Shown here one piece after another: positions 1 to 64,000 of a DNA stretch of 64,000 bases (position 1 is the first letter of the stretch; each line of letters opens with the position of its first letter). A model generated the notes under the pieces. That model made no database searches and was not told where the DNA came from. It saw only the letters and a program-made list of their open reading frames with translations. This DNA is from an uncultured Myxococcales bacterium (GTDB taxonomy: Bacteria; Myxococcota_A; UBA9042). A program made the translations under genes and the position numbers. The stretch spans positions 372,001 through 436,000 of the forward strand of contig CAIMLR010000007.1 in assembly GCA_903842345.1 (NCBI GenBank), given 5' to 3'.

Positions 1-513
1 CGGTGTGAACGTGTCAAACGTCGGCGCGTACGGCAGCAGCATGTCCTGCGTGGCCTTCAGGTTCGCCTGCGACATCGGCACTTTCTGATAGCCCAACCGC
101 GCTTCCAGGAAGTTGTAGCGATTCCAGCCCACGTACGCGTCCCGGACATAGTCCGCGGTCCGGTTGCCGGCCTTGTCGCGCGGCACCAGCTCCATTTGCA
201 GGGCGTAAAAAAGGCCGGACTCGTTGAACCGGCCGCGGAGGCCAAACTGGGCGTTCTCCAGGACGAAGCCCTGGCGATAGCCGTACTGCGACGGGTCAAT
301 CTCACTGGAATCGTGCGCGACGCCATTGACGGTCACCGGCCCGTGATCCGACGCAATGATGCTGGATCGCACGAGGATGCTCGGCTCCATGCGCGCGTCG
401 ACGAGGCGCGCTTTCGCCGGCGCGGTCAGCAGCGTGGTGTCCTGCGGCAAGTCCTCGGCGAAGGCGATTCCGGCGAGCAGGAAAAGGGGCAGCGATAGCA
501 GGAGATGCCGCAT
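1..513 (-). CDS. Phosphate-selective porin (OprO/P)-like protein, partial
   Basis: The ATG is at 513 on the minus strand and the frame stays open to the window edge, so only the first 171 codons are present. A clear Sec signal peptide (MRHLLLSLPLFLLAGIAFAED, predicted cut after AFA) sends the product to the periplasm or outer membrane. The mature start has the look of the OprO/OprP porin family: an alternating-polarity strand region with FVLENAQFGLRGRF, then DYVRDAYVGW and a FLEARLGYQKVPMS stretch, which resemble the DAYV and GQxKxPFS segments of those porins. It starts 3 bp after the foldase gene stop, so the two are probably co-transcribed. The upstream neighbours (foldase and phosphoesterase) fit phosphate capture. 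The family call is inferred from these motifs because the barrel C-terminus lies outside the window. Confidence 0.6.
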   Translation of the reverse strand, partial: MRHLLLSLPLFLLAGIAFAEDLPQDTTLLTAPAKARLVDARMEPSILVRSSIIASDHGPVTVNGVAHDSSEIDPSQYGYRQGFVLENAQFGLRGRFNESGLFYALQMELVPRDKAGNRTADYVRDAYVGWNRYNFLEARLGYQKVPMSQANLKATQDMLLPYAPTFDTFTP

Positions 514-516
514 GGT

Positions 517-1620
517 TCAGTCTTCCTCTTCTTCAAAAGCCGCCATGGTCACGGCGCCCGACAACGGAAGGCCGCCCGGCGGATGATCAAACGGCGAGAA
601 CCGCTGCGTCTTGGCGGCGGCGCGCAACCTCGCCAGCGCGATGGCGTCGAGCGGCACCCACTTCATGCGCTGCACGTAGGCGGCCAACTGCGGCTTCGCC
701 TCGGCAAAAGTCGGCTGGCGCGGCGGCCGCTGCGCGAGGAGCTTGAGCCGGTGCAGGCCAAACGCGGTGCGCACCTGCGGCGTGACCGCGCCGATCTTCA
801 AGCCCTGCAGCGCCGTCCAGCGTTCCGGACCCAGCGCGCGCTCCGTCTGCCAGGCACTGGCCACTTTGGGCCACTTGCCCGCGCTCACCTGCGCGTCCAG
901 CCGGGCCTGCGCCTGCGCAAGCTGCGCCGCCGTCGCGCCAACCGGCAGCGCCTCCGAAAACTCCGCGGTCTGCACCGCCGCGGGCACCGCGAGCATCGCG
1001 CGCTGGCTCTCGTAGCGCTCCCGCAGCTCCGCGTCGGTCACCTTGAATGGCGTCTCCTTCTCCACCAGCACGTGCAGCTGCGCCTGCGTCCGCAACGTGC
1101 GCATGTGCGTCTCTTCCGTCACGCCGCGCCGCTTCAGCGCCTTCAACCACTTCTCGCGGCCGCCCGTCGTCGCCAGCTCGCGCGCCAACTCAACCTGCAC
1201 CGCCGCGTCCGCCTTGCTGGCATCCGCCGCCACCGCTTTTTGCACGATGAGCGCATCGATCCGCGCTTCCAGCGCCGTCGCCGCCGCTCGCAGACCGGTG
1301 ACTTCGTCGACGTCGTTGGCCAGCACGCCGCCTTCCACGCCGGCCTGCAGCTCGGCCACCAGATCCTTCTTGGCGATCGGCGCGCCATCGACAATCGCCA
1401 CGGGATCCGGCCAATCCGCCACGTGCGACCACATCGTCGGCTTGCGCTGGATGCTCGGCGCGCGACCGGAACGCACCGCGGGCGTCGCCGCCTCGGGCAA
1501 AGGCGCAGCGTCAGCGACCGGGGCAACCACGGGCGCGCTGATCTCCACCGGCGGCGGCGTTTCAGCCTCCTGCCGGCACCCCAGCAACAGCAACAACAAA
1601 CCGCAACTAATCGTCCGCAT
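517..1620 (-). CDS. SurA/PpiC-like peptidyl-prolyl isomerase or foldase lipoprotein
   Basis: About 367 residues. The N-terminus has a short basic part, a poly-Leu core and the lipobox LLGC, so the protein is probably a membrane-anchored periplasmic lipoprotein. It then shows the layout of SurA/PrsA-type foldases: VAIVDGAPIAKKDLVAEL (the usual N-terminal strand), a helical part with TDAELRERYES, and a parvulin-like second half ending GLHRLKLLAQRPPRQPTFAEAK. Three in-frame ATGs lie at 1638, 1626 and 1620. I prefer 1620 because the GGGGGA element ends 8 nt upstream of it; all three overlap the end of the phosphoesterase gene, implying translational coupling. The likely role is folding of an outer-membrane protein, and the porin-like gene directly downstream is the obvious client. 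Parvulin catalytic residues are not clear, so it may be a chaperone only. Confidence 0.7.
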   Translation of the reverse strand: MRTISCGLLLLLLGCRQEAETPPPVEISAPVVAPVADAAPLPEAATPAVRSGRAPSIQRKPTMWSHVADWPDPVAIVDGAPIAKKDLVAELQAGVEGGVLANDVDEVTGLRAAATALEARIDALIVQKAVAADASKADAAVQVELARELATTGGREKWLKALKRRGVTEETHMRTLRTQAQLHVLVEKETPFKVTDAELRERYESQRAMLAVPAAVQTAEFSEALPVGATAAQLAQAQARLDAQVSAGKWPKVASAWQTERALGPERWTALQGLKIGAVTPQVRTAFGLHRLKLLAQRPPRQPTFAEAKPQLAAYVQRMKWVPLDAIALARLRAAAKTQRFSPFDHPPGGLPLSGAVTMAAFEEEED

Positions 1621-4198
1621 CAACATTGTCCCCCGCACGGCCGACCAGCCAATTCGGCCACGGCGCAGGGCTGCCCTTGTACATCAGCCAGAGCAGACGG
1701 CCCAGTCCGCGGTTCTGATCCGGGCCGTCAAATTTCATCGCGTCCCACGCCGCCTGGATGCCCTTGGACCACTTCTTGGCTTTTTCGTCCTTGTTCATCG
1801 TATCCGGGTACAGGCGATCCAGCTTGGCGTAGGGCCCGTCGTTGGGCGTGTCGGTGAAACAGCCGTAGATCGGCGACGCCAGCGCATCCAGCTCCGTCAA
1901 CGGCGTCACGTCGAGCATCCGCTCCAGCGTCGCGTGGATCGAGCCAGTCGCGTGGTGATCGTGCACGACGACCCCGCGCTTGGCCCATGGACTGACAACC
2001 AGCAGCGGCGAGCGGTGATACGCCACGGAATCGCCGCCGTCCTGCGGATCGTCCTCAAAGATGAACACGACGGTCTCGTGCCAAGCGGGATTCCTGGAGA
2101 GCGCGTCGATGACGATGCCCGTGCCCAGGTCATTGTCCGCGACCATCGAGCGCGGGGAGACGTGGTCGGGCGTGCCGCCGCAGCAGGTGTGGTTGTTGGG
2201 CATCGAGATGAACGTGAAGGTCGGCAGCTCGTTGGTCTTGAGCCAGTCGGCGATGTAGTTGGCCTTCTCCACGTCGGCGACGCTGAGGTTGAAGACGACG
2301 CCGGGATAGCCGCCCTGGAGCACGGTGTCGAAGATGAACTCCTGGTTCATGCCGACGATCTCGCCAAAGCTCGCCGCGGAGTAGCCCCATGCCAGCATGT
2401 TGGAGAAGAGGAAGCCCTGGCCCGGCGCGGAGACCTTGCCGACGTTCCAGGTCGGGTCCGCGCCCTTGTCTGAGAGGCCGTAGAACTTCTCGATGTAGTC
2501 CGAAGGCTTGCCCGCCGTCGCGTAGCCATGGCCGGTCGCCGAGTAATCGCCGTCCGTGTAGAAGTTGTCCAGCAGGCAGTATTCCTTGGCCAATTTGTGC
2601 AGATTCGGCGTGAATTCCTCGCCGAACAGCGTGTATTTCGGCTCCGCTGTGACGTCCTTGATCGACGCGCCGATGTCGCCCAGCTCGGCGTCAAACGTCT
2701 TGTTCTCGCGCATGAGGTAGACGACATGCTTGATGTGCGGCGACGCGCCCTTCTCCGGCATCACGACCTTGGATTCCGGCGTTTGCGGCAGGCGACCCTG
2801 GCCCGTGACGCCGATCATGTTGTCCAGGACGTCCTTTTGGCCTTGCAGCAGCGCGGCGTCGTCGGGCGTCGGGATCACGCTGAGGGTGCCAAGATACGAC
2901 TTCTCGACGGACGTCGTGCCATTCCATGGCGGAATGCCCGTGCCTTTGGCATTGGCGACAAACAGCGTCTTGCCATCGGGCGCGACGGCGATGCCGGACG
3001 GGTACCAGCCGACCGGAATCGCGCCAATCACTTTGCCCGCGGCGGTATCGACGACGCTGACCTCGTTGGACATGGCGCACACGATGTAGAGTCGCTTGCC
3101 GTCGGGCGCCAGCGCCATGAAGCCCGGATCGCGACCGCGCGGCGCCATCAGCGGCTGATCCAGCGGCGCCATGCCAACCGGAATGCGCTTGACCACCTGC
3201 AGCGTGGCCGCATCGATCTGGGCGATTTCATCGGCTTCCACGATCGACGCCCACAGCGTCTTGCCATCCGGCGAGGCGATGATGCCCTGCGCATTGAAAC
3301 CCAGCGCCACCGTGTCGGCGTCCGTCGGCGATGCCGGATTGGCCAGATCCACGCGCTGGACCTTGCCGTCGCGCCACGTCACCAGGTAGGCAAACTTGCC
3401 ATCGGGCGGGACCACCATGTCGTACGGCGTCGTCGCGGTCTTGACCGCCGCCAGCTTGGCGCCCGTTTCCGCGTCGTAGGCCGAGAAGAGCTGCGTGCCT
3501 TCCTTGCCGAGCTCAGCGTAACTCGTCACGCCGTAAAGCGTCTTGCCGTCAGGCGACAGCGCGATCGCGTAGAAGCCGGAATTCGGTGAATACACCTTGT
3601 CCTGCGTCAGCGTGCCGTCCGCGGCGATCTTCATCCGCCAGGACTGCGCCTGCGGGCCGCCGGACGCGTACAGGTATTGACCGTCCGGCGACACGATGAG
3701 GAAGCGGTAGAGGTCCGAGCGCGGCACCGTCTGGATCAGCTTCTTCTGGGCGATGTCAACGACTTGCAGGCTCGGGCCGTCCTCGCGATCGTTGGAAATG
3801 TAGGCGAACTTGCCGTTCGGGTGGACCGTGAGGCCCATCGCATAGCTCTTCAGGTCGATCTGCGCGCCGGCGGGCGTCAGCAAGCGGCCGTTGGGCAGGA
3901 CCCACACGCCCGGCTGGAACTGCCCGACCGTGAAATTCGCGGGGATCTGGAAACGGGATTTCGGCAGCGCGTCCGCACCGATCGGCGATGGCGGCGCTTT
4001 GTTGAAGCCCAGCGCGCCGTCCTGGTCAAAGACTTCCGGCCCCGCCGCGACGTCGACCGCCGCGTCCGTCCCGGCAACGGCCACGTCCGCCGCGGCATCG
4101 GACGAGACATCGTCTGCCGTCGCCGTCGCCGCTTCTTTTTGGCAAGCCATCGCGCTCATCGCCGCCAGCAGCGACACAACCATCCGCAATTTCAACAT
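1607..4198 (-). CDS. YncE-type beta-propeller / phosphoesterase bifunctional lipoprotein
   Basis: 863 residues from the ATG at 4198, preceded by GGGGAAAGAG. The order is: signal peptide ending AMAC (Cys19, probable lipid anchor); an Asp/Ala-rich linker to about 60; a YVTN/YncE-like seven-bladed propeller at about 95-470 (repeated SPDGKTLYG, APDGKRLYIV, VDTAAGKVIGAIPVG); then a phosphoesterase-superfamily domain from about 485 to the end. This last domain carries the HVVYLMRENKTFDAELGD signature, FYTDGDYSATGHGYAT and FIFEDDPQDGGDSVAYHRSP, with the Asp and His residues expected as metal ligands. It matches proteins annotated as bifunctional YncE family/alkaline phosphatase family. It probably frees phosphate from esters at the cell surface. 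It heads a minus-strand operon with the foldase and the porin-like gene, overlapping the former by 14 nt. Confidence 0.85.
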   Translation of the reverse strand: MLKLRMVVSLLAAMSAMACQKEAATATADDVSSDAAADVAVAGTDAAVDVAAGPEVFDQDGALGFNKAPPSPIGADALPKSRFQIPANFTVGQFQPGVWVLPNGRLLTPAGAQIDLKSYAMGLTVHPNGKFAYISNDREDGPSLQVVDIAQKKLIQTVPRSDLYRFLIVSPDGQYLYASGGPQAQSWRMKIAADGTLTQDKVYSPNSGFYAIALSPDGKTLYGVTSYAELGKEGTQLFSAYDAETGAKLAAVKTATTPYDMVVPPDGKFAYLVTWRDGKVQRVDLANPASPTDADTVALGFNAQGIIASPDGKTLWASIVEADEIAQIDAATLQVVKRIPVGMAPLDQPLMAPRGRDPGFMALAPDGKRLYIVCAMSNEVSVVDTAAGKVIGAIPVGWYPSGIAVAPDGKTLFVANAKGTGIPPWNGTTSVEKSYLGTLSVIPTPDDAALLQGQKDVLDNMIGVTGQGRLPQTPESKVVMPEKGASPHIKHVVYLMRENKTFDAELGDIGASIKDVTAEPKYTLFGEEFTPNLHKLAKEYCLLDNFYTDGDYSATGHGYATAGKPSDYIEKFYGLSDKGADPTWNVGKVSAPGQGFLFSNMLAWGYSAASFGEIVGMNQEFIFDTVLQGGYPGVVFNLSVADVEKANYIADWLKTNELPTFTFISMPNNHTCCGGTPDHVSPRSMVADNDLGTGIVIDALSRNPAWHETVVFIFEDDPQDGGDSVAYHRSPLLVVSPWAKRGVVVHDHHATGSIHATLERMLDVTPLTELDALASPIYGCFTDTPNDGPYAKLDRLYPDTMNKDEKAKKWSKGIQAAWDAMKFDGPDQNRGLGRLLWLMYKGSPAPWPNWLVGRAGDNVDADD

Positions 4199-4366
4199 CT
4201 CTTTCCCCAGCTGGCGCCCCCACGGCCCTTTGCGGTGCGTACGGTACGGCGGTCCGCGCCGCGTGGCAATCTCATCGCACGCTTGTTGCCGTTTCGCCGC
4301 GCGACTGAGCGGATTGGCAATTGACCGATGGCGGCCGGCACGCCTAGGCTGTTGACAGGAGGTTGG

Positions 4367-5107
4367 ATGCGACGGCTGTTGGTGATGGCGCTGATGGGGT
4401 TGGCGGGCGAAGCGCTCGCTGAAACGCCGTACGTCTACCAGCAAGGCGGACTGGAAGCGGGACAGCGCACGGCCGTGGAATCGCAGACGACGTTGGGCAC
4501 CCGCGAGCTGCGGCCCCTCGGCGGTCGCGGGGTTGAGCAGGGCGTGCGCGTCCGCCATCAGATCCTCGACGGCACGACGATCGAAGTCTTTGGCGGCGCG
4601 GTCTGGCAGCCTGAAGCGACGGATCTGCGCGCGGGCGCCATCGGCGCGGAGGTCATCCAGCGCGTGCTGACCCAGAAGCAGGTCGGCGTCAGCCTGCAGA
4701 TCGCGGCGGGTGGGTATCGGGATGTGACGGGCGTGTTCGTGCCGCGGGTGCGCGCGTTGCTCGGCCGCAGTTGGGGGCGTCTGCATGCCCAGGTGTCGGG
4801 CAACTTCGAGGCGCCGATCGCCCACCGGCGCGACGCGCTGGACGTGATCCTCGGCGCGGCGGCGTCCTGGCAAGCGACTGCGCAGACGTCCATCGGCCTG
4901 GAAGCCGTGGGCGAAGATCTGGAGGCGATTTGGGATAGCCGCGAGTCCGAAGGCGGCGCGCGGCTGCTGGTCGGACCCAGCGTCCATACGCAATTCGGCG
5001 CACTCTACGTGCACGGCAACATCGGGGCGACGACGTATTGGCCAGTCGCTGGCGCGGCACCGCTGACGGGCGCGCTGGGCCGCGTCAACGTCGGCTGGCG
5101 GTTCTGA
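4367..5107 (+). CDS. Exported outer-membrane beta-barrel-like protein, unknown
   Basis: 246 residues. The ATG at 4367 is chosen over an in-frame ATG at 4328 because AGGAGG sits 5-6 nt upstream and a signal peptide (MRRLLVMALMGLAGEALAET) starts exactly there. The rest alternates Gly/aromatic and charged residues as in small barrels, and ends VNVGWRF with the C-terminal Phe favoured by the outer-membrane assembly machinery. No family was recognised. It is divergent from the phosphoesterase operon and converges with the NUDIX gene, the two stop codons touching at 5107/5108. The 168-nt region 4199-4366 must hold the promoters for both directions; I see no strong consensus element there. Confidence 0.6.
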   Translation: MRRLLVMALMGLAGEALAETPYVYQQGGLEAGQRTAVESQTTLGTRELRPLGGRGVEQGVRVRHQILDGTTIEVFGGAVWQPEATDLRAGAIGAEVIQRVLTQKQVGVSLQIAAGGYRDVTGVFVPRVRALLGRSWGRLHAQVSGNFEAPIAHRRDALDVILGAAASWQATAQTSIGLEAVGEDLEAIWDSRESEGGARLLVGPSVHTQFGALYVHGNIGATTYWPVAGAAPLTGALGRVNVGWRF

Positions 5108-5995
5108 TCAGCTGCGAATGAACGAGAAACGGCCTTCCCGCAGCAAAAAACGGCTCTGCGCCACCGCCTGACCGGTCTGCGCCAGCCACGCCGCGTGCTC
5201 GGGATGGCCCACGTCCTCAGGCAAGATGATCGCCGGCCCCTCGGCCGTGGCCATCGCAAAATGCGGTTCCACGCAAGGACCCACGCCGGCCTGCGCCAGC
5301 GCCGCGATCACGCCGGTCGCCGTGCGGCCCAGTTCGGCCATCCGCAAAAGCGTGTGCAGCGTCGGTGGCGGCAGGAGGATGGGGCCGCCCGCGTCGTGTT
5401 CCAGCAGCGCGGCCTGCGCCGTTCGCCAGAACGCGTCGCTCGACTCGTGCGGATCCAGCGCGGCGTCCTGGCCTTCCGGCTGCAGCGCGGCGAAGAACCA
5501 GGTGTCGAAGCGCCGCGGCTCCGCGCGCGGCGTCAGCCAGTGCGCGAACGGCGCCAGCAGGTCCAGCGCCAGCGTCAGGCCAGCGTCCTGCACTGCCTCA
5601 TGCCACTTGTGGGCCGGCAGCTGGTGGCCCTGCCGCGCACCCTGCAACACCGCGTCGATCGCCGCGACGACCGCCGCGTCGACGACACGGCCCTGGGCGT
5701 CGCGCGCCAGCAGGACGTGCGCCTCTTCATGCAGTTCGCGCACCGCCGCAACGTGGATGCGCCACGCGTGCGCGGGATCCGCGACCGCCAGCCGCTCCGC
5801 GCACTGGTCCGGCGTCAGGCCCGCCGTGCGCGCCGCCACATCGGCGTCGTCCAATTTGCCACCGGGAAACACGGTCGCGCCGGCCATGAAGCCGCTTTGG
5901 CCGTGGCGCCGCACCAGAAAAGTCTCCGGCCCAGTCGGCGCATCGCGCAGCAGCACGACAGTCGCAGCGCTGCGGATCGGCAACGGCGCGCTCAT
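5108..5995 (-). CDS. NUDIX hydrolase (NUDT19-like)
   Basis: 295 residues from the ATG at 5995. The ATG overlaps the upstream stop as ATGA; a GTG lies two codons further upstream at 6001. NUDIX signs are FPGGK (43-47) and the core catalytic RELHEE helix (86-91, pattern RExxEE) with metal-binding acidic residues. The roughly 40-residue insertion between the glycine loop and the RExxEE helix is what the NUDT19/coenzyme-A-diphosphatase-like branch shows, so a CoA- or acyl-CoA-type pyrophosphate substrate is possible, but substrate cannot be read from sequence. Cytoplasmic, no signal peptide. Coupling to the lipoprotein gene implies one transcript but not an obvious shared function. Confidence 0.8.
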   Translation of the reverse strand: MSAPLPIRSAATVVLLRDAPTGPETFLVRRHGQSGFMAGATVFPGGKLDDADVAARTAGLTPDQCAERLAVADPAHAWRIHVAAVRELHEEAHVLLARDAQGRVVDAAVVAAIDAVLQGARQGHQLPAHKWHEAVQDAGLTLALDLLAPFAHWLTPRAEPRRFDTWFFAALQPEGQDAALDPHESSDAFWRTAQAALLEHDAGGPILLPPPTLHTLLRMAELGRTATGVIAALAQAGVGPCVEPHFAMATAEGPAIILPEDVGHPEHAAWLAQTGQAVAQSRFLLREGRFSFIRS

Positions 5996-7290
5996 TTGCA
6001 CTTCGGGAAACCCTTGGTGTCCAGGGCGCGTGCGACGTAGTCCGGCAGCACTTCTGAGAACAGCGCGTCCCAGGAGATGGGCTGGAAATCCGCGCCGGCG
6101 AATGGCGCGGGTGGCAGGCCGTTGCCGTAGCTGCCGGAGAGCCAGCAGGACTGGCCGCCGGCTTCAAGCGCCGCGCAATCGTCGTCGTTGACCGTGCCGC
6201 AGCCGGCGCTGCCGTTGGCCCCGGGCATGTCATTGAGCATGAAGAAGTTGGATTGGGACGAGGCCATCGCCTTCATGGCCAGCCGGCTCGACCAATGGCT
6301 CGGCAGGCGATGATCGTACTTGAACTGCAGGCGCTGGTAGCGCGCGGTCACTTTTTGCAGCTTGGCGTACGGCTCGCGGTCGACCCACCACTGGTTCTCG
6401 TCGCAGCCCTTGCCGGTTTCCGTGATCGGCCACGCGCCGGGCGCGCACACGATGCTCGCGGGTTTGCCGTTCTGCGCCGGCGGATACATCGCGGAGTGCG
6501 GCGCGGTCGTGAAGTGACAGGCGCTGTCCGTGCTGCCCGCGCCATCGCCCGGACCGATGTTCTTCTTGTCGTCTTCCGGCGCTTGGCTCATCGCGCAGCG
6601 GTCAACCGGACCTTCCACGTCCAGCACAAACATCGCCGGCGCCAGATCCGCCGGGAACGTGTAGAACGCCGAAGCGACCGGCACAATGCCTGTGCCAATG
6701 GTCAGAAAGCCGACCTTGGTCTTGTCCACGCCGCTGGCGATCGACTGGGTCTTGAAGAGCTGCTGAATCGTCGTCACGTGCCACAGCGCACCAAAATCAT
6801 TGGTGCCGCTGGAGTGCTGCGCGCCGTCGCCCGTGCCCGGGAGGTTGAAGAGCAGCACGTTGACGTGGGCAATCGCCGCCAGCTTCTTGGCCGGATCGGT
6901 GTAAAGCGGGAACGGCGCTGGATCGTAGTCGCCGACCACCATCACGAGCGGGCACGGGGCCGCCGCCGTGCAATCCAGCGGGTGCACCATCACGGCCTTG
7001 ATGGCCGACTGGTACTGCTGGCCCTGGTCATTGATCTGGATAATCGGCGACAAATCCTTGGCTTCAACTTTGCTGGTATCCACCGCGATCGCGTCGTGAC
7101 CGACAACGTCGCCCGTCGCCGTGTCTGCCGCACCCGTGTCATCGCTGCCGTTGGCGCCATCGCCCGTAACCGCGGCGTCGTCACTGGTTGTGGCCTTGCT
7201 GCCGCAGCCCGGCGCACCGCCCGCGAGCAGCGCTGCCACCAGAAGTTGAACCGTCAAGTTTCGTTGAGTCAGGAACATCGCACCGCGCAT
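5992..7290 (-). CDS. Lipoprotein with alpha/beta-hydrolase-like fold, catalytic Ser not evident
   Basis: 432 residues. The start at 7290 is set by GGAGGTG about 5 nt upstream and by the signal peptide that follows (LLVAALLAGGAPGC, lipobox before Cys). After an Asp/Thr-rich linker comes a segment like an alpha/beta hydrolase core: MVHPLDC, CPLVMVVGDYDPAP, VNVLLFNLPGTGDG, then GFLTIGTGIVPVASAF at the place of the nucleophile elbow. The usual GxSxG is replaced by GTGIV, so the Ser nucleophile is absent or moved. It is therefore either a non-enzymatic member or a different enzyme. It forms an overlapping pair with the NUDIX gene. The fold call is an inference from pattern only. Confidence 0.5.
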   Translation of the reverse strand: MRGAMFLTQRNLTVQLLVAALLAGGAPGCGSKATTSDDAAVTGDGANGSDDTGAADTATGDVVGHDAIAVDTSKVEAKDLSPIIQINDQGQQYQSAIKAVMVHPLDCTAAAPCPLVMVVGDYDPAPFPLYTDPAKKLAAIAHVNVLLFNLPGTGDGAQHSSGTNDFGALWHVTTIQQLFKTQSIASGVDKTKVGFLTIGTGIVPVASAFYTFPADLAPAMFVLDVEGPVDRCAMSQAPEDDKKNIGPGDGAGSTDSACHFTTAPHSAMYPPAQNGKPASIVCAPGAWPITETGKGCDENQWWVDREPYAKLQKVTARYQRLQFKYDHRLPSHWSSRLAMKAMASSQSNFFMLNDMPGANGSAGCGTVNDDDCAALEAGGQSCWLSGSYGNGLPPAPFAGADFQPISWDALFSEVLPDYVARALDTKGFPKCK

Positions 7291-7533
7291 CAGACACCTC
7301 CGTTGCGCATTGTACCGGTAGCCGCAGCGGCCACAACTGCCAAGGGCCGTGATCACGATTTTTGGCGATTCTACAATTGGATCGGTCTGTTGCGCAGATG
7401 CCGCACCGCGGGCGCAGATTTCGATCGCCAATCCGATCGCACGCGATCCGCACGCGGCACCGCCGGGGCCTCAGGATCCCGGTCCAAGTGAGGCATTTCA
7501 AGGGTGAAAACCGCTGCCGATCGCGACCGAGCG

Positions 7534-7563
7534 TTGACACAAACGCGCCCCGGCAACTACTCT
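7534..7563 (+). promoter_or_regulatory. Candidate sigma-70-type promoter of the dcw cluster
   Basis: TTGACA at 7534-7539 is a perfect -35 match. TACTCT at 7558-7563, 18 bp on, is a weak -10. This is the only good candidate in the 433-nt gap 7291-7723 ahead of mraZ, and MraZ-type boxes begin 4 bp after it. The remainder of the gap shows no convincing gene. Confidence 0.45.
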
Positions 7564-7566
7564 CGG

Positions 7567-7581
7567 TGGGAGGAAATGGGA
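7567..7581 (+). promoter_or_regulatory. Candidate MraZ operator (TGGGA direct repeats)
   Basis: TGGGA occurs at 7567-7571 and again at 7577-7581, exactly 10 bp apart with a 5-bp spacer. Known MraZ sites are TGGG-type direct repeats separated by 5 nt upstream of mraZ, so spacing and place both fit. Degenerate CGGA and CGGG continue the 10-bp phase at 7587 and 7597. The site lies just downstream of the candidate -10, suited to autorepression. Confidence 0.5.
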
Positions 7582-7723
7582 TGAAGCGGATCGTGGCGGG
7601 TGCCATTGGTCCTGGAGCAAGGGTCCAACACGCTCCGTCCCGCGTCCAGAAACCTGCATCGTTCCGGCCCCTCGCCAGACCCTGCTTTGCCCCTGCTACC
7701 AGCGCGCAACGAACTGAAACACC

Positions 7724-8194
7724 ATGCGATTTCGCGGCGAACACAACCAGCGCGTGGACGACAAGTGCCGATTGAGCATTCCGTCCGCATTTCGCCAAGT
7801 GCTTGAGCAGAATGGCGATTCGCGTTTGGTGCTGGCCAAGTCGACGTTGCACCGGTGCCTGCAGGCGTACACGGCCCGCGATTGGGAAGCGCGCGAAGAT
7901 CACGTGATGAGCCTCCCCGCCTCCGATCCGGCGGTTCAGCGGCTGCTGCACTTCCAGTTCGCCAGCGCCCAGGCGGTCGAGCCGGACAGCCACGGCCGCA
8001 TCGTGCTCGCGCCGGCGTTGCGCGCCTGGGCGGGGATCGCGGCCAAAGACGAAGTCGTGCTGATCGGCCAAGTGCGGCGCTTTGAAGTGTGGGCGGGCGA
8101 AACGTGGGCGGCGACGCAGCGGGACATTGAGAACACGATGCTCGGCGACGCCCTGCTGAGCTGGAACGACGCGCTCCGGGAGCGCGGGCTGTGA
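7724..8194 (+). CDS. mraZ: MraZ, transcriptional regulator of the dcw cluster
   Basis: 156 residues, close to the usual length of about 150. It has the two tandem SpoVT-AbrB half-domains of MraZ, each with its D-x(2-3)-R signature: VDDKCRLSIPSAFR near the N-terminus and DSHGRIVLAPALR in the second half. MraZ forms ring-shaped oligomers that bind TGGG-type repeats at its own promoter and repress the cluster; candidate boxes lie about 145 bp upstream. It is the first gene of the cluster, and its TGA overlaps the GTG start of rsmH, so the two are translationally coupled. Confidence 0.95.
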   Translation: MRFRGEHNQRVDDKCRLSIPSAFRQVLEQNGDSRLVLAKSTLHRCLQAYTARDWEAREDHVMSLPASDPAVQRLLHFQFASAQAVEPDSHGRIVLAPALRAWAGIAAKDEVVLIGQVRRFEVWAGETWAATQRDIENTMLGDALLSWNDALRERGL

Positions 8195-9210
8195 GTGACA
8201 AGCGATTGCCAACTGAGCGTGGGCAATCTGCGGCTGTTTTGACAACTTCGTCCTCAAACGCGGTGGATGCTTCGCCCGCGCCGGACTTTCAGCACGTGAC
8301 TGTGCTGCGGGACGCCGTGACCCAGGCAGTCGCGACGGCAGCTGCGGGGCGCGAGACGGCGCTGGTGATCGATTGCACGTTGGGCGGCGGTGGCCACGCA
8401 GAGGCAATCCTGCAAGCCGTGCCGCACGCGCATGTGCTGGGCTTGGACCGCGATCTGTCGGCCATCGGGGCAGCGTCGGCGCGGCTCGCCGGTTTTGGCC
8501 CGCGCTTTCGCGCTGTGCACACGCCGTTTGGCCAATTGGCCACGGTGCTGCGCGACTTGCACATCGCGGACGCGACGGCGATCGTCGCGGACCTCGGCGT
8601 TTCCTCGCACCAGTTTGATACGGCCGAGCGCGGCTTTTCGCTGCGCCATGACGGCCCGCTGGACATGCGAATGGACACCTCGACGGGCCTGACGCTGGCT
8701 GAACGGCTGGCGACGGTGACCGTGGAGGACCTCGCGGACGTGCTGTACGAATACGGCGACATCCGGCGGTCGATCGGCACGGCGCGCATCGTGCTGCAGT
8801 CTGTGGAGGAAGGCGCGGATACGACGGCGAAGTTGGCGCAACGGCTCTCCGCGCGCCTCGTGCGCGACCGCAACGTGCACCCGGCGACGCTTGTGTTTCA
8901 GGCGCTGCGGATCTGGGTGAACAGCGAACTCGACGAACTGGAAGCCCTGCTGCGCGACGCGCCGGGACTGCTGCAGGAAGGCGGCGCGCTCGCGGTGATC
9001 AGCTTCCACTCGGGCGAAGACCGCATGGTCAAGCAGATGATGCGGGCCGCGGCACCCAAGAAATACGGTGCGTTCATGCGCGGCAAGCCGCAGGCGGCCG
9101 GGGACGAAGAAGTGCACGACAACCCACGGGCGCGCAGCGCGCGGCTGCGGGTGCTGTGGCGCAAGCGCGAAGACGCGCCGATGGACGTGTTGGACGAGGA
9201 CGAAGATTGA
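8191..9210 (+). CDS. rsmH: 16S rRNA (cytosine1402-N4)-methyltransferase
   Basis: 339 residues starting at a GTG that overlaps the mraZ stop (GTGA). It carries the RsmH/MraW signatures: HVTVLRDAVTQAV, the SAM-binding DCTLGGGGHAEAIL, DLGVSSHQFD with ERGFSLRHDGPLDMRMD, FQALRIWVNSELDELE and AVISFHSGEDRMVKQ. It methylates C1402 of 16S rRNA using SAM in the cytoplasm. The N-terminus is about 25 residues longer than in typical homologues. Its place directly after mraZ is the conserved one. Confidence 0.95.
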   Translation: MSDKRLPTERGQSAAVLTTSSSNAVDASPAPDFQHVTVLRDAVTQAVATAAAGRETALVIDCTLGGGGHAEAILQAVPHAHVLGLDRDLSAIGAASARLAGFGPRFRAVHTPFGQLATVLRDLHIADATAIVADLGVSSHQFDTAERGFSLRHDGPLDMRMDTSTGLTLAERLATVTVEDLADVLYEYGDIRRSIGTARIVLQSVEEGADTTAKLAQRLSARLVRDRNVHPATLVFQALRIWVNSELDELEALLRDAPGLLQEGGALAVISFHSGEDRMVKQMMRAAAPKKYGAFMRGKPQAAGDEEVHDNPRARSARLRVLWRKREDAPMDVLDEDED

Positions 9211-9238
9211 TGAGGAGCGAAGCTGAGTTGTACGAGAA

Positions 9239-9307
9239 GTTGACAAATAGTTGACCACGCCCGCGGACGTCGCATAACGGCGAAGGGTGTCAACTGGTTA
9301 TGTCAAC
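9239..9307 (+). promoter_or_regulatory. Inverted GTTGAC/GTCAAC cluster with possible internal promoter
   Basis: The 153-nt gap between rsmH and ftsL holds GTTGAC at 9239 and 9250 and its inverse GTCAAC at 9289 and 9302. This gives a nested dyad of four half-sites. TTGACC (9251) with CATAAC (9273), 16 bp apart, is a fair promoter inside it. It could be an operator or internal promoter driving ftsL and the genes after it; no known regulator site was recognised. Confidence 0.35.
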
Positions 9308-9363
9308 TCAGGTGCGCCAGAAGGCCAAGGGCGCCCGGACGCGAAGGGACGGAGACGAGCACG

Positions 9364-9786
9364 ATGAACGAACGACACGACAGCCAAAGTTCCGCGAGCT
9401 CCAGCCAAAGCCTGGATCACGCCATGGACGGCGCGCGTGCGGATGGTCAGCGGCTGGCCCAGTGGTGGCAGCGCCGGCCGATCTCGGACGCGGAGCGTTC
9501 AGAGCGTTCAGAGCGCTTCTTCTGGTGGCGCATCGTGACGATCCTCGCTGTGGCCATGGCGGTCGCGACGCTCGGCGTGCTGCAGGTGCGGCGGTCGTCC
9601 ACGGGCATCCGAACCGCCTACGAGCTGGTGCGGGCCAACGACGCGCTGCGCGAGCAGATCGAGGCCAATCGCCACGATGAAGCCGTGCTCACCGGTCTCA
9701 AGAACCCGAACGAACTGCGCAAGGTGGCGAATGACGTCTACCACATGCGCGTGCCCGGCACGGACGAACAGGTGGAAGTCGAATAA
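9364..9786 (+). CDS. ftsL: Cell division protein FtsL-like
   Basis: 140 residues in the ftsL slot between rsmH and ftsI. The layout is that of FtsL: a cytoplasmic N-terminus of about 50 residues rich in Ser/Gln, one membrane helix at about 53-75 (WWRIVTILAVAMAVATLGVL), then a periplasmic coiled coil (TAYELVRANDALREQIEANR) and the terminal LKNPNELRKVANDVYHMRVP that resembles the L.x.P..I..xA...LGM end of FtsL proteins. FtsL bridges FtsB/FtsQ and the FtsWI synthase at the septum. Sequence identity in this family is always low, so the call rests on topology and position. GGAGACGAG precedes the ATG. Confidence 0.8.
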   Translation: MNERHDSQSSASSSQSLDHAMDGARADGQRLAQWWQRRPISDAERSERSERFFWWRIVTILAVAMAVATLGVLQVRRSSTGIRTAYELVRANDALREQIEANRHDEAVLTGLKNPNELRKVANDVYHMRVPGTDEQVEVE

Positions 9787-9788
9787 TC

Positions 9789-10610
9789 ATGCTGCCCTGC
9801 CTCACCATTTCCGCGCGCCCCCAACTGCTCCTGCTGGCAGTGGCGGCGACGTGCGCGGTGTGGACGGCGGGCTGCTCGTCGGCTGAAGTCGAGCGCAAGG
9901 AACGCGCCGAGAAGGCCGATTTCCACTACAACCTCGCCGCAGGCTACTTCCAGTCCAAAAACATTGACTTGGCGATCCGCGAGCTGGTTGCAGCGCTGGA
10001 GATCGACGCCGATCACCCCGATGCGCACTACCTCTACGGCTTCATCGAGTTTGGCCGCAAGCAGTACGAAGAAGCCGCTGACAGCTTCAAGCACGCGCTG
10101 GCGGGTCGGCCAAAGTTCTACGCGGCGCGCAATCACCTGGGCGCGACGTACCTGGAGCTGGAGCGCTGGGCCGACGCGGTGGCAACCCTGGAGCCGCTGC
10201 TCAAGGAACCGACCTACACGACGCAGTACCTCGTCTACAACAACCTCGGCTGGGCGTACCTGAAAATGGGCGACCTGCGGATGGCGGACAAGAATCTGAA
10301 GCTCGCGGTGTTCCTGAATCCAAAATTCTGCAATGGCTACCGCAATCTGGGCCTGCTCGCCATGGAGCAGCGCGACTTCAAGGGCGCCGTCGAGCAGATG
10401 ACGGAAGCCACGTCGCGCTGCCCGAATTTCGCCGATCTGCACATGCAGCGCGCCGAAGCGCTCGTGGCGACGGGGCAGCTGGCCGAAGCCGACGGTGAGT
10501 TCCGCAAGTGCGCGGAACTCGGCGGCGACACGATGCTCGGACGGCGCTGCAAAGCCCGCACACGACAGGGCTCGGGCGGCGGCGATGGCCGTCAAGTTGG
10601 GGGATGGTAA
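9789..10610 (+). CDS. TPR-repeat lipoprotein (PilF/Tgl-like) inside the dcw cluster
   Basis: 273 residues. The signal peptide ends VWTAGC (lipobox), giving a lipid-anchored periplasmic protein. From about residue 40 there are about six tetratricopeptide repeats (FHYNLAAGYFQSKNIDLAIR, YNNLGWAYLKMGDLRMADKN, GYRNLGLLAMEQRDFKGAVE). The build resembles PilF/PilW/Tgl lipoproteins, which help assemble the type IV pilus secretin, but no pilus genes are nearby. It starts 2 nt after ftsL and its TAA overlaps the ftsI ATG (TAATG), so it is locked into the division operon. A role in septal envelope assembly is therefore at least as likely. TPR lipoproteins are not standard members of this cluster. Confidence 0.75.
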   Translation: MLPCLTISARPQLLLLAVAATCAVWTAGCSSAEVERKERAEKADFHYNLAAGYFQSKNIDLAIRELVAALEIDADHPDAHYLYGFIEFGRKQYEEAADSFKHALAGRPKFYAARNHLGATYLELERWADAVATLEPLLKEPTYTTQYLVYNNLGWAYLKMGDLRMADKNLKLAVFLNPKFCNGYRNLGLLAMEQRDFKGAVEQMTEATSRCPNFADLHMQRAEALVATGQLAEADGEFRKCAELGGDTMLGRRCKARTRQGSGGGDGRQVGGW

Positions 10611-13009
10611 TGGCAACAGATGTGCGCGATCTGCCACGCAAGGTGCTGCCCGCCCGGCTGTTCCAGCTGATTGACCGTGCGGGCACTACGCCGCAGGCCC
10701 GTCAGGACCGCGCCAAGCGCCGCGTGCAGCTCGTCGTCGGCCTGCTCGGGCTGTACCTGGTCTTCGCGTACGGCGCGGCGGTGTGGACCGTCGTGAACAA
10801 GGCCACGCTGGAGAAATACGCGAAGGGCAACCTGCTGAAATTGACCAAGATCGAGACGCGCCGCGGCGATATCACGGACCGCAACGGCGTGGCGCTGGCG
10901 ACGAGCCTGTCGGCCAACTCCGTGTCGGCCAATCCGCGCTGGGTGCTGCCGCCGTTTATCAAGGTCGACAAGAAGAAGGTCTCCACCACGCCGGTACAGA
11001 TGCCGTTTGACAGCGCGGAAGGCATCGCGTTTCGCAAGACCATCACCGACCGCATCGTGAAACTCCTTGGCGTGAGCGGCAAAGACGAGGCGTACGTCCG
11101 CGAGCAGATGAACCGCCACGACGTCGCGAAGGACGGCAAGCCGACCGACAAGGGCGTGGCCTTCGTCTACTTGGCGCACAAGCTGACCGACAAGCAGAGC
11201 CAAGCCATCCGCGAGGCGATCGCCGACGGCGAGCTGCCCGGCATCACATTGGAGCCGCGCTTCATCCGCTACTACCCGAACAACGAGCTCGCGGGACCGC
11301 TCGTCGGCCGCGACAACACGACGGGCAGCATCGAGGCGAGCTTTGACAAGCTGCTGCGCGGCCAGGAAGTCGAGGTGTGGTCGTACAAGGACTCGAGCGC
11401 GACGCCGCTGTACATCGACGGCGCGCCGGATCCGAGCATCTTTGGCGGCAAGAGCGTCGCCCTGACGATCGACGAGAAGATCCAGGCTGTCGCTGAGCAC
11501 CATCTGGAAGCGTCCGTCCGCGAGTTTGAAGCGCAGCACGGCATCGCCGTTGTCATGGATGTGCAGACGGGCGACGTGCTGGCGCTCGCGCAGTGGCCGA
11601 GCTTCAATCCGAACGACATCGAAACCGCGCCGAAGTACGGCCTGCACAACATCGCCGTGGAATTCCAGTATGAGCCGGGCTCGACGTTCAAGGTCTTCAA
11701 TCTGGCGATTGGCCTGCAGGAAAAGGCCGTGACGCTGGAGGAAATCATCCCGCTCGGGCCGATGGTCGTCGGCAACAAGGTCATCAAGGACGATCACCCG
11801 CACGCGGCGGTCAGCGGACTGCAGTCGCTGCAGGTCAGCTCCAACATCGCCAACGCCAAGATCGCGATGCGGATGCACCGCGAGGTGTATGAAAAATACC
11901 TGCGGGCGCTGGGCTTTGGCCGTCGGCTGGATCTCGGGATGATCGGCGAGGGCGCGGGGCAGCTGTCGCCATCTGAAAAATGGTCGCTGGTGCAATACGC
12001 CAACATCGCGTTTGGTCAGGGTATCGCGGTGACGCCGCTGCAGATGGTCGCGGGCTTCGCAGCGGTCGCGAACGGCGGCACGTACCGGCGGCCGCGGCTG
12101 ATTCGCGCGGTCCAGACCGCCGACGGCAAGGAAGAGAAGCTGCCGACGGACGTGGGCAAGCGGGTTTTTGACAAGGACACGACCGAGAAAGTGCTGCAAG
12201 CGATGGCGTCGGTGTGCCAGCCGCGCTCGGCCGACGGTCACAGCCTCGGCGGCACGGGCACCGCAGCGCGGTTGCCCAACTACACGATTGGCGGCAAGAC
12301 CGGGACCGCGCAGCAGGCCAACGCCAACGGCGGCTACTCGGACACGCATTGGGTCGGCAGCTTCATCGGCGTAACGCCCATCGAGAAGCCGCGGCTCGTG
12401 GTCTTCGTCGCCATCGACACGCCCAACAAGTTTGACCCGAAACTCGGCAAAATCGCCCGCTACGGCGGCATTGTCGCCGCGCCGGTCGTGCGGGAAATCG
12501 CGCGGTTCACGCTGCCATATCTGGGTGTGCCGCCGAGCCCGGGCGCGCCGTACCTGGATCGCAACGACCCGGAGAAGGCCAAGAAGGAAGACGGCGAACG
12601 CAAGCTGCTGGCGCAGAAGACCGCCGCGACGATGTTGGCAGTGGCCAATCCGCAGCGCACGGTGGCGGATGCGACGCCGGTCGCGGAAGGGATGGCGCGC
12701 GTGCCTGACGTGCTGCGTCTGCCCATGCGGATCGTGCGCGAGCGGCTCGCCACGGCCAAGCTCGGCCTGGCGGCGGGCGGAAGTGGCGTGGGCGTGGAAC
12801 AGGTGCCGGCCGCGGGCGAAATCGTGGCCGCAGGCACGCCGGTGAAAGTCACGTTCAAGCGGATGAGTGAGGTGGCCGATGCCCGGCCGCCGGAGCCGCC
12901 GCCGGAAGACGCGGCCAAGCCGACGGATCCGGCCAAGCCGACCGACGCCCAGAAGCCGGTCAACGCGGTGCGGCCAGGTGGCCCGGCGCAGCCGACGGTC
13001 AAGCACTAG
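10610..13009 (+). CDS. ftsI: Septal peptidoglycan transpeptidase FtsI (PBP3) with PASTA domain
   Basis: 799 residues from the ATG at 10610, which overlaps the preceding TAA and has GGGGGA upstream. The order is: short cytoplasmic tail; membrane helix at about 42-62; class B dimerisation region (RRGDITDRNGVALATSL); transpeptidase domain with the three active-site motifs STFK (about 358-361, nucleophile Ser), SSN (about 410-412) and KTGT (about 563-566); a PASTA domain at about 696-752 (RVPDVLRLPMRIVRERL); and a Pro/Lys-rich tail. It cross-links septal peptidoglycan with FtsW. A PASTA domain on FtsI is more usual in Gram-positives and in some deltaproteobacterial groups than in E. coli, which makes the protein about 200 residues longer than E. 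coli FtsI. Confidence 0.95.
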   Translation: MATDVRDLPRKVLPARLFQLIDRAGTTPQARQDRAKRRVQLVVGLLGLYLVFAYGAAVWTVVNKATLEKYAKGNLLKLTKIETRRGDITDRNGVALATSLSANSVSANPRWVLPPFIKVDKKKVSTTPVQMPFDSAEGIAFRKTITDRIVKLLGVSGKDEAYVREQMNRHDVAKDGKPTDKGVAFVYLAHKLTDKQSQAIREAIADGELPGITLEPRFIRYYPNNELAGPLVGRDNTTGSIEASFDKLLRGQEVEVWSYKDSSATPLYIDGAPDPSIFGGKSVALTIDEKIQAVAEHHLEASVREFEAQHGIAVVMDVQTGDVLALAQWPSFNPNDIETAPKYGLHNIAVEFQYEPGSTFKVFNLAIGLQEKAVTLEEIIPLGPMVVGNKVIKDDHPHAAVSGLQSLQVSSNIANAKIAMRMHREVYEKYLRALGFGRRLDLGMIGEGAGQLSPSEKWSLVQYANIAFGQGIAVTPLQMVAGFAAVANGGTYRRPRLIRAVQTADGKEEKLPTDVGKRVFDKDTTEKVLQAMASVCQPRSADGHSLGGTGTAARLPNYTIGGKTGTAQQANANGGYSDTHWVGSFIGVTPIEKPRLVVFVAIDTPNKFDPKLGKIARYGGIVAAPVVREIARFTLPYLGVPPSPGAPYLDRNDPEKAKKEDGERKLLAQKTAATMLAVANPQRTVADATPVAEGMARVPDVLRLPMRIVRERLATAKLGLAAGGSGVGVEQVPAAGEIVAAGTPVKVTFKRMSEVADARPPEPPPEDAAKPTDPAKPTDAQKPVNAVRPGGPAQPTVKH

Positions 13010-13021
13010 GGGACGACGAAG

Positions 13022-14575
13022 ATGGACTTGCTGGAGTTGTTGCAGCAGAGCGGCGTGCGGGCGGAGGTGGCGGAACACGCTGACCTTGGCGCCGCCGTCC
13101 GCGCTGTGACGGCAGACTCGCGGCGGGTTCAACCGGGCACAGTGTTCGTCGCCGTTCCGGGCACGCGTGCGCATGGGCTTGCGTACGCGGCGCAAGCGGT
13201 CGCGGCTGGGGCCATTGCGGTCGTCACCGATCAGCCGCTCGCCTTGGACGGCGCGCTGGTCCTGCACGTGTCGGACAGCCGCAAGGCGTTGGGCGCGCTC
13301 TGCTCCGCGCTACACAGCCACCCGAGCCGGACGCTGCAGGTGATCGGCGTGACCGGGACCAATGGCAAGACGACGACGACGGTGCTGATGGCCGAGCTGT
13401 TGACGGCCGCCGGGCTGCGCGCCGCGGCAATTGGCACGACCGGCATCTGGACGCCTGAAGGCACGCGGCCGTCGCACATGACCACGCCGGACGCGGAGAC
13501 CCTGCAGCACGTGCTCGCGGACCTGCGCGACGAGGGCTTCACGCACGTGGCCATTGAGGTCAGTTCGCACGCGCTGCATCAGCATCGGGTTGCCGGCACG
13601 CGCTTTGCCGCGACCGTGTGGACCAACCTCACGCGCGACCACCTGGACTACCACGGGACGCTGGATGCGTACGCCGCGGCGAAGGCGCAGCTGTTTGGCG
13701 GCGACTTGAAGGCCCCGCACGCGTTTGTGAATGGCGACGACGATGCGGCTGCGCAGGTGTGGCATCAAGGCCGCGCTGAAGCGTGGAGCTTGGGCGCGCA
13801 CGGCGCCGCTGAACATCAGGTCGAACAGCTGCGGATGTCGGCCCAGGGCCTCAGCTTCGTGCTGAAGAGCCAGGGCCATCACGCGCTGGCGGTGACGACG
13901 CCGCTCATCGGTCGCCACAACGCGGAGAACCTCGCGGCGGCGCTGCTGGTTTGCCGCGCGCTGGGCGTTGCGGATGCCGCGCTGGTCGCGGCCTGCCAGC
14001 ACCTGGAGGCGCCGCGTGGTCGGCTGCAGCCGGTGGCCAACCACACGGGCGCGCTGGTGCTTGTCGACTATGCCCACACACCGGACGCGCTCCAGCAGAT
14101 CCTGACGACGCTGCGGCCGCTGGTCGGCACCCAAGGTCGGCTGATCGCGCTGCTTGGCTGCGGCGGCGATCGCGATCCGGGCAAGCGGCCGCTGATGGGC
14201 CAGGTCGCGGCGCGGCTGGCGGACCTCTGCGTGGCGACGAGCGACAATCCGCGGACGGAAGACCCGCAGGTGATCCTCGCTGCCGTGGAAGAGGGCCTGC
14301 GGATGACGGGCGCGGAGAAGCTGGAGAAGTTCGTGCCGTCGACGCTGGCCAAGCTGCAAGGCGGTCCGCGGCGCTGTGGCTACATCGTCGAGGAGGATCG
14401 CGAACAGGCGATTCGCCGCGCGATCGGCGTTCTGCGCGCGGGCGATGTCCTTGTGATCGCCGGCAAGGGCCACGAGACCGTGCAGATTGTCGGCAGCGAA
14501 GAGCGGCCCTTTGATGACGCCGCGGTGGCGGAACGCTACTTGGGCATGACGCGCCCGACGCAAGTGGGGGTGTGA
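13022..14575 (+). CDS. murE: UDP-MurNAc-tripeptide synthetase MurE (meso-DAP-adding)
   Basis: 517 residues. It shows the three-domain Mur ligase plan: an N-terminal UDP-binding domain (VTADSRRVQPGTVFVAVPG), the ATP loop GTNGKTTT at about 111-118, and a C-terminal ligase domain. The DNPR motif (DNPRTEDP, about 408-415) is the signature of enzymes adding meso-diaminopimelate rather than lysine, so the wall is the DAP type. HEVSSHAL-like (AIEVSSHALHQHRV) and YAHTPDAL are also present. It lies 12 bp after ftsI in the usual order. Confidence 0.96.
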   Translation: MDLLELLQQSGVRAEVAEHADLGAAVRAVTADSRRVQPGTVFVAVPGTRAHGLAYAAQAVAAGAIAVVTDQPLALDGALVLHVSDSRKALGALCSALHSHPSRTLQVIGVTGTNGKTTTTVLMAELLTAAGLRAAAIGTTGIWTPEGTRPSHMTTPDAETLQHVLADLRDEGFTHVAIEVSSHALHQHRVAGTRFAATVWTNLTRDHLDYHGTLDAYAAAKAQLFGGDLKAPHAFVNGDDDAAAQVWHQGRAEAWSLGAHGAAEHQVEQLRMSAQGLSFVLKSQGHHALAVTTPLIGRHNAENLAAALLVCRALGVADAALVAACQHLEAPRGRLQPVANHTGALVLVDYAHTPDALQQILTTLRPLVGTQGRLIALLGCGGDRDPGKRPLMGQVAARLADLCVATSDNPRTEDPQVILAAVEEGLRMTGAEKLEKFVPSTLAKLQGGPRRCGYIVEEDREQAIRRAIGVLRAGDVLVIAGKGHETVQIVGSEERPFDDAAVAERYLGMTRPTQVGV

Positions 14576-14577
14576 CG

Positions 14578-16014
14578 ATGGCGCAGCGTCCACACGGTTT
14601 TGCTTTTGATGGCCAGGCGGCGCGCGCGGCGACCGGCGGGCGTTTGCTCGTGGATGCCCCGCGGTGGACGGCGGAATTGTGCACGGACAGCCGCAAGCTG
14701 GCGACCGGCGCGCTCTTCGTGGCGTTGCCCGGCGACAAGTTCGACGGCGCGGCGTTTATCGGCCCGGCGTTGGCTGCGGGTGCGATTGGCATCGTGGCAG
14801 AGGCCGGCAAGGCGCAGCCGTTTCTCGCGGCGGCGCTGGCCGGGAACGCGTGGCTGCTGGAAGTGGACGACGCCCTGCTGGCGCTTGGCGATCTGGCGCG
14901 CAACCACCGGCAGCGGTTTGCGCCGCTTGTCGTGGGCATCACGGGATCCAACGGCAAGACGACGACCAAAGAGCTGACGGCGCTGGCGCTCTCCCCGCTC
15001 GGGGAGGTGCTCTGGACGGCGGGCAACTTCAACAACCGCATCGGCCTGCCGCTCACGCTGGCGCGCCTCGGACCCGAACACAAAGTCGCGGTTCTGGAAA
15101 TGGGCATGTCGATTCCGGGCGAGATTGCCCAGCTCGCGCACGTCGGAATTCCCAGGATCGGCGTTGTGACGTCGATCGCCGAAGCGCACTTGCAGGGCAT
15201 GGGCAGCATCCAGGCGATCGCCGACGAGAAGGCGGACCTCCTGCGCGCGCTGCCGGCCGACGGCATTGCGATTGTGCCGCAGGACGAGCCGCTGCTGGCC
15301 GACGTGGTGGCGAGCCTGTCGTGCCGCGTCCTGCGATTTGGCCGGTCGGCGGGCGACGTGAAGCTGGCATCGGCCATCGTCGTCGCGGGAATGACGCAGC
15401 AGTTCACGGCGGACGTCGCAGGTACGCTGGTGCCGGTGACGCTGCCGGGTCTGGGCGTGCACCTCGCGCACAATGCGCTCGCGGCGCTGGCGGTCGCGTA
15501 TGCGGCGGGCGCGGATCTGCACGCGGCCGCGCGCGCGATGGGTCGGTATGAGCCGGTCGGTCAGCGGATGCTGCCGTCGCGGATCGGTCCGTGGCTGGTG
15601 CTGGAAGACTGCTACAACGCCAATCCGCGTTCGGTCGAAGTGGCGCTCGACACGCTGGCGACGCTGCCGGGGCCGCGCGCGGCCATTCTCGGCTCGATGC
15701 TGGAACTGGGCGCCAACGAACACGACCTGCACGCGCGCGTGGGCCGCCATGCCGCAAACGTCGGCGCGGATGTCCTGATCGCCGTGGGGCCCTTCGCCGC
15801 CGACTACGCCCGCGGCGCTGCTGCCGGTGGCCTCGTTGCCCTGACCGTTGCCGAACCGGCTGAAGCCGCCGCGCTTTTGGCGCAAAAACTGCCGCAAGCC
15901 GCCACGGTCCTGATCAAAGGCTCGCGTGGCGCCCGCATGGAGCGCGCGATCGCCGCCCTGCGTGAGTTGCCCTCTACCCCTGCCACCGCCAACGCGGCCG
16001 CTGCGAGGTCTTAA
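14578..16014 (+). CDS. murF: UDP-MurNAc-pentapeptide synthetase MurF (D-Ala-D-Ala-adding)
   Basis: 478 residues. The ATG at 14578 is preferred over the overlapping GTG at 14572 because GGGGG lies 7 nt upstream of it. Features are TDSRKLATGALFVALPGDKFDG (N-terminal domain), the ATP loop GSNGKTTTKE at about 122-131, TAGNFNNRIGLPLT, LEMGMSIPGEIA and LEDCYNANPRSVEVAL, all characteristic of MurF. It adds D-Ala-D-Ala to the UDP-MurNAc-tripeptide in the cytoplasm. The expected partner ddl is not in this cluster. The gene precedes mraY with 1 nt between them. Confidence 0.96.
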   Translation: MAQRPHGFAFDGQAARAATGGRLLVDAPRWTAELCTDSRKLATGALFVALPGDKFDGAAFIGPALAAGAIGIVAEAGKAQPFLAAALAGNAWLLEVDDALLALGDLARNHRQRFAPLVVGITGSNGKTTTKELTALALSPLGEVLWTAGNFNNRIGLPLTLARLGPEHKVAVLEMGMSIPGEIAQLAHVGIPRIGVVTSIAEAHLQGMGSIQAIADEKADLLRALPADGIAIVPQDEPLLADVVASLSCRVLRFGRSAGDVKLASAIVVAGMTQQFTADVAGTLVPVTLPGLGVHLAHNALAALAVAYAAGADLHAAARAMGRYEPVGQRMLPSRIGPWLVLEDCYNANPRSVEVALDTLATLPGPRAAILGSMLELGANEHDLHARVGRHAANVGADVLIAVGPFAADYARGAAAGGLVALTVAEPAEAAALLAQKLPQAATVLIKGSRGARMERAIAALRELPSTPATANAAAARS

Positions 16015-16015
16015 G

Positions 16016-17125
16016 GTGTTCCTCTGGTTGTCCCAACACTTCCGCGGCAATTTCGGGCCACTCAACGTGTTCCGCTACGTCACGTTCCGGTCGATCGGCG
16101 CGATGGCCACCGCGCTGATGATCGCCATGTGGCTGTTCCCGTGGTTCATCCGCCTGCTGCAGGAAAGGCAGATCGGCCAAGTCGTCCGCGACGACGGTCC
16201 GCAATCGCACTTCTCCAAAAAGGGCACGCCGACGATGGGCGGCATCCTCCTGCTGATGGCGATGTTCCTGTCCACGGCGCTGTGGGGCGACCTGCAGAAC
16301 GTCTTTGTCTGGTTGACGCTCGTGGTGACGCTGGTTTTTGGCGTGCTGGGCTTCATCGACGACTACCTGAAGATCCGCGACCGCAACTCCAAGGGCGTGA
16401 CCGAGAGGCAGAAGCTCGCGACGCAATTTGGCGTAACGGCGTTGGTTTTTGGCCTGATGTACTTTGGCTGGTTCGGCAAGGAGCTCGCCGATTCGCGGCT
16501 TTACCTGCCGTTTGCCAGCGCCAAGCACTTCGCATGGGACATCGGCCCCATCGCCTACACGCTTTTTGCCTGCGTCACCGTCGCCGGCTACTCCAACGCG
16601 GTGAACCTGACCGACGGCCTCGACGGCCTCGCGATCGGCCCCGTCATGGTCTCGTCCTTCACGTTTGCGGTGCTCTGCTACCTGGTCGGCGCGAAGTTCG
16701 GCCATTTTGACGTCGCGCAATACCTGCTGCTGCCGGAAGTGCCGGAGGCCCACGAACTGACCATCGTCCTCGCCGCCGTCATCGGCGCCGGGATTGGCTT
16801 CCTTTGGTACAACACCTACCCCGCGCTCGTCTTCATGGGCGACGTCGGCGCACTTGCGCTCGGCGGCACGCTCGGCATGGTCGCGGTGTTCTCCAAAAAT
16901 GAAATGCTCTCGCTGATCGTCAATGGCCTCTTCGTCGTCGAAGCCGCCAGCGTTGCGTTGCAGCGCTTCTACTTCAAGCGGACCGGCAAGCGCATCCTGC
17001 GCATGGCGCCGATCCACCACCATTTCGAGAAGCTGGGCTGGCCCGAACCGCGGGTCACGATCCGCTTCTGGATCATCTCCGTCATGTTGTCCCTGGTCGC
17101 GTTGGCCAGCCTGAAGTTGAGGTAA
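16016..17125 (+). CDS. mraY: Phospho-MurNAc-pentapeptide transferase (lipid I synthase)
   Basis: 369 residues. I place the start at GTG 16016, since the protein then begins like other MraY proteins (xFLWLSQHF..NVFRYVTFRSIGA) and GAGG lies 7 nt upstream; an upstream ATG would run deep into murF. About ten membrane helices are visible. Catalytic landmarks are GFIDDYLKI (Asp-Asp pair), NLTDGLDGLAIGP, GDVGALALGG and IHHHFEKLGW. It moves phospho-MurNAc-pentapeptide onto undecaprenyl phosphate at the inner membrane. Normally murD follows; here ftsW comes directly, 3 nt later. Confidence 0.96.
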   Translation: MFLWLSQHFRGNFGPLNVFRYVTFRSIGAMATALMIAMWLFPWFIRLLQERQIGQVVRDDGPQSHFSKKGTPTMGGILLLMAMFLSTALWGDLQNVFVWLTLVVTLVFGVLGFIDDYLKIRDRNSKGVTERQKLATQFGVTALVFGLMYFGWFGKELADSRLYLPFASAKHFAWDIGPIAYTLFACVTVAGYSNAVNLTDGLDGLAIGPVMVSSFTFAVLCYLVGAKFGHFDVAQYLLLPEVPEAHELTIVLAAVIGAGIGFLWYNTYPALVFMGDVGALALGGTLGMVAVFSKNEMLSLIVNGLFVVEAASVALQRFYFKRTGKRILRMAPIHHHFEKLGWPEPRVTIRFWIISVMLSLVALASLKLR

Positions 17126-17128
17126 GCG

Positions 17129-18499
17129 ATGGCTCCGATTGCGATTGCCAGCGACGACGATTTGGAACTGCTCGAAGGCTTTGACGGCGACGACCTGTCG
17201 CTTTCCGAGCAGACGCGCATCCAGGCGCCAACGTCGATGCCCAAGGGCGAGGCGGCGCTGGTGCCGATGCCGGTCGGCATGGATTGGGCGCTGTTCGCCA
17301 CGGTCATCGGCCTGATGACGGTCGGCCTGATCATGGCCTACTCCGCGTCCGTGTGGCTGGGCCTGCACAATTTCAACGGCGATGACGGCCACTTCCTGCA
17401 CAAACACATGCTGCACCTCAGCATTGGCGTGTTCGTGCTGCTGATCGCGATTCGCACGCCGTACCAGCTGTACCGCAAGGTGGCGTATCCGCTGCTCGGG
17501 CTGTCGATGGTCGGTCTCGTGCTGGTGCTGATGTTCGGCCGCGTGGTCAACAACTCCCGGCGCTGGCTCGGGCCGTTCCAGGTCGCCGAGCTGGCCAAGC
17601 TGGCGTTTGTCATCTACCTCGCCCACGCGCTGACCAAGCAGATTTCCCGGCAGAATGCCCACAAATTTTCGGTCGGTTTCCTGCCGCACGCCGTCGTGTG
17701 GATGGTGGCTTTTGGCCTGCTGATGAAGGAGCCGGACCTCGGCAGCGGCATCGTGCTGGCGATCCTGCTGTTCGCGATGACCTTCATCGCCGGCACCAAC
17801 TTCAGCTACATCATCGGTCTGGGCGGCGTCGGCGTCGCGGCGCTGGGCGTGTTCATCGCCCACAATCCCATGCGCTTTGCCCGCATCAACGCGTACTTGC
17901 ACCAGCTGCTGTCGGTGATGGGGATGGAAGCGCTGCCGCAGGAGATGATTCGCGGCGCGTCCTACCAGTGGTTCAACGGCCACCTAGCGGTTGCGGCGGG
18001 CGGGCTGTTCGGCAAAGGCCTCGGGCTGTCAGAGCAGAAGCTCGGCTTTGTGCCGGAGTGCCATACCGACTGGGTGCTTTCGATTATCGCGGAGGAATTC
18101 GGCCTCATCGGCGTCGCGCTCGTCGCCCTGGCGTTCATCTTCTTCATCCGCCGCGGCCTCCGCATCGCGCTGCGGGCGCGCGACGAGTTTGGCCGCCTGC
18201 TGGCGTCTGGCATCACGATCCTTTTTGGCACGCAAGCTGCGGTCAACTTTGGCGTCGTCATGGGCACGCTGCCGACCAAAGGCCTGACGCTGCCGTTCGT
18301 TTCCTACGGCGGCTCGTCGATCATTGTGCTGGCGCTGGCCGCGGGCGTGCTGCTGAACGTGGGCCGCGGCGGCAATCCCGACGCGGAGTGGTCGCTGCCC
18401 AAGCTGCCGCGCTGGTTCCGCCGCGAGGAGAAGACCGCGCGCACCGGCAACACGCGGGTCATCATCAACCCCAGCCGCGCGACGGAGGGCAATCGCTGA
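17129..18499 (+). CDS. ftsW: Septal glycosyltransferase FtsW (SEDS family)
   Basis: 456 residues with an unusual acidic N-terminal extension of about 50 residues (DDDLELLEGFDGDDLSLSE) before the first helix. The SEDS core follows with about ten helices: MDWALFATVIGLMTVGLIMAYSAS, NNSRRWLGPFQVAELAKLAFVIYLA, GAGGLFGKGLG-like AAGGLFGKGLGLSEQKLGFVPECHTDWVLS and GTLPTKGLTLPFVSYGGSS. Enzymes of this family polymerise lipid II at the septum together with FtsI, which is encoded upstream. The ATG lies 3 nt after mraY with GAGG before it. The acidic extension is a candidate cytoplasmic docking segment (inference). Confidence 0.95.
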   Translation: MAPIAIASDDDLELLEGFDGDDLSLSEQTRIQAPTSMPKGEAALVPMPVGMDWALFATVIGLMTVGLIMAYSASVWLGLHNFNGDDGHFLHKHMLHLSIGVFVLLIAIRTPYQLYRKVAYPLLGLSMVGLVLVLMFGRVVNNSRRWLGPFQVAELAKLAFVIYLAHALTKQISRQNAHKFSVGFLPHAVVWMVAFGLLMKEPDLGSGIVLAILLFAMTFIAGTNFSYIIGLGGVGVAALGVFIAHNPMRFARINAYLHQLLSVMGMEALPQEMIRGASYQWFNGHLAVAAGGLFGKGLGLSEQKLGFVPECHTDWVLSIIAEEFGLIGVALVALAFIFFIRRGLRIALRARDEFGRLLASGITILFGTQAAVNFGVVMGTLPTKGLTLPFVSYGGSSIIVLALAAGVLLNVGRGGNPDAEWSLPKLPRWFRREEKTARTGNTRVIINPSRATEGNR

Positions 18500-19626
18500 T
18501 GGCCAACGTTGTAAGCCAGTTGCACAAGATTGTGCTTGCCGGCGGTGGCACGGGTGGTCACGTGACGCCCGCGCTCGCGCTCGCCGATGCGTTCCGCGCG
18601 GAAGTGCCGGGCTGCGACGTGCTGTTCATCGGCACGCCCCAAGGCATGGAAGCGACGCTGGTGCCCAAGCGCGGTTGGCGGATCGAGACCGTGCCCGGCT
18701 CGCGGCTGGTCGGCGGCGGCCTGCTGGCCAAGTTCAAGGGCCTCGGCAACCTGCTCCAGGGCATCCTTGCGGCCCGCGCGATCCTGAAGCGCGAGCGGCC
18801 ATCGCTCGTCATTGGCGTCGGCGGTTATGCGTCGGGGGCGGCGTTGCTCGCGGCGCGCACGCTGAACATTCCGACGGCGGTTCACGAGTCCAACGCGGTT
18901 CCCGGCCTGACAAACCGCGTGCTCGGCGCGCTTGTCGACCGCGTCTACCTCGGCTTTGCCGCCGCGCGCAGCGATTTCCCCCGCGATACCTGTGTCGTGT
19001 CGGGCAATCCAGTGCGCCCGGAAATTCGCATCGTCGGCGGTCAGCGACCGGAGACCTGGGACGGCGCACAGCGCCAGCACCCGCCGCGCATCCTGGTGGT
19101 GGGCGGCTCGCAGGGCTCGGAATTCCTGAACGAGCGGGTCCCCGGCCTGCTGGCTGCGCTCGCGGAGCTCGGCGTGACGGTGGAGGTTCGCCATCAGGTC
19201 GGCAAGCTCAGCGCCGCGCCGGTCGTTGCGCGCTACGTCGACAACGGCCTGACGCACACCGTCGAGTCGTTCATTGACGACATGGCCGCAGCCTACGCGT
19301 GGGCCGATCTTGCGATCACGCGTTCGGGTTCTGGAACGGTCGCTGAACTGGCGGCCGCGAGTCTGCCGGCGCTGCTGGTGCCGTTTCCCCATGCCGCGGG
19401 CGACCACCAGGCCGCCAACGCCAAGGCTTTCGCGGACGCGGGCGCGGGCGCGTGGGTGCGTCAGGGTGAGTGGAACGAGGCGCGGCTCGCGCATAACCTC
19501 AAAGACTTGTTGACCAATCCGCTCAAGTGGCAGGCGGCTTCGCTGGCGGCCCGGCAGATGGCGGGCGGCGATGCTGCGCTCGCCGTGGTGGAAGATTGCC
19601 AGGAATGGCTGGGGGCGCGCGGCTAA
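18499..19626 (+). CDS. murG: MurG, UDP-GlcNAc:lipid I glycosyltransferase
   Basis: 375 residues from the ATG at 18499, which overlaps the ftsW stop by one base (TGATG) and has GGAGGG 9 nt upstream. Family motifs are the N-terminal glycine loop LAGGGTGGHVTPALA, GVGGYASG, HESNAVPGLTNR, VVGGSQGSEFLNE and the C-terminal donor-binding run TRSGSGTVAELAAASLPALLVPFPHAAGDHQ. It converts lipid I to lipid II on the inner face of the membrane. murC, murB and ddl, which often follow, are absent here; ftsQ comes next. Confidence 0.97.
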   Translation: MANVVSQLHKIVLAGGGTGGHVTPALALADAFRAEVPGCDVLFIGTPQGMEATLVPKRGWRIETVPGSRLVGGGLLAKFKGLGNLLQGILAARAILKRERPSLVIGVGGYASGAALLAARTLNIPTAVHESNAVPGLTNRVLGALVDRVYLGFAAARSDFPRDTCVVSGNPVRPEIRIVGGQRPETWDGAQRQHPPRILVVGGSQGSEFLNERVPGLLAALAELGVTVEVRHQVGKLSAAPVVARYVDNGLTHTVESFIDDMAAAYAWADLAITRSGSGTVAELAAASLPALLVPFPHAAGDHQAANAKAFADAGAGAWVRQGEWNEARLAHNLKDLLTNPLKWQAASLAARQMAGGDAALAVVEDCQEWLGARG

Positions 19627-19645
19627 AACGCCCGTGAAAAAAGCT

Positions 19646-20797
19646 ATGGATACGCGCAATTACATCAAGCGTCAGACCAAAGTGCGCAACGTTCGCCGGG
19701 CGCGCATCGTCACGTGGCGCGAGCGTCTGGAGAGCGCGCGGGCGGCCTGGCACGCGCGGCAAGCCAAGCGCGCGGAACAGGCGGAAGCGGCGGAGGAGAA
19801 CGACGCGCCGCGCTTTCCGTGGGTCAAGCTGCTCGGCGCGCTGGCCGTGCTGGCCTGCGTGACCCAGCTGGTCTACGCCGCTGGCATCTTTGAGCAATAT
19901 ACCGTGCGCACCCAGCATTTTCACGTCGCCAAGTTTGAAGTGCTGGGTCAGAAGCGCGTCGATCGGCAGGCGATCATCGACGCGTCCGGCGTGAAGCCCG
20001 GTGCGTCGCTGACGGCGCTTGACCCCGTCGTCGTTCAGCGGACCGTGGAAGCGCTGCCGTGGGTGCGAACCGCGCGCGTCGATGCGCAACTGCCGTCGAC
20101 GCTTGTCATCCGCGTTTCCGAATACCAGCCGTTTGCCCTGCTGCTCAGCGACGCGGGCAAGCTGCTGCTCGTGGACCGCGGCGGTTTCGTCTTCAAGGAA
20201 GCGGATGCCGGCGAGGCGACCGACCTGCCGATCATCACCGGGCTGAGCGCTGGGTTGTCGCGGGATGTGCCGGTCGTTGATCAGCGCGCCGCCAAGGACA
20301 ATGCGCCGCTGACGGTGCATGAGACACCGACGCAGCGGCGCCTGTCCGATCTGCTGCGGCTGATCGACGCGCATGCCGTGAGTCCGCTGTCGGTGCGCTT
20401 CCCGCTGTCGGAGGTGCATTGGGATCCGGTCCTGGGCACGACGCTGATTTCCGCCAATGATGGCGGGGAGATTCGCCTCGGCCACGCGCTGGAGACGGAC
20501 CTGGGGCGGGCGTTCTCGCTGGTCGGCCGTTTGCTGGACCGGATTGACCGCCGCGGCGAATGGCTGCAATACGCGCTGCTGGACGACGACGTGCGCCAGG
20601 ATCGCGCGGTCGTGCGTGCGCTGCCGCTGCCGCAGAAGCCGGGCGATGAACTGACCCACGCGGGAGCAACGGCGCAAGTCGGCGCGCCCGCAGCGGTAAG
20701 CGCGCCCACGGGTGTGCCGGCCGGAGCGGACAAAGATGCCAAGACGGTCAAGGCGGCGACGGTCAAGCTGCCGGGCGACGACAATCAGGACGACTAG
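19646..20797 (+). CDS. ftsQ: Cell division protein FtsQ
   Basis: About 383 residues, using the ATG at 19646; an in-frame GTG at 19634 is an alternative and neither has a strong ribosome site. It has a basic cytoplasmic tail of about 50 residues, one membrane helix (WVKLLGALAVLACVTQLVYAAG), then a POTRA domain (VAKFEVLGQKRVDRQAII, ASGVKPGASLTALDPVVVQR, LPWVRTARVDAQLPSTLVIRV) and the beta domain with EYQPFALL. The C-terminus has an extra Ala/Pro/Lys-rich stretch of about 50 residues. FtsQ links FtsL/FtsB to the divisome. Confidence 0.92.
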   Translation: MDTRNYIKRQTKVRNVRRARIVTWRERLESARAAWHARQAKRAEQAEAAEENDAPRFPWVKLLGALAVLACVTQLVYAAGIFEQYTVRTQHFHVAKFEVLGQKRVDRQAIIDASGVKPGASLTALDPVVVQRTVEALPWVRTARVDAQLPSTLVIRVSEYQPFALLLSDAGKLLLVDRGGFVFKEADAGEATDLPIITGLSAGLSRDVPVVDQRAAKDNAPLTVHETPTQRRLSDLLRLIDAHAVSPLSVRFPLSEVHWDPVLGTTLISANDGGEIRLGHALETDLGRAFSLVGRLLDRIDRRGEWLQYALLDDDVRQDRAVVRALPLPQKPGDELTHAGATAQVGAPAAVSAPTGVPAGADKDAKTVKAATVKLPGDDNQDD

Positions 20798-20864
20798 CCG
20801 CCCCAAAGCGGCCGACGGGAAACGGGTTTACAGTTATAAAATGCAAGCAAAACGGGGGATTCAG

Positions 20865-22121
20865 ATGGCGCGGAAAGAAGAGATCATTGTGGGGTTGGAC
20901 GTCGGCACGCACAAAGTCGTGGCGATTGTCGGTGAAGTGAAGAGCGACGGCGGGATCGACATCATCGGCGTGGGCACGTCGGCGTCAAACGGCATCCGCA
21001 AGGGCGTCGTGGTCAACGTGAACGAGACGATGGAAGCCATCCAGCGCGCCGTGCATGAGGCCGAGCTGATGGCGGGCTGCACCGTCAACGCCGTCTACGT
21101 GTCGGTTTCAGGCAAGGATCTCAAGTCCTTCAACAACCGCGGCGTTGTCGCCGTGCAGAACCGCGAAGTGACGGAGATGGACGTGCAGCGCGTGCTGGAA
21201 AACGCGAAGGCCGTGCAGATCCCCGCCGACCGCACGATCCTGCACACCGTGCCGCAGGAATTCCTGGTCGATGACAACGATGGCATCCGCTACCCCATCG
21301 GCATCAGCGGCGTGCGCTTGCAGGTCAACGTCCACATCATCACGGCGCTGAACTCCGGCGTGCAGAACGTGGTGCAGTGCGCTGAACGCGCCGGCTTGCA
21401 CGTGCTCAAGTCGTCGGCGGAAATGTTGGCGTCCGGCCGCGCGGTCCTGGAAGACGACGAGAAGGAGCTCGGCGTGGTGCTCGTCGACATCGGCGGCGGC
21501 ACGACTGACATCGCCATCTACCACAACGGCTTCGTGGTCCACTCCGCCGTCCTCCCCGTCGGCGGCGACCACATCACCAACGACATCGCCGTCGGTCTGC
21601 GCACGCCCAAGGCGGAAGCCGAGCGCATCAAGATCCAGCACGGCTGCGCGCTGTCGACCATGGTCACGGACGACGAGAACATCGAAGTCGCGTGCGTGGG
21701 CGGCCGCGAGCCGATCGTGCGCAAGCGCAAGCTGCTGTGCGACATCGTCGAGCCGCGGATGGAAGAAATCTACCGGCTGATCGAACGCGAGATTCAGGCG
21801 TCGAACTTCGCCGACGTGCTCGGCTCCGGCGTCGTCATCACCGGCGGCACGGCGCTGCTGCCGGGCTGCGCGGAATTGGGCGAAGACGTGCTGGGTTTGC
21901 CAGTGCGGGTTGGCTATCCTCGGCAGGTCGGTGGCCTGCGCGACATGATCAATTCGCCGGTGTTCTCGACGGCGCTGGGTTTGGTGCTGCAGGGTTGTGA
22001 CGACGAGAACGAAACCGCCAAGGACGCCGGTCGCACCCGGCGCGCCAGCAGCAAAGCCGCCAAGAGCGCCGGCAACGGCATCTCGGCCCGCATCAAGGGT
22101 TGGCTCAGCGAAGTCTTCTAA
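20865..22121 (+). CDS. ftsA: Cell division protein FtsA (actin-like)
   Basis: 418 residues. The ATG at 20865 is preceded by GGGGGA 5-6 nt upstream and gives the typical start MARKEEIIVGLDVGTHKVVA. Actin/Hsp70-fold ATP-site motifs are VVLVDIGGGTTDIAIYHNG and GSGVVITGGTALLPG, and the 1C subdomain unique to FtsA is in place. The C-terminal amphipathic helix (ARIKGWLSEVF) that tethers FtsZ rings to the membrane is intact. The 67-nt gap from ftsQ includes an AT-rich TATAAA at 20835-20840, which might be the -10 of an internal ftsAZ promoter, though I see no -35 partner. Confidence 0.96.
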   Translation: MARKEEIIVGLDVGTHKVVAIVGEVKSDGGIDIIGVGTSASNGIRKGVVVNVNETMEAIQRAVHEAELMAGCTVNAVYVSVSGKDLKSFNNRGVVAVQNREVTEMDVQRVLENAKAVQIPADRTILHTVPQEFLVDDNDGIRYPIGISGVRLQVNVHIITALNSGVQNVVQCAERAGLHVLKSSAEMLASGRAVLEDDEKELGVVLVDIGGGTTDIAIYHNGFVVHSAVLPVGGDHITNDIAVGLRTPKAEAERIKIQHGCALSTMVTDDENIEVACVGGREPIVRKRKLLCDIVEPRMEEIYRLIEREIQASNFADVLGSGVVITGGTALLPGCAELGEDVLGLPVRVGYPRQVGGLRDMINSPVFSTALGLVLQGCDDENETAKDAGRTRRASSKAAKSAGNGISARIKGWLSEVF

Positions 22122-22172
22122 CCCAAACAACGCCGCGTCCACGACGCCACCCCTACCCTCACGAGGTCCACC

Positions 22173-23564
22173 ATGTTTGAATCCATCCAAATCGAATCGC
22201 CCACCGTGTTCGGCGCCAAAATCAAAGTCATCGGCGTCGGCGGCGGCGGCGGCAATGCCGTCAACAACCTGATCGAGGCCGAGCTCGGCCACATTGAGTA
22301 CATGGTCGCCAACACCGACGCGCAGGCCCTTGGCCGCAGTCGCGCCGGTACGCGCCTCCAGCTCGGCCAGATGCTCACGCGCGGCCTTGGCGCTGGCGGC
22401 AAGCCGGAAATGGGCCACAAGGCGGCGCTTGAGGACATGGAAGCGCTGCAGGCGGCGGTCGCGGATGCGGACATGGTGTTCATCACCGCCGGCATGGGCG
22501 GCGGCACGGGTACGGGCGCCGCGCCGGTGATCGCCCAGGCTGCGCGCGCGGCGGGCGCCTTGACGGTGGCGGTCGTGACGCGGCCGTTCGGCTTTGAAGG
22601 CATCAACCGCAGCAAGCAGGCGGAAGACGGCCTGCGCGAGTTGGCGGAACACGTTGACACGCTCATCGTCATCCCCAACGACCGCATTCTCAGCGTCGCG
22701 GATCGCAAGATCAGCTTCAAAGACGCGTTCAAGATGGTGGACGCCGTCGTCGTGGAAGCCGTCCGCGGCATCTCAGACATCATCCTCACGCCGGGCCTCG
22801 TCAACGTCGACTTTGCCGACGTGGTCGCCATCATGAAGGGCAAGGGCATGGCGCTCATGGGCACCGGTCGCGCTTCCGGCGACGATCGCGCGCGCGCGGC
22901 CGCCCGTCAGGCGATCTCCAGCCCGCTGCTGGAAGACGCCCGCGTGGAAGGCGCGACTGGCCTGCTCGTGGCGATCGCCGGCGCGGACCTGAGCCTGGCG
23001 GACATCAACGACGCGATGACGCTGATCCAGGAATCGGCCGCGGCGGAGACCAACACCATCTTTGGCGCCATCATCGACGAGAGCTTGGGCGACGACATCA
23101 AGGTGACGGTCGTGGCCACGGGTTTTGACCGGCTGCAACAGATTCGCTCGCTGGAGATGGTGCAGCAGCTGTCCCCGCGGGAACGCCAGCTGAACGTTCC
23201 GCCGCCGCCGCCGCCGACGGCTTCCTCGCTGCGGGTGACCGCGCCGCTGGAGCTGACCGGCGTGCAGGACGTGCGCATCTACGCGACGGCGGGTCGCGGC
23301 GATGTGATGCAAGTCGCCCATGCCGCGCCGCCGCCCGTGCCGGCTGCGATGCCGTCTGCGCGGCGTCAGGGCAATGAAAATCTGCCGATCGATCTGGACG
23401 AGCCGGCGTACACGCGGCGGACGCCGTCGTATGGCACGAGCCACGCGCAGGTGCAGCAGTCGCTCAACCAGAGCCCGCTGGCCAAGCGCGAGCCGATTGT
23501 CGGCAATCCCTTTGCCAATGAAGATGGCACGGAGATGGATCGCCCGGCGTTCATGCGCAAATAG
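22173..23564 (+). CDS. ftsZ: Cell division GTPase FtsZ
   Basis: 463 residues. The GTP-binding tubulin signature GGGTGTGAAPV is at about 109-119, with IKVIGVGGGGGNAVNNL at the N-terminus and the catalytic T7 loop VNVDFADVVAIM near 210-220. A variable Pro/Ala-rich linker follows from about 330, then the conserved C-terminal peptide DRPAFMRK, which normally binds FtsA. It polymerises into the Z-ring at mid-cell. GAGG precedes the ATG, and the gene sits 51 nt after ftsA. Confidence 0.97.
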   Translation: MFESIQIESPTVFGAKIKVIGVGGGGGNAVNNLIEAELGHIEYMVANTDAQALGRSRAGTRLQLGQMLTRGLGAGGKPEMGHKAALEDMEALQAAVADADMVFITAGMGGGTGTGAAPVIAQAARAAGALTVAVVTRPFGFEGINRSKQAEDGLRELAEHVDTLIVIPNDRILSVADRKISFKDAFKMVDAVVVEAVRGISDIILTPGLVNVDFADVVAIMKGKGMALMGTGRASGDDRARAAARQAISSPLLEDARVEGATGLLVAIAGADLSLADINDAMTLIQESAAAETNTIFGAIIDESLGDDIKVTVVATGFDRLQQIRSLEMVQQLSPRERQLNVPPPPPPTASSLRVTAPLELTGVQDVRIYATAGRGDVMQVAHAAPPPVPAAMPSARRQGNENLPIDLDEPAYTRRTPSYGTSHAQVQQSLNQSPLAKREPIVGNPFANEDGTEMDRPAFMRK

Positions 23565-23576
23565 GGGCGGCATCTG

Positions 23577-24080
23577 ATGGCTGAAGGCAATCCGCAGACG
23601 CAGCGCCGCATCGGCTTTGCGGTGATTCTGGCGCTGGCATGCATCGTCGCGCTCGCGCAGATTGTCGGCAGCAAGCGCCACGACGACGACGGCATCGACA
23701 AGGGCATCCGCGCGCTGGAAGCGGCCGCTCATGGCCCGCGCGACGAACGGGAGGAACACTTGGCCAAGGCCGAGCACTTCTTTGCGGCGTCGACGGGGAC
23801 GATTGTCGTCGAGCCGCAGGCTATCGTCGGCCTTGGGCTGGTAGACCAGATGGAGGGCGCGCTCGGCAAGCCGGATCCGGTGGCCCCCGACCTCGCGCAG
23901 CTGGACGAGAAACAGGCGGCGGCGCACGCGCAGGCGCTCATGGCGCGCGGCAAGCCGGAGGCGGCGCTGGCGTATCTGGCGCAGTCGCAAGTGCGGGCGC
24001 GGGCGGGACGCGGGCTGGCGGTGATCGCGCGGTTTGCTGAACGCTGGGTCGCGGTGAACGGCAAGACGCCAGCGCCGTAG
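23577..24080 (+). CDS. Small single-pass membrane protein after ftsZ, unknown
   Basis: 167 residues beginning 12 nt after ftsZ, with GGGGCGG 6 nt before the ATG, so it is part of the same transcript. One membrane helix near the N-terminus (IGFAVILALACIVALAQIVG) is followed by a helical, Ala-rich periplasmic part with a weak TPR-like pattern (ARGKPEAALAYLAQSQ). I did not recognise a family. It converges on the VWA gene with only 3 nt between the stop codons. The position suggests a divisome-related accessory role, but this is guilt by association. Confidence 0.6.
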   Translation: MAEGNPQTQRRIGFAVILALACIVALAQIVGSKRHDDDGIDKGIRALEAAAHGPRDEREEHLAKAEHFFAASTGTIVVEPQAIVGLGLVDQMEGALGKPDPVAPDLAQLDEKQAAAHAQALMARGKPEAALAYLAQSQVRARAGRGLAVIARFAERWVAVNGKTPAP

Positions 24081-24083
24081 CGA

Positions 24084-25391
24084 TCACCGCATCGACGACT
24101 TGACGCGCGAGCCGTCGCTCAGGTTGCTGCGCGCCACTTGCGTGCCCACCATGTGCATCTCCTTGAGCGCCATCTCCTCCACAAAGTGGCTGAGCTGTTC
24201 ACGCGCCTCCAGGAGCCGCTGCATGTGCGCGCGGATCTCCGGGTCGTCTTTGCCCATGTTGGCCAGCTGCGCGATCGCCTCGTCCAGCCGCCGCCGCACC
24301 GCGTTGAACTCGCCGCGGCGGTTCCGTTCCAGCACACCCAGCAGCGCGCGCGCCGCGACGACCGCCGCCGCTGCCCGCAGCACGCCAAAATGGCGCGGCT
24401 GCTCGTCATTGGCGCGGTGATTGGCCAGCCGCCAGCTGACGAGCTGCACGGGCAACTCCAGCGGCCCATCGGCGTCCGACAGGCGGGCTTCCACCGAGGG
24501 CGGATCGCCGTCCGCCGCACGCGGCAGCAGCGCCGTGACGATCAGGTCCACGCACTGGTCGCTCACCAAGTCGCCCAGCTCCACGCGCAGGTGCGTCCCC
24601 GTCCAAATCGCCGGATAGTCGCTCAGCAGCTCCAGCCGCACGCCCTGAGACGGCCACAGCTCCACGACGACGCCGCGGGCGACGATGTCCATCGCGTCGT
24701 TGATCTCCGTCGCCAGGATCGCCGCGAGCTGCGCGGCCTTTTGCACGTAGTAAAACTGGCCCGCGCCGGCCTTGGACATCGCCGCCAACAGCTCCTCGTT
24801 GAAATCTTCGCCGATGCCCAGCGCCGTTGTCGCGATCCCCTGCGCCCGGCGCCGGCGCGCCGCCTCGCTCAGCTCCAGCACTGAACTCGGGCCGTGGTTC
24901 GCCTGGCCGTCGGTCACCACAATGCAGCGGCCAATCGCCTGCGGATTCTGCACGCGCGCCAATTCGCCGCACGCCGCATCCCATCCCGCGTGCAGCGCCG
25001 TCGACCCGCGCGCTTCGATGCCGTCCAGCGCCCGCTGCGCCAGCAGCAGCGTCTGTGGCGTAACCGGCGTTCCCGCCGCGACCACGTCCACGCGGTCATC
25101 AAACACGGTCACGGCAAAATGGTCGCCGGTCTGCAGTTGCTGGAGCGCCGCCACGACCGCCTGCCGCGCCAGCACCATCTTCTCGCCGCCCATCGATCCG
25201 GAGCGGTCGAGCGCGAACGCCACCTGCACGGGCAGCCGTTCCTTGTGCACCTCAGCGAGGGCCGCTTGCACGCCGATCTGCAGGTAGCGCAGGCTGCGCG
25301 CACCGGAGCGACCAAGCGCGCGATCCGTCGTCGCCGTCAGCCCCTTCAGACCCTGATTCATGTTGTCATCGGGCACTTCAACCTGGGACAT
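24084..25391 (-). CDS. VWA-domain protein with intact MIDAS motif
   Basis: 435 residues, no signal peptide. A von Willebrand factor A domain starts near residue 55 with the metal-ion-dependent adhesion site D62-x-S-x-S (VAFALDRSGSMGGEKMVLAR), a conserved Thr (ARGSTALHAGW) and the Asp of CIVVTDGQAN. The C-terminal half is a beta-rich VIT/VWA-like part followed by helices (RRGEFNAVRRRLDEAIAQL). GGGAGGTAAGTC precedes the ATG. The MerR-type gene lies 3 nt upstream of the start, so the two form an operon. Cytoplasmic VWA proteins commonly act with AAA+ ATPases as assembly factors, but no MoxR-type ATPase is present nearby. Confidence 0.85.
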   Translation of the reverse strand: MSQVEVPDDNMNQGLKGLTATTDRALGRSGARSLRYLQIGVQAALAEVHKERLPVQVAFALDRSGSMGGEKMVLARQAVVAALQQLQTGDHFAVTVFDDRVDVVAAGTPVTPQTLLLAQRALDGIEARGSTALHAGWDAACGELARVQNPQAIGRCIVVTDGQANHGPSSVLELSEAARRRRAQGIATTALGIGEDFNEELLAAMSKAGAGQFYYVQKAAQLAAILATEINDAMDIVARGVVVELWPSQGVRLELLSDYPAIWTGTHLRVELGDLVSDQCVDLIVTALLPRAADGDPPSVEARLSDADGPLELPVQLVSWRLANHRANDEQPRHFGVLRAAAAVVAARALLGVLERNRRGEFNAVRRRLDEAIAQLANMGKDDPEIRAHMQRLLEAREQLSHFVEEMALKEMHMVGTQVARSNLSDGSRVKSSMR

Positions 25392-25394
25392 GAC

Positions 25395-25904
25395 TTACCT
25401 CCCTGACTTGTAGTTGAGATCACTGTTGAGCTTCTGGGCAAAATCCAGGAGCCGCTGCACACGCCGGTTGGCCGCAACGCCGAGGGGCCGCCGCAGATGC
25501 AGTTCCACCCCCGGCTCGAGCGTGATGCGCTCCCACTGCGACCGCGCGAGGCCTTCGTCCGGCCGCGAGGCTGCCATCGGCTCAGGCGGCGTCGGCGCCG
25601 AGAGCGCGGGCTGATAGACTGGCGGCGGCACCGGCAGGAACTGCGGCAGCGCCTCGACCGGCGTCGTCTCCAGGATCGCGCGGATCTTGGAAAGCTGCAT
25701 GCCGTCGGCCTGCATCTGGCGGATGAAGCGGAGTCGCTCCACGTGCTCCGCGGGATAGCGGGACGCCGGCCCCGCGCCGACCGGCGGCGTCAGCAGGCCG
25801 TTGAGAATGTAGAACCGGACGGTGCGGCGGTTCTCACCGGTCGCGTCGCACAGGGCTTCCAAGGTCAGCGGCGGAAGCGGCGTGGGGATTTGGGGCTTGG
25901 TCAT
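25395..25904 (-). CDS. MerR-family transcriptional regulator
   Basis: 169 residues from the ATG at 25904; an in-frame ATG at 25934 is the alternative and neither has a strong ribosome site. A MerR-type winged helix-turn-helix is at about 14-80: LTLEALCDATGENRRTVRFYILNGLLTPP, then SRYPAEHVERLRFIRQMQADGMQLSKIRAIL. The C-terminal region has no metal-binding Cys pattern and is Pro-rich, so the effector is unknown. It is transcribed into the VWA gene and probably controls that pair. A dyad lies just upstream. Confidence 0.85.
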   Translation of the reverse strand: MTKPQIPTPLPPLTLEALCDATGENRRTVRFYILNGLLTPPVGAGPASRYPAEHVERLRFIRQMQADGMQLSKIRAILETTPVEALPQFLPVPPPVYQPALSAPTPPEPMAASRPDEGLARSQWERITLEPGVELHLRRPLGVAANRRVQRLLDFAQKLNSDLNYKSGR

Positions 25905-25934
25905 CAGACTTGCTCGCCGATGTCGCGTTGGCAT

Positions 25935-25972
25935 CGTGAACAGAGTTGTGACAGTTCTCACGGCGAGTGTCA
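25935..25972 (-). promoter_or_regulatory. Candidate promoter and operator of the MerR-VWA operon
   Basis: On the minus strand TTGACA (25972-25967) is followed by a 28-bp dyad bounded by CGTGA/TCACG (25935-25962), lying in the spacer and -10 region as MerR-family operators do. The -10 is poor (CACAAC, 17 bp after the -35). Overlap of dyad and promoter suggests autoregulation. Confidence 0.35.
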
Positions 25973-26009
25973 AGTGAGATTTTTTCGGCGCGCGGGCAGC
26001 TGCCGATGG

Positions 26010-26825
26010 CTACTTCAGCCCGGCCGCTGCTTCCACTTGCGCATCGGTCCAGACGATCGGCGGTTGCGTCCATGGATCGCTGACGACCACCTGCCCCGCC
26101 ACGCTCCGGAGCAGCCCGAGCACGCTGCCGTCGGTGTGAAATGGCTTGCCCAGCGCGTCGACCTGGGCCAGCGGGTTGCGGTACGACAGGTAGACCGCAT
26201 CGCCCACCGCCACGGACGGCACGGCGCCGAGGTTCAGCATGCGCAATTCCATCGCGGAGGTCTTGGTCACGCACTTTCCCAGCGACGGCGGAGACGGCGT
26301 GGACGTGCCCGGCACCCAGGTCTGCGTCGTCGGCTCCAGCAGCGCCGGGCAGACGCCCACTTCAACGTAAAGCGTCAGGTTTTCCGCCCACGCCTCCCAG
26401 CCCAGCTTGCCGCTCAGCAGCCGCTTCTCCGTCGTGACCTGCAGCACGGGCACGGGCAGTCGCAGCGCCAGCGCCGTCAACAAGCTCGCTTCCGGACAAC
26501 TGGGCGAATCCGGGCACGTCAGCTTGCCCCAGACCTTGTACGGCAGCCACGCCTGGATCACAGCTGTCACTTTACCGCGAATTTGCGTGCCTTGAATCGG
26601 CAACTGCCCAAGCCCCGGCTGCGGCACGCCGAACAGCCAGTTGTCCGACGTGTCGTTGGTCACGAACAGTTCGTGCGGCGTGGCGAGCGTGCCATCCGCA
26701 GTTGCGGCATCCGCTGGCGGCGCGGGCACGGGCAGATCGGGCGCCATGCACGTGGGGAGCGAGACAAGGGCGAAAGACGCGCCAACAGTCAGCAGCATAG
26801 CCAGACGGGAACGGCGCGTCGTCAT
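26010..26825 (-). CDS. Exported or lipid-anchored protein, unknown
   Basis: 271 residues with GGGGAG just before the ATG. The signal peptide (LLTVGASFALVSLPTC) ends in a Cys that could be lipidated, although the sequence before it (LPT) is a weak lipobox. A Pro/Ala/Asp linker follows, then a beta-rich region with four Cys (LTCPDSPSCPEAS and VCPALLE..GKCVTKTS) that may form two disulfides. No family recognised. It is the middle gene of three minus-strand transcription units and is separated from the next by 98 nt. Confidence 0.55.
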   Translation of the reverse strand: MTTRRSRLAMLLTVGASFALVSLPTCMAPDLPVPAPPADAATADGTLATPHELFVTNDTSDNWLFGVPQPGLGQLPIQGTQIRGKVTAVIQAWLPYKVWGKLTCPDSPSCPEASLLTALALRLPVPVLQVTTEKRLLSGKLGWEAWAENLTLYVEVGVCPALLEPTTQTWVPGTSTPSPPSLGKCVTKTSAMELRMLNLGAVPSVAVGDAVYLSYRNPLAQVDALGKPFHTDGSVLGLLRSVAGQVVVSDPWTQPPIVWTDAQVEAAAGLK

Positions 26826-26923
26826 GATGAATCTCCCCAGATTTCAGAAGTTTACGCCAAAGGCACGAGACTGCAAGTCACATCCGGAAGGTCGGCCCTC
26901 AGACGAACGACGGACGGCGCCGG

Positions 26924-27763
26924 TCATTTCCCGATCTTGGCCGCCTGCAGACCCAAGGGCGGCACGCCGTTGGTTAGCCAGCCGCCGACGCATTTCAAGC
27001 GCTGCGAGCTGAACGTCATGCCGGCCTTGTGCGCCGTCCAGGTGTAAGTTCCCGGCGTGGCTCCGGCGATCAGTACGCCGCCGTCGGAGGTCGTCATCGC
27101 CAGCGTCTTGTCGGGCACCGTGCTCGTGTTGAAGTAGAACGGCCCGTTCGCTTGCGGCAGCGTTGGTTCAGTCGTCACCGTCGCGCCCGGCTCGCCCGGC
27201 GCCCACCACAGGCCCTGACTGTCGCCCATGGCCGTCACCGTCACGACCATCTGGCATTGCGTCGGATCCGTCGGGTCAAAACCCATCATGGCGCCGAGGT
27301 AGACCGCGATGAGCCGGGTGACGACCTGGAAGTTCACGTTCGCGACGTCCTTGTTGCCGATGGGGATGACCGGCGACAAGCTCGGAAAGTAATCCGGATG
27401 GACCACCGCGACGGTGAACTCGCCGCCTTGTGGCAGCCCGCTGAAGGTGAAGCTGCCGTCCAGGGCCACGGGCTGTGAGACGGTCGGGAACTCCAGCAGG
27501 TACGCGGTGGCGCCGGTGACGTCCTTTTGCTGCTCGATGGCGCCGGGGCCAGTTGCATCAAAAAAGAAGGCCGCGCCGCTGAGCTTGCGATCGCCCGCCA
27601 CCCATACGGGCCCCGAATCTGGCGCTGCTGCATCCGGGGACGCGCCGTCGGCCGTCGCCAAGGCGTCCTGCCCGGCCGCGTCGGCAAGCGCTGCGGTGTC
27701 CTGGACGGTACTGGAGCAGCCGAGCAGCCAGCAGGCCGCGATCCACGTGAAGATTTGCCGCAT
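26924..27763 (-). CDS. Lipoprotein with carboxypeptidase-regulatory-like (CarboxypepD_reg) fold
   Basis: 279 residues. It begins MRQIFTWIAACWLLGCSS with a good lipobox (LLGC, Cys16), then an Ala/Asp-rich linker to about 50. The next section, SGAAFFFDATG..VALDGSFTFSGLPQGGEFTVAVVHPDYFP, has the look of an Ig-like carboxypeptidase regulatory domain (default value, GSFTFSGLPQG, then aromatic turn). A C-terminal portion repeats a similar idea (GVLIAGATPGTYTWTAHKAG). Probably cell-surface or periplasmic; function unknown. Confidence 0.6.
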   Translation of the reverse strand: MRQIFTWIAACWLLGCSSTVQDTAALADAAGQDALATADGASPDAAAPDSGPVWVAGDRKLSGAAFFFDATGPGAIEQQKDVTGATAYLLEFPTVSQPVALDGSFTFSGLPQGGEFTVAVVHPDYFPSLSPVIPIGNKDVANVNFQVVTRLIAVYLGAMMGFDPTDPTQCQMVVTVTAMGDSQGLWWAPGEPGATVTTEPTLPQANGPFYFNTSTVPDKTLAMTTSDGGVLIAGATPGTYTWTAHKAGMTFSSQRLKCVGGWLTNGVPPLGLQAAKIGK

Positions 27764-28063
27764 GTTGTGTCCGTGTCTGGCGCGATTGCCGAAAGGCTGC
27801 GTGTGGTTGCCGGGCCGGAACGCTACGCGCTGGCGGGGTCCCGGTCAACTGGAACCGCAATCGCCCGTCCACCTGCGGTATTCGCCGCGTCCGACCGCGC
27901 AAAATTCCCCGGCGCAAACCGGCCCACTGCGTCATCTGCCGCGCTACCAGGCCTTCGCGTTGCGGTTTCGCGGTGAAGCTGAGCCTTGGCACGACCCTTG
28001 CTCTGATCTGGGCGTTCTGCGTGCTGGTGCGCGCGGTGCGCGAACTGAGTTGGAGGTGCGCTC
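27764..28063. other. Divergent intergenic region
   Basis: 300 nt between two divergent exported-protein genes. It must hold both promoters, but I see no clear consensus elements, hairpin terminator or credible small gene. Composition is like the flanking genes. Confidence 0.5.
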
Positions 28064-29680
28064 ATGAAGTCAACGCTTGGGGGTTTGTCGGTGGCGCGCG
28101 TGCATTCACATCGTCCCGTGTGGTGGCTGGCTGGGTGTGCCTTGGCTTCGGCGCTGTTGCTGAGCCATTGCGCTTCCTCCAGCGCGGACGGCGGCTCAGG
28201 ATCGGGACAGAAGGCCAACGCGCTCACGGGCGTGACCAACGCGAGCGTCAGTTTCGTGTTCTTTGACGAAAACGGCGCGCAATTGAACAGCGCCGCCGTG
28301 ACCCAGCGGATGACCAACAGCGTCGGCGCGAGCATCCTGAGCTCCGGCACGTTTGATTTGGACACGCTCAAGGCCTTGACGCTCAACACGAGCTCGATGA
28401 CGTCGGACGGCACGTGGACAACGCCGTTCGCCCAACTCGATACGATTCCGCATCAGGGCCTGATGGTGCACTGGGACACGGTGGACACCGGGTATTCGAC
28501 GTTTCTCATCGACAACGACGGCGCGGGCTTCAGCGCGCCCGGGACGTACGTCTTCAATGAGCGCGCGGCGCTGGACGCGCGGCGGCACTACCTCACCTCG
28601 GTGAACGCCCGGCCGAACTACGCGCCTTCGAGCGCGTTTGTCGCGCAGCGGCAGGCCATCGACGCGTGTTTTGTCCAGCTCGCCGCGGCCACGACACAGT
28701 CGAGCAAGGGCGCGCTGGGGCAGCAATGCCTGAACCTGCTCGCGCTCAGCATGTCGACGATGATGCGCGAATTCGGCAAGCAGGTCGCCATGACGATGCC
28801 CGACGACCACGCCTTTTGGGGCGTGACAATCAATCCCGGCGAAAGCGGCGGTATCGACACGGATTACGCCAAGCTGCAGGACCTCGTTGCCCTCTTCGCG
28901 CCGCAGCACCGCTGGGTGCGCATGGTGATGGGCGGCACAGGCAGCGACAATTTCGCGCTGTTGACGACGCTCGCCGGGTGGGCCGAGACCAACCAGATTC
29001 ACACGCTCGGCCAATTGTTCGACAGCTCGGCGCAAGCCTCCATCCCGCTCGCGACGTTCAAGAAACGCGTGAACAAGGCGCTCACCTACCCGGGCATCGA
29101 GAAGTTCACGGCGTGGGAGGTCGGCAACGAAGTGAACGGCGGTTGGACCGGCGCGCAGATGCCGGCGAAAATCGCCTACGCATCCGCCGCGGTCAAGGCC
29201 AAATTCCCGGAGAAAATGGTGTGCCTCACGTTCTATTGGTATGCCATGCAGGACACGCTGACCGCGAGCCTGTTCAACTGGATCGACACCAACATGACCC
29301 AGTCGATGCGCGACAGCATCGACTGCGTGACGCTCAGCATTTACATCGACCAACAACCGCTCGGATTCCTGTGGGACATGGTCATGACCAAGCTGTCAAC
29401 GCTGTTCCCGGGCAAGAAGGTCATGGTCGGCGAGATGGGCTTCATCAATGACCCGACGGTCAAGACGTTCTTCAAGGAAGGTCCGCTCGCATGGACGGAG
29501 CCCCAGGGCGCGGCGGATTACATCAACAGCCGCTACCTCTCCGCCTTTGCGACGCCAAACGCGGTCGGCGGCGGCTTCTGGTGGTACTACGACAGCGAGA
29601 TGGTCGGCAAGACCGCGAAATGGCAGGCGTTGCGGGACACGTATTGCAGCGTATATCCGACGCTGTGCACGACCAAGTAG
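28064..29680 (+). CDS. Exported glycoside-hydrolase-like (clan GH-A type) protein
   Basis: 538 residues, with GGAGGTG 6 nt before the ATG. A hydrophobic N-terminus (WWLAGCALASALLLSHC) followed by a Ser/Gly-rich linker points to export, perhaps as a lipoprotein. The second half looks like a TIM-barrel glycosidase: HRWVRMVMGGTGSDNF, FTAWEVGNEVNGGW (Glu near 356, position of the acid/base in strand 4) and VMVGEMGF (Glu near 457, position of the nucleophile in strand 7), about 100 residues apart as in clan GH-A. GGGFWWYYDSEM near the end fits the strand-8 aromatic. Substrate cannot be told; the N-terminal 200 residues may be an accessory domain. Confidence 0.6.
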   Translation: MKSTLGGLSVARVHSHRPVWWLAGCALASALLLSHCASSSADGGSGSGQKANALTGVTNASVSFVFFDENGAQLNSAAVTQRMTNSVGASILSSGTFDLDTLKALTLNTSSMTSDGTWTTPFAQLDTIPHQGLMVHWDTVDTGYSTFLIDNDGAGFSAPGTYVFNERAALDARRHYLTSVNARPNYAPSSAFVAQRQAIDACFVQLAAATTQSSKGALGQQCLNLLALSMSTMMREFGKQVAMTMPDDHAFWGVTINPGESGGIDTDYAKLQDLVALFAPQHRWVRMVMGGTGSDNFALLTTLAGWAETNQIHTLGQLFDSSAQASIPLATFKKRVNKALTYPGIEKFTAWEVGNEVNGGWTGAQMPAKIAYASAAVKAKFPEKMVCLTFYWYAMQDTLTASLFNWIDTNMTQSMRDSIDCVTLSIYIDQQPLGFLWDMVMTKLSTLFPGKKVMVGEMGFINDPTVKTFFKEGPLAWTEPQGAADYINSRYLSAFATPNAVGGGFWWYYDSEMVGKTAKWQALRDTYCSVYPTLCTTK

Positions 29681-30059
29681 CGATTCAGCCCGCATCCCGC
29701 AGCGCGTTCTGGCCGCCCTTTGAGGCCGGCACTCATCCCCAATCATCTGCAATCACAGCGAAATACTTGACCAAGCGGCAACGGCGGGTCGAGCCAGCGC
29801 TTGAGCGGTGCCGCCCGCAGCCCGCCCAGACTCCGCGGCATCTTGCGCTCGCGGCACAGCGCGCTCAGCGGCGGGGTGATCCTCGACGCTGTCCCGGCAG
29901 CCCGCGCCGCGCGTTCCGTCGCGCCGATGCGCGTGCGCGTGCCGATCGACGCCTCACGACGCAGCTTCCGAGGGTTCTTGCGTGGGTTGGAGGGATGGAC
30001 GGGCTGTACGACTTGCCGGACCTGCCGGACCTGCCCGCGCAGCCGCGCCAGCGGGCGCG
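29681..30059. other. Convergent intergenic region with short tandem repeat
   Basis: 379 nt between two converging genes. The stretch near 30006-30036 contains a short CTTGCCGGAC/CTGCCGGAC/CTGCCCG tandem repeat. No strong terminator hairpin with a T-run and no credible coding sequence was found. Confidence 0.4.
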
Positions 30060-33000
30060 CTACTGGAAGACGTAGGCCGCGCCGCTCTGGGTCGCGCCAT
30101 TGCTCGCCTGGTTGCCGCCGACGCCCGTCGCGCTGCTGGACTCGCCGACCGCGCCGACGACGACTGTGTTGCCGGAGATCGCCACGGACATGCCGAATTG
30201 GTCGGTGCCTTCCGTGTTGGATGCTTTCAGATAGACCTGTTGGCTCCAACTCGTGCCGCTGCGGCCAAATGCGTACGCCGCGCCGGCGTTGCCCGCGGAG
30301 CTGTCGGTCTGGTCGCCGCCGATTCCGGTCGCCTTGCTGGCCTCGCCGTATGCGCCGACGACGACGGTTTCGCCCGCGATCGCCACCGCGTAGCCGAAGA
30401 AGGCGTTGACGTTGCTGTGCGACGCCTTCAAGTACGCCTGCTGGCTCCACGCCGCGCCGGTGCGCAGGAACACGTACGCCGCGCCGCTCGATGCGGTCCC
30501 GTTGTTTGCGCCATCGCCGCCGACTCCGGTCGCGCTGCTGGACTCGCCAAACGCGCCGATGACCGCCGTTTCGCCGGAGATCGCCACGGAAATGCCAAAA
30601 TTGTCGTTCGCGCCGGTGTTGGATGCCTTCAAGTAGGCCTGCTGGCTCCATGCCGCGCCGCTGCGCAGGAACACGTAGCCGGCACCGGCAGCCGCCGCGC
30701 CGTTGTTGGTCTGCGTGCCGCCGACGCCCGTCGCGTTGCTCGCCTCGCCCGACGCGCCGATGACGACCGTCTCGCCTGAAATCGCCACTGAGATGCCGAA
30801 TTGGTCGTTGGCACCGGTGTTGGAGGCTTTGACGTAGGCCTGCTGGCTCCATGCCGCGCCGCTGCGGATGAACACGTAGGCCGCGCCGCTGTCCGCCGCG
30901 CCGTTGTTGCTCTGCGTGCCGCCGACACCCGTGGCGTTGCTGTCCTCATACGGTGCGCCGACCACGACGGTATCGCCCGCGATCGCCACGGACGTGCCAA
31001 AACCGTCGCCCGCCGCGCTGTTGGACGCCTTGAGGTACGCCTGCTGGCTCCAGATCGCGCCGCTGCGGAAGAAGACATAGGCCGCACCGGCGTCCACTGC
31101 CGAGTTGTCCGCCTGGTTGCCATCGACTGTTGTTGCATTGCTGGCCTCCAAATCCGCGCCGACCACCAGCGTGTCGCCATCGATTGCGACACTCCAGCCG
31201 AAGTCGTCGCCTTCCCCGCTGTTGGATGCCTTGAGGTACGCCTGCTGGCTCCACGTCGTGCCGCTGCGGACAAAGACGTACACCGCGCCGCTGAACTGTG
31301 CCGCGTTGCTGCTTTGGTCGCCGTTGACGCCTGTGGCGCTGCTGCCCTCAAACGGCGCGCCGATGACCAGGGTGTCACCGGAAATCGCCACGGCGTTGCC
31401 AAAGTTGTCGACCGCGCCGGTATTGGACGCCTTGACGTATGCCTGCTGCGTCACAGCGCTGCGCGTCACAGAAAGCGTGAACGTCAGGTCGCTCTTGCCC
31501 GCCGCGCTCGCGACGACCGTCAGCGTGTTGACGCCCAGGTTCAGGAGAACGGCCGCCGACGCCACGCCAGCGGTCAACGGCGCCCCGTTCAGCTTCAACG
31601 TCACGCCGGGGGAAGCGGACACCAGCACGGTGACGTCCTGCACGCTGAGCGGGAAGCTGACGGCGTAGCTCAATTTGGCGACTGTAAAGCCGGACAGCGG
31701 CACGCCGTTCAAGCTGATGCCCGTGACCATGGCGGCGCAGGTCGTGCCATCGCCGACGTAGAGCGCCCCGCATACGCATCCGGTCGCGGCGCTGCACGTG
31801 GCATTGGGGTCGCACGGAGAAGCCGGTCCGGCGCAGGTGGTCCCGGTGCAGACGTCGCCGCTCGTGCAGCTGTTGCCATCGCTGCACGGCGTGCCATTGC
31901 CGACCGCGAGGTTCGCACAGCCTGAAGCCAGCGCGGACTTGGCCGGATCGCAGGTGTCGTTGGTGCACGCGTTGCCGTCGGCGCACGCGGCGTGGTTGGG
32001 CGTTGTGACACAGCCGGAGCCGACCGCGCAGGTGTCCGTGGTACACGTCGCGCCGTCGTTGCACGCGCTGTCCACTGGCGTGTGGGTGCAGGCGCCCGTG
32101 CCATTGCAAGCGTCAGTGGTGCACGCGATGCCGTCGTTGCAGTTCGCTGCGGTGCCGACGCACAAGCCGCCGACGCACGCGTCATTCACCGTGCACGCGG
32201 CGTTGTCCGTGCAGACCGCACCGTTGTTGCCGATCACCGCCTTGCAGCCGCTGGCCGGATCGCACGCATCGACGGTGCACGGATCGCCGTCATTGCAGAC
32301 CAAGTCCGCGCCCTTGCACGTCGTGCCCACGCAGGCGTCGCCCGTTGTACACGCGCTGCCGTCGTCGCAGCCGACACCGCCCGCAGCGGTGTGGATGCAG
32401 CCGGTCGTCGGGCTGCAGCTGTCCGTCGTGCAAGCGTTGTTGTCATTGCAGTTCAGCGCGCCGATGCCTTGGCAGCTTCCCGCCTGACACGCGTCGCCGG
32501 TCGTGCACGCGGTGCCATCGTCGCATGGCACCGCGTTCAGGGGCGCATGGCTGCAGCCTGCCGCGCCGCACGCGTCGTCGCTGCATGGATTGCCGTCGGC
32601 GCAGTCGCTTGGGGTCGGCGTGCCGCTGCAGATGCCGTTGCTGCAAACGTCCCCGTGCGTGCACGCGATCCCGTCGTCGCAAGCATTCTGACTGGCGACG
32701 TGCACGCAGCCCGTGGCGGAATTGCAGCTGTCCGTTGTGCAGCCGTTGCCATCCTCGCAGGTGAGCGCCGTGCCCTGGCAGTGGCTCACGGTGGCGTTGC
32801 TGCACGCGTCGCCCGTGGTGCACGCGCTGCCGTCGTCGCAGCTGCCGAGGACGTTGGCGTGCTGGCAGCCGGTGGCCAGATTGCACGTGTCCGCTGTGCA
32901 CGGGTTGTTGTCGTCGCAGCCCTGGTTGCTGCCGGTGCACGCGCTGCCAACGCACGCCTCGCCCAGCGTGCACGCATTGCCGTCATCGCACAAAGTGGTA

Positions 33001-34244
33001 ACGGCGACCGGGATGTGGACGCAGCCCGCGCCGTCGTCGCAACTGTCCACCGTGCACACGTTGCCGTCGTCGCAGCCCGCGACCTCCCCGGCGCACACGC
33101 CGCCCGCGCAGTGATCGCCCACGGAGCAGATCTGGCCGTCCGAACAACTCGCGGCATTGGCAATGTGCGTGCAGCCCGTCGCCGGGGCGCAGCCGTCGTT
33201 GGTGCAGACGTTGCTGTCGTCGCAGTCGATCGCCGTGCCCACGCAGACACTCAGCGCGCAGTGATCGCCGCTGGTACACGCGTCGCCGTCCGAGCACGTC
33301 AGGCTGTTCGGGGTGTGCAGGCAGCCGACCGCGGGCAAGCAACTGTCCGTCGTGCACGGATTGCTGTCGTCACAGCTGAGCGTCGTGCCCACGCAGCTGC
33401 CGGCGGCGCAGTGGTCGCCGAGGGTGCACGCGCTGCCGTCCGCGCACGGTGCGGCGTTGTTCTCGTGCGTGCAGCCGGTCGCGGGCGTGCAGCTGTCCGT
33501 CGTGCATGGGTCGCCGTCGTCGCATGGAAGGGTTGCGCCGACGCAGATGCCAAGCAGGCACTGATCGCCGACGGTGCAGGCGCTGCCGTCCTCGCAAGCC
33601 GTGACGTCGGCGGTGTGCACGCAACCGATTGCCGGATTGCACGTGTCGGTCGTGCACGGGTCGCCGTCCTCGCATGCGGCGGCCGAGGCACAGCCACCGT
33701 CCACCTCCGCGGCGTCTGCATCCTCAGCGACATCCACCGCGTCGCTCGCGTCCGTGCCAACGTCCACTTCCGCGCCGACGTCCGTGTCCGCGTCCTTGCC
33801 AACGTCCGCGTCTGCCTTGGCATCGGCGTCGCCGCTGGCGTCCGCATCGATCTGCGCGTCCGTGCCGCCGCTCGCGTCTGCGTCTGCGGTGGCGTCCGTG
33901 CCCGCGCTGACGTCGGCGGCGTCGACCGGATCGACCTCGTGGACGGCGTCCGCGTCATGCCCTGCGTCGCCGTTGCCCCCGGGATCGTCGACGGCGTCCG
34001 TGCCAGCGCTGTCTGGAACATCGACGTCTGCCGGCGTGTCGACCGGATCGACAAGGTCAGCCGCCACATCCACCGCGTCGAGGAGCGCATCGTCCAACGT
34101 GGCGTCGCTGGAACCTGAGCTGTCCTGCTGGGTGACATCGTCGCCGCTGCTCCCGACGCCCTTTGTCCCGCAGCCGACGGTTACGCTGGCGATGAACACG
34201 AGGCCGACGCAGGAGCCAAAAACGCTGCGAGAGAAGGTGCACAT
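30060..34244 (-). CDS. Giant surface lipoprotein: Asp-rich linker, Cys-rich repeats, cadherin-like sandwich, FG-GAP-like repeats
   Basis: 1394 residues. A lipobox signal peptide (ASVTVGC, Cys25) is followed by a very acidic low-complexity linker to about 190 (runs of DADA, GTDA). Next come about two dozen Cys-rich units of roughly 25 residues, alternating CDDGDPCTTDSCxPATGCxH and CxDGSACTxGDxCxxGxCxG types, from about 190 to 820. One cadherin-like beta-sandwich domain (VTGISLNGVPLSGF..LNLGVNTLTVVA) follows, then seven FG-GAP-like repeats to the C-terminus (FGxSVAISGDTVVIGA, GAAYVFxRSGAAWSQQAYLKAS). GGAG precedes the ATG. This is a typical large adhesin-like lipoprotein of Myxococcota-type genomes. 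The FG-GAP part would form a beta-propeller with metal-binding loops. Function is presumably adhesion or surface structure. Confidence 0.85.
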   Translation of the reverse strand: MCTFSRSVFGSCVGLVFIASVTVGCGTKGVGSSGDDVTQQDSSGSSDATLDDALLDAVDVAADLVDPVDTPADVDVPDSAGTDAVDDPGGNGDAGHDADAVHEVDPVDAADVSAGTDATADADASGGTDAQIDADASGDADAKADADVGKDADTDVGAEVDVGTDASDAVDVAEDADAAEVDGGCASAAACEDGDPCTTDTCNPAIGCVHTADVTACEDGSACTVGDQCLLGICVGATLPCDDGDPCTTDSCTPATGCTHENNAAPCADGSACTLGDHCAAGSCVGTTLSCDDSNPCTTDSCLPAVGCLHTPNSLTCSDGDACTSGDHCALSVCVGTAIDCDDSNVCTNDGCAPATGCTHIANAASCSDGQICSVGDHCAGGVCAGEVAGCDDGNVCTVDSCDDGAGCVHIPVAVTTLCDDGNACTLGEACVGSACTGSNQGCDDNNPCTADTCNLATGCQHANVLGSCDDGSACTTGDACSNATVSHCQGTALTCEDGNGCTTDSCNSATGCVHVASQNACDDGIACTHGDVCSNGICSGTPTPSDCADGNPCSDDACGAAGCSHAPLNAVPCDDGTACTTGDACQAGSCQGIGALNCNDNNACTTDSCSPTTGCIHTAAGGVGCDDGSACTTGDACVGTTCKGADLVCNDGDPCTVDACDPASGCKAVIGNNGAVCTDNAACTVNDACVGGLCVGTAANCNDGIACTTDACNGTGACTHTPVDSACNDGATCTTDTCAVGSGCVTTPNHAACADGNACTNDTCDPAKSALASGCANLAVGNGTPCSDGNSCTSGDVCTGTTCAGPASPCDPNATCSAATGCVCGALYVGDGTTCAAMVTGISLNGVPLSGFTVAKLSYAVSFPLSVQDVTVLVSASPGVTLKLNGAPLTAGVASAAVLLNLGVNTLTVVASAAGKSDLTFTLSVTRSAVTQQAYVKASNTGAVDNFGNAVAISGDTLVIGAPFEGSSATGVNGDQSSNAAQFSGAVYVFVRSGTTWSQQAYLKASNSGEGDDFGWSVAIDGDTLVVGADLEASNATTVDGNQADNSAVDAGAAYVFFRSGAIWSQQAYLKASNSAAGDGFGTSVAIAGDTVVVGAPYEDSNATGVGGTQSNNGAADSGAAYVFIRSGAAWSQQAYVKASNTGANDQFGISVAISGETVVIGASGEASNATGVGGTQTNNGAAAAGAGYVFLRSGAAWSQQAYLKASNTGANDNFGISVAISGETAVIGAFGESSSATGVGGDGANNGTASSGAAYVFLRTGAAWSQQAYLKASHSNVNAFFGYAVAIAGETVVVGAYGEASKATGIGGDQTDSSAGNAGAAYAFGRSGTSWSQQVYLKASNTEGTDQFGMSVAISGNTVVVGAVGESSSATGVGGNQASNGATQSGAAYVFQ
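30063..31450 (-). repeat. Seven tandem ~200-nt repeats encoding FG-GAP-like blades
   Basis: Seven tandem units of about 66-68 codons with high DNA similarity; for example TGCTGGCTCCA recurs about every 200 nt. Each encodes a DxFGxSVAIxGDTVVxGAxxExSxATxxG element and an AAYVFxRSGxxWSQQAYLKAS element. Seven blades would close one propeller. Confidence 0.8.
31790..33690 (-). repeat. Tandem Cys-rich repeats (about 24 units of ~75 nt)
   Basis: Alternating codon-level repeats encoding CxDGxxCTxDxCxxxxGCxH and CxDGxxCTxGDxCxxGxCxG. The units contain six Cys per A+B pair segment and are probably disulfide-linked rods. The repetition explains the long open frames on the opposite strand here. Confidence 0.75.
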
Positions 34245-34580
34245 GGGAACTCCACAAGCGCGCAGATGTCACGCGATACGGGGCCACACACGGTCCAGGC
34301 CACAGAATAGGTGCGCGTCACCGCCCGCCAAGTGGCTGTCGACGCCTGGGGGATTCTTTGTTGGCGAACGGGGACGGGCGCGCCTGCACGGTCAGCACCG
34401 GCAGCGGATGGATGCCTTGCCCCAAGGCGGATTTTCATGGATTCCTGCCGAATAATCGTCCCAGCTGACGGCCGTTCGCGGCGGACCTCGATACCGATCA
34501 ACCAGATGAAACGTGTGAAGAATTTTGTTAGCCGTGTCCCAACCGACCGGGCTGTGGAGTCTACTGGAGGGTGTGGCGCC
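34245..34580. other. Divergent intergenic region
   Basis: 336 nt between the giant lipoprotein gene (minus) and the beta-lactamase relic (plus). The frame is open on the plus strand but has no signal peptide or recognisable motif, so I treat it as non-coding. GGAGG at 34566 serves the downstream ATG. Confidence 0.45.
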
Positions 34581-35231
34581 ATGGGGCGGCTGACGCATCC
34601 GCTCCTGACGTGCACGGCCAAGCTGGCCGGCGACAATCCGCTGGGGCCGCTGGAACTCAAAGTGCGTGAGATCCTCGCTGTTGCCGCGCACGCGGGTCTG
34701 AAGCGCGCGGCTGTGCACGTCGCGGACCTGGAGACGTGCGCGTCGTTCGACATCGGGCCGACCGAGCGGTTCCACCCGGCGAGCATGCTGAAGCTGACGC
34801 CGGCCTTGGCATGGCTGCGCCGCGCGGCGGTGGATGGGCAGGTGCTCAAGCAACGCCTGACCGATGACCTGCCGCCCGGCTTGGAAACCAAGGACGACAA
34901 GAACCTGCCGAGCGCGCTGACCAACGGCCAGAGCTACGAGGTTGCGGATCTGCTGCGACGGATGCTTGTGGACTCGCGCGACGACGCGCTGCTGCTCCTC
35001 AAGCGCGACCAGAGCGCGGCTGAACGGGATGCGATTTGGCAGGACCTGGGCGTGCCGCTGGCGCGCGCGGTGGGTGCGCCGGCGTTGAAGCGCGAATTGC
35101 CGATGGAAACGCAACGAGCCCGATGGCGGCACGGTGCGGATGCCCAGGGTGCGGTTGACCGTGAGCGCCGCGCTCGGCACACTCATTGCACCGGGCAAGT
35201 ACCGCGCGCCGGCCGGGAAAGACCATCATGA
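34581..35231 (+). pseudogene. Frameshifted, truncated class A beta-lactamase-like gene
   Basis: An ATG at 34581 (GGAGG 10 nt upstream) opens a reading with class A serine beta-lactamase features. FHPASMLKL holds the SxxK nucleophile motif in the expected setting, and VDSRDDALLLL stands where SDN lies. Near 35100 the coding signal moves to another frame. From about 35104 the +1-phase frame shows strongly GC-biased third positions and reads EPDGGTVRMPRVRLTVSAAL, matching the omega-loop to helix segment after E166 (TTMPxAMAxxLxxLL). The shifted frame runs into the next gene with no KTG motif, so the C-terminal third is lost. Either a decayed gene or, less likely, a sequencing error plus deletion. 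No signal peptide remains. Confidence 0.6.
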
Positions 35232-35815
35232 ATCACCGTTTGCCCGCCGCGCTTACGTTGGTCGCGCTGCTGCTGTGCGCGCCACCACTGCGCGCCGAGG
35301 AGCCCTCTGATCGCCTGACCCGTTTGCACTCGGCGCTTGATGCCGACGAGCGCGCAGTCAAGCTCTGGTGGTTCGGCTGGGCGGGCATCGTCGGCGGTGC
35401 AGCGATTGGCCAGACCGGCCTGTCCGTGCTCACCCACAACGCGGGGTTTCGTTCCGACCTGCAGACCGGCGCGGTGACTTCATGGCTCGGCATGGCCGGT
35501 CTGGCCCTGGTGCCGGTCAAGCCACTGCAGCGCTGGGACTCCCTGCTTGACGCACCGATTGAGCTGCAAATGCGTCAGGCTGAGGCGGAGCTGCGCGATC
35601 GCGCCAAACGGGAGCGGCAGGTCGGTGGTTGGATCGACCACACGGTAAACGCGCTCGTGGGCCTGAGCGCGGGGAGCTACCTGTGGTTCCACGAGGATCG
35701 CCGCGCAACCGCAGTGGTGACGGGTGTCGTGGACATCCTGATGGGTGAATTGCAACTCTGGAGCGTGCCGCATACCGCTGTGCACGCGCTGGCGGCGATT
35801 GACGCCGAGGAGTAG
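35228..35815 (+). CDS. Membrane protein with signal peptide, unknown
   Basis: 195 residues from the ATG at 35228, with GGGAAAGA upstream and a signal peptide (AALTLVALLLCAPPLRAEE) directly after. Three or four hydrophobic segments follow (WWFGWAGIVGGAAIGQTGLSVL, TSWLGMAGLALVPV, VNALVGLSAGSYLWF, VVTGVVDILMGELQLW) separated by a charged helix (MRQAEAELRDRAKRERQ). No family recognised. It overlaps the end of the beta-lactamase relic in another frame. Confidence 0.65.
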   Translation: MNHRLPAALTLVALLLCAPPLRAEEPSDRLTRLHSALDADERAVKLWWFGWAGIVGGAAIGQTGLSVLTHNAGFRSDLQTGAVTSWLGMAGLALVPVKPLQRWDSLLDAPIELQMRQAEAELRDRAKRERQVGGWIDHTVNALVGLSAGSYLWFHEDRRATAVVTGVVDILMGELQLWSVPHTAVHALAAIDAEE

Positions 35816-35949
35816 CGGCGTTGCGAGACGGTGGGGAGGCTCCGGTGGGGAGGGAGCATTCGGTGGCCGAACCGTGCCTCAACCGCTACGCAGCGCCATC
35901 CAGATGCAGCTGCGGGAGCGGCAGTCGTCGCGGGGATTGTCGTCGCGCT

Positions 35950-36582
35950 TCACATGCGCCAACGCAACGCCAGACCGACGGAGATTGGCACTGCGGCCCG
36001 GTATTCGACCCTCGGCGCGGGGTTGATGGCCCAAGGGTCCGGTCGAGCGGGTAGGCGCACGTTGGCGTACACCCCGCGCACCTCGAAGCCCACGGATGCA
36101 TGCGAGCCGATGGGCCAATCGACACCCGTGGCGGCGCCAACTGCTGGCGAAAACTCGGTGCTTGAGGATGCAGGATCCCGTGGCAGCTCGTCGTGAACAG
36201 CCATGACCCCGGCCTCGGCTGCCAGCCAGAGGTCTGCTCCCGGCGGCGTGAGGATGTGCCAGCGTCCCTCTGCCGCTGCGCGCCAGAGCGTGGTCCTGCG
36301 GACGTCCGGCCCGCTTGTTCCGGTCTGCCGCCCCCAGCCTTGGCCGCCGACCACCAACCCGAGGCTGGCGTGCGGCCAGAGGCGCACGCCGGCCTCAACG
36401 AGCGCACCGAGCCCGAGCGAGCCGCCGATGACGTCGCCGCTCATGGAATTGTCCATGCCGTCGCCGACGCCGACATAGGGCACAACACCGACGATGGCCT
36501 GCGGTGTGAACGGCTCCGCCGCCGCCGAGGCGGATACCAGGCAAACCAAGGACATGCAGAGGATGAGATGAATGCTGCGCAT
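35950..36582 (-). CDS. Outer-membrane beta-barrel-like exported protein
   Basis: 210 residues, signal peptide MRSIHLILCMSLVCLVSASAAAEP. The mature part is Gly-rich with alternating hydrophobic residues (VIGGSLGLGALVEAGVRLWP, SLGLVVGGQGWG, HASVGFEVRGVYANVRL) and ends VGLALRWRM, as expected of a small outer-membrane barrel. Function unknown. It converges on the preceding membrane protein gene with a 134-nt gap that shows only a small TCGGTGGCCGA hairpin. Confidence 0.55.
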   Translation of the reverse strand: MRSIHLILCMSLVCLVSASAAAEPFTPQAIVGVVPYVGVGDGMDNSMSGDVIGGSLGLGALVEAGVRLWPHASLGLVVGGQGWGRQTGTSGPDVRRTTLWRAAAEGRWHILTPPGADLWLAAEAGVMAVHDELPRDPASSSTEFSPAVGAATGVDWPIGSHASVGFEVRGVYANVRLPARPDPWAINPAPRVEYRAAVPISVGLALRWRM

Positions 36583-36818
36583 GTTCCCTCAGGTGCTGGC
36601 ATTGGGTGGCATTCGATACCCTCAGCGGGCCAACGTCAAGGCGGCCTCCTCAACGCCACCTGGATGGGAGCTTGCATCGGCGCCGTCGGCCCGATCGACC
36701 TGGAGCGATACGAAACGGGATGGCAGCCCGCTTGCGCGACTCCGAGCGCCTACGGACGCCCCGCTCCTGCCCCCCGGGCCGTTTTGGCCCGCGGCGCGCG
36801 GCATGACCGCTGGATAGC

Positions 36819-36860
36819 TGAAGCCATACCCAGGACTTGAACCGAGGACCGACAAGCGCC
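36819..36860 (-). other. Degenerate tRNA 3'-end fragment (probable old integration scar)
   Basis: On the minus strand the order fits a tRNA 3' half: variable CGGTC, T-arm CTCGG-TTCAAGT-CCTGG with one mismatched pair, acceptor strand GTATGGC, discriminator T and TCA in place of CCA. No matching 5' half is found. It lies in the 563-nt gap 36583-37145, which otherwise shows no gene. Confidence 0.3.
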
Positions 36861-36977
36861 CGTCCAGGGCGCGCGGCGCACCGCGGCGGAAGCATCAAGC
36901 GGACGCTCGCGTCACCCGGCGACGTAGTCAGCGCGGCCTGAACCCGCCAACAATCTCTGCTTTGCTTGGGAATCTTC

Positions 36978-37021
36978 GGAGCCAACACGCGGATTTGAAC
37001 CGCGGACCTACTGATTACGAA
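36978..37021 (-). other. tRNA-Thr(CGT) 3'-half fragment, candidate attachment site
   Basis: The 44 nt read on the minus strand as the last part of tRNA-Thr(CGT): anticodon loop TTCGTAA, 3' anticodon stem TCAGT, variable AGGTC, a perfect T-arm (CGCGG-TTCAAAT-CCGCG), acceptor strand TGTTGGC, discriminator T and CCG instead of CCA. The 5' half (expected to start GCCAACA) is missing: after 37021 the sequence is unrelated. A 3' tRNA fragment is what an element integrating into a tRNA leaves at its far end, and accessory genes start directly after it. The intact tRNA was not found in the window. Confidence 0.6.
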
Positions 37022-37145
37022 GCGTAGGTGAAGCCCAATGATGTCGCGCACTTCTCAAGCATATCAATCACCTAAGCGGCATGACGCGGCTGCTAGCGGC
37101 CGGGACAGGCAAGTGCCGTTGGGGGATGTTGGGGGAGGTCCAAAT

Positions 37146-37400
37146 ATGAACGCGCAAACATCTGCGGCGTTGTTGATAGTCGGGGATACATCCGGTATTA
37201 CTGGCAAGTGCCATGGATTGCTGTCGGGGGACGTCTCTAGAATCCACGGAGACATCACAGGGTTGTGGGGTGACGTGAGCCTGCTGCGCGGTGATGTTTC
37301 GGGTCTGACCGGGTGCGCCACATTCGTTTTTGGATATGCAACAGGAGTGAGAATCAGGATCACGACCGAGATGGGAAATATCGTCGATTTCGGGCATTAA
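37146..37400 (+). CDS. Small heptad-repeat (GDVSGLx) protein, predicted beta-solenoid
   Basis: 84 residues. GGGGGAGG lies 7 nt before the ATG, an unusually strong ribosome site. From residue 13 the protein is a run of seven-residue units: GDTSGIT, then after one longer unit GDVSRIH, GDITGLW, GDVSLLR, GDVSGLT. The DNA of the units differs at many codons while the peptide pattern holds, which suggests selection on the protein. Such short Gly-Asp-hydrophobic repeats would coil as a small beta-solenoid. No known function. It is the first gene after the tRNA fragment and the only plus-strand gene of the island's left part. Confidence 0.6.
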   Translation: MNAQTSAALLIVGDTSGITGKCHGLLSGDVSRIHGDITGLWGDVSLLRGDVSGLTGCATFVFGYATGVRIRITTEMGNIVDFGH

Positions 37401-37581
37401 CCTGTTCCTCCCAGCCAAATCCGCTCAATGAAGCTGCAGACGGTGGGCGGCTGGCGTTGGTGAATTTTCCCGGCTAGAACACGACCTTAGCCTGCGACCA
37501 CCGTCCTTATTTCAGCCGACCGACCAACGTCGACACACAATTCCCCGCCTCGGCCACAGTCTGGCTCAGGCGGGTCATTTT

Positions 37582-40371
37582 TTAAGCTGAAATTCCAAGA
37601 AACCGCACGTCTTCAATTGTGCGCCGCACGGCTTCTCTCCAAATTCGGGTGACTCGATTCTCTCCGAAGCGCTCTTCCACTAACCGAATCCAACCACTCG
37701 TTGCGTAAGTCCAGCCTTCGATGTGCGTTCCAATCTCTTTGCTGAGTGTTGGATTTCTTTTCGCATGCGAACTGAGCGCGGCGACCCAGGAAGGCATCGC
37801 TCTGACGGCGGCGTCGACGCCAGCCGCAACCCCGACGAATCCCCACACAAGTTTGAGACGCGCAACGTCTTGCACCAGACCCAGGCGATCGACCTCAGAG
37901 CGCACCACATGCTCAAGCGACTGTCGTGCGAAAATCGAACGAGCAATAAGCCTGTTATCGTGTTCGTCCGCTTCTTCCGCATCGCGTCCGAGGTCCAAGT
38001 GCAGCTGCTTGTCGATCCGCGAAAGGACGAGGGAGTCGATCTCATCAAACGCAATATACAAATAAGCCGATAAGGTCGACAAATAGTCCAAATACTGAAT
38101 TCCTGCTTCTGAAATAAAGAGCCGTGCATTTCGAAGTTTTTTGACGGCAGCCGGTGAGGAGAAATGATCGCGCGGACCAACCCACAACAGTCGATGCTCC
38201 GCTGCGGTCAACAATTTCAACGCAGATGAGACATCGGCTGAATTGAAGCCGGCTTCCAGAAGCGCGCGCTCAACGTCAGCGACCAACTTTTCTTGATGCT
38301 CTCTGACATATAGGAGTGCGTAAAGAGGGGCGAGGTTCACCTGCTCACCATCAAGCGTGAATACGTTTGCGATGCCGGCGAAGAAACTGAATCGTTCGTC
38401 CCGCTCGCGGCAGCCAAGCAAAGCGCGCGACGCGAGGAATCGGCTACGCTCGTAGCGTTCAAACCCAAATAATTGGGCTACGCCATAAGTAGGCGATCGG
38501 TCAAATCCGCGCTGCACCGTTCTTAGGTCAACGTCAGTTTCGATCCCTTGAACGATTTCGTCGCGGACCCAATCCCGTAGAACACCCAGGATCGATCGCT
38601 CAGGTTCGTCCAGCAGATCCGGTCTTGGCCCCACGGTCGCGATTTTTCGTTCAAATGCAGACACAAAATTCTTCTTCCGGTGAATCAAGGAAATTGACGT
38701 GAGACGCACGTCGTTCTTGAACCTTGCGCATCCCTTAACGAAAATAGTCGACAGCTCCCCCGAAAGTGCTGGTCGAAGCCAGCGCGAAAATTCGGACTCG
38801 CTCAACCGCACGACCGAGCGGAGACCACGGAGTCCATAGATGCGTTCAACGAGCGCTTCGCTTGCTTGAATTGCGAATCGTTCCCCAATTCTCGTTACTG
38901 ATATTGCACTGATAATCCCGTTCAAGTCATGTTCATGATCAATTGACTCCTCAAGCAACCGTTCCATGCCACGAGCGATGCCCACAAGGTGGTAGTATGC
39001 CATCCGCTCATGCAAAACCGTCTTGACCTCCGCAACTGTCGACAAATCAACCACGGAGTCGCTCGAAGGTGGATGGCGATTGGCGGGCCACTGGTGCACC
39101 AGGAGCATGGCGTCACGCAGATTTGTGCCGGCAGCAGCGTCAAGCGTCCTTTGAAGATCATGAGCCGTAAGGTGGTACCACAATTGCGCGAACCGTCGGT
39201 AGCACTCTGCCTTATCTTCGTCTTCGATCAATTCGTAGGCCTGGTACTGTTCTGGTTGCAATAGAAAACGCACCAATCGACAGACCACAATTTCATGGGG
39301 CCAACAGGAAGTAAATTCGGCCCATTTGAAAATAAAGGTTCCCTTCGACCCATCGGCCGCGAGGAGAGGGCTGAGAATTGGTTCCAGACGAGCAAACGTC
39401 GAAAGACGTACGGGAGCGACGAGTTGGAACCCAGAATCCCAGTTTTCCGATTCCAAATTGAAAATCTCAATAAGCGCGCTCTGATATGGCTGCGCGACAA
39501 CATCGAGGTCGTCCAGAATCACTATGAACATCGCTCCTGATCGTCGGTGGGCTTCCCCAATGTGCATGCACATCCGCAAGACCACTGCCAACGCCTTTTC
39601 GCTCGATTTTTCCCGCAGTGCCTGAAACGTGGCATTAACCAGGGTGTTCTTTGTGCCGACGTTCATCCCGGACTGCAAGCCAGCCCGATACATCTCTCGC
39701 GCCAATGTTACGCCATCATTGTGCCCCCCACCGTGCTTTGCAGTCTTGCGGCGCCGCGGGATCAAGTGATTAGTCGCATTCTCGAATAATGTTACCAAAT
39801 TGGCTGCATCTACTTCGGGATTCCCGCTGTTGATCTGATCGAGGAGGCTCGAATAGAGCGCATCGGCCAGCCGACCAAAGAATTTCGCAATCTGTAGTTC
39901 TTTGTGCTTGGTTGGGGCCTTTCCAAACTCCGTACGAAGATTTCTCGCGGAAACGCGAACAGCGGCCGTCGTGATGCCGTAAGCTCCGGGGGGCGTCAAA
40001 TTCGAGTGCGCAACCAAGTGTTCGCAGAGTTGAATGAAAATTGAACTCTTGCCGGATCCGGCGTGACCACGGAGAATCAGAATGCCGCCGCCTTTCGTCG
40101 CAAGCTCTCTGAGGAGTGTCAACTCGTAGGGGCCAAGCTGGTGGGCTTCCTTGATGAATTTTGGAACGCTCACCGATGGTTCGTCAACGTCAGTTCTGCC
40201 CGAACGACTGGTCGTTCGGTGGGGAAAGACAAGTCGCGTTCGGCCTTCACTCGGCGGGATCATGAACCGTCGCATTAGGACCGAACTGCTCGGAACGTAA
40301 TCATCGGTATCCGCCGGCGCGAGACGGAAAACCTCAGCCGCCAGATCCACAAGCACGTTTCTGTTCGCCAC
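37582..40371 (-). CDS. Large P-loop NTPase (KAP/STAND-like), accessory island
   Basis: 929 residues from a GTG at 40371 (AGAGGT 4-5 nt upstream). It has an N-terminal region of 95 residues, a Walker A loop GHAGSGKSS at 102-110 and a Walker B strand MFIVILDDLD near 280-290, followed by a sensor-like VAPVRLS. The rest is helical without recognised motifs. Large P-loop proteins of this shape are common in phage-defence islands. It lies 20 nt after a gene for a two-helix membrane protein; KAP-type NTPases are usually membrane-associated, so the pair may work together. Codon use is clearly less GC-rich than in the dcw region, consistent with transfer. Function not assigned. Confidence 0.7.
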   Translation of the reverse strand: MANRNVLVDLAAEVFRLAPADTDDYVPSSSVLMRRFMIPPSEGRTRLVFPHRTTSRSGRTDVDEPSVSVPKFIKEAHQLGPYELTLLRELATKGGGILILRGHAGSGKSSIFIQLCEHLVAHSNLTPPGAYGITTAAVRVSARNLRTEFGKAPTKHKELQIAKFFGRLADALYSSLLDQINSGNPEVDAANLVTLFENATNHLIPRRRKTAKHGGGHNDGVTLAREMYRAGLQSGMNVGTKNTLVNATFQALREKSSEKALAVVLRMCMHIGEAHRRSGAMFIVILDDLDVVAQPYQSALIEIFNLESENWDSGFQLVAPVRLSTFARLEPILSPLLAADGSKGTFIFKWAEFTSCWPHEIVVCRLVRFLLQPEQYQAYELIEDEDKAECYRRFAQLWYHLTAHDLQRTLDAAAGTNLRDAMLLVHQWPANRHPPSSDSVVDLSTVAEVKTVLHERMAYYHLVGIARGMERLLEESIDHEHDLNGIISAISVTRIGERFAIQASEALVERIYGLRGLRSVVRLSESEFSRWLRPALSGELSTIFVKGCARFKNDVRLTSISLIHRKKNFVSAFERKIATVGPRPDLLDEPERSILGVLRDWVRDEIVQGIETDVDLRTVQRGFDRSPTYGVAQLFGFERYERSRFLASRALLGCRERDERFSFFAGIANVFTLDGEQVNLAPLYALLYVREHQEKLVADVERALLEAGFNSADVSSALKLLTAAEHRLLWVGPRDHFSSPAAVKKLRNARLFISEAGIQYLDYLSTLSAYLYIAFDEIDSLVLSRIDKQLHLDLGRDAEEADEHDNRLIARSIFARQSLEHVVRSEVDRLGLVQDVARLKLVWGFVGVAAGVDAAVRAMPSWVAALSSHAKRNPTLSKEIGTHIEGWTYATSGWIRLVEERFGENRVTRIWREAVRRTIEDVRFLGISA

Positions 40372-40391
40372 GATACCTCTTGAATCAGTTT

Positions 40392-40859
40392 CTAACCGAG
40401 TTTTGCTGCCAGGTCCGCTATCGCGAGTTTCTGGTGCTCATTGAGAGCGTCGGCGGAAACGACGGCGCGTTTATGTTTCGACTCAATTTCAAGCAAAATT
40501 GCACTGATCCCCGAAAGCGCGAGCACGTTGTCTCGCGAGCGCTGAGAGTCCTCGACAAGATAATCGTCCTCTCCGAGCGTACATTGAGCGCGCAACGTGC
40601 GAAGGTTGACTGCGGCCCTCTTCTTGCCTGAGAGCCGGGCCAGCAAATACTGGATTCGTCGAATTCGATATTTGCGAAATAGCGGTGGAAGCGCGAATGT
40701 AACCAGAACGGAGGCGGCGACTTCTTTAAACGTGGCGACCACCGCCAACATGAACGGAACGCTCGCGCGAGTCGAATCCGAAATAGGCAGGTACCACCAG
40801 ACTACAAGGCCAGATGCCCATCCGAGAATCGCTGCGATGCTAATCCTTGCGGCATCCAT
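40392..40859 (-). CDS. Two-helix membrane protein, partner of the P-loop NTPase (predicted)
   Basis: 155 residues. Two N-terminal membrane helices (ISIAAILGWASGLVVWWYLP and VPFMLAVVATFKEVAASVLVTFAL) are followed by a basic, helical cytoplasmic part (RKYRIRRIQYLLARLSGKKR..). No family recognised. The gene ends 20 nt before the NTPase start, so they are probably co-expressed. It may anchor the NTPase or be a membrane effector in a defence context; both are inferences. Confidence 0.6.
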   Translation of the reverse strand: MDAARISIAAILGWASGLVVWWYLPISDSTRASVPFMLAVVATFKEVAASVLVTFALPPLFRKYRIRRIQYLLARLSGKKRAAVNLRTLRAQCTLGEDDYLVEDSQRSRDNVLALSGISAILLEIESKHKRAVVSADALNEHQKLAIADLAAKLG

Positions 40860-40898
40860 CTATTCGGCGCTCCAACACCATCAAAGGGGCTTGAGAGA

Positions 40899-41126
40899 TT
40901 ATTTCGTCGCGACGATGAGTCGCCATCGGACCATTCCCTGATTCGGTGCGTGTTGGTGATGGTTTTGTGGTGGTAACGGGTGCCCAAACGTTGACACCTC
41001 GTTTTCGCCGCAGCCCTCACATCGGTAGATACCACTGTGTGGAGTTGATTCGCCAGGCTTGTGAACCTGATCGAAGGCTTTGTGCGTTGAATGCGCCAAG
41101 AATTCTGAGTTCTTGTAGTTGGCCAT
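40899..41126 (-). CDS. Small zinc-ribbon-like conserved protein
   Basis: 75 residues; GAGGG lies 3-4 nt before the ATG. The sequence SGIYRCEGCGENEVSTFGHPLPPQNHHQH and the ending GMVRWRLIVATK follow a small conserved protein type that I have seen in many proteobacterial accessory regions: a CxxC knuckle, a PPQNHHQH block and a WxLIV tail. The Cys and His residues probably bind one zinc ion. Function unknown. It sits 39 nt upstream of the membrane protein gene; the 227-nt gap 41127-41353 upstream shows no gene. Confidence 0.6.
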   Translation of the reverse strand: MANYKNSEFLAHSTHKAFDQVHKPGESTPHSGIYRCEGCGENEVSTFGHPLPPQNHHQHAPNQGMVRWRLIVATK

Positions 41127-41353
41127 AAACCCTCATCTGCGGTTTTCGAAACTTCCGACGGACCGACAAAGTTGCTTCTGGCGTGGCTTGGGGGATAATC
41201 GTCAAGCTACCAACCGCCGGCGACTGTGTCGATAATGTGCGCGAGTTGGGAGTAGCTGTCAAGGGTGAGATTCGGGTTGCCGGACTCAATCAAGGCTCGG
41301 TTTTCCGCCCCTTCCGCATGTGGTGGCCATTCGAGAGCGACGGACGACGTTTC

Positions 41354-42037
41354 CTACCGATAGAATCTGTGGGATTGTAGACAGACAAGTCCCGGGGACC
41401 CGGCCAATGTGTTTGCGCCGATCTCGCACTCAAATTCCGAGAATGGCTTTTTGCTCCGTGCAACATTACGAAAATTCGAAAACTGTGTAGCAGGGAAGTG
41501 GTCTGCGGCGATCTTTAAGAGTGTCGAGCACAACCCCATGTGAACCGTGGGGATGCGAATTCCGCCGGGAAACGTATCCGGCTCCTCGACGTAAGTGTGT
41601 CGAAATTTGATCTCCTTCAATTGCTCGCAAGTCATATTCGACTTGCCAATTTGGACGTGAAAATACGGGTGCGCATTCAGTGCCGGATTGTCATAGTCAT
41701 AATGCAGCCCCAAGAGTAGGACCGCTTCATTGTCGCGAACACTGAAATATTGAACCTTGACGCTGGATCGGACGACCCGGCGATCCCACGTTATCGTCTC
41801 GGAGCTCGTGAGGACAATGTCCAGTTTCTTCCGCTTCTTCACGGTGCCATACGGGCAGTCTTTGAGGTACAAGAGCGACTCGACGATGCACGGATCCTCG
41901 TCGCTGGCACCTCTGGAAACCAATGCTGGTCCGCTCGCTCGGTGGCTTACCGCCACTCCAGCGAGCGTGCATTCCGCAAAGAACGCGCTCAATAGCTCAT
42001 TGTACACCTTCGCCAAATTATGACTCGGATTCGCCAT
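41354..42037 (-). CDS. Unknown protein ending the methyltransferase-kinase-receiver operon
   Basis: 227 residues, start 1 nt after the receiver gene stop, so it is translated as part of that operon. No signal peptide or membrane helix. Visible features are a basic KKRKKLDIVL segment, VQYFSVRDNEAVLLLGLHYDYD, and RIPTVHMGLCSTLLKIAADHFP near the C-terminus. Acidic and Lys residues in strands (SLLYLKDCP, KLDIVLTS, VRSSVKVQYF) could be the remains of a nuclease-like core, but no catalytic motif is certain. As the last gene of a coupled set it is a good candidate for the effector. Function unknown. Confidence 0.6.
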   Translation of the reverse strand: MANPSHNLAKVYNELLSAFFAECTLAGVAVSHRASGPALVSRGASDEDPCIVESLLYLKDCPYGTVKKRKKLDIVLTSSETITWDRRVVRSSVKVQYFSVRDNEAVLLLGLHYDYDNPALNAHPYFHVQIGKSNMTCEQLKEIKFRHTYVEEPDTFPGGIRIPTVHMGLCSTLLKIAADHFPATQFSNFRNVARSKKPFSEFECEIGANTLAGSPGLVCLQSHRFYR

Positions 42038-42038
42038 G

Positions 42039-43127
42039 CTACACGCTATACCAAGGGCCGAGTTCCTCGATTACCTTCGACGATATCCGGGCCAGATCAG
42101 AACCCGGAGGAAACCAGCTGATATTTCCCTGCGAATGTTGCATCGAGACCGGCTTACGTGTTGCCATACAGTACCACCCGGCGACGCTCTTTGGGTCGAC
42201 GCTGCACATACAGGGAAGGATGTCGTTCCTATCCAGTTGCTGCATGGCATACGAGCGGCCATCCTCGACGTCGGCGGAGGCGATGATCTGGTCAAGCCGG
42301 TCCCGCCACCACAGCGGATCCGAAGTGTCAGCGAAGGGTCCGGCGTACAGCGCAGGCGCGAAAAGGTTCTGTATTGGAGCCTCTCCGAACACAGACTCGT
42401 CGATGTTCAGGTAGCTCGCAGCCGCAACCTTGTTCACAAACAAGCCAGGGAACTGGAGGAGCGAATTGAAGATCCACGTTCCGATTGGGCCGTAGTGCTT
42501 GGGATGAACCTTCGACTGTGGCTGCCCCAAGACGGAGGCTGCGAACCGTTGGTCACCCGAAAGGTAGAGAGAAACACGATGCGTGACGTCCGGGTCCCCA
42601 ACGACCGTTGCGATCGTATCGGAAAGGTCTCGCGGTCGGTCCCCAAGCGGCACCTGCTCCAATTCGCGCAGGCGCGCGCGCACGTCGCTGAAGCCGGCGC
42701 AAAGGCGGTAGGCTTGGCGAGCCATCGCGGGCCAGTTCCCAAATTCAATGAGAAGTGTTCCGGTTCCTGGCGCACCTTCGGTGCGTTGCACCGGATCCGG
42801 CTTGACTCCGCTCCCATAGCTCACGACCGGGATACCTTCTCGCTCGAACACTTTTGCCACGACCGTTTCAGAGAGACCGACAAAGCCTTTGGTCGCAGAC
42901 AAATCCATGTCAGAGATAACCATCAAGATGGTGCCCTGCGCAAGTTCGCTCGCGAGCTCCGCTTTGAGGCGATCCTCGTAGGTCCCAAGTAAGTGTCCTG
43001 GCTCGTGGCGAAACTTTCGTGCATTTGCAAGCGGCGCCAGCTGGGAGATGATTTCCGCGATGAGCGCCTGTCGCGTTCCGTCGGGATCATCCTCAAACAG
43101 GAGTACGGTTGGTAGTGTGTTCGTCAT
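42039..43127 (-). CDS. Receiver-domain (response-regulator-like) protein with unknown C-terminal domain
   Basis: 362 residues from the ATG at 43127, which overlaps the upstream TGA as ATGA. The N-terminal ~130 residues resemble a CheY-type receiver: acidic pocket LLFEDDPDG, a candidate phospho-acceptor Asp in ILMVISDMDLSATKG, and VVSYGSGVK near the conserved Ser/Thr and Lys positions. The C-terminal ~220 residues have no known DNA-binding fold that I can see; they contain WIFNSLLQFPGLFVNKVAAA and a CMCS..WYC segment. It would receive phosphate from, or bind, the kinase-like ATPase encoded immediately upstream. Confidence 0.7.
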   Translation of the reverse strand: MTNTLPTVLLFEDDPDGTRQALIAEIISQLAPLANARKFRHEPGHLLGTYEDRLKAELASELAQGTILMVISDMDLSATKGFVGLSETVVAKVFEREGIPVVSYGSGVKPDPVQRTEGAPGTGTLLIEFGNWPAMARQAYRLCAGFSDVRARLRELEQVPLGDRPRDLSDTIATVVGDPDVTHRVSLYLSGDQRFAASVLGQPQSKVHPKHYGPIGTWIFNSLLQFPGLFVNKVAAASYLNIDESVFGEAPIQNLFAPALYAGPFADTSDPLWWRDRLDQIIASADVEDGRSYAMQQLDRNDILPCMCSVDPKSVAGWYCMATRKPVSMQHSQGNISWFPPGSDLARISSKVIEELGPWYSV

Positions 43128-45403
43128 TTCGACTTTCCTCCGAACGGTACAGTCAGCTCGAGCCACGTGGAGAACCCGGCGGGTGCATCGCGCAACTCGA
43201 TTGAACCGCCGATCTCCAGAACCATCTGCCGAACGAGCGACAATCCCAGGCCCATGCCAGTCCCCAGCGGCCCGGAAACGCGGGTCGTTGTGCTATACAT
43301 CGGATCCCAAATTCGCGCACGATTTTGAGGCTCGATACCGATTCCTGTATCCAAGACGTCGAGCGTATGCGCTTTGCTGTTAGACTGGCCGCGGAAGACA
43401 ATCTCTCGTCGACCCGTTGAGTTCTCTGTTGCAAGAATGGCCTTCATGGCGTTGGTGTACAGGTTCATCACGATGCCTGAGTAGATGACGACCGGCATCT
43501 GGGGAACCATAACGTCGTCTCCCAGGTCAATCGTCGTTGCAATTTCGCGCGAGCGTGCAAAACTCGCGAGTCTGTCGACCACTCGGCGAATCTGCGGCGC
43601 CGCAGCGAACGAAACGCTGCGGAAAGTGTGGGTCGCGTCGACGAACGAAGTGGTGTAGCTCATGATCGATGAGAACGATTCGAAGCTATCGGCCAACTCT
43701 GCGGCGGGCGCGTTCAACTCTGGATGGGTCTTGGCCAGTTCTCTGACTATTCGAAGCGCCTGCTCCAGGGACGAACTCATGCGACGTGCTTCGTGAGTCA
43801 AAAAACCGGCAACTACTCCAAGTGAACTCATGGCTTCGAGCTTTTGTCTGGATTGCCGATCATAGGTCTCGGCTTTTTCGATGTCGTCCTGTATGCCAGT
43901 TACCTTGGTCACCAACTCGTCTTTCTCAGCCTGCGAGAGGGTCGGTCGCTTCTTGATCCAGTCCAGGACCTTGCGCACGTCCTTCCGAGCCTTCTCGGTC
44001 TTTTCCTCGGCCTGTTCGTGTTTTTCGTCCAGAAGGCGCGCCTTGTCTAAACTCGCAAGATTCTCGAGCGCAAATCGAATAGCCTCAATCAAGTTGGCCA
44101 TCGCCGCATTTTGCAAGAATCCTTCACGATCCATGGACGGCGTCAAGTCATGTTGCGCCTTCGAGACAGTCGAAGGCGACGACTCCACAAAGACAGCACC
44201 GATCATCTGATGATTTGTAGGAATATTCAGAGCTGGATTGAGTGCCGGATCGCTGGCGACCCGTCGGTCGAACGGTAGTAGTGTGCGCGCCAGTTGACTC
44301 CGCCAATCTCGTCGATTGTGCGCATGGTCTTCAGCAAGCGATAGCCAGTCATTACCCTCGAATCCATACGGGAACACGCGAAAGCCATGATCAACAACCG
44401 CGATGCCGTGATTCGCTTTGATCCATTTCCATCCATCTCTACCTTCCACTTCTTTTGCCTGGAGCATCCCCTTGCGCTTTGGAAAGAAGCGCAAGTCGGC
44501 ATACAGACCTGCAGCGATTGAGTTTGGAAAATCGAGTTCCACGACGACGGGAACGCCGTCCTCGAACGATGTCGTGATCGAGAGCTTTTCCCGAACAAGT
44601 TTCACCCTCACGGTGGCGCGCGCGTGCCCGAGGATCAGAGAAGCCAAGTCTTGCTCTGCGTCGGTTGGCCCAACTCCGGGAAGGAGGGCTTGGAAGCCAG
44701 GATCAGCTTCCGACTTGGCGGGTTTTTGCGCAGCCATGTGCCCGCGATCAAGTCCCGACAGGGGCGAAACAATAGTCAGAACCTTGGTCCGGAACGAGCG
44801 ATCCGTGACAAAGTCCAGTGCCTGGGCGAGGCGGGTGATTTTCAGGATCGTCCCGGTCTTTGCATTGGGTGGGGCGGAGTAGACTTCAAACGGGACCTCA
44901 ACTTGGGCGAGGTTCCGGCTTTGATCGATTTTGTTCCAATCAAAATGAGCGTAAAGCCGCGTCATTTTCCCAGTCTTCGGGTCGTGCGCAGTGGTGGAGA
45001 GACTCAGCTCCGATCCCAAATAGCGGACCGCAAAACGACCGATTCCTTTTTGGCCGGTGAGGCGCCGCTTGAACCGGCGCGAGGCGCGGTCAGCCATCTT
45101 GCCTGCCGTCGCGATCCGCATCCAACGTGCTTCAAATTCATCGCGGGTCATGCCGTGCCCATCATCGATGATCGTGATCGACTTCGACTTTTCGTCGACT
45201 TGCAACTCGCATGTGACTGCGTCGGCGTCGTACGCGTTCTTGATAAGCTCGACAACCGCCACTTCGGCGCTCGCGACCAGCCGCTCGCCGAGCTCTTCGA
45301 GGAGCCGCGAGTCAGACAAGAACGCAAACACTCCGTGTTCCAACAACGTGACGTCGGTTCCGTTCGCTATACCCGTAGAACGGCTCGGCTTGGGGCTCAT
45401 CAT
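43124..45403 (-). CDS. Double-GHKL protein: Hsp90/MORC-like ATPase fused to a histidine kinase
   Basis: 759 residues from the ATG at 45403 (ATGA overlap with the methyltransferase stop). The N-terminal GHKL domain has ELIKNAYDAD (52-61), IIDDGHGM (78-85) and GQKGIGRFAVRYLG (117-130), the pattern of Hsp90/MutL/MORC ATPases. A coiled coil follows (LDEKHEQAEEKTEKARKDVR). Then comes a histidine-kinase core: H-box FLTHEARR (His near 536), N-box NLYTNAMKAIL, DTGIGI and GTGMGLGLSLVRQMV. So it carries two ATP-binding folds. GHKL ATPases of the MORC type next to DNA methylases and receiver proteins have been described as restriction-modification-like systems by comparative genomics. No sensor or membrane segment is present; the stimulus is probably internal. 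Confidence 0.8.
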   Translation of the reverse strand: MMSPKPSRSTGIANGTDVTLLEHGVFAFLSDSRLLEELGERLVASAEVAVVELIKNAYDADAVTCELQVDEKSKSITIIDDGHGMTRDEFEARWMRIATAGKMADRASRRFKRRLTGQKGIGRFAVRYLGSELSLSTTAHDPKTGKMTRLYAHFDWNKIDQSRNLAQVEVPFEVYSAPPNAKTGTILKITRLAQALDFVTDRSFRTKVLTIVSPLSGLDRGHMAAQKPAKSEADPGFQALLPGVGPTDAEQDLASLILGHARATVRVKLVREKLSITTSFEDGVPVVVELDFPNSIAAGLYADLRFFPKRKGMLQAKEVEGRDGWKWIKANHGIAVVDHGFRVFPYGFEGNDWLSLAEDHAHNRRDWRSQLARTLLPFDRRVASDPALNPALNIPTNHQMIGAVFVESSPSTVSKAQHDLTPSMDREGFLQNAAMANLIEAIRFALENLASLDKARLLDEKHEQAEEKTEKARKDVRKVLDWIKKRPTLSQAEKDELVTKVTGIQDDIEKAETYDRQSRQKLEAMSSLGVVAGFLTHEARRMSSSLEQALRIVRELAKTHPELNAPAAELADSFESFSSIMSYTTSFVDATHTFRSVSFAAAPQIRRVVDRLASFARSREIATTIDLGDDVMVPQMPVVIYSGIVMNLYTNAMKAILATENSTGRREIVFRGQSNSKAHTLDVLDTGIGIEPQNRARIWDPMYSTTTRVSGPLGTGMGLGLSLVRQMVLEIGGSIELRDAPAGFSTWLELTVPFGGKSK

Positions 45404-46770
45404 TCGATTTCCGATACGGTCGATAGGAAACAGTTGACCTGTTTGACCTCGACCTTGCAAAAGCCGTTCGAGAGGTTAGCCAAATGATCGCGGAACGCGA
45501 AGCTGCGAAACTTCTCCACGAACTCTGGGGAGCGGTCAATACCAACGTCGTGAATGCCGCACACGGCGCCGACCGCGACTGCGCCGACTTCGTTCACATA
45601 TGCCTTGGGGCCTTCGCCGACGAATCCGCTCGCATACAGGATGTCGCTGATCGGGGGAAGTTTGAACTGCCACCAGTCTACTCTTGCTCGACAGGTTGCG
45701 GTGTTTCTCAGGGAAGCAGCGACTTGATCCAGATATACGCGTAGTGGGCTACTCTGAGCGCGCTCAGGATTGACGAGCCAACAGCGTAGGCCGATTTGAA
45801 CGAACGCGGTCTCGAACAGGTCATTGGTCAGCGAGAGCTCAGTCGAAGAAAGAAGACGAAGTGATGTGACACACGGCAGCACATCGAGATTACGCTCGAG
45901 TCCGTGGCGGAGTCTGTCATGCTCTGTGAGTATGAATGCGCGCTGGCTACCAGAGCTTAGGCCTCGTTGAGCGAACGGGCGACCGTTCTGCCGGGCTGAG
46001 TAGCCGAGGATTGCATTGCCGGCAGCTGCTTTTCGAGACTCCGGCTTGATGGCACCTTTGGAATCAATCACAAAAGTTCGCCAGTTTTGACGAACCGCAC
46101 GCTTGTCGATGACCGTCACGCAGGATGTCGTTAGGACGCGGTCGAAAACGTCAAATGAAAATCGGTAGACATCAACCGACCAGCCAGACCGCTCGATGTA
46201 ATCGCGAAGCGGCTGACCGGCCGGTCGCGAGACCCACTCCTGCGGGACCAGCATGGCGACAACACCGTCTGCATTCGTTTTGAGAAGGCCAAGCCAAAGA
46301 AAGTAGATGTAGGCATTGGAAAGCCCGCTTGGGCGCACTCCGCTTCGCGCTGCGATTGCTGACGAGACGCGCGCCCGCCAATCGTCCGTGATGTCGTGAT
46401 GGCGAACATATGGAGGATTCCCGATCGCCAAATCGTAGAGCCGATCTTCTGGATCACTGAACGCGCAGCCATTCACGATGCTAGCAGAGTCCGACAGCTT
46501 TGCACTCGGGAGCCGCGCAGCGTCGATTTCAAACCCAAAATAGCGCACATAGGTCCCGGCGCGGGCAAACCGGCCGTCGCCCGCTCCAGGATCGAAGACA
46601 TCGGCGAAGTGGTCGCGGTATCGATGGGCGACATTCCAGACAATGGTGACTGCCGAATGCGGCGTGTCGACTTGGCAGCGGTCGAGATAGTCCCGGTTCG
46701 CATCCAAGCCGTACCCGGCCGTGGCGGCCTGGTCACGATCCAGCGATGGGGCCTCTTCTCGATCGTCCAT
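45400..46770 (-). CDS. N6-adenine-type DNA methyltransferase (Eco57I/TaqI-like)
   Basis: 456 residues taking the ATG at 46770; an upstream in-frame ATG at 46821 exists and neither has a clear ribosome site. Motif I is DPGAGDGRFA (60-69, SAM binding) and motif IV is NPPY (118-121, catalysis) in LAIGNPPYVRHHD, the order of gamma-class N6-adenine methylases. YIYFLWLGLL and VAMLVPQEWVSRP are typical next elements. The C-terminal ~250 residues would include the target-recognition part. No restriction endonuclease is fused or obvious beside it. First gene of the coupled operon with the double-GHKL ATPase. Confidence 0.85.
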   Translation of the reverse strand: MDDREEAPSLDRDQAATAGYGLDANRDYLDRCQVDTPHSAVTIVWNVAHRYRDHFADVFDPGAGDGRFARAGTYVRYFGFEIDAARLPSAKLSDSASIVNGCAFSDPEDRLYDLAIGNPPYVRHHDITDDWRARVSSAIAARSGVRPSGLSNAYIYFLWLGLLKTNADGVVAMLVPQEWVSRPAGQPLRDYIERSGWSVDVYRFSFDVFDRVLTTSCVTVIDKRAVRQNWRTFVIDSKGAIKPESRKAAAGNAILGYSARQNGRPFAQRGLSSGSQRAFILTEHDRLRHGLERNLDVLPCVTSLRLLSSTELSLTNDLFETAFVQIGLRCWLVNPERAQSSPLRVYLDQVAASLRNTATCRARVDWWQFKLPPISDILYASGFVGEGPKAYVNEVGAVAVGAVCGIHDVGIDRSPEFVEKFRSFAFRDHLANLSNGFCKVEVKQVNCFLSTVSEIE

Positions 46771-46897
46771 GTTGCTCGTCGTGCCCCGGCGGTGAATGCC
46801 CCGTCGCGGCGGGCGAGCCATCGTACAGGCCCGCGGGGCGCCGGGTCAAATACCCACTCGTCGCGCCGGATGGCGTCACCAAGCGCGAGCTGTTGGC

Positions 46898-47146
46898 TCA
46901 CCGCCTGTGGTTCTGAGCCTTCATCCGCCGGACCTTCTCGATGATCGTGTCCACAAATGCCAAGCGTTCCGCACGAAACGTCTCGTCGGGGTAGCTCTGG
47001 TAGTTCGAAAACGTCTCTCGGGTTACGCGAAGAGATTCCAGCACGAAAGTAGCTTCGCGTGCCGTCAGGTGCTCGCCTGACGAAACTTCCAGGATCGCCG
47101 TGGGCGTGCTTTCTGGAATTTCCGGTTTCGGGTTTCGAGTGCTCAT
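46898..47146 (-). CDS. Small acidic/helical protein, unknown
   Basis: 82 residues. The ATG at 47146 is favoured over 47152 because GAGGA is 6 nt upstream. Pro-rich start, then helices (HLTAREATFVLESLRVTRET, RLAFVDTIIEKVRRMK). No family recognised. An ATCTCATGTGAGAT palindrome lies about 55 bp upstream, the same as before the next gene, so both are probably controlled together. Confidence 0.5.
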   Translation of the reverse strand: MSTRNPKPEIPESTPTAILEVSSGEHLTAREATFVLESLRVTRETFSNYQSYPDETFRAERLAFVDTIIEKVRRMKAQNHRR

Positions 47147-47201
47147 TGTCATTCCTCAAATTAGCGCCGGACCTTGGGCGCGTCATCGACTGGGACAGCG
47201 T

Positions 47202-47215
47202 ATCTCATGTGAGAT
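47202..47215. promoter_or_regulatory. Operator-like palindrome ATCTCATGTGAGAT, copy 1
   Basis: Arms ATCTCA/TGAGAT around TG, upstream of the 82-residue gene. An identical 14-mer is at 48039-48052. Confidence 0.55.
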
Positions 47216-47243
47216 TGCGGTGCGCGCGCGTCCCCCGGCTGAA

Positions 47244-47963
47244 TCAAACCTGAAGCTTCCCGATCCGGATGAGCTCTGCCTCGAACTCTGGAAGCCATTC
47301 CTCGAAGAGCTGCCGGAGGCTCTGAACCTTCTTATGCATCGCACGCGCCTTCTCTTCGGTCAGGCCGGAGAGGTCTGTCGCGCTGACGCCGTCAAACTTG
47401 TCCGCGGCCGCGGCTAGCGATGAAAAGCGCTTGGCCGCCGTCGGAAGCGGTTTGGCTCCCCGCACTTTCTGGCCCTCGGCTGGAGCACGGGACTCCCGAA
47501 TCTTGTCTTCGAGTTGTTCGACGGTGAGCCGCTGGTCGACCGCGAGTTGTGCGAGGTCCTTGCGCCGTTCTTCCGGCACATGGAGCAATCGTTTCTGATG
47601 ACTGGGCAGCAAATCCTTCGCGGCTTCGCCAAACAGCAACTCTGGATCCTGCAGCTGCAAGGCGTACCAGAGGTTCGACTGGGACACCTTGATCTCAGGA
47701 TCCTTGCAGAGCGCCTGGAAGACTGCGTCGCCGTTATCAATTTGCGAAGCATCGCCGTTCCAGATTCCGTCGACGACGAGCTTGCCGATGTGCTTGAGGA
47801 ACTCCAGGCCCTTCGATTGGCGGGCCTGAATGATCTGTTCGCGAAGCCTCTCGAAAACAGCGTCCTGATCGCGGGAGAGCTGAGGCAATGCGACGACAAT
47901 CGCGGCCTGTAGGACGTCGGTCTCACTTCGTACAAGTTTCGTCGGTTTGAATGGTTTTGCCAT
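47244..47963 (-). CDS. DUF1016-N-like predicted DNA-binding protein (copy A)
   Basis: 239 residues from the ATG at 47963; in-frame ATGs at 47984 and 48017 would add 7 or 18 residues. The middle section (FLKHIGKLVVDGIWNGD, VSQSNLWYALQLQDPELLF, LPSHQKRLLHVPEERRKDLAQLA, LTVEQLEDKI) resembles the helical N-terminal domain of DUF1016/YhcG proteins, but the PD-(D/E)xK nuclease half is missing. The C-terminus is a coiled-coil-like stretch (EKARAMHKKVQSLRQLFEEW). It shares this pattern with the gene at 61814-62587. A palindrome lies about 75 bp upstream (probable autoregulation). A partition- or repressor-like role is possible. Confidence 0.6.
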   Translation of the reverse strand: MAKPFKPTKLVRSETDVLQAAIVVALPQLSRDQDAVFERLREQIIQARQSKGLEFLKHIGKLVVDGIWNGDASQIDNGDAVFQALCKDPEIKVSQSNLWYALQLQDPELLFGEAAKDLLPSHQKRLLHVPEERRKDLAQLAVDQRLTVEQLEDKIRESRAPAEGQKVRGAKPLPTAAKRFSSLAAAADKFDGVSATDLSGLTEEKARAMHKKVQSLRQLFEEWLPEFEAELIRIGKLQV

Positions 47964-48037
47964 GGCTTGCTCTTTGCTGCGCATGACCGCGCGTGTGTCT
48001 GTGTACGGTAGATTCATGACGAGCGCAAGATCGATGC

Positions 48038-48053
48038 AATCTCATGTGAGATT
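48038..48053. promoter_or_regulatory. Operator-like palindrome AATCTCATGTGAGATT, copy 2
   Basis: Seven-bp arms AATCTCA/TGAGATT around TG, upstream of the DUF1016-N-like gene. It repeats the site at 47202 exactly over 14 bp. Confidence 0.55.
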
Positions 48054-48604
48054 TGGGGGAGGACCGATCCGTGATTGGATGTGCGGTGTTGTGCTGTCCT
48101 GGTGAGCATCGTGTTGGGAGGGCCCCGGGTCAGAGTGTTACCGATGCTCCCGGCCGGACATTGCTCACCCTCCAGTTCGGGGGGAGGCGGGTGGCTGGTT
48201 CTCACCGGCTCTTCCCATCGGCTGTTCTGCGACAGAGGCGGCGCGTTGGGTCCGGCGCGGCGAGCCGCCTTCGGGGTGTTTACGCGCGTAAACACATAGG
48301 CGATGACGCGGTAATGGGTCAGTCGCGAGCTCGGAGACCCGTAACGATTCCCAGTTATCCCCTGTAGAGCATATAGCCGGGCAAATGCCCCTGGCCAGCG
48401 ATGCAGAGATGACGTTAGGTGACGGACACGGGGCACGCGTCTGAGATTCGCTCGAGCCACGTTCGCTGGTAACTGCCGCGCTTTGGGGGGGGGCTGGTCA
48501 CGTTCCTAGATAGGGCGGCAGCCGGGTCAACTAGCAAAGGGCCGGGTTCAGCGCACAACTCGCCGTTGCGCGCCAGACGTTGATCACGCGGAGTGCGGCT
48601 GAGT
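48054..48604. other. Non-coding stretch with degenerate sequence
   Basis: No credible gene in about 550 nt. It holds the 20-bp palindrome at 48276 and an uninterrupted G-run near 48485. Open frames here lack ribosome sites or motifs. Confidence 0.5.
48276..48295. repeat. Perfect 20-bp palindrome, copy 1
   Basis: GTGTTTACGCGCGTAAACAC is its own reverse complement. The identical 20-mer occurs at 61787-61806, 13.5 kb away. There is no loop or T-run, so a protein-binding or recombination site is more likely than a terminator. Confidence 0.7.
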
Positions 48605-49434
48605 TCACAGATCACAGCCCCGCCGTCGGCGGCGCCCGACCGCGCGGCGGGTTTCCTCCACCAGCATCCGCCCCAGCAGTTCCGACCATCTCTCTGGTGG
48701 CTCAGGCTCGGCCGACGTTGGCTCCGGCTGCGCCGCCCCCTGTTTGCCCCGGTCGCCGGGGCCGAGCAGTTCATGGGCGCGCGCGAGTTCACCCCCGCAC
48801 GTGCGGCGCAGCGCACAACCCCACATGGCGGACCTTGAACAGCCCGACGGCAGCACGTGGCGCAGAAAACGCTGCATCACCTCCAGTGGCGCCAGCGTCA
48901 CGGTCGCCGAGCCGTGCGTGCGAACCGTCAGTCCGTCGTCCGTCACCAGCCGCTGGCCGCTCAGCCCGACGCGGTGCGTGTCCGGACGGGATAGTGCAGC
49001 ACGTACGTCGAGCGGCCAAACGGTTGTCCGATGTACACGCCCCTTTTGTTCGGCGTCGGCAGTTTGGCAAGTAGCCGCGGCCAGGCGTCTGGGTCCTCGT
49101 CCCACCGCAGACCCTTTCATCGCAGATTGTCGAGGCCGCCGATTAGTCGCGCGCGGAACCTGGCCTTCAGTTGCGTGACCGCAAGCACTAATCCCTGGTG
49201 ATGTAGCGACTTCTTGCCGTCCAGCGTCAGCCCGCCCGCGGTCACCACGCAGTAACCATGCGGGTGACATTCGAGCTCGCGCGCCCCCGTGTGCAACACC
49301 AACGTCGCGCCGAGTCGCACTCCGTGACGGTCCTGACCCACCAAAGTCAGCACACCGCCGAAGACCGGCCGCCAAGAAAGCAGAGAGTGGTCTGTCCGGA
49401 CGGTCTTGACGAACCCGCGGAAGTTCGTCAACAC
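48605..49434 (-). pseudogene. Decayed IS91-family transposase
   Basis: Parts of an IS91-type rolling-circle transposase are spread over different minus-strand frames. The order 5' to 3' is: FGGVLTLVGQDRHG and LVLHTGARELECHPHGYCVV (the HPHxHC-type His motif, here HPHGYC) at about 49350-49250; GGLTLDGKKSLHH; a PFGRSTYVLHYPVRT segment equivalent to PFGGPxQVLxYLxRYTHR near 49000; then VGLSGQRLVTDDGLTV, LAPLEVMQRFLRHVLPSG and a C-terminal RWSELLGRMLV near 48650. At least two frameshifts and a damaged His motif show it is inactive. It separates the methyltransferase island from the Rhs gene and may have helped assemble this region. Confidence 0.7.
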
Positions 49435-49506
49435 TCTGCAGCATACGGGAACGTTAGGAAGTCGAACCCGGACAAAGACTGATTGATCCGTTTTCGCGAG
49501 GGAAAA

Positions 49507-52500
49507 ATGAGGCTTACGAAAGGCACTCTGATCGGGATGTTCACTTTCACGCTGCTCACGGCGTTATTTTCGACCGCTCCTGCGTTCGCTGAGGATTGTG
49601 ACCCCGACGTCGACAACTGCGAAGAAGGCCAGTCCGAGGAGACCGCGGTCGACAAAGCTGCCTCGGGTCTTTCCCAACTGTATTCGGAAGGATTCTCTGG
49701 GGGCTACACTTGGCAGGTCGATATTATTTGCCCACCGTTTTGTGTTGGAAATAGCACGACCAACTACGAATCCCCATCAGCTGCCACATATGCGAGCGAC
49801 GACAAGACAAAGGCCCCGTCAAACCCGTTTGACCCTTCAACGTGGCTCCAATTCCACCCTAACGACCCTCCATATTCTGTCCAACCGACTCCCATCGGAT
49901 GGGCTGCTCCCCAGGCGAAGTCCGGTGAGGATATTAAGTTCACATCCTCGGGGGCGGAGGTGGCGGAGTCGATTCGCAATACCATGAAGGACAAGTCGGG
50001 CAATTTCGACCCAGGCTCGGTTCAAACCGGTAACGGCTTTGCACCGGTCGACAAAACACAGGTAAACGCTGTCAAGCTCGGTGCAGACGGCAAGGCCATG
50101 AATTACTCCCCGTTCGATCCTAAGGGCACGTCGCCGAGCAATAATCCGACAGATTCAATCGTGCAGGCGGTTACCGACACGAGTGTGGATGTTTACAAGG
50201 CTGTTAAGGCGGTGCCGGGAATGCCTTCTTCGCCGATCGTCGACCAGGTGTTGAAACTCCCGAATTTTTTGAACGGGCGGGGCTCGCCGAGCCCGGACAC
50301 GTCGGCAGACGGCAGCACAGATCCAATCGACGCGGGAACCGGTGAGTATCGAAATACCTGGACCGATCTGCAACTAGACGACGTCGGTCCGTCGATCGTA
50401 GTCCAAAGAACGTATCGCAGTCGTCAGACTCGGACCGGTATTCTCGGGCACAACTGGAATTTTTCTTACGATCAACATTTGATTAACTTGGTGTCTGCGA
50501 TCAAGCCGAATGTGACCGGCGGTATTGGGTGTCAGACTCCCCACTTTCGGTGGGTTGACGGTGTTGGTAATATCATTGATTTTATTGACGTGGACGGAGG
50601 TAGTCACATCCAGTCGGTGCCCGACGGTGCGACAAAATTGACGTTCGGCGCTGACGCGTTCGCTACTATTCAAAAACCCGACGGACAATCGTTCGGGTTT
50701 GATGAGGCAGGGAACCTGGTCTGGGTTTCAGACCGCAACGGAAACAAAACTGTCGTCTGGTGGTCAAAGGGAATCTGCCCCTCAATCGACCAGAACTGGC
50801 GCCTATCGAAGGTCAGCAGCCCTCATCATGCCGTCAAACTGGAATACGATTGCGGGACCGGTTTTCTGAGTGAGATTTACGTGGAGGGGCAGAAAGACTC
50901 GACTTTGACCAGTTACTACGTCGCTCCCGAAAATGCCGCCGGGACCTTGCTCTCCGCCACAAGCCCTACCGGGGTTACCGAATCTTATGAATACGCCCAA
51001 GCGCCATACAGCGGTCCCGTGGTGCCGAACGATCAGATCCCAACACCAGAGGCGCGGATCGTGTGTGATTCCGCATGTGAGGCATTCAATCCGGACTCCG
51101 TTTGTGGCGCACAAACTTCAGCAGCGATCGAAATGACTTGCGGTGGAGCCTTGGAGGACTGCCCTGCTTCATGCCAGCAATCCTGCGACTCTCAATGTGG
51201 AGACAACATAGATGTCATGGCATGCGCCATTAAATGCGCGGCCCCGAGCCTTCAGCCGTCAGCGCAAAGCGGTGGCATGACGGGTTGCAAGGCCTACGCA
51301 ATTGGGAACAAGGGGCACTGCGAGGCGCGTGTTGACCAAATTTGCGGTGGAGCTTGCTTGATTGCTGGCATCGACAATTGTGATCCCAAAACCATTCAGG
51401 GCGGCTCATTCAAAGGCGATCCTGTCGGCTTCGAAGAAAATTTCTATGCCGCGATTGACGCGGTTGGATCCGCGCTGTTTTTCACCGATTATTGGACCGA
51501 GAGCCACCAAGAGTGGGAGTGCCTGGGTTGCTACTGGGCAGGCAAGTTTTGCGGGAAGGACAACTGTCAAGAGGGGCGCACCTGCAAGGCAGATTGCATG
51601 GCGGGCCTGCACGGTGCCGTGGATCCATGCGACGCGAACGATCCACCGACCCAGGATGTATGTGCAGACATCGCGAACGAAGATAAGTGCAACGTGGCTG
51701 CTGAAGCGAAATGTATTGGAGCGTGCGCAGAGCCGTGCGTGAAGGCGTGCGTTGAGCAATGTCCGGCCTCGTGTAAAACCGTCATGGCTCAATGTGTGAC
51801 AATGGCAACAAGCCCCGTGACTGGCCCGCAGCTTCATGCGCAATGCGTCGACCAATGTATGTCCAATCACGGGCAGATCCAGGGCCAGGACTTCTATGGA
51901 CACGCTGCGGACTTGAAATACAACCTAACCGCTATCAAAGATGGGAATGACAAAGTGTGGCTTTCAAACGTGTACGGAATGGACGTCTTCTCGCCGTCGT
52001 TCGACCGAGTCACACAACAGTATTTCGGCGAAGCATATGGTCCTAGTGCTAAGCCATTCGTTGAAATTCGCTATGTGGATCTGAAAAATGGCACCTATCC
52101 GAGAGACGCGGATCTCGTAACGGTAATGCATGAATCACCAAACAGCTACTCGGTTTGCCCCACGGATGATACCGATCTCCCGTCGCCGCTAAGTTTCGGT
52201 CCGCCCGCTGCCTCCTCGAAGGATATGGGCGACACCAGCGACGTGGCCTTCGCGAGCATGACCGTGGATGCAGCGGGTAATCAGTGGACGTTCATGTCTG
52301 ACCGCTTTGGGCGCGTTCTGCGTCGAGTGAACCCACACTTCAAATCCAAAGCGAACGGCGCGACCAACAGCGACCATACCGCGATAATTATCAACTATGA
52401 CGATGCGGGGCGTCCGCTCGGATATCAAACGGAATTCGGCGACCGATATTGCAATTCATACTCAGGGGCGAATTGGTTTCCGAGCTTTGTGACCCACTTG

Positions 52501-55500
52501 CCTGCACAGGGTGTCCCGAATGCCCAGGCGTACGTTTGGACGATCTACACTTGGTCGCCCCAAGGCGACTTGCTCTTTAAGTCACAGCCAAATTCTTTTC
52601 AAGGTGCGATCCAGATTGATCGTGACCCGTTCGGCAACGTCGACCTTGTTACGCGCTGGGTTGACGACGGTAGCAGCTTTCCGCTCACGACGAGTTATAC
52701 CCGTCTCTCGGATGGCTCAGGAAGAGTGGCCACCATCACGAAAAACGACGGCGATAGTCGAACGTTCAGCTATTCGGACTCAGACGGCCTCTGGCAGACC
52801 GCTACGTGGAACGGATCGCGCACCCTCACGTCAAGTCGGGATGCGCTAGGACATTTGACCGGCGTGTCAGGAGCAGGTGCGAGCAAATGGTCGGCAGACG
52901 TCGATGCACGCGGAATGCCAAATTGGATTTTCCAGCGAGAAGGGACGGCGCAGGAGTTGGAAGAATTCTATACCTACGATCCGGCGACTGGCCGAGAAAT
53001 GGACATCCTGGCGCCTGACCGGGACACAAAACCCACCTGGTTTGCCTGGGGTGGCAAAGCGTCGTTGAGAACTATCTCCCTTGACGGGCCGCAGTCGAAT
53101 ACCGTCTGTTACGCCTACGATGAAAGACGGCTGCTCGCCGCGGTCTATGTAAGCGGAGGGACGGTCACGGAATATACGCGAGATTCACGCGGCGACGTCG
53201 TTGCTATTTCTCGAGGACTCAAGTCGCATCCGTATGCGTGGGACCCGCAGTGGGCCGACGCCACGTGCGTTCCGGGTGGACTCGGGCCACAACAGATTTA
53301 CTGGTCTGCTGTCCGGATGAACTCTGGTCAGATCCTTTCGATTCAAGACGGTGCTCCCGCCGGCAAGGCCATTGGCTACGACGGATTTGGCAGAATGATC
53401 TCGGTCCAGCAGGAACCGTGCGTCGCTGGAAACTGTGCGTCTGGATTGGAGCGTCCTGAACTCCGGTTCATTTATGACGAGGCTGACCGCGTTTTGTGGT
53501 CCGCGATTTACCGTCTGTCGCCGCAGCTTGCTGGTGGACCGGCAGATCCGACTGCTATCCCGGTTTCGACTGACCCTGCACTTGCAGGCGCGACGAACGT
53601 CAAATACGACTTCCTGGGACGGGCGACATCGGTTTCCAAGCTCTTGTTCACGGACTTGGCAGACGGTACCCGACAGCAGCAGTCCAATGTCTCCGAGTCG
53701 TATGAGTATTCCGACCTGATCAAGACTGTCACCCATGTGGATGCCTCGGGGCATTCCCATTTGAAGATGTTTGACGTGTTCGGCCAGTTGGTACATGAGT
53801 CGAACACCAGCACGAACTCCGTCTTGGCGATTGACCATGTCTTTTCGACGGACGGACTCATTGAGACGACAACGGCTGCAGGCCCGAGCGCTTCGATGGA
53901 ACGGAAAACGAAGCGATCGCCGACAGGCCGACTGCTGTCCATAGAAACCACAGGTGGAAAGGAAAAGGTTACGTACGCCTACGACATCCGCGACAGGGTG
54001 TCGACGGTGAATGAGGGCGTTCGGACGTTCACTCGAGCCTATGACTTTTTGGGGCGTCTGGCATCTACCGCGCGAGTATCGCCGTCTGGCGCCAAACTGC
54101 CGCATGAAAATCTGACATACAATGTCAACGGCCAACTCATGACGTACGAGGACGGGAACGGCAACGGGACCACGTGGAACTATGACGACCTTGGGCGCGT
54201 CGTGAGTGCAATTTATCCCGATGGCACACAAATTTCCTTCCCTGGGTATCTGGGCGGGACCGCGTTGCCGTTAAGCCTCACGTCTCGTGACGGAGATCAC
54301 CAGACGTTCGCCTACGACGAGCAAGGTAGACTCCTATCAATCAACAGTGATGGCACGGGGGCGACATACACGAACGCAACCACGACGATCAATTACACAT
54401 ATGGCATCTTTGGAATCGCCTCGGCGGACTCGTCCACGTCTACGCCAAGTGACGCAGTGCAGCTTGGTTTTGGTTACGACTCCCTCGGACGGATGGTGCG
54501 TGAATCGAACTCGCTCTTTCCAGGTGAAGACCTAGGGCACACATGGACGCCGACGGGGCTGCCCGCGTCGCTTGATTTGGGGACAGCGGTCAGCATGTCG
54601 TGGTTTCGCGACGAGATTGGGCGTGTTACCGATGTGACTACTCTCGGAGTCACCATCCAGCACTGTGACTACCCGGGCTTCGGTGGCCCGAGCGCCTGTA
54701 CGCGCTCGAACGGCGTATCAGAATCGTACGGGTACGACGCGGACGGCCGAGTCTCCCAGTACAGCGCCGTCTCACCGGTAGGTCCCTTGCTGTCCATGTC
54801 CGTTTTCCGGGACGCACAGGACCTCGTTTCGCGTACCGATCAGCAGTTTGACTTTTCTGCGTCAGCCGTTCCTGCCTCCGATGTCTTTGCATATGACGAC
54901 TACGGACGCCTTGGAGCTGAGGATCACGGCTTGGTGAACCCGACTTCTACGAGTTTCTCGCCGTCCGTGCTGACGACCAACGCCTCTGCCAAGTTTGAAG
55001 GATTTAGTTACGATGCCGCAGAAAATATTGCGACCAAGCAGGAAGGAGCGAATCCGCCATTTCAAAGTCAATGCGGGCTGGACAATCGATATGAACTATT
55101 TGGAGGGCACGTATTCTCGACGGTGGGTGGCGCGCTGACCCAAGCGCCGGGCACACCGCAGTTCGAGTACGACGGGCTGCAGCGGTTGGTGCAGGCGTCG
55201 GTTCTGTCCGATGGCACTCCAAACCCGACACATTTTGTTTACGATGGCTTAGGGCGCCTCGCAGCGTACGACACGCCAAGCGCCGACCCGCATGGCTCGC
55301 CGACGCGGACTCTGTTCCAGTACGCACGCGGCGCGGTGCTTCGCGAGGTGGTGGGTACGAGTACCAAGACATATGTGCCCGGACGTCTCGGGTTGCCGAT
55401 ATTCATGTGGGGGGCTCATGGCGCTCAGGCCCATCTGCACCCGATGTCGAACGGAAGGGTCGGTTTTGCCTCGGACACGACCGGTGGTTTGCTCGAGCGA

Positions 55501-56448
55501 TATGCATACACCGCCTACGGCGAAACGTCATTTCTTGACGCGGGCGGTACGGGTTTGGCGAAGTCCTCGTTCGGGTTCGACTTGAACGTTCAAGGGCAAC
55601 CGTACGTGCCGACGTTGGGGCTGCACCGGTTCGGGGCGCGGTGGTACTCGCCGACCCTTGCGCGGTTTCTAACGCCCGATCCAGTCGGGTACATCGGTGG
55701 CCCCAATTTCTTCGCGTACGCGGACGACGTGCCGACATGGTTCGGCGATCCTTGGGGTTTGGGATCGAAGGCGGCGGAGAACCCGCTCAACCAGGTCTCG
55801 ACAATTCGGTGGCATCAGAATTTCGACGGCACCTACTCAATGTTTACCTTGGGCGACCTATTGGCGCCGCTAGGCGACTTGCTCTATGCCTCCCTGGGAG
55901 GCCCGTCCGACGGAACCATGAACATCATTGGTGTCGTAGGGCTCGTCGCGCCAGCGGGTGCGGCGTTGAACGCCGCACGTGCGCCGGCCGCCTTTGCTGA
56001 GGCAGCCGAATTTGCAAAAGCTGCGGAAACGGTCGAGACAACAACGATACCACGACCAGCACTCTCCGCGCCCGCGGACGCAGCGGTTCGGTACGGCCCA
56101 ATGAATCCCGGACCTCTGCCAACAGTGGTCGCGGATACGTTTCGCAGCGGAACCTACACGGCTAGGACGTCTAGCGAGGCTACAACCTTGTATCGTGCAT
56201 ACGGAGGCACCGCGGGGGAAGTCGGCGGCTACTGGACACGTTCCGCACCGGCGGGGCCGCTGCAGGCGCAAATCGATCTCGCCCTCCGACCTGAATGGGG
56301 AAACACAGCCACCTCGATGAGCCAAATCAACGTTCCAGCGGGAACAGTGATTTACGAAGGCGCTGCGGCGGGTCAGGGGGGCCCCTTCGTCGGCGGTGGT
56401 AGTCAGGTTTACATTCCTCACGTTGATCCTTCATGGGTGGTCCGATGA
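49507..56448 (+). CDS. Rhs/YD-repeat polymorphic toxin with Sec signal and Cys-rich insertion
   Basis: 2313 residues from the ATG at 49507 (GAGGGA upstream). The order is: Sec signal peptide (TLLTALFSTAPAFAED); Rhs N-terminal part with a DPIDAGTGEYRNTWTDLQ start; a Cys-rich insertion with more than 30 Cys at about 515-785; many YD/Rhs repeats (YDDLGRVVSAIYPDGT, YDFLGRATSV, YGYDADGRVSQYS); and the Rhs core RFGARWYSPTLARFLTPDP near 2040-2060, ending FGDPWGL, the self-cleavage type motif. The last ~225 residues are unlike the repeats and are the toxin tip: a hydrophobic segment, then LYRAYGGTAGEVGGYWTRS, WGNTATSMSQINVPAGTVIYEG. R/S/E-like landmarks hint at an ADP-ribosyltransferase fold, unproven. 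No PAAR/VgrG gene is nearby, so delivery seems Sec-dependent rather than by type VI secretion. Confidence 0.85.
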   Translation: MRLTKGTLIGMFTFTLLTALFSTAPAFAEDCDPDVDNCEEGQSEETAVDKAASGLSQLYSEGFSGGYTWQVDIICPPFCVGNSTTNYESPSAATYASDDKTKAPSNPFDPSTWLQFHPNDPPYSVQPTPIGWAAPQAKSGEDIKFTSSGAEVAESIRNTMKDKSGNFDPGSVQTGNGFAPVDKTQVNAVKLGADGKAMNYSPFDPKGTSPSNNPTDSIVQAVTDTSVDVYKAVKAVPGMPSSPIVDQVLKLPNFLNGRGSPSPDTSADGSTDPIDAGTGEYRNTWTDLQLDDVGPSIVVQRTYRSRQTRTGILGHNWNFSYDQHLINLVSAIKPNVTGGIGCQTPHFRWVDGVGNIIDFIDVDGGSHIQSVPDGATKLTFGADAFATIQKPDGQSFGFDEAGNLVWVSDRNGNKTVVWWSKGICPSIDQNWRLSKVSSPHHAVKLEYDCGTGFLSEIYVEGQKDSTLTSYYVAPENAAGTLLSATSPTGVTESYEYAQAPYSGPVVPNDQIPTPEARIVCDSACEAFNPDSVCGAQTSAAIEMTCGGALEDCPASCQQSCDSQCGDNIDVMACAIKCAAPSLQPSAQSGGMTGCKAYAIGNKGHCEARVDQICGGACLIAGIDNCDPKTIQGGSFKGDPVGFEENFYAAIDAVGSALFFTDYWTESHQEWECLGCYWAGKFCGKDNCQEGRTCKADCMAGLHGAVDPCDANDPPTQDVCADIANEDKCNVAAEAKCIGACAEPCVKACVEQCPASCKTVMAQCVTMATSPVTGPQLHAQCVDQCMSNHGQIQGQDFYGHAADLKYNLTAIKDGNDKVWLSNVYGMDVFSPSFDRVTQQYFGEAYGPSAKPFVEIRYVDLKNGTYPRDADLVTVMHESPNSYSVCPTDDTDLPSPLSFGPPAASSKDMGDTSDVAFASMTVDAAGNQWTFMSDRFGRVLRRVNPHFKSKANGATNSDHTAIIINYDDAGRPLGYQTEFGDRYCNSYSGANWFPSFVTHLPAQGVPNAQAYVWTIYTWSPQGDLLFKSQPNSFQGAIQIDRDPFGNVDLVTRWVDDGSSFPLTTSYTRLSDGSGRVATITKNDGDSRTFSYSDSDGLWQTATWNGSRTLTSSRDALGHLTGVSGAGASKWSADVDARGMPNWIFQREGTAQELEEFYTYDPATGREMDILAPDRDTKPTWFAWGGKASLRTISLDGPQSNTVCYAYDERRLLAAVYVSGGTVTEYTRDSRGDVVAISRGLKSHPYAWDPQWADATCVPGGLGPQQIYWSAVRMNSGQILSIQDGAPAGKAIGYDGFGRMISVQQEPCVAGNCASGLERPELRFIYDEADRVLWSAIYRLSPQLAGGPADPTAIPVSTDPALAGATNVKYDFLGRATSVSKLLFTDLADGTRQQQSNVSESYEYSDLIKTVTHVDASGHSHLKMFDVFGQLVHESNTSTNSVLAIDHVFSTDGLIETTTAAGPSASMERKTKRSPTGRLLSIETTGGKEKVTYAYDIRDRVSTVNEGVRTFTRAYDFLGRLASTARVSPSGAKLPHENLTYNVNGQLMTYEDGNGNGTTWNYDDLGRVVSAIYPDGTQISFPGYLGGTALPLSLTSRDGDHQTFAYDEQGRLLSINSDGTGATYTNATTTINYTYGIFGIASADSSTSTPSDAVQLGFGYDSLGRMVRESNSLFPGEDLGHTWTPTGLPASLDLGTAVSMSWFRDEIGRVTDVTTLGVTIQHCDYPGFGGPSACTRSNGVSESYGYDADGRVSQYSAVSPVGPLLSMSVFRDAQDLVSRTDQQFDFSASAVPASDVFAYDDYGRLGAEDHGLVNPTSTSFSPSVLTTNASAKFEGFSYDAAENIATKQEGANPPFQSQCGLDNRYELFGGHVFSTVGGALTQAPGTPQFEYDGLQRLVQASVLSDGTPNPTHFVYDGLGRLAAYDTPSADPHGSPTRTLFQYARGAVLREVVGTSTKTYVPGRLGLPIFMWGAHGAQAHLHPMSNGRVGFASDTTGGLLERYAYTAYGETSFLDAGGTGLAKSSFGFDLNVQGQPYVPTLGLHRFGARWYSPTLARFLTPDPVGYIGGPNFFAYADDVPTWFGDPWGLGSKAAENPLNQVSTIRWHQNFDGTYSMFTLGDLLAPLGDLLYASLGGPSDGTMNIIGVVGLVAPAGAALNAARAPAAFAEAAEFAKAAETVETTTIPRPALSAPADAAVRYGPMNPGPLPTVVADTFRSGTYTARTSSEATTLYRAYGGTAGEVGGYWTRSAPAGPLQAQIDLALRPEWGNTATSMSQINVPAGTVIYEGAAAGQGGPFVGGGSQVYIPHVDPSWVVR

Positions 56449-56738
56449 AAGCTATCCTCACCCCCAGAACGCTTCGGACCCCGGCGGAGTTGACAGCGCT
56501 CATGCGCGAAATTAGACAGGAGGTCGCCACGGGGTTGTTACGGCAGGTCCGACCTGACCCATCTCCGTTTGCCACGGACCGATCACTAGCTGACCTCGCG
56601 GAACAGGGGCCGTGGCCAGACTACCTGGAGTTGCGTTTCGACGTAGCCGGCACACCGGTTCGGTACAAATTGTCTGTCGAAACGTATCACGGATCTGGGG
56701 GGACCTGGGGGCCGGAGTCAACTGGCCTTGGTCGGTGA
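56445..56738 (+). CDS. Candidate immunity protein of the Rhs toxin
   Basis: 97 residues. Its ATG overlaps the toxin stop codon (ATGA at 56445-56448), so it is translated with the toxin, the standard place for an immunity gene. No signal peptide; small, with a helical start (ELTALMREIRQEVATGLL) and a beta-rich end (YLELRFDVAGTPVRYKLSVETYH). No known family recognised. Immunity is inferred from size, coupling and position only. Confidence 0.6.
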   Translation: MKAILTPRTLRTPAELTALMREIRQEVATGLLRQVRPDPSPFATDRSLADLAEQGPWPDYLELRFDVAGTPVRYKLSVETYHGSGGTWGPESTGLGR

Positions 56739-56863
56739 CCCAAACTCAGCGACGATGCGTGACGCCGCACATCACCGCTAAGCGCACGAGTTGGCGTGAA
56801 TTCACTCCAGACAAGCGGTTCGCGAATGTTTTCGCCCCGCAGGTCCCAAGACGAGGTGCTTTT

Positions 56864-58969
56864 ATGGCTTTACAAATTAATCAATTAACCGCGTCGCGAC
56901 AGTTCCATTGCCTTGTGATCTACGGACTTCTCGGGAGCCTCGCATCGTGCGGCGATTCTCCGGCTACGCTCTCAAATACGGCTGATTCGACGATATTGGA
57001 CCAAATCGATTTTGAGGTTGACGGGGACATTGCCACAACAGATGCAACGACGACTTGGACCGCCGCCGAGCCATGTGATTCAAATGCCGATTGCACGGGC
57101 CAGGAGTGCTCCTCTGCGCGAAGGATCTGCGTGGAGTGCATTGGAAACGCAGATTGTGTGGAAGGCAGCATCTGCATCGAAGGCAGTTGCGGTACCGGGA
57201 TTCGATGCAAGTCCGACGCCGATTGCAAGACAATCAATTCCGTTTGCGACCAAACTGGCGAGCTGTGCGTCGACTGTTTGGTCGATAGCGATTGCGGGCC
57301 GGGTACGAGCTGCGAGGCGCACCACTGCGAGGTATCGAAAAACTGTTCGACCAGCAAAGAATGTGACCACGTCTGCGACAAGGCCAAGGGGCGCTGTGTC
57401 GAATGCACAACGAACGCCGACTGCTCGCCTACCGAGGCGTGTGAGTCGAATCGTTGTCACGCACGTGTGTGCGTGAGCGGTGCCTGCGGAGGCGGCAAGT
57501 GGTTTCCGTGCAGCAACGACGGCGCGTCCTATCAGCCTGGTCTGTCCTGCGACGATACCGACCAGTGCACGCAGGACGCCTGCCAGAGTGGCGTTGGTTG
57601 TGTGCACACGAAGACCGGAATCCCTGGTGGGACAGAATTTCCAGCCGATGGGATAGACAACGATTGCAATGGGCTGACCGATGAGACTGTTCCGGGCTGT
57701 GCCGCCTCGCTCGGCACGGAAGCCACCCAACTCGTCGCCGCCGTCGACATTTGTTCGCCGGTCAGCGCCACCTTTACCGCGATCGCTTCCACCGGTGCAG
57801 CATGGAGTCTATCGGAATTGGCGGGCGTGCTTCCAATGAGAGGGGACTCTCTCGCGGCCCTGTCGACGGGACTAATTGCTAAGGCGGGTGAAGTGGGATT
57901 TGAGCCACCAGATGTAGGGACAGATTTTCACCTCACGATGGCTCAGGATTCTGGTTTCGGCTGCAGCGCTTCGAAGGCTTTCGACATGACGATCTGGAGT
58001 GCTTCTTTTGTTGCACCTCAGGGAGCTCAGTCGCTTGTTCTGCACTGGCGTATCGCCACCGGTGAGAACGACTATGAGAATTTCGACGACGGCATCTACG
58101 TTGGCGTGGCGAGCAAGTCGTGGAGCGGAAACGTGGCGTTGGCTGAGGATGGGTCCTGTTTTAGCGTTTCCAAGGCGTATACATGTTCCAGTTGCACGAG
58201 CGCTGATGGAAAATCATTTGGTTATTCAAAAGCGACCAAGTGGCGTGAGGTGGCGTTCCCGGTCACAGCGGGAGAGCCAGTCGTCATCAAGGCAGCGATC
58301 TTCGATCGGGGTGATGGTTTGGGCGACACCATACTGCTATTGGATGATTTCCGCTGGTCGGGGAAGGTCCTCTCTTCGGCGAAGTACTCCTGGGTGGATG
58401 ATGATGGTGCCACCGACGTGCCAACTGACGCCGACGCGACATCTTCAGGCGATTCGTACGATTCTGACGGGTTTTCGAGCGGGGATTCCAACGACTCGAC
58501 CGGGTCGGACGCTCAAGACGGGATGGGGAGCCTCGGTGACACAAGTGGGTCCAATATGTGCCTGGGAACACCGGATTGTCAACTGGCAGGAAAATGCTCG
58601 TTGTTGAACGGCGTCTGCGGGGTCGGGTCCGACGCGGATTGCAAGGCTTGCAATAACTGCAAGGAACTCGGTCTCTGCACCGATGTTGGCGGCGCCTGTG
58701 TTGCGGCAAACCAGGAAGACTGTCAGAAGTCCAGCTTCTGTTCATTCAGCGGGCTTTGTTCCCTAAAGGACGGCAAATGCCAGCTTCTCAGTTCTGATGA
58801 CTGTAAGCTTTCCGATCTGTGCAAATCGTACGGGCGATGTACTCTCGTGGGCTCGCTGTGTCTGCCTGCTTCCGACGCCGATTGCGCTAAATCGAGCTGG
58901 TGTGCAAAGCAGAAATTCTGCACGTTCAAGAACAACAAATGTTGCAATCCGAATGGTGCCTGCCTCTGA
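56864..58969 (+). CDS. Cys-rich lipoprotein with MopE-type motif
   Basis: 701 residues. The ATG at 56864 has GAGGTG 5 nt upstream and starts a lipoprotein signal ending LLGSLASC. After an acidic linker come Cys-rich units (CDSNADCTGQECSS, CVECIGNADCVEGS, CVDCLVDSDCGPGT, CVECTTNADCSPTE), then CDDTDQCTQDACQSGVGCVH. The MopE-type putative metal-binding motif DGIDNDCNGLTDE follows (about 260-275). The central region is a beta-sandwich-like domain of about 250 residues (LVLHWRIATGENDYENFDDG). Then come an Asp/Ser-rich linker and a final set of Cys units (DCQLAGKCSLLNGVCG, DCQKSSFCSFSGLCSLKDG, DCAKSSWCAKQKFC). Surface-exposed; function unknown. Same style as the giant lipoprotein at 30060-34244. 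Confidence 0.75.
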   Translation: MALQINQLTASRQFHCLVIYGLLGSLASCGDSPATLSNTADSTILDQIDFEVDGDIATTDATTTWTAAEPCDSNADCTGQECSSARRICVECIGNADCVEGSICIEGSCGTGIRCKSDADCKTINSVCDQTGELCVDCLVDSDCGPGTSCEAHHCEVSKNCSTSKECDHVCDKAKGRCVECTTNADCSPTEACESNRCHARVCVSGACGGGKWFPCSNDGASYQPGLSCDDTDQCTQDACQSGVGCVHTKTGIPGGTEFPADGIDNDCNGLTDETVPGCAASLGTEATQLVAAVDICSPVSATFTAIASTGAAWSLSELAGVLPMRGDSLAALSTGLIAKAGEVGFEPPDVGTDFHLTMAQDSGFGCSASKAFDMTIWSASFVAPQGAQSLVLHWRIATGENDYENFDDGIYVGVASKSWSGNVALAEDGSCFSVSKAYTCSSCTSADGKSFGYSKATKWREVAFPVTAGEPVVIKAAIFDRGDGLGDTILLLDDFRWSGKVLSSAKYSWVDDDGATDVPTDADATSSGDSYDSDGFSSGDSNDSTGSDAQDGMGSLGDTSGSNMCLGTPDCQLAGKCSLLNGVCGVGSDADCKACNNCKELGLCTDVGGACVAANQEDCQKSSFCSFSGLCSLKDGKCQLLSSDDCKLSDLCKSYGRCTLVGSLCLPASDADCAKSSWCAKQKFCTFKNNKCCNPNGACL

Positions 58970-59151
58970 TTGTCGAATAGAGCTTCGTAACGCAACCGCC
59001 CAGCCACCTATCTTCCGTCTCGCGACGCGCCGTAGCCGGCCGGCCTAAGGCGCAGCCACCCAGTTCTCCGTAACCGCCCAGCATCCCCCCGCACTGACAT
59101 GACTCACGCCCCGCGGCACGCTTCCACGCTTCCCGCCAGGAGGTGTCCGCC

Positions 59152-59453
59152 ATGCTTGAAGTCAGTCCGGTTTGGCAAATCCGGCCCGCAAATCCACCCG
59201 CCGCGACCCAAAGACCGAGGACGAAGCCCGCACTGTCCTCTCTGCCGCCAGCCGCAGCGGGCTTTCCCTTGCCGCCTTTGCGCGCCGCCACGGCCTGCCG
59301 GACCGCACGCTCTACTGGTGGCAAACGCAGCTGCGCACGCACCCGAATGTCGAGCCCGCTCCTCACATGTTTGCGCGCATATGCACTGACTCACTCCCGA
59401 GTCGCAAGGTCTCCGGAATCGAGATTGTCGTCTCGCTTGCACCGTGTCCCTAA
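59152..59453 (+). pseudogene. IS66-family accessory gene (TnpA-like) relic
   Basis: AGGAGGT lies 7 nt before an ATG at 59152, but the frame with homology starts in another phase. From 59172 the plus strand reads an HTH typical of IS66 TnpA proteins: TEDEARTVLSAASRSGLSLAAFARRHGLPDRTLYWWQTQLR. The ribosome site and the HTH frame no longer agree, so the gene is probably frameshifted near its start. AACCGCCCAGC occurs twice upstream (58994 and 59072) and may come from IS ends. The rest of the 732-nt gap 58970-59701 shows no gene. Confidence 0.5.
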
Positions 59454-59701
59454 TTGCCAACTCCGCTGTGGAAGAGTCCTCGCATCGCCGCTCGCCCGCT
59501 TGGCGGGCCAAAGCGCGGTGGATCGATCGGCGTTTTGGGCACCAGAAGAGCACTAGTAATCAACGGTTGACAGGCTTCGCGGACGCGTGCACGCTTGGTG
59601 AAAGAGCCAGTCCTGCTGCGTATTGTACGTCGCGGCGCGGGAGCGAAGTACGCTTGGCCTGAGGCCAAGTTTGGTCCTGTAGCCTTCTACCTAGGAGAGG
59701 A

Positions 59702-60766
59702 ATGAGCATGAGTACCAAAAAACGATGCCGCTGTTCAATAGTGCCCCCGCATCTCCTTGACGCGCTTCGGCGCCACCCAGATCCGAAAGTGCGTAAAATC
59801 GCTGAGGCGACACTCTTCCTGACCCACGCAGCCCGAGTGAAGCGGGGCATTCTCGCGCAGGGGGCGCGACCGCCACTTCCGACAGGCACTCTACGGCGTA
59901 CGATCTACGATGGCGCTCAGGGACCTCACATCCGCGGCAACATCCTGCGCTCCGAAGGACAACCGCTGGCCGATGACCGGGCGGCGAACGATGCATATGA
60001 TGCCTCGGGCGACACGTACGAGTTCTATCGTAGCGTCTTCGGGCGCGTGTCCGTGGACGGGAAAGGACTGCGTTTGGACTCCACAGTTCACTACCGCGAA
60101 GATCCGGAAGAGCCGTTCGACAACGCGATGTGGGATGGCGAGGAAATGCTCTACGGGGATGGCGACGGCCTCATCTTCGGCTCCTTCACAAAAAGCCTGG
60201 AGGTTATCGGCCACGAACTTACCCATGGGGTTACGCAGTACACGGCGAACCTCGCATACCATGATCAGCCGGGTGCGTTGAACGAGTCTATGTCCGACGT
60301 GTTCGGGACGATGGTCAAGCAATGGAAACTTAACCAGAAGGTGGATCAAGCCGACTGGCTCATCGGCAGCGACCTGTTCCTCCAGAAAGGTCTGGCATTG
60401 CGCTCGATGAAGAACCCTGGCGAAGCATACAAGGACGTTCCCGATCTCGGCTCCGACCCCCAGCCGGCGGACATGGACGGCTACGTGCAACTGCCCAACA
60501 CTCGGGCGGGCGACAATGGCGGTGTGCACATCAATTCAGGCATCCCGAACCGCGCGTTCTACCTTACCTGCATGAACCTCGGCGCGACGCATTCGTGGGA
60601 GATGCCCGGCCAAATCTGGTACGCGGCGCTGACGAGTCGATTGACCGCAAATTCCACATTCGTCGACGCGGCGAATGGCACGATCTCCGCGGCGCGCGAC
60701 GTGGCGGGGGAAGGTGCGGCAAGTGCGGTTCGAGCGGCATGGCAAGAAGTCCGCGTCCTGAAGTAG
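59702..60766 (+). CDS. Protealysin-like M4 metalloprotease
   Basis: 354 residues, AGGAGAGGA just before the ATG (a second ATG lies two codons on). No Sec signal. It starts with the short protealysin-type propeptide, including CSIVPPHLLDALRRHPD (PPxxL motif). The thermolysin-like catalytic domain follows: zinc site HELTH at 171-175 with Glu172 catalytic, third ligand Glu195 in ALNESMSDVFG (20 residues after the second His, as in thermolysin), and the acid His near 275 in GGVHINSGIPNRAFY. Protealysins are cytoplasmic or leaderless-exported proteases kept in check by an emfourin encoded in the same operon; that gene is next, 12 nt downstream. Confidence 0.9.
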   Translation: MSMSTKKRCRCSIVPPHLLDALRRHPDPKVRKIAEATLFLTHAARVKRGILAQGARPPLPTGTLRRTIYDGAQGPHIRGNILRSEGQPLADDRAANDAYDASGDTYEFYRSVFGRVSVDGKGLRLDSTVHYREDPEEPFDNAMWDGEEMLYGDGDGLIFGSFTKSLEVIGHELTHGVTQYTANLAYHDQPGALNESMSDVFGTMVKQWKLNQKVDQADWLIGSDLFLQKGLALRSMKNPGEAYKDVPDLGSDPQPADMDGYVQLPNTRAGDNGGVHINSGIPNRAFYLTCMNLGATHSWEMPGQIWYAALTSRLTANSTFVDAANGTISAARDVAGEGAASAVRAAWQEVRVLK

Positions 60767-60778
60767 GACTGACACCCC

Positions 60779-61096
60779 ATGCGCCTCGTCCTAACTCGAC
60801 ACGGCGGCCTTGCCGCAATCACCCGGCCACCGCTCGTGGTCGAAACCGATGATCTGTCTCGAGCCGAGGCCGAGCCGATTGAGGCGCTCGCGCGCACGGT
60901 CGCGGCGCGCTACCGAGACGAGCCGCATGTTGGTGCGGAAAATTCGAATATCCGAGATCAGTTCGGGTACTCGCTGGCGATTGGGCAGGGTGACGAATCC
61001 GAGGTCACCGTAACTTTTCAGCACCCGTCCGTGCCAAAGGACATCAAGGAATTGGTCGCGACCTTGCGCGTGGCTTCGGCCGCTGGACAGGAATAG
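60779..61096 (+). CDS. Emfourin-type inhibitor of the M4 protease
   Basis: 105 residues, 12 nt after the protease gene. The start MRLVLTRHGGLAAITRPP and the core RDQFGYSLAIGQGDESEVTVTF match the emfourin pattern (RxGGxxGI, then D.F.Y.i). Emfourins bind the active site of protealysin-like proteases. Together the two genes form a protease-inhibitor operon, possibly acting on other organisms or as a regulated intracellular protease. Confidence 0.8.
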   Translation: MRLVLTRHGGLAAITRPPLVVETDDLSRAEAEPIEALARTVAARYRDEPHVGAENSNIRDQFGYSLAIGQGDESEVTVTFQHPSVPKDIKELVATLRVASAAGQE

Positions 61097-61179
61097 ACTT
61101 GGCTTTAGTGTCAATCTCGATAACGTTCGCTTCGGCTGCCTTCGAGACCTCAGGGCAGTGGAGGCAACACGTAGGCTGA

Positions 61180-61480
61180 GGGGACGCAGCACCATTCCCA
61201 GTTCGTCTGGCCTGTCCGCGGGCGCTGGCGTCACCACGATGTGCGACCCGCAATGGCCGCTGGCCTTCTGCTGCAGGTGCTCCAACCGAATCATCTTGAG
61301 CTACAGTTGCTCATGCTCGCTCGACATTTCGAACGACATCGCACCGTCGGGCGTTTCGCTGCATTGGCGGCACAGCGGGGATCTGCGGGCAGCGGGTGCG
61401 CCACCGTGTCGACCGGCAACTCATCCTTCCACTTCTCGTTGTCGGCGCCCTTCTTCCGTGGTTCTTCCGGATCGATCTTG
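61180..61480 (-). pseudogene. IS66 transposase (TnpC) fragment
   Basis: On the minus strand two frames together read like the Cys-rich N-terminal part of IS66 TnpC: DELPVDTVAHPLPADPRC (equivalent to vvHDLPxxxxxC) and, after a frame change near 61290, RLEHLQQKASGHCGSHIVVT PAP-type sequence (equivalent to vRxKYxCxxC..vvqApAP). No catalytic DDE part follows. The fragment is dead. Confidence 0.45.
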
Positions 61481-61493
61481 CCAGCATCGTGGA

Positions 61494-61623
61494 GCCGACG
61501 CCGAACTCGATCATGTGCTACCAGATTCCGGGGACGATCACCAAGGACGGAAAACCAATTCCAGGTGGCTTCGACATTGACGCTTCTGACGCGTCCTACG
61601 TCGCTTCGGCCTACGCGAAATAG
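61494..61623 (+). pseudogene. C-terminal fragment of a zinc metalloprotease
   Basis: A plus-strand frame ends PNSIMCYQIPGTITKDGKPI, then DIDASDASYVASAYAK and a stop. SIMxY followed by a TKDGKPI turn and a DxxYVxxAYAK end is how the C-terminal part of metzincin-like (M10/M12) catalytic domains reads, with the Met-turn in SIM. The zinc-binding helix that should precede it is absent, and the upstream sequence is the IS66 fragment on the other strand, so this is a cut-off tail. Confidence 0.45.
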
Positions 61624-61786
61624 CCCCGCAAGGCGTTGAGTGTTTTGGGCAGCTGGAGCATCCTCCGGTCCGAGTGGCAAGCCAGTCATCCGCGTATCTG
61701 GAAGCAACGCTGCCACAGTGGCCGCACTCTGAACGCTGGCGCGTCTTGACGTAGATGTCGGCATTCAAGCCGCGTCCCAGGCGAGG

Positions 61787-61806
61787 GTGTTTACGCGCGT
61801 AAACAC
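61787..61806. repeat. Perfect 20-bp palindrome, copy 2
   Basis: GTGTTTACGCGCGTAAACAC, identical to the site at 48276. It lies 7 bp beyond the stop codon of the DUF1016-N-like gene copy B. Confidence 0.7.
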
Positions 61807-61813
61807 CTTTGAC

Positions 61814-62587
61814 TCAGACGCCTTCGGCCTCATCGTTCCCATAGACGAGCAGGTTTAGACGTTCGATGGTCGGTGACAGTTTAGCGAGCACCATATTTGC
61901 ACGCTCGACGATCGGCGCAGAAGCGCTAAACGTGTAGCGGGTCATGTCAGCCTCCCAATCCTCTGAATCTTCGAGGAGGGTAGTCGCCGCTTCAAGCAAG
62001 CGAATCGCGCGGACGAAGTTCGGCATCTTTGGACGACCGACGCGGCTGACCGACATCTGTGCCATTTGGTCGTCGATTGCGCTCGCCAATTCGCGCGTGG
62101 ACCACGCCCGATCAAGTGCGAGGTGCGCCAATTCGAGCTTCGCGTCTGGGTCGTGAACGACGAGTAGTCTGCGATGGTGTGTGAACGGAAGCGCTTCAGC
62201 GATCGCAGCCGGGAGGAGGGTGAACTGCTCGGTTACGGCGACCGCATTGAACAGATACGAAGCTGTGACCATCAGATCTTCGCGAGCAGCGAGCTCCCGA
62301 AACGAGTTCGGGTGGCGTCTGGGGTCACGCACGCGCGTCGTATCCCCGCTGAAACAGGCAGCGATGACATAACGGCCAATCGCGAGGGCCGTTTGAAGTC
62401 CTCCAACGCGGTAGAGCCGGTTCACCTCGGCGACTAGCTCCGAGATTTGTGGCCGATCGAGGCTAGCCGGCTCCGGAATGGGGCCGAACTCGGCGGAGTC
62501 CATGAGGCGCCGGGGATTATGCACGAGGGTGAGACCTGGCGAGGCCTGTTGTTCGTTGCGATGGCTCTCACATTGGATGTCTGGCAT
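61814..62587 (-). CDS. DUF1016-N-like predicted DNA-binding protein (copy B)
   Basis: 257 residues. The ATG at 62587 is chosen because GGGGGAG lies 6 nt upstream; ATG 62593 abuts that element. It shows the same pattern as copy A (47244): ALAIGRYVIAACFSGD, VTASYLFNAVAVTEQF, LPFTHHRRLLVVHDPDAKLELAHLA, WSTRELASAID. The H-R-x-L-L..D..A/K..LA..W-S-x-x-E-L run is typical of the DUF1016 N-terminal domain. No nuclease half. C-terminal helices differ from copy A. The 20-bp palindrome lies directly downstream. Function not known; DNA binding is inferred. Confidence 0.6.
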   Translation of the reverse strand: MPDIQCESHRNEQQASPGLTLVHNPRRLMDSAEFGPIPEPASLDRPQISELVAEVNRLYRVGGLQTALAIGRYVIAACFSGDTTRVRDPRRHPNSFRELAAREDLMVTASYLFNAVAVTEQFTLLPAAIAEALPFTHHRRLLVVHDPDAKLELAHLALDRAWSTRELASAIDDQMAQMSVSRVGRPKMPNFVRAIRLLEAATTLLEDSEDWEADMTRYTFSASAPIVERANMVLAKLSPTIERLNLLVYGNDEAEGV

Positions 62588-63099
62588 GTTCATCTCCCCC
62601 GCAACGTAAGCGTCTTTCCAGGGGCCCGGTCTGTCAATCGCAACACGAGCAGCCGACCATGCGTATTTGAGCGACATGGCATAGCAAATCGTGCAATTCA
62701 GCGACAAGGGCTTGATTTTACGCCGATTCTAAAAGGGGGTGTTGTTGCCGCTGAGCGTCGGTGACTTCTGGCAGAATTTTGTTTAGCGCAACAGCGGGAC
62801 ACGTCACGTCCACAAGGCGCTCGGCGCGGTCCGGCCCGGCGTGAGATCACACTCCGCGAAACGGCGGATCGATGAAGCGTGTTCGTCCCGTTTGCTCCAG
62901 CTCCTTTGTGCTCAGGCGACTGCTGACGGCTCGGTTGCGGCCGCACCTGCGACATCGCCCGCATTATTTGTTCAGAATTTGGCAGACGAGGGAAGCTTGA
63001 CACGTGGACCGCAATATGGTCGATTAGCAACGTTCATTCGGTACTGGTTGTGTCACAGCACTCGGCGAAAGTTTCGCACCGTGACCCTTTGGAGCACAA
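62588..63099. other. Divergent intergenic region
   Basis: 512 nt between copy B (minus) and the outer-membrane protein gene (plus). No credible gene or terminator was seen. It must contain both promoters; none stands out. Confidence 0.45.
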
Positions 63100-63924
63100 A
63101 TGCTACGTTCCTCGATTCAGGTTGCCTTGGTGTTTGCATTGACGACTTTCTCGACCTTCGCGTTCGCGGAAATTCGGCGGCCGTCTCGCCCCATCGTCGA
63201 TGAGCGTGGCCTCACGGACATTGAGGCGCTCCACTTCATGGTCGAGGACGCCGACGGTGTGCCGACCCCAACTCCGCCGGCCAAGAAATTTCGTCTCTTC
63301 GGGCTTCCGGAGCTGACGCTCGGGGGCTCGTACGACTCTGGCGCGTCAGTCGGTGGCACGGAACTTGACATCGCGGTACCAATCAAACTGACGGGTAATC
63401 ATCGGCTGAGCTTACTGCTCGTCGGGACTGGCGATGGGTTCGGCTCCGGCACGAGTACGTACGGCGGAGTCATTCAGGCGAAGTACGCGCCGGGATGGGG
63501 AAATACCCGACGCGGTGACGGAAACGAGGTGAGCGGTTTCGAATGGGCGATCGTCCCGACCTACGGCTACGCGGGCGGTTCACGCGTACAGATGCAGGCA
63601 CGGGCAGAGTACGCCAACAACTTCGCGAAGCTCGTCGGTTGGAAGGCAGGCGTCCGCGCTGCGCCGCAATGGACCGCAGCGGGGAGCGGCTATTCATTCG
63701 GCGGCCTATTTGGCTTGTGGCGGACTTGGGGCGCGGCGCACGAACTGGACCTCTCAGTCGAGTACAAAGGGAGTGCCGTGACCTACGGTGCCTCTGTCGC
63801 ACACGAGCTCGACCTTGAGGTTGATTACGCTCTCACCGGTCATTGGAGCTTTGGCGTGACGGCAGGGAGAACGATTTCCGTACCCGGCACGATTGCAGGC
63901 CTGTTGGTCGTGTACCAGTTTTAG
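63100..63924 (+). CDS. Outer-membrane beta-barrel-like protein
   Basis: 274 residues, GGAG 6 nt before the ATG, signal peptide VALVFALTTFSTFAFAE. The mature part begins with a Pro-rich linker (to about 65) and then has alternating strands with Gly/aromatic residues (LTLGGSYDSGASVGG, SGFEWAIVPTYGYAGG, YSFGGLFGLWRTWG) and the C-terminal VVYQF with the terminal Phe. No family recognised. The remaining 76 nt of the window hold nothing identifiable. Confidence 0.6.
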   Translation: MLRSSIQVALVFALTTFSTFAFAEIRRPSRPIVDERGLTDIEALHFMVEDADGVPTPTPPAKKFRLFGLPELTLGGSYDSGASVGGTELDIAVPIKLTGNHRLSLLLVGTGDGFGSGTSTYGGVIQAKYAPGWGNTRRGDGNEVSGFEWAIVPTYGYAGGSRVQMQARAEYANNFAKLVGWKAGVRAAPQWTAAGSGYSFGGLFGLWRTWGAAHELDLSVEYKGSAVTYGASVAHELDLEVDYALTGHWSFGVTAGRTISVPGTIAGLLVVYQF

Positions 63925-64000
63925 GTGCGGCGCGGCTTTTGCATCAGGGGCGTGCCCGACGCACAACTTGCGGTTGCTGAGGACGGCTCAAGCTCTGCTC

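Follow-up and report, generated by a model that had tools for sequence, protein, structure and literature searches.

P0001, an open reading frame of 84 codons built on a seven-residue repeat, most likely encodes a small cargo protein of beta-rod form carried by a mobile island, either drawn from a class of phage heptad proteins or converged on it. In the fuller reading, to which we give a probability of about 0.4, P0001 is genuine and translated, a small protein in which strand-turn units of seven residues would stack as a short beta-solenoid rod that binds a partner. On its own the ORF is of modest interest; a second look is warranted since its repeat is common to a large class of phage proteins, the fold and partners of which are directly testable, the class having a clear architecture and several members beside phage DNA-metabolism genes. 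P0001 lies in a 64,000-nucleotide stretch of DNA, here called the window, which corresponds to C7:372001-436000 in a genome of 5.85 Mb and 50 contigs.

The repeat gene at the edge of an island

The features on which the argument draws are given below in window coordinates, or in contig coordinates where these are prefixed C7.

36971-37021, minus strand: 3'-end fragment of tRNA-Thr(CGT), which is the island's left att-like repeat (46/51 match to the intact tRNA region)
37134-37139, plus strand: GGAGGT ribosome-binding site, 6 nt 5' of the P0001 ATG (read from the sequence)
37146-37400, plus strand: P0001, heptad-repeat ORF of 84 residues, stop codon included (from the ORF list)
37182-37226, plus strand: GDTSGIT and GKCHGLL, two weaker units, the second followed by an additional S
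37227-37310, plus strand: four core heptads, GDVSRIH, GDITGLW, GDVSLLR and GDVSGLT
37311-37352, plus strand: two degenerate heptads, GCATFVF and GYATGVR
37353-37397, plus strand: C-terminal 15 residues of P0001, IRITTEMGNIVDFGH, with no match to the main phage tail
37582-40371, minus strand: AAA_16-like P-loop ATPase of 929 residues, the next island gene, convergent to P0001 (29.9 bits, below the Pfam cut-off of 32.6)
C7:496479-496985: tyrosine integrase (PF00589) beside the intact tRNA-Thr
C7:497138-497213, minus strand: intact tRNA-Thr(CGT)

P0001 opens with an ATG at 37146, ends with a stop codon at 37398-37400 and has a product of 84 residues. An alternative in-frame start at 37038 would give 120 residues; we favour 37146 because of the GGAGGT motif, and the strong ribosome site reported in the preliminary description is borne out. 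That description had also placed an 84-residue heptad-repeat protein here, with its four core units recurring every 21 nt, and coordinates, length and units all proved exact, the core units starting at 37227, 37248, 37269 and 37290. Read in order, the protein consists of MNAQTSAALLIV, GDTSGIT, GKCHGLL(S), the core heptads as listed, GCATFVF, GYATGVR and IRITTEMGNIVDFGH, and its repeat region comprises eight units of seven or eight residues, four core and four weaker flanking ones. The C-terminal 15 residues stay in the seven-residue register (IRITTEM, GNIVDFG), the Gly columns of the family continue there, and this end is possibly two further decayed units.

The peptide pattern is kept while the codons vary, as had been proposed from the letters alone: of the 42 aligned residue pairs of the core units 22 are identical, 17 of them with different codons. 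At the first, second and third codon positions the core units show 22, 11 and 30 mismatches. This wobble count alone leaves the strand undecided, because one antisense frame has the same third codon position; the plus strand is picked by heptad position 4, since the codons found there in the four core units (TCT, ACA, AGC and TCG) give Ser or Thr only in the plus frame. Core-unit Ser is encoded by both TCN (TCT, TCG) and AGY (AGC) codons. A three-heptad DNA pattern matches the window twice, whereas 100 dinucleotide shuffles give no match, and the four tandem motif units of P0001 compare with 1 in 200,000 residue shuffles that reached even two; the bare Gly period (a run of six) was reached by 118 of 200,000. 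No sigma-70-like promoter was found on the plus strand between 36900 and 37700. We infer that P0001 is translated.

An integrative island of ~88 kb lies between the tRNA-Thr repeats, called because of a 51-bp att-like repeat (46 of 51 positions common to 36971-37021 and C7:497133-497182), the intact tRNA-Thr, the adjoining integrase and a step in GC content, which is ~67-68% outside the island, with 3-kb averages of 54-65% between the two repeats. The island border suspected in the preliminary description is thereby substantiated. P0001 starts 124 nt inside the left end and is the first likely gene there. The ATPase that follows it drew no match from PADLOC or NCBIfam at the limits applied (PADLOC was run on P0001's neighbours only), and P0001's neighbours are, rather than replication genes, this AAA ATPase and a restriction-like pair. 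Each of the four other genus genomes searched contains matches to the tRNA-Thr end; when eight of the matching loci were scanned, contig ends cutting some short, two held an intact tRNA-Thr and six did not, which suggests that the tRNA-Thr(CGT) 3' end is an integration hot spot. Within the window itself ARAGORN reports no tRNA, and Rfam gives no match.

The island gene scan took in 44 of 50 ORFs chosen. Among other island genes, a protein of 778 residues at 43124-46821 (minus strand) combines an N-terminal HATPase_c_3 domain with a C-terminal histidine-kinase-type ATPase; its HATPase_c_3 part weakly matches a BbrUII/HgiDII restriction enzyme model, it adjoins an Eco57I-type methylase, and the two form a possible, unusual restriction-modification pair. 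An RHS/YD-repeat protein of 2321 residues is encoded at 49483-56448 (plus strand).

Phage proteins that share the heptad

The heptad G-[DN]-[VC]-[ST]-x-[LI]-x is common to P0001 and a set of phage proteins. The preliminary description had called for a search for similar short GDVSGLx proteins, and this search was productive: at least 120 viral-contig stretches contain a four-heptad DNA pattern, in phage proteins, and 94 a P0001-shaped one. We read 155 distinct ORFs from loci so collected, P0001 itself and some unrelated repeat proteins included. Phage members usually begin with an N-terminal module (alignment consensus MKKxLxR....LYH..DG.K..G), continue with the heptads and end in one of two tails, the main one GDLDxCEITxEERxxGIDIxDLI and the other IPxxxRPCxxxDWV. 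A simple motif count gives 2 to 36 heptads per protein. The make-up of 2109 units, chosen by a motif that itself requires G at position 1 and S, T or A at position 4, is in motif order D 66% or N 26%, V 47% or C 42%, S 69% or T 30%, G 51%, and L 61% or I 36%, and position 3 separates two unit chemistries, a Val type and a Cys type. When 30 class members were compared with Pfam, NCBIfam and PHROGs, only generic matches were returned. Several contigs carry two to four heptad genes side by side (L107, L111, L174); these loci and L121 hold two to four tandem paralogues each, and close tandem copies can differ in length with the same ends, for example 151 and 207 residues (L111, L121).

Outside the phages, relatives of P0001 are scarce. 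Three tandem heptads, with one mismatch allowed, occur in one of 377 sampled genomes of the same phylum, namely its own, the reversed pattern occurs in none of the 377, and the pattern with one mismatch is absent from four other genomes of the genus. A close homologue of the ORF itself was found in none of the order, phylum, viral, phage, plasmid and genome collections, and searches of Pfam (E 10), PHROGs (E 0.1) and NCBIfam (E 0.001) with P0001 gave no match. An order-level search gave matches at E up to 1 in 17 of 22 genomes, its own included; those other than P0001 were taken as low-complexity noise (best E 0.002). Scanning viral contigs with P0001 identified 10 relatives among 36 stretches. 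Four matches came from the genome collection: L041 and L042 are heptad proteins of Patescibacteria-type MAGs, L043 was set aside as a single unit in a plainly unrelated protein, and L044, an ORF of a Myxococcales MAG, was rejected as a relative, its repeat GDIDGLVGDVPQLV (or VRDVPQLV) being a different, 14-residue unit of similar look. Eight records matched in the phage collection, of which one is credible (MW202691, a hypothetical protein, 41% identity over residues 11-81, E 2e-5); the other seven, Aeromonas phage proteins at E 0.09-0.6, were discarded. The plasmid collection gave one match to P0001, at E 0.8. Autotransporter genes among the plasmid matches of a phage member had looked like support for a beta-helix and were dropped because the single Salmonella stretch inspected has the match on the strand opposite the annotated gene. 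One phage protein (L156, identical to L213) resembles the two degenerate units of P0001 and nothing further, and a scan built on that unit pair returned three loci, none with P0001's end. A text search of the open literature for heptad unit strings, or for heptapeptide repeat with beta-helix and phage, found nothing relevant.

How far P0001 itself belongs to this class was judged on repeats, ends and neighbourhood. Its four strict units, one of which has Ile at position 3, stand beside four weaker units, and in a blastp search against a small family set its 29 best rows besides its own show 40-63% identity over 46-80 residues, led by 46% over 69 residues (E 9e-15) and 56% over 59 residues (E 3e-14). 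Against a profile of the main tail, which stands for that tail type only because its motif filter kept 30 of 113 tails (27 distinct rows), members score a median of 53.3 bits and at lowest 29.5; residues 63-84 of P0001 score -1.0 bits, a value that 458 of 5000 shuffles equal or better, and the main tail is absent. Alternative choices of its end fare no better, residues 69-84 being equalled by 1420 and residues 56-84 by 424 of 5000 shuffles. Residues 1-27 reach 15.2 bits against a model of the N-terminal module (118 rows reduced to 102 after dropping 13 locus prefixes and duplicates), a score that none of 5000 shuffles attains, with the matched columns heptad-like and not those of the module. 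The idea that the ends of P0001 are diverged phage caps fails for the main tail and is at best conjectural for the N-terminus. Judged by its repeat sequence, P0001 is a putative divergent relative of the phage class, not a certified member.

The neighbourhood was counted over 117 loci, some on the same contig, after 14 had been dropped (three own copies, three not from IMG/VR and eight with other-looking repeat proteins). Adjacent genes run co-directionally with the phage heptad gene in 133 of 181 cases. Among 96 scanned of 296 chosen neighbours, with no background set, we found the following families, most of them in one or two copies: helicase, ERF, Rad52, AAA_24 and Sak4-like, YqaJ, RadC, beta clamp, DNA polymerase A, primase-polymerase, gyrase B and NinB-like; of 105 PHROG families 25 were listed, one of which is virion structural. 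In MW202691 a putative single-stranded DNA-binding protein is encoded ~1.6 kb from the heptad gene, within one gene run. The preliminary description had pointed to the neighbours of similar proteins: several phage members lie beside replication or recombination genes, a tendency of the class and not a rule, and P0001, next to its ATPase and restriction-like pair, does not share it.

Codon-level selection in homologues had been put forward as a further check. P0001 has no orthologue for such a comparison because the other 376 sampled genomes of the phylum hold no pattern relative, and the check therefore bears on the phage relatives only. We compared 66 pairs of phage loci over at least 60 aligned codons, ungapped; the pairs are non-independent, and at least four loci pairs share a contig (L070/L112, L092/L173, L136/L140 and L155/L171). 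Synonymous divergence is saturated in 17 pairs, with dN of 0.15-0.41, dN/dS lies below 0.5 in 33 and between 0.5 and 1 in 7, and the distant phage pairs show protein-level retention of the motif. In the remaining nine pairs dN/dS exceeds 1 and dS is in every case below 0.1; these close pairs may reflect shuffling of units, given the ungapped comparison, or fast change at exposed positions.

Fold of the heptad repeat

The "tiny beta-solenoid" of the preliminary description finds weak support in predicted structures. An AlphaFold2 model of P0001 (43 rows) places a strand in each core heptad at a mean pLDDT of 50.5, and a model of the 137-residue phage protein L080 (29 rows) runs strands through the repeats, with two short tail helices, at pLDDT 63.5; both confidences are low, and AlphaFold2 is described, in the available text of PMC11795689, as biased towards beta-solenoids on repeat sequences. 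That warning applies here only in part, because the confidence is low and the P0001 repeats have diverged.

Coiled coils, of which phage tail needles and fibritin are examples, are also built on heptads, with positions lettered a to g. P0001 could form such a coil, trimeric or dimeric, with Val/Cys at a, Leu/Ile at d, Gly at f and Asp/Asn at g. The 3-4 hydrophobic spacing fits, and when the family sequence profile was compared with solved structures the best matches were coiled coils, led by the tail needle gp26 (E 2e-9) and including sigma-1 and fibritin. A coiled coil, however, needs no Gly, and in the 43-row family alignment (A3) Gly is invariant in six heptad-spaced columns and reaches 90% or more in another four, while the family Gly column corresponds to Gly in 4 of 13 gp26 heptads, a contrast that is partly built in because the family rows were found with Gly-demanding patterns. 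The AlphaFold2 models likewise put strands and no helix in the repeats, subject to the bias just mentioned. We regard a coiled coil as quite unlikely, and on these models a beta-solenoid, though unproven, would be the likelier fold for P0001.

Origin, function and comparison with known systems

Two other accounts of where P0001 comes from have to be weighed against a translated phage-related protein. Its heptad might have arisen independently, with the likeness to phage proteins lying only in repeat chemistry: similarity is confined to the repeats, the main-tail test having failed and the N-terminal score coming from heptad-like columns, short repeats converge easily, and heptad proteins of no relation to the family score against it too. 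Convergence would nevertheless have to produce agreement at five motif positions over four tandem units, of which shuffling so rarely yields two, as well as the identity of 40% or more to the best phage or MAG rows, and we consider it possible, if doubtful. A truncated, non-functional copy of a phage heptad gene, decaying at the island end, is a serious rival given the missing main tail, the single occurrence among the 377 sampled genomes and the degenerate outer units; P0001 also abuts the att site, and a terminator-like site falls within the ORF at 37310-37326. Decay sits poorly with 84 open codons behind a strong ribosome site and with motif residues kept despite codon change, Ser being written in both codon families, and such a remnant seems to us unlikely.

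The remaining alternatives concern function. A role as a structural element, one of the two suggested in the preliminary description, is possible. A DNA mimic that blocks DNA-binding proteins, hinted at in the preliminary description, would draw on the Asp or Asn present in every core heptad and on the precedent of MfpA, a pentapeptide-repeat protein described as a DNA mimic (PMC8145042, in its available text). The 57 residues of the P0001 repeat region carry a net charge of -1 and the complete protein one of -2, and 141 related repeat regions have a median of -5.3 per 100 residues (range -16.3 to +4.8); we reject the idea because this charge is too small, and hold it to be very improbable. 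A precursor peptide of a radical-SAM-modified natural product was considered when 17 of 30 phage-family proteins matched the NCBIfam TigB model (NF047709) at E up to 0.01, the row shown scoring 30.4 bits against a cut-off of 70; the available portion of a paper on a related RiPP system (PMC9062424) does not mention TigB. P0001 itself has no NCBIfam match at E 0.001 and none of the 50 listed radical-SAM places of the genome falls on the island, so the TigB identity was rejected and this origin is scarcely credible.

We therefore return to a small translated protein, and infer that P0001 is a divergent copy of a phage heptad protein, without a phage-type tail, that arrived with the mobile element. 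Its seven-residue strand-turn units would stack into a short beta-solenoid rod, held by the Gly-Asp/Asn turn and by buried Val/Cys and Leu/Ile, and the rod would bind a partner inside the cell through exposed side chains at heptad positions 5 and 7. An intracellular, partner-binding role is suggested because phage members have replication and recombination neighbours, a variable number of repeats and, in some cases, tandem duplications. Some pentapeptide-repeat proteins bind partners in DNA metabolism or phage-host conflict, and by analogy a partner of this kind might be the likeliest for P0001, though this is a guess. A bolder and rather improbable extension is that G-[DN]-[VC]-[ST]-x-[LI]-x marks an unrecognised 'heptapeptide-repeat' class of beta-solenoids, a counterpart of the pentapeptide repeats, encoded by phages beside replication and recombination genes, that would have a conserved C-terminal docking tail and bind host or phage DNA-metabolism enzymes, P0001 being a captured, tail-less island version.

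Among known proteins the closest in kind are the phage heptad proteins, for example UOF80481.1 (podovirus ctkAd229, MW202691, hypothetical), with tandem heptads in a small single-gene protein as in P0001; phage heptad proteins usually carry the LYH..DG.K..G module and a tail, whereas P0001 is without the main tail. The nearest solved structure of the phage-member model, itself of low confidence, is the bactofilin beta-helix 6rib_A, which ranked first in VIA-align (Z 8.6, rmsd 2.6, 84 residues aligned) at 12% identity and with a Z near the range that VIA-align calls a common arrangement; Foldseek with the same L080 model gave no match at E 0.001 in PDB or BFVD. The P0001 model aligned with six chains, bactofilin not among them, at a best Z of 4.6 and at Z 3.5 with a pentapeptide-repeat protein, matches too weak to use. 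The coiled coils of gp26 and T4 fibritin share the hydrophobic spacing of the family heptads, but in gp26 few of the heptads have Gly at the family Gly column, as counted above.

The grass ice-binding beta-roll (PF21300) offers another short-coil roll, with matches below the cut-off in 8 of 26 phage records, their location in the heptad gene partly checked; none of 27 records or genomes reaches the cut-off, 7 of 14 control genomes match below it, and P0001 is unmatched. The pentapeptide-repeat proteins (PF00805; MfpA, Qnr) embody the same idea of a solenoid built from a short repeat, with a period of five against the seven of P0001. P0001 lacks the eight or more contiguous five-residue repeats that define membership of PF00805 and matches no Pfam family up to E 10. 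The pentapeptide unit, given as [STAV][DN][LF][STR][G] in the available text of PMC8145042, nevertheless resembles G-[DN]-[VC]-[ST]-G, to which the heptad adds two residues.
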